DNA of 8,020 bases from Planctomycetaceae bacterium (GTDB lineage: Bacteria; Planctomycetota; MHYJ01; SBBU01), in NCBI GenBank assembly GCA_005239585.1, contig SBBU01000367.1, forward strand, positions 1 to 8,020, in the 5' to 3' direction. The notes below the pieces were generated by a model. The model had not been told where the DNA came from and made no database searches. It was given only the letters and a program-made list of their open reading frames with translations. The translations under genes were made by a program, and so were the position numbers. This document shows positions 1 through 8,020 of this stretch, piece after piece (positions within the stretch are counted from its first letter, which is position 1; every line of letters starts with the position of its first letter).

Positions 1-119
1 AAAACTCGATTCTAAAGAGAAAAGGTACCCCTCAAATCTGCATTTTATGAAACCCTTATTCCCGACCTCTTGCCCTTTTTTGAGTTGAGGAATTTCTGAG
101 TGTTCTGACCCCTGACACG

Positions 120-602
120 TTGTTGAAGGACCCGGGTACGGGGGAAAAGAAAAAGGTCCGGGATATGAGCTGGAGGGCGCTGGACAGGGCACTTGATGCC
201 ATGCAGGGGAAAAAGCCGGGGCAGCGAACAATCCAATCGATGACGAAGAGACTAAAGGCAATGACAAATGAGCTGAACGATATCGCAACGCACGGTGACA
301 AGCTGCCTAGGCAGGTAGTGTCAGCATTCATCAAGGCGGCAACCAAATTTTTAGGAGGTGGATTCATAATCGAGACACAGGGAGGAAATGGCGCTCTAAA
401 GGCAAAGACACGCGAGGAGCTGGCGGCCATTGTTCGAAAGAAAATTCAAGAGCTTCAGCAGCTGGCTGGCATGATGCGGAAGCTGGATGGAAAGCTCAGC
501 GGGACCTCAAAAGGGGGAGTGCTCGATGATCACGAGATCTTCCGCACGATCGTGGTCGGCTGGCCTAGCTGGGCAAAACGAAACTTGAAACGCAAGGTCT
601 GA
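120..602 (+). CDS. Orphan hypothetical protein, small basic helical
   Basis: I do not recognise this family. The reading frame is open from 84 to the TGA at 600-602. It has no ATG, GTG or TTG until the tandem TTG codons at 120 and 123; the first ATG is at 165, behind an AAGG about 8 nt upstream, and would give 145 residues instead of 160. The product is basic and mostly helical, without a signal peptide or membrane segment. Residues about 98-127 (REELAAIVRKKIQELQQLAG and onward) look like an amphipathic helix or short coiled coil, and a glycine-rich turn (FLGGGF) lies near residue 77. By eye this stretch is more GC-rich than the paralogue array, so it may have a different origin or be the remnant of a longer gene. 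The antisense frame is also open for 124 codons, but its Ser/Phe/Cys-rich translation looks like a shadow. No neighbour suggests a role. Confidence 0.45.
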   Translation: MLKDPGTGEKKKVRDMSWRALDRALDAMQGKKPGQRTIQSMTKRLKAMTNELNDIATHGDKLPRQVVSAFIKAATKFLGGGFIIETQGGNGALKAKTREELAAIVRKKIQELQQLAGMMRKLDGKLSGTSKGGVLDDHEIFRTIVVGWPSWAKRNLKRKV

Positions 603-627
603 CGCAAAATATTCACGCAAAAATATC
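602..627. repeat. Imperfect 13-bp tandem repeat
   Basis: ACGCAAAATATTC (602-614) is followed directly by ACGCAAAAATATC (615-627). It begins on the last base of the upstream stop codon, in the short gap between the two convergent transcription units. No stem-loop with a T-run is visible from 603 to 688, so I cannot call a terminator for either side. It may be a chance A-rich duplication. Confidence 0.35.
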
Positions 628-688
628 GGGGCTTGCTTATGAGGGCAAATACCAAGTCGCTTGAAGAGGGAAAATCAGAGTCGCCCAG

Positions 689-1827
689 TCAATCTTTTTT
701 ATCTTCCAGCGCCAGTGGTTTTAATTTATCAAAAAGCAGGTGACCTTTGACGAGTTGTAAAATAATTGCGTAATGTCCGGTAGTATAGTCCGTACCAGCA
801 TAGCTGTTTATGCCCGGCCTGCCATCTATTGGCTTGTATGCATTATCTCTGTGCTTGATTAATATCCCCCCATGTTTATCCTGTGAATTTGTAATTTTGC
901 CTCCAAAGTTATTCCAATAGTTTTTCCAGCCATTTTCATCTGTATAAAAGAGGGACAAGCCGCCCCAAAACAGGTGGAAACTCGGGCCGTTTGAAGAACG
1001 ATCCAGATCCTCAAGATGCTTTTCACAATATGTCTTTGTCTTGGTAAATATTTCAGTCTTCGTCAGCCCCAAAAGATACATGGGCAATAAAGCCCCCATG
1101 GTCCGTCCCAAACCAGAGTGATTATCTGACTTGTCAAAAGTCTTTTCCGGCTTGGCAAAGTAATAAAACATACCATCTTGTCGCCGTTGCAAGATTTCAG
1201 CATAGTGTTTGCGGGCTAGTTCAAAAACCTTTTCGTCTACTTTGATCCCTGCGTGATCCAGGATAAAAAGAGCCATTAGAACCGGGGTAGTCATATAGGT
1301 CATTGTTGTCTTTTTGTTCCAGTAGGACCAGCCGCCATCTTTGCACTGTAACCTGATAAAACAATCTCGTAGTTTTTCGAGTATATCTTTCAAATCATCT
1401 GACCTGGATGCCTGGTAAAGATGCGCAAGAAAAATAGCTGACATGGAAAATTCGAACGGGTAATATGCGACTAGGCCATGATCGGGCTCTTTAGCAGCCA
1501 ATTCAAATGCCTTGTTGATCTGTTTAATAAGAAATCCCTTGGCGCGCTCAAGATCTTTTTTATAGGGGCCCTCTTTGGTAGTAGAACCGCTGGCGATTAA
1601 GGCAAGGCCATTTATCGCGCTTCTATATATATCAAATTCCCCCAAAGGCTGCAGATGTTTAGTTAAAAAACCAAACGACTTGAGGAGAATCTGTTCGCAT
1701 GGGCTGCATGATTTTGGACACGTGTTGCTATGTTGTGTCTTATTTTCTTGTGGATTGCCTGCAATGCAAAGCAGCAGAGAAAAGAGGGAGATCGCTGGCC
1801 AATTTCCTCCTAACTTTTCGGTTTCAT
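689..1827 (-). pseudogene. Paralogue A: secreted squalene-cyclase-like repeat protein, frameshifted in codon 5
   Basis: This is the last gene of the array. The true start is ATG at 1827-1825: it overlaps the TGA of paralogue B as ATGA and has an AGGAG box at 1839-1835, 7 nt upstream. That frame reads M-K-P-K-S-stop. One missing base in the run of four A (1818-1815 on the minus strand) explains this: with five A the protein would start MKPKKLGGNWPAISLFSLLL, a classic signal peptide, and join the 1645-689 frame without another stop, about 379 residues. The mature N-terminus carries a CPKSCSPC cluster matching paralogue B. The body has a QW-like LQCKDGGW motif, a GLGRT motif matching SAGRT in B and C, GPSFHLFWGG, and a C-terminus GHLLFDKLKPL identical to B. 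Compared with B it lacks about 12 residues around the first QW motif. The TTG at 1645 is a poor start with no signal peptide. It is either a recent pseudogene or has a sequencing error in the A-run. Confidence 0.8.
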
Positions 1828-3005
1828 TTTTTATCTCCTATAATCGAAAGGGGTTTTAACTTGTCAAACAACAGATGCCCTTTGTGTAATAGCAGTATTG
1901 TTGCATATTGAGGGGTCGTAAAAATAGGTCCTTTACCATTAACCTCATCGACTGGGTGGACCGATTTTTCGCGCGGTTTTATCAGGATACTGCCATCTTC
2001 TTTCTGCGCGGCCGAAATAGCATTGCGAAAATGATCTTGATACTTTTTCCATAGCGCCTTATCCTCGTTATAAAAACATGCAAGGCCTGCCCAGAGTACG
2101 TGAAATGACGGCCCATGTTGTGACAAGTCAACATTGTTCACATGTTCCAGTGAAAATGTCTTGGCTTTTTTCCATGTCTCGCTGCTACCCAGTCCCAGGA
2201 GCCACATTGGCCACAAGGCAGCAACAGTTCGGCCCGCAGAGGCCTTGTTAACTTGTTGAAAAACACCTTGAATAATACCGTCAAGAGTATACGCAAAGCT
2301 ATTATCTTGTTGTCTCAGTTTGTCATGCGTATAAAACCCCCTAATTTTTTGAAAAACCTTCTCTTCGACTTCAATCCCCAGGTGTTTAAACGTCAAGAGA
2401 GATATTGCAACACCTGTGGTTACAAAAGTCATGCCCAGATATTGATTGCGCTTCGGCCCGCTATAGCCCCATCCGCCGTATTTATCCTGTTCCTCGGTCT
2501 AAAGGTCGCGTATTGTTACTAATAACTTCTTTAGTTCATCCGATTTGTTATTGGAATAAACATGTGCAAGGAAGATGGCATCATAAAATAACGTGCACCT
2601 AAAAAACGGGAGGTAGAACTCCTTGTCATTTTTTCTTATTCTCTCAATGTTATTTGGCACACTCTCGCTTACTGCCTTTACCGCCTTGGCTATCTGCTTT
2701 TGATAGGGGCTCTCTTTATCTGGAGAACTGGCATAAAGAGCCAGGGCATTGATCGATGTATAGTCCATAGTCACGTCTTTCTTGAACGTCTTGCTGGTGT
2801 AGGTAACGCTCCAGCTTCCATCCTCTTTTTGTTGAGAGACTATGTATTTCAGGGCCTTGTCGATGGTCTGATCGCAAGTCTTGCACTCTTGTGGACATGA
2901 TTCACTGTGTTGAATTGAACCTGATTCAAGTGTTTTCTTTTCTTGTGCGCCTGTGAGTACTATCACGAAAATTAGAGCGGCAAGGTTTATAGGTACAATC
3001 TTCAT
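1824..3005 (-). pseudogene. Paralogue B: secreted squalene-cyclase-like repeat protein with in-frame amber codon
   Basis: ATG at 3005-3003 overlaps the TGA of paralogue C as ATGA, with AAAGGAG 8 nt upstream. Residues 1-20 are a type I signal peptide (MKIVPINLAALIFVIVLTGA). A cysteine cluster C37-x3-C41-x2-C44 follows, then a first QW-like motif QQKEDGSW (58-65). The frame is cut by TAG at 2501-2499 (codon 169), but the same frame continues without a shift to the TGA at 1826-1824. The continuation TEEQDKYGGWGY aligns without gaps to paralogue A (IRLQCKDGGWSY) and C (QEKQLQNGGWAY). After it come SAGRT, GPSFHVLWAGL and the C-terminal GHLLFDKLKPL. Restored length is 393 residues. At the stop position A and C both have Phe. 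No Shine-Dalgarno precedes the later ATG at 2432, so separate expression of the 3' part is unlikely. The sigma gene at 5711 ends with TAG, which argues against amber being a sense codon here. Reaction unknown. Confidence 0.8.
1835..1839 (-). promoter_or_regulatory. Ribosome binding site of paralogue A
   Basis: AGGAG lies 7 nt before the ATG at 1827, inside the last codons of paralogue B. It decides the start: the ATG is both well spaced from this box and overlapped by B's TGA as ATGA, although the frame from it closes after five codons. Confidence 0.75.
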
Positions 3006-4192
3006 TTTGCCGTCTCCTTTAGGATCAAGAGCGCCATGGCGGTCCCACAGTTCTTCCCCGCAGATTTTTCACTGTCTACCCAGAAACCTTCTTTATCCTG
3101 ATCTCTTAATATAACCTCGTGCAATTTTGACATCATCAGCTTTTTAGGTTCGCCTGACAGATTTGAGATTGCCTTGCCTGCATAATAATGTCCAAAAAAG
3201 TAATAGTATGTTGCGGCGCCATAAGGAGGAAGATGGGGCAGTTTTCCTTTCCCGGGGTTATCAGGATCCTCCCCTGGCTTGGTTTTTTTGAGGACCTCTT
3301 CGAGTCTATCACGATGTTTCAGGAAGAGCTCGCATGCCTTTTGGAGATCCTCCTGTGAGATTTCTTTAACCAGATGCAAGATCAGTTCCCCAAGAATTGT
3401 CCTTCCGGCCGAATCTCCAATCCCTTCTGAATCGAGTTTATAATCCTTGTAATTGCTTATCTTGCGCTCAATGATCTCTTCATTGGCATGATGTCCACCT
3501 TTGTATGGGAATGTCCCATTTGACTTGCGCTCTGACTTGAGCGCGAGGACGCCTTTCTTGAACATCTCTTCATCAACTGCCATCCCGCACTTTTTAACCT
3601 CAAGCAAGGCATCGATTACTATTGCTGTGACAAAAGTATATGTCAAACCTTTTTTGGGATTGTAGGCCCATCCCCCATTTTGCAACTGTTTCTCTTGAAA
3701 AAATTGCAGGCCTTTTTTGATTGCTTCCTCGATCTGGGCATTTTTGCTTTTTTGATAGGCCTTGCTTAGGAAGACAATCGCATAGGAAGAATCCCAATAA
3801 AAGGCTGCGACCTTGGAAAGATTTTTGTCATCAGGTGCCCCCCTGGTAAGCGCATTAATGACAAATTTTGTACCTTCGTCAAGTGCTTTACTTGATCTCT
3901 CCTTTTCGATATCAGGCCAAGCGATCAGCGCAAGACAGGCTAGGCTAGTTACTGCCGCTGAATCACCCTGTTTCCCCTTCGACCAGGAACCATTTTTATT
4001 TTGATTTTTGAGGAGGTAAGCGATCCCTTTCTCTGTTGCATTCTTTACCTGCTTACCAAGTTGAAGATCTCCGTCTTGTTTGGTCTCTTGAATAATAATG
4101 CTGCTCTCTTTGCAAAGCTTATGGCTCTCCCAATTGGCCGGGATAAGAGCAAAGAGTATTAAAAGACCAGGAGTTCTAGTGCTCGCTTTCAT
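3002..4192 (-). CDS. Paralogue C: secreted squalene-cyclase-like repeat protein, start rebuilt by an inserted element
   Basis: This gene gives 396 residues and is the only one of the three close paralogues with an intact frame. It has a short N-terminal hydrophobic stretch (residues 8-19, PGLLILFALIPA) suited to export. QW-like motifs are NQNKNGSW (63-70), KQLQNGGW (168-175) and DQDKEGFW (364-371), with SAGRT at 261-265. The arrangement fits the prenyltransferase/squalene oxidase repeat (alpha/alpha toroid) superfamily, but I see no DxDD acid motif, so hopene-cyclase activity is not supported. The ATG at 4192-4190 and codons 2-5 lie inside the terminal inverted repeat of the element at 4177-4360, and no Shine-Dalgarno precedes it. 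Without the element the gene would start ATG-ATG-ACT-AGA-ACT-CCT at 4368. An in-frame TAA lies 7 codons upstream of the present ATG, so no longer start is available. The 3' end overlaps paralogue B as ATGA. Function unknown. Confidence 0.85.
   Translation of the reverse strand: MKASTRTPGLLILFALIPANWESHKLCKESSIIIQETKQDGDLQLGKQVKNATEKGIAYLLKNQNKNGSWSKGKQGDSAAVTSLACLALIAWPDIEKERSSKALDEGTKFVINALTRGAPDDKNLSKVAAFYWDSSYAIVFLSKAYQKSKNAQIEEAIKKGLQFFQEKQLQNGGWAYNPKKGLTYTFVTAIVIDALLEVKKCGMAVDEEMFKKGVLALKSERKSNGTFPYKGGHHANEEIIERKISNYKDYKLDSEGIGDSAGRTILGELILHLVKEISQEDLQKACELFLKHRDRLEEVLKKTKPGEDPDNPGKGKLPHLPPYGAATYYYFFGHYYAGKAISNLSGEPKKLMMSKLHEVILRDQDKEGFWVDSEKSAGKNCGTAMALLILKETAK
3014..3020 (-). promoter_or_regulatory. 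Ribosome binding site of paralogue B
   Basis: AAAGGAG lies 8 nt before the ATG at 3005 and within the final codons of paralogue C. Together with the ATGA overlap it supports direct translational coupling of B to C. Confidence 0.75.
4176..4191 (+). repeat. Terminal inverted repeat, end next to paralogue C
   Basis: CTAGTGCTCGCTTTCA is the exact reverse complement of 4346-4361. On the minus strand it supplies nearly all of the new start codon (ATG at 4192-4190) and codons 2-6 of paralogue C. Confidence 0.9.
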
Positions 4193-4368
4193 AAGTTCGT
4201 GTGGAAAATGTTACTATTGCAGGGATTATACCATAGATTTTCGTTGATTTTGGTAAACTTTTCGTCAAGGTGTAATATCCACACGAACGCCCTGTAAAGG
4301 GGCATTCGTTGGGGAAATTGCTGCACAATTTTCCCAACGAATTTCTGAAAGCGAGCACTAGTCATCAT
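4189..4368 (-). CDS. Leader ORF across the element, coupled to paralogue C by ATGA
   Basis: From the ancestral start ATG at 4368 (GAGG box at 4373-4370, 14 bp after the end of paralogue D) an open frame of 59 codons begins MMTSARFQKFVGKIVQQFPQ and runs through the whole element. Its TGA (4191-4189) overlaps the new ATG of paralogue C (4192-4190) as ATGA. The peptide itself resembles nothing I know and is almost certainly a product of insertion, not a selected protein. Its likely importance is as a translated leader: ribosomes loaded at the original site would traverse the element and be delivered to the new start, in the same ATGA arrangement used by C/B and B/A. Open frame, spacing and overlap are seen directly; translation is inference. 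Confidence 0.45.
   Translation of the reverse strand: MMTSARFQKFVGKIVQQFPQRMPLYRAFVWILHLDEKFTKINENLWYNPCNSNIFHTNL
4195..4288. repeat. 11-bp inverted repeat inside the element
   Basis: GTTCGTGTGGA (4195-4205) is the exact reverse complement of TCCACACGAAC (4278-4288), with 72 bp between. With the hairpin at 4304-4342 and the outer terminal repeats it would let either strand fold into a three-armed structure. Confidence 0.7.
4225..4230 (-). promoter_or_regulatory. Possible extended -10 promoter in the element, facing paralogue C
   Basis: On the minus strand the element holds TATGGTATAAT, a perfect TATAAT with the TGn extension. A start about 7 nt on would give a 5' leader of roughly 25 nt before the ATG at 4192. 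The only TTGACG upstream is 32 bp away, too far to serve as a -35 box, so the call rests on the extended -10 alone and could be chance in AT-rich DNA. Confidence 0.35.
4304..4342. repeat. 17-bp hairpin inside the element
   Basis: ATTCGTTGGGGAAATTG (4304-4320) and its near reverse complement at 4326-4342 pair over 17 positions with one G/T wobble and a 5-base loop CTGCA. There is no T-run on either strand, so it is not a typical terminator. Confidence 0.8.
4346..4361 (-). repeat. Terminal inverted repeat, end next to paralogue D
   Basis: TGAAAGCGAGCACTAG is the exact reverse complement of 4176-4191. The ancestral ATG-ATG of paralogue C (4368-4363) lies just outside it and now reads into the element. 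Confidence 0.9.
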
Positions 4369-4382
4369 TCCTCATTGGATGT

Positions 4383-5582
4383 TTATTTTTTTTCATCTGT
4401 ATTTGACTCATTTTTCTTCTTGTCAGGTGGATTAACATTCACCAGGTTTTGGCCTGTCAGTATCGTAATAGCAGTGCTGGGGTAGACATTCGGAAAATTA
4501 GGCGCACCCAGTGGTCCGGCTTTATCTGCTAAAAGGGCCAGCATCTTCTCCTTAAGTATCTTTAAACACTCGGCAGGGCTCTTGAGTTCCTCTTCTTTAT
4601 TTTCCTCATTGGCCTTTTCATCTGTGCTGTTGCCATTCTTATCAAGTACAAGATTGGTGGGATCACCTTTTTTGACATTTATGCGTGCGTCCTTGTCTAT
4701 AAAGTGCAGGGCTTGCGATGCCCAAAAGTATGCGAACGAAAAGTAATATGGTGCGACTGTTTCTTTTCCGTGTCCTCCTCTCCTATCGCGATTTTCGTCT
4801 AATATGTCTCCCCAGCGGAAAAAGTGGCTCACTACCCATTGGAGTCTCTTCTGGTCGCTTGAACCTGCTAGATATAATGCAAGTTCATTCACGCAATTGT
4901 GTCCGGTAGAGCCCCGGAAGTATCCGCCATAATCCTTGTGTATACCATTAGGTTTGCGATTGGCTTTAAGAAACTTGATAGGTTCTTCTATCAGATGGAT
5001 AGGGACATCGATTCCAGCCTGCTTTGCCTGGAGCAGTGGAATCAGTGTATGAGCAGTGCGAAAGCCGCAGGTCATGTGATGATATCCCCATCCGCCCCCC
5101 TCGCCTTCCTTCACGCGTTTTTCAAGCTTGTCGATCATCTTTCGAATTTGATCCTTCATCTCTTCATCTGATATCTCCTGGTATAGAGTTACCAATGCCA
5201 AAAGTCGGTAGGCAATGTCGTAATCTTCATGATTGGCGTATATTTTTTTCAGATTGAAATTCACCAGTTCTTTTCTGATCTTTTCAATCCTATCGCAGAG
5301 GGCTTTTTCTTCCTTGCTCTTGGTTTCATCTGATAAAAACTGCTTGAGCGTTTTTTTCTTGGAGGCGGCATAGGATTTCACAAGGGATATATCAGTGCTG
5401 TAACTGGCAAAATATCCTCCCCCCAGTCCTAACATCTTTGTTATCTTTTCTGCAGTCAACTCACCCTGAAATAGCTGTTTAGGGTCTTTGTCCTGTTCTG
5501 TAACGTATGGAGATCCAGCGGCGATTAGGCATAACAGACCGGTGCAAAATGCTGATATCATAGGTTTCTCTACAGACCTCAT
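4383..5582 (-). CDS. Paralogue D: secreted squalene-cyclase-like repeat protein, first gene of the array
   Basis: The product has 399 residues. ATG at 5582-5580 has AGGAG 6 nt upstream (5593-5589). Residues about 8-23 (MISAFCTGLLCLIAAG) form a signal peptide core, with likely cleavage near AAG-S. It is the most divergent of the four. A GEGGGWGY motif (160-167) followed by HHMTCGFRTAHTLIPLLQAK and a later FLKANRKPNGIHKDYGG corresponds to NGGWAY...NGTFPYKGG of paralogue C, and STGHNCVNELALYL (225-238) corresponds to SAGRTILGELILHL. A charged Lys/Glu-rich linker (about 320-335) and a Lys/Asp-rich tail end the protein. I infer a toroid of helical hairpins acting outside the cytoplasm. No DxDD or other catalytic signature is seen. 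It ends with TAA 14 bp before the ancestral start of C, so all four genes were probably one transcript, led by D. Confidence 0.85.
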   Translation of the reverse strand: MRSVEKPMISAFCTGLLCLIAAGSPYVTEQDKDPKQLFQGELTAEKITKMLGLGGGYFASYSTDISLVKSYAASKKKTLKQFLSDETKSKEEKALCDRIEKIRKELVNFNLKKIYANHEDYDIAYRLLALVTLYQEISDEEMKDQIRKMIDKLEKRVKEGEGGGWGYHHMTCGFRTAHTLIPLLQAKQAGIDVPIHLIEEPIKFLKANRKPNGIHKDYGGYFRGSTGHNCVNELALYLAGSSDQKRLQWVVSHFFRWGDILDENRDRRGGHGKETVAPYYFSFAYFWASQALHFIDKDARINVKKGDPTNLVLDKNGNSTDEKANEENKEEELKSPAECLKILKEKMLALLADKAGPLGAPNFPNVYPSTAITILTGQNLVNVNPPDKKKNESNTDEKK

Positions 5583-5588
5583 ATTATT

Positions 5589-5593
5589 CTCCT
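5589..5593 (-). promoter_or_regulatory. Ribosome binding site of paralogue D
   Basis: AGGAG with 6 nt to the ATG at 5582; it fixes that start over the in-frame Met at codon 8. Confidence 0.75.
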
Positions 5594-5710
5594 ACAATTA
5601 AAATCACTTTTGTCTTGATTTGAACTGAACCCACCGAAACATAGTGCTACTAACATCAAGCGCAAGTTCGCTCCATTTATTCCTAAAGAACTCTATAGAG
5701 TAAGATCAAT
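5594..5710. promoter_or_regulatory. Divergent promoter region between the array and the sigma gene
   Basis: This is the only intergenic space that can hold promoters for both the array (-) and the ECF sigma gene (+). I see no convincing -35/-10 pair for the housekeeping sigma factor on either strand. A tandem TGAACTGAAC at about 5619-5628 (+) resembles the AAC-type -35 elements of ECF promoters, but no partner -10 is clear. A 12-bp palindrome lies at 5690-5701. Confidence 0.4.
5690..5701. repeat. Perfect 12-bp palindrome upstream of the sigma gene
   Basis: ACTCTATAGAGT is its own reverse complement. It ends 9 bp before the TTG at 5711 and contains TATAGA on both strands. It could be an operator for a dimeric regulator, or a -10 region if translation starts at the later GTG at 5774. 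It is too short to exclude chance. Confidence 0.4.
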
Positions 5711-6295
5711 TTGCCTGGATTTATATGCAGGCTGATTGAAACTTTTTACCAGTCTGGTTCGTCTATATCTATAGTGGAAGAGAAGAGGTTGGTTTCAGAG
5801 CTCATAAGGAGAAAGGGGTCTGCATGGAGGACGTTTGTGGATGATTATGGCCCGCGAATCTACACTGCGTGTCTTTATACGCTGAAGCACTCTACAGGCC
5901 AAGAGGACAGGCATCTGGCAGAGGATATAGCTCAGAACGTAATGGCGCAACTGGTTGCAGACGATTTCAAAGTGCTTAAAAGTTTCAGCTTTCATTCTAG
6001 GCTGTCTACTTGGCTTATTGCGGTTGCAAGGAATCAAACTCTTATGCACCTGAGAAAGAAGAATTTACCTACTCGGGAGTTGAAAGAAGAGGTGCCTGCC
6101 CCGGTTACTAACAATGAATCGCTCAGGACAGTGATGGCCTCTCTTCCTGAGCGAGACGGCAAGCTTTTAAGACTCTATTATTTCGACAATTGGTCATTTA
6201 AGGAGATTGCAAAGGACCTTCAGATCTCTGAAAATTCTGTATCCCCACTCCTCATGCGTGCCAGAGAGCGGCTGAGAGATGTTTTGATCAGATAG
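5711..6295 (+). CDS. ECF-type RNA polymerase sigma factor
   Basis: The product has up to 194 residues and the two-domain plan of sigma-70 family ECF factors. Region 2 spans about 38-116: FVDDYGPRIYTAC, then the DIAQNVMAQL helix (72-81, the DxAQ core-binding signature) and FSFHSRLSTWLIAVARNQTLMHLRKK (regions 2.3-2.4, which melt and read the -10). A linker leads to region 4 (about 138-193), with LPERDGKLLRLYYFDNWSFKEIAKDL and the helix-turn-helix recognition helix ISENSVSPLLMRARERLRD for the -35. The start is uncertain: TTG at 5711 is the longest, GTG at 5774 gives a more typical N-terminus (VEEKRLVSELIRRK), and neither has a good Shine-Dalgarno. No anti-sigma factor gene lies beside it within the window. 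Its divergent position makes it the likely regulator of the secreted-protein array. It ends with TAG, evidence that amber is a normal stop here. Confidence 0.9.
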   Translation: MPGFICRLIETFYQSGSSISIVEEKRLVSELIRRKGSAWRTFVDDYGPRIYTACLYTLKHSTGQEDRHLAEDIAQNVMAQLVADDFKVLKSFSFHSRLSTWLIAVARNQTLMHLRKKNLPTRELKEEVPAPVTNNESLRTVMASLPERDGKLLRLYYFDNWSFKEIAKDLQISENSVSPLLMRARERLRDVLIR

Positions 6296-6316
6296 CTCTT
6301 TGCAGGATTTGACAGC

Positions 6317-8020
6317 TTATTTCTTTGATTTTAGTTTGTATGGGTCGAATCCCCACTCGGCCAAGATTTTTGCGGCAAGCGAACCTATTGTCTCACCTCT
6401 TTCTTCCCACTTGTATAAGAACTCCGATTTACCGATATCAACAACATCCCAAGTCTTTACAAGGTCTGTAACCAAGTCTGCTATCTTTTCAGCATGCTCT
6501 TTGGCATTTAGTTTATGCAGCGCCTTGAGTGCACTCTTTCTTACATAAGGATCATCATGTTCAAGAAGTTTAGAGATGTTGCTCGTATATTCATTTGATC
6601 CTAAATTGCTTAATGCATCGATAGCTGGGGTTACTAATGTCGGCTCATCGTTTAGAAAGGCTGCTATATGAGGGATATATTCTCTTGCCTTCAGAATAGC
6701 TAGGGCTTCGATTGCTGCCCTTTGGACATAAATCTCTTCATCCTTGAGAAGATCAGCGATCTGTTTTGTATATTCGTCAGCGCCTATTCGCGCCAGCGTT
6801 AATGCTGCGAATGATCTCAGATCATCATTGAGTAGATTGGCAATATCGCCTGCATATTCTTTACATCCTAGTTTCTCGAGGGCGTTTAATGCATTAGTTC
6901 TAATAGAGGAATATGCTTCATTGTCTTTAAGAAATGCTGCAAAATATCCTCCATATTGAAGAGCGCCTAGATCAGAAAGCGCTTCAATAGCCGAGTTCCA
7001 TAATGTCTTATCATCCTTGAGAAAAAGGGCGATTTCATCCACATATTGCCTTGCATCAAGCATTGCCAATGCCTTTGCAGCAGTTGTCTTTACATAGTGT
7101 GACTCGTCTTTTATGTATTTGACTATTTCTGGGGCCTTGGCTTTTACCTTAAGCTGGCCTAATAATCTGATTGCCAGGCTTTTCTTGAACTCGTCTTTAT
7201 CTCTAAGCAACTCATCTATGTACTTTATTTTTCCTGTGCTGCCTAATTTAACTAGTGTTGCAGCCGCCTCCTCTCGTACAGAATATTCCGAGTCGTTCAG
7301 ATGCGAGGCTATCTTGTCCACATATTCTTTTGCATCTAGGTCTCCCAGCGCCTGCAGTGAACTGATTCTTATCTCAGGATTGACATCTTCAATAAGGGCT
7401 GCGACCTTACCCTTTAATTCTCCTAGTCCTAATCTTCCAATTGCCATTATTACCTGTTCCTTGACCGCGATATCGTTATCTCCCAAGAGGATTGCAATCT
7501 GCTTCCCTAGATTTTTTGCGCCAAAGACTGCTAACTGAGATACAGCAGCAGCTCTTACTGTGGGGTCATTATCCTTTAACAGTGTTGAAATGGCTTCTGT
7601 ATGGATTTTGGCATCCAGTAACCCCAAGGCAGATAAAGCAGATTTTCTGATCAAGGGATCGGCACTAGTCAGAAATTGTGAGATCTCTTTTGTGTATTCC
7701 TTTGCCTTTAGTTCTGCTAGTATTTCGATCGCCCTTGTCTTCACTTTTGTATTCGAGTCAGTAAGTAGTTTTGCTATGTCAGGAAGATATTTCGTATCAG
7801 CAATCGAGTCGAAGACTTGGAGTGCAACCAGCCGAGTTTTTACATCTTCACTCTTTAGTAGCTTTAGAATCTCTCTTGCATGTTTTCGTGGATGGATACA
7901 TTGTAATGCATTTAGGGCGGAGTTTCTTACCTCCTCTTCTGGATCTTTAAGGAGATCTATAAGGTTCTGAATCTGGCTTGTTCGTAGCTCTCCTAATGCA
8001 TAAGCTGCCTTTGCCCTGAC
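6317..8020 (-). CDS. Long HEAT-repeat protein (PBS-lyase-like repeats), 5' end outside the window
   Basis: The frame ends with TAA at 6319-6317 and stays open to the last base of the window, so the GTG at 7744 is not a start: the 92 codons before it continue the same repeats (SQIQNLIDLLKDPEEEVRNS and onward). At least 567 residues are visible, built almost wholly of about sixteen HEAT-like units of roughly 31 residues. The typical unit is [KR]EYxxxIAxxLxDxxxxVRxxAxxALxxLxA, with unusually regular Tyr at the third position. The C-terminal cap is divergent (DLVTDLVKTWDVVDIGKSEF to EWGFDPYKLKSKK). Such right-handed superhelices are protein-binding scaffolds; the PBS-lyase label refers to repeat type, not enzyme activity. 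No signal peptide can be judged because the N-terminus is missing. It is convergent with the sigma gene, 21 bp apart, with no visible terminator between. A link to the secreted array is unproven. Confidence 0.9.
   Translation of the reverse strand, partial: VRAKAAYALGELRTSQIQNLIDLLKDPEEEVRNSALNALQCIHPRKHAREILKLLKSEDVKTRLVALQVFDSIADTKYLPDIAKLLTDSNTKVKTRAIEILAELKAKEYTKEISQFLTSADPLIRKSALSALGLLDAKIHTEAISTLLKDNDPTVRAAAVSQLAVFGAKNLGKQIAILLGDNDIAVKEQVIMAIGRLGLGELKGKVAALIEDVNPEIRISSLQALGDLDAKEYVDKIASHLNDSEYSVREEAAATLVKLGSTGKIKYIDELLRDKDEFKKSLAIRLLGQLKVKAKAPEIVKYIKDESHYVKTTAAKALAMLDARQYVDEIALFLKDDKTLWNSAIEALSDLGALQYGGYFAAFLKDNEAYSSIRTNALNALEKLGCKEYAGDIANLLNDDLRSFAALTLARIGADEYTKQIADLLKDEEIYVQRAAIEALAILKAREYIPHIAAFLNDEPTLVTPAIDALSNLGSNEYTSNISKLLEHDDPYVRKSALKALHKLNAKEHAEKIADLVTDLVKTWDVVDIGKSEFLYKWEERGETIGSLAAKILAEWGFDPYKLKSKK

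Follow-up and report, generated by a model that had tools for sequence, protein, structure and literature searches.

Reviews cover MITEs that have TA at their ends, carry open frames or promoters, or are fused in frame to genes (PMC2229807, PMC10969869), and several known systems come close to the arrangement that we describe. Intragenic copies of RU-2 (YPAL) and RU-1 (ERIC) in Yersinia and Erwinia provide, through an open frame, the N-terminal part of a gene product; RU-2 forms part of the signal peptide in YPO1552 and the N-terminal half of YP_0349, and RU elements are also described as giving C-terminal tails (PMC2759123, PMC2229807). Rickettsia palindromic elements (RPE), of about 150 bp, lie in frame within protein genes (PMC10969869). 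Coxiella QMITE1, which measures 300-400 bp, is described with internal promoters and QMITE2 with a C-terminal tail in enhC and a target duplication of 7-11 nt, and among the Neisseria Correia/NEMIS elements Correia has TA at the termini and terminal inverted repeats (TIR) of 24 bp (PMC5896051, PMC2229807). In ISY100, the ends are 24 bp long and a TA target is duplicated (PMC2170065). MITE-derived N-termini and signal peptides are thus already published; the surprise of the present case is moderate, and we do not claim that its layout has never been in print.

The stretch analyzed here comprises 8,020 nucleotides from a Planctomycetaceae bacterium (contig SBBU01000367.1; hereafter the window) and contains a 180-bp palindrome (4179..4358, minus strand), with a TA on either side, at the start of a gene that we call C. 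This palindrome is probably a transposase-less mobile element. We propose that a non-autonomous, TA-duplicating MITE of the Tc1/mariner/IS630-like kind inserted into a CTAG on the old start of C, a reading that we consider likely, if well short of certain. One insertion at CTAG accounts jointly for the inverted arms, the flanking TA, the restorable start and the recurrence of one end elsewhere. In the proposed mechanism, a transposase supplied in trans would have moved the element and duplicated the TA.

The target would have been a CTAG spanning codons 3-4 of C, at the junction with D in an operon of paralogues. On the minus strand the order is D (4383..5582, read 5582-4383), C (3002..4192, read 4192-3002), then B (3005-1824) and A. 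C encodes 396 aa with Pfam matches to SQHop_cyclase_C and Pec_lyase, and it shares 24% identity with D across 246 aa and 27-28% with A across 224 aa, which bears out the label of paralogue that an earlier note on this DNA had given it. The junction of C and B is an ATGA overlap, and the stop of B overlaps another ATG in turn; in an operon otherwise so tightly packed, the 190 bp that separate D from C today are out of character. Shine-Dalgarno (SD) boxes precede the ATG of D (aggag) and of B (aaggag), and none precedes the present ATG of C. Elsewhere in the operon, B is a single continuous minus-strand frame broken by one in-frame TAG at 2499-2501 (minus strand), both flanking parts being paralogous to A; this TAG may be a nonsense mutation, recoding or an assembly error. 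In A, the ATG that overlaps the stop of B reads MKPKS and then meets a TAG (1790-1830, minus strand), while the frame with a signal-peptide-like stretch and the remainder of the gene lacks a usual start codon at this place; the frame of A is broken close to its beginning. Given this break and the TAG in B, the operon may be decaying or the sequence may hold assembly errors, and C need not be expressed.

The ends of the palindrome can be placed precisely. Perfect inverted arms of 16 bp (CTAGTGCTCGCTTTCA) occupy 4176-4191 and 4346-4361, or 13 bp if CTA is left out; the 13-bp perfect ends flanked by TA, and the 16 bp that include CTAG, had been given correctly to the base in the earlier note. A perfect inverted repeat of at least 16 bp, with a loop of up to 400, occurred in 0 of 200 Markov-1 windows, in which the longest was 15 and the mean 10.8. 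Beyond the perfect part, similarity decays gradually and extends to 34 nt, with 30 of 34 positions identical (88%), so that the C-proximal arm spans 4176..4209 (plus strand) and the D-proximal arm 4328..4361 (minus strand). Arms of this length and identity fit the terminal repeats of Tc1/mariner/IS630 MITEs, which are roughly 20-30 bp. The putative target duplication consists of a C-proximal TA at 4177..4178, within CTAG 4176-4179, and a D-proximal TA at 4359..4360, within CTAG 4358-4361. IS630 is said, in work by Tenzen and Ohtsubo from 1991, to prefer TA within CTAG. In layout, the TA on both sides and the length of the terminal repeats resemble those of ISY100 (PMC2170065), and the CTAG setting resembles the preference of IS630; in contrast to those elements, the one in the window carries no transposase. 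Its 180 bp hold no recognisable transposase, and its two long minus-strand frames match no candidate protein when three shared 5-residue words are the criterion. The window holds a single copy, with two ends located.

The interior is elaborately structured. With both RNA and DNA energies the single strand forms a cloverleaf, an outer stem with three inner hairpins: internal hairpin 1 (4304..4342) has 17-nt arms that are 94% complementary (TTCGTTGGG... and ...CCCAACGAA), internal hairpin 2 (4289..4303) pairs GCCC with GGGC, and internal arm 3 (4195..4288) runs from GTTCGTGTGGA to TCCACACGAAC. Inner arms 1 and 3 both contain TTCGTNNGG, beside the terminal stem and with an inverted partner for each, so each end resembles a longer repeat, some 30 nt in all, with an inner half that forms local pairs. 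A structure of this kind could instead be a cis-acting RNA, an attenuator or translational switch that arose at this site as the native leader of C, in which case the restorable start would be coincidental. The RNA fold is indeed very stable (z -10.75), and a frame that ends in ATGA on C is arranged as in devices for translational coupling or attenuation. The DNA strand, however, is equally structured (z -11.31; 0 of 200 shuffles equal either score), as expected of inverted repeats in DNA, and no Rfam family reaches its gathering score in the window. A known structured RNA was rejected on the same search: Rfam 15 gave 0 matches at gathering score and nine below threshold in 4150-4400, with E up to 5, the best of them (E 0.0054) being to a microRNA model at 25.8 bits against the 90 needed. 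Two further observations given below, the rarity of a restorable start and the occurrence of one element end in another setting, a virus gene, also weigh against a native leader, which we judge distinctly unlikely.

The flanks of the element preserve what appears to be the old beginning of C. In minus-strand orientation, the flank upstream of the element closes with GAGGA ATG ATG ACTA and the one downstream opens with GAACTCC, and removal of the element with one TA gives GAGG-A-ATG-ATG-ACT-AGA-ACT-CCT, in frame with C (reconstructed junction, ATGATGACTAGAACTCC). The continuity of ATG ATG ACT A and GA ACT CCT with the frame of C was read off the two flanks, and this reading confirms the base-perfect frame behind GAGG, 14 bp past the end of D, that the earlier note had rebuilt. 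The old initiation site thus occupies 4363..4373 (minus strand), with GAGG at 4373-4370 and ATG ATG at 4368-4363; the 14 bp lie between the first old ATG, which starts at 4368, and the end of D at 4383. Because GAGG lies 4 nt ahead of the second ATG and 1 nt ahead of the first, the second is the better placed start. When each TA in the window was considered on both strands, 12 of 893 sites were as good, defined as an in-frame ATG within at most 8 codons and an SD-like tetramer at usable distance, and for CTA sites the count was 4 of 175; both counts include the true site. A restorable start with its SD box is therefore expected by chance at about 1.3% of TA sites. This internal evidence, namely the perfect arms, the TA on both sides and the rarity of a restored start, gives good support to an insertion into CTAG at the old start.

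Since CTAG is common to both flanks, a duplication of anything from 0 to 4 bp fits, and from a single copy a 2-bp duplication is not separable from one of 4 bp. This latitude favors another possibility, that the palindrome is a mobile element of a different class with fortuitous TA flanks, such as one of IS5/IS427 type or one moved by an HUH enzyme that acts on hairpins. Such an element would also fit the lack of an identified partner transposase and a nested hairpin structure that goes beyond two simple ends. Long terminal inverted repeats, on the other hand, do not suit HUH elements, and in two virus contigs the TA is kept while the base that precedes it differs (G in place of C). We regard a different class of mobile palindrome as unlikely. 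An integron attC site was also considered and rejected; its core motif is GTTRRRY with the inverse near the ends, and neither GTTRRRY nor RYYYAAC is present on the minus strand of the 186 bp, a scan that covers both strands because the two patterns are mutually complementary.

The two virus contigs, L001 and L002, come from IMG/VR and match the C-proximal end at 25 of 26 nt (L001:371-396; L002:12734-12759). BLAST of the window end against them gives 96% over 26 nt, with E-values that are not independent evidence, as the records were chosen by the pattern. The similarity starts exactly at the C-proximal TA and stops after 26 nt, approximately the length of one terminal repeat; the base before the TA is G in the virus contigs and C in the window, and this difference next to a conserved TA favors TA as the boundary of the element. 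The contigs are related, with no difference between them in the 32 nt ahead of the match or in 146 nt counted from it, and we therefore count them as one case. With as many as 2 mismatches allowed, neither record contained a second end, so the matches are solo ends and not complete copies. They show that the end sequence exists outside this locus as well, and not the route by which it came there.

An ORF in each contig closes with this end, read as VKASTT*, and shares an ATGA with the ORF that follows. The frame is the one that reads MKASTR in the window, an agreement with one chance in three given two cases. The ORF that carries the end matched 0 PHROGs families in either contig, and a search with it returned L001 and L002 and nothing else. 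The two records contain no DDE_3 domain. L001 also encodes a RuvC-like resolvase (781-1260) near the solo end.

These contigs stood out from the remaining candidates in IMG/VR. The bare 15-mer of the end occurs in 34 stretches there. Over the 16 positions that follow it, L001 and L002 agree with the arm of the window at 11, and the runner-up, L014, agrees at 8. A relaxed end pattern found six stretches, namely L001, L002 and four at two independent loci (L005/L006 and L007/L008); the latter four were judged to be chance matches. An exact two-ended copy with ends 130-160 nt apart had 0 occurrences in IMG/VR. The exact 20-base end pattern matched 0 stretches in the genome_contigs collection, the whole element as DNA was unmatched in plasmids and phages, and one 34-base end had no match in the latter two collections at E up to 10. 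Genome_contigs, plasmids, phages and IMG/VR together yielded neither a further complete copy nor a transposase bearing these ends. Relatives of C that might retain an empty site were equally scarce: 35 pattern stretches in genome_contigs yielded 0 confirmed relatives, the predicted proteins contained C itself and one protein of 23% identity over 60% of C and no other, and neither set held a relative close enough. The earlier note's term "mobile element" has only indirect support; one end recurs in two virus contigs, and a second complete copy did not turn up. Against the MITE count the 0 complete second copies and 0 transposases with these ends, the one-endedness of the virus cases, the absence of both an SD box and a consensus promoter at the new start of C, the commonness of open frames as long as the leader frame described below, and the signs of decay or assembly error in A and B.

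The element seems, on the reading frames, to supply the new start codon of C. The present ATG (4192-4190) and codons 2-5 (MKAST) come from the terminal repeat, as the earlier note had recognized, and the A of this ATG lies just inward of the perfect arm, at a position where the other arm has C. No other start gives a near-whole protein: there is no start codon back to the last upstream stop, and downstream the frame has no ATG, GTG or TTG before codon 170. That element ends can act as coding sequence would thus hold as a statement about frames. The same note's wording that the start codon had been "replaced" is too strong; the present start does come from the element, but the old GAGG-A-ATGATG is still there. 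The old ATGATG now opens a 59-codon frame (4189..4368, minus strand) that crosses the whole element and stops on the new ATG of C, its TGA (4191-4189) overlapping that ATG as ATGA. This overlap has the same coupling geometry as the native junction of C and B. An equally open frame arose in 6% of 5000 Markov-1 models, so the leader frame by itself is suggestive and is no evidence of selection.

We envisage that C would now be made from the ATG in the terminal repeat, and two routes to this start can be proposed. Ribosomes could start at the old site, translate the 59-codon leader and reinitiate at the overlapping ATGA. It is also possible that a transcript begins within the element at an extended -10-like box, TGGTATAAT (4225..4233, minus strand), which points at C and has no good -35; if transcription started about 7 nt past the box, the 5′ leader would be about 26 nt. 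The motif TGnTATAAT, an extended -10 consensus that the host's promoters may not share, occurs a single time in the window when both strands are counted, at 4233-4225 in the element and facing C, and its chance in 186 nt is 0.7% on either strand and 0.4% on this strand. The box is a weaker claim than a full promoter: a sigma-70 promoter or terminator by consensus was rejected by scan, with 0 sigma-70 promoters found and 0.6 expected in shuffles under a consensus from which the organism's own promoters may depart.

The insertion would be tolerable from the perspective of the protein because C would have a signal-peptide-like N-terminus with the old start and the new one alike. The old and present N-termini place MTRTPG or MKASTRTPG before the same hydrophobic stretch, LLILFALIPA, which follows basic residues and peaks at 3.6 at residue 10; B (3.7) and D (2.7) have a similar stretch.

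Perfect repeats around a spacer with a promoter-like box that faces C raise the further possibility of an invertible switch, in which the 16-bp repeats would serve as recombination sites and inversion of the 154-bp spacer would toggle C on and off. With the spacer inverted in silico, the start triplet of C reads CTG in place of ATG and the leader frame is 42 codons long instead of 59; inversion would presumably also point TGnTATAAT away from C. These changes make a switch worth mention, and nothing here shows that inversion takes place. The Pfam matches of the eight window ORFs scanned, five of which had no match at all, contain no recombinase, although one encoded farther away could act here. 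The similarity of the arms fades gradually past 16 bp (88% over 34), and inversion would leave the evidence for an empty site unexplained. We find a switch very unlikely. A more speculative extension of the MITE insertion is that the ends of the element are adapted for tolerance inside operons, with inversion between the perfect arms, toggling the start between ATG and CTG, as a further step. The end can be read outward as M/V-K-A-S-T, the promoter-like box faces one end, and the frame is open from the interrupted start to ATGA at the far end. We consider such adaptation improbable; if it were true, an insertion at a start codon would yield a leader-plus-restart pair and not a knock-out.

Set against the described systems, the MITE in front of C differs from each in some respect. 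In contrast to RU-1 and RU-2, just the end of the element codes for C, and the old start persists upstream. RPE fusions are read through, whereas here the long frame of the element is not the frame of C and the two meet in an ATGA overlap. QMITE1, QMITE2 and Correia/NEMIS differ in size or target duplication. All of these likenesses are drawn by description. If confirmed, the locus would be a clean case of a single insertion with a readable pre-insertion sequence, in which a small repeat took over the start of a probably exported protein and left its frame intact. The sequence still shows the old start, the leader and the start in the repeat side by side, which would let each step of post-insertion repair be tested separately.

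Beyond the operon, a gene of the sigma-70 family (region 2 and 4; 5711-6295, plus strand) is divergent from it, and past that gene lies a long gene for a HEAT-repeat protein (6317-8020, minus strand) that runs off the window.
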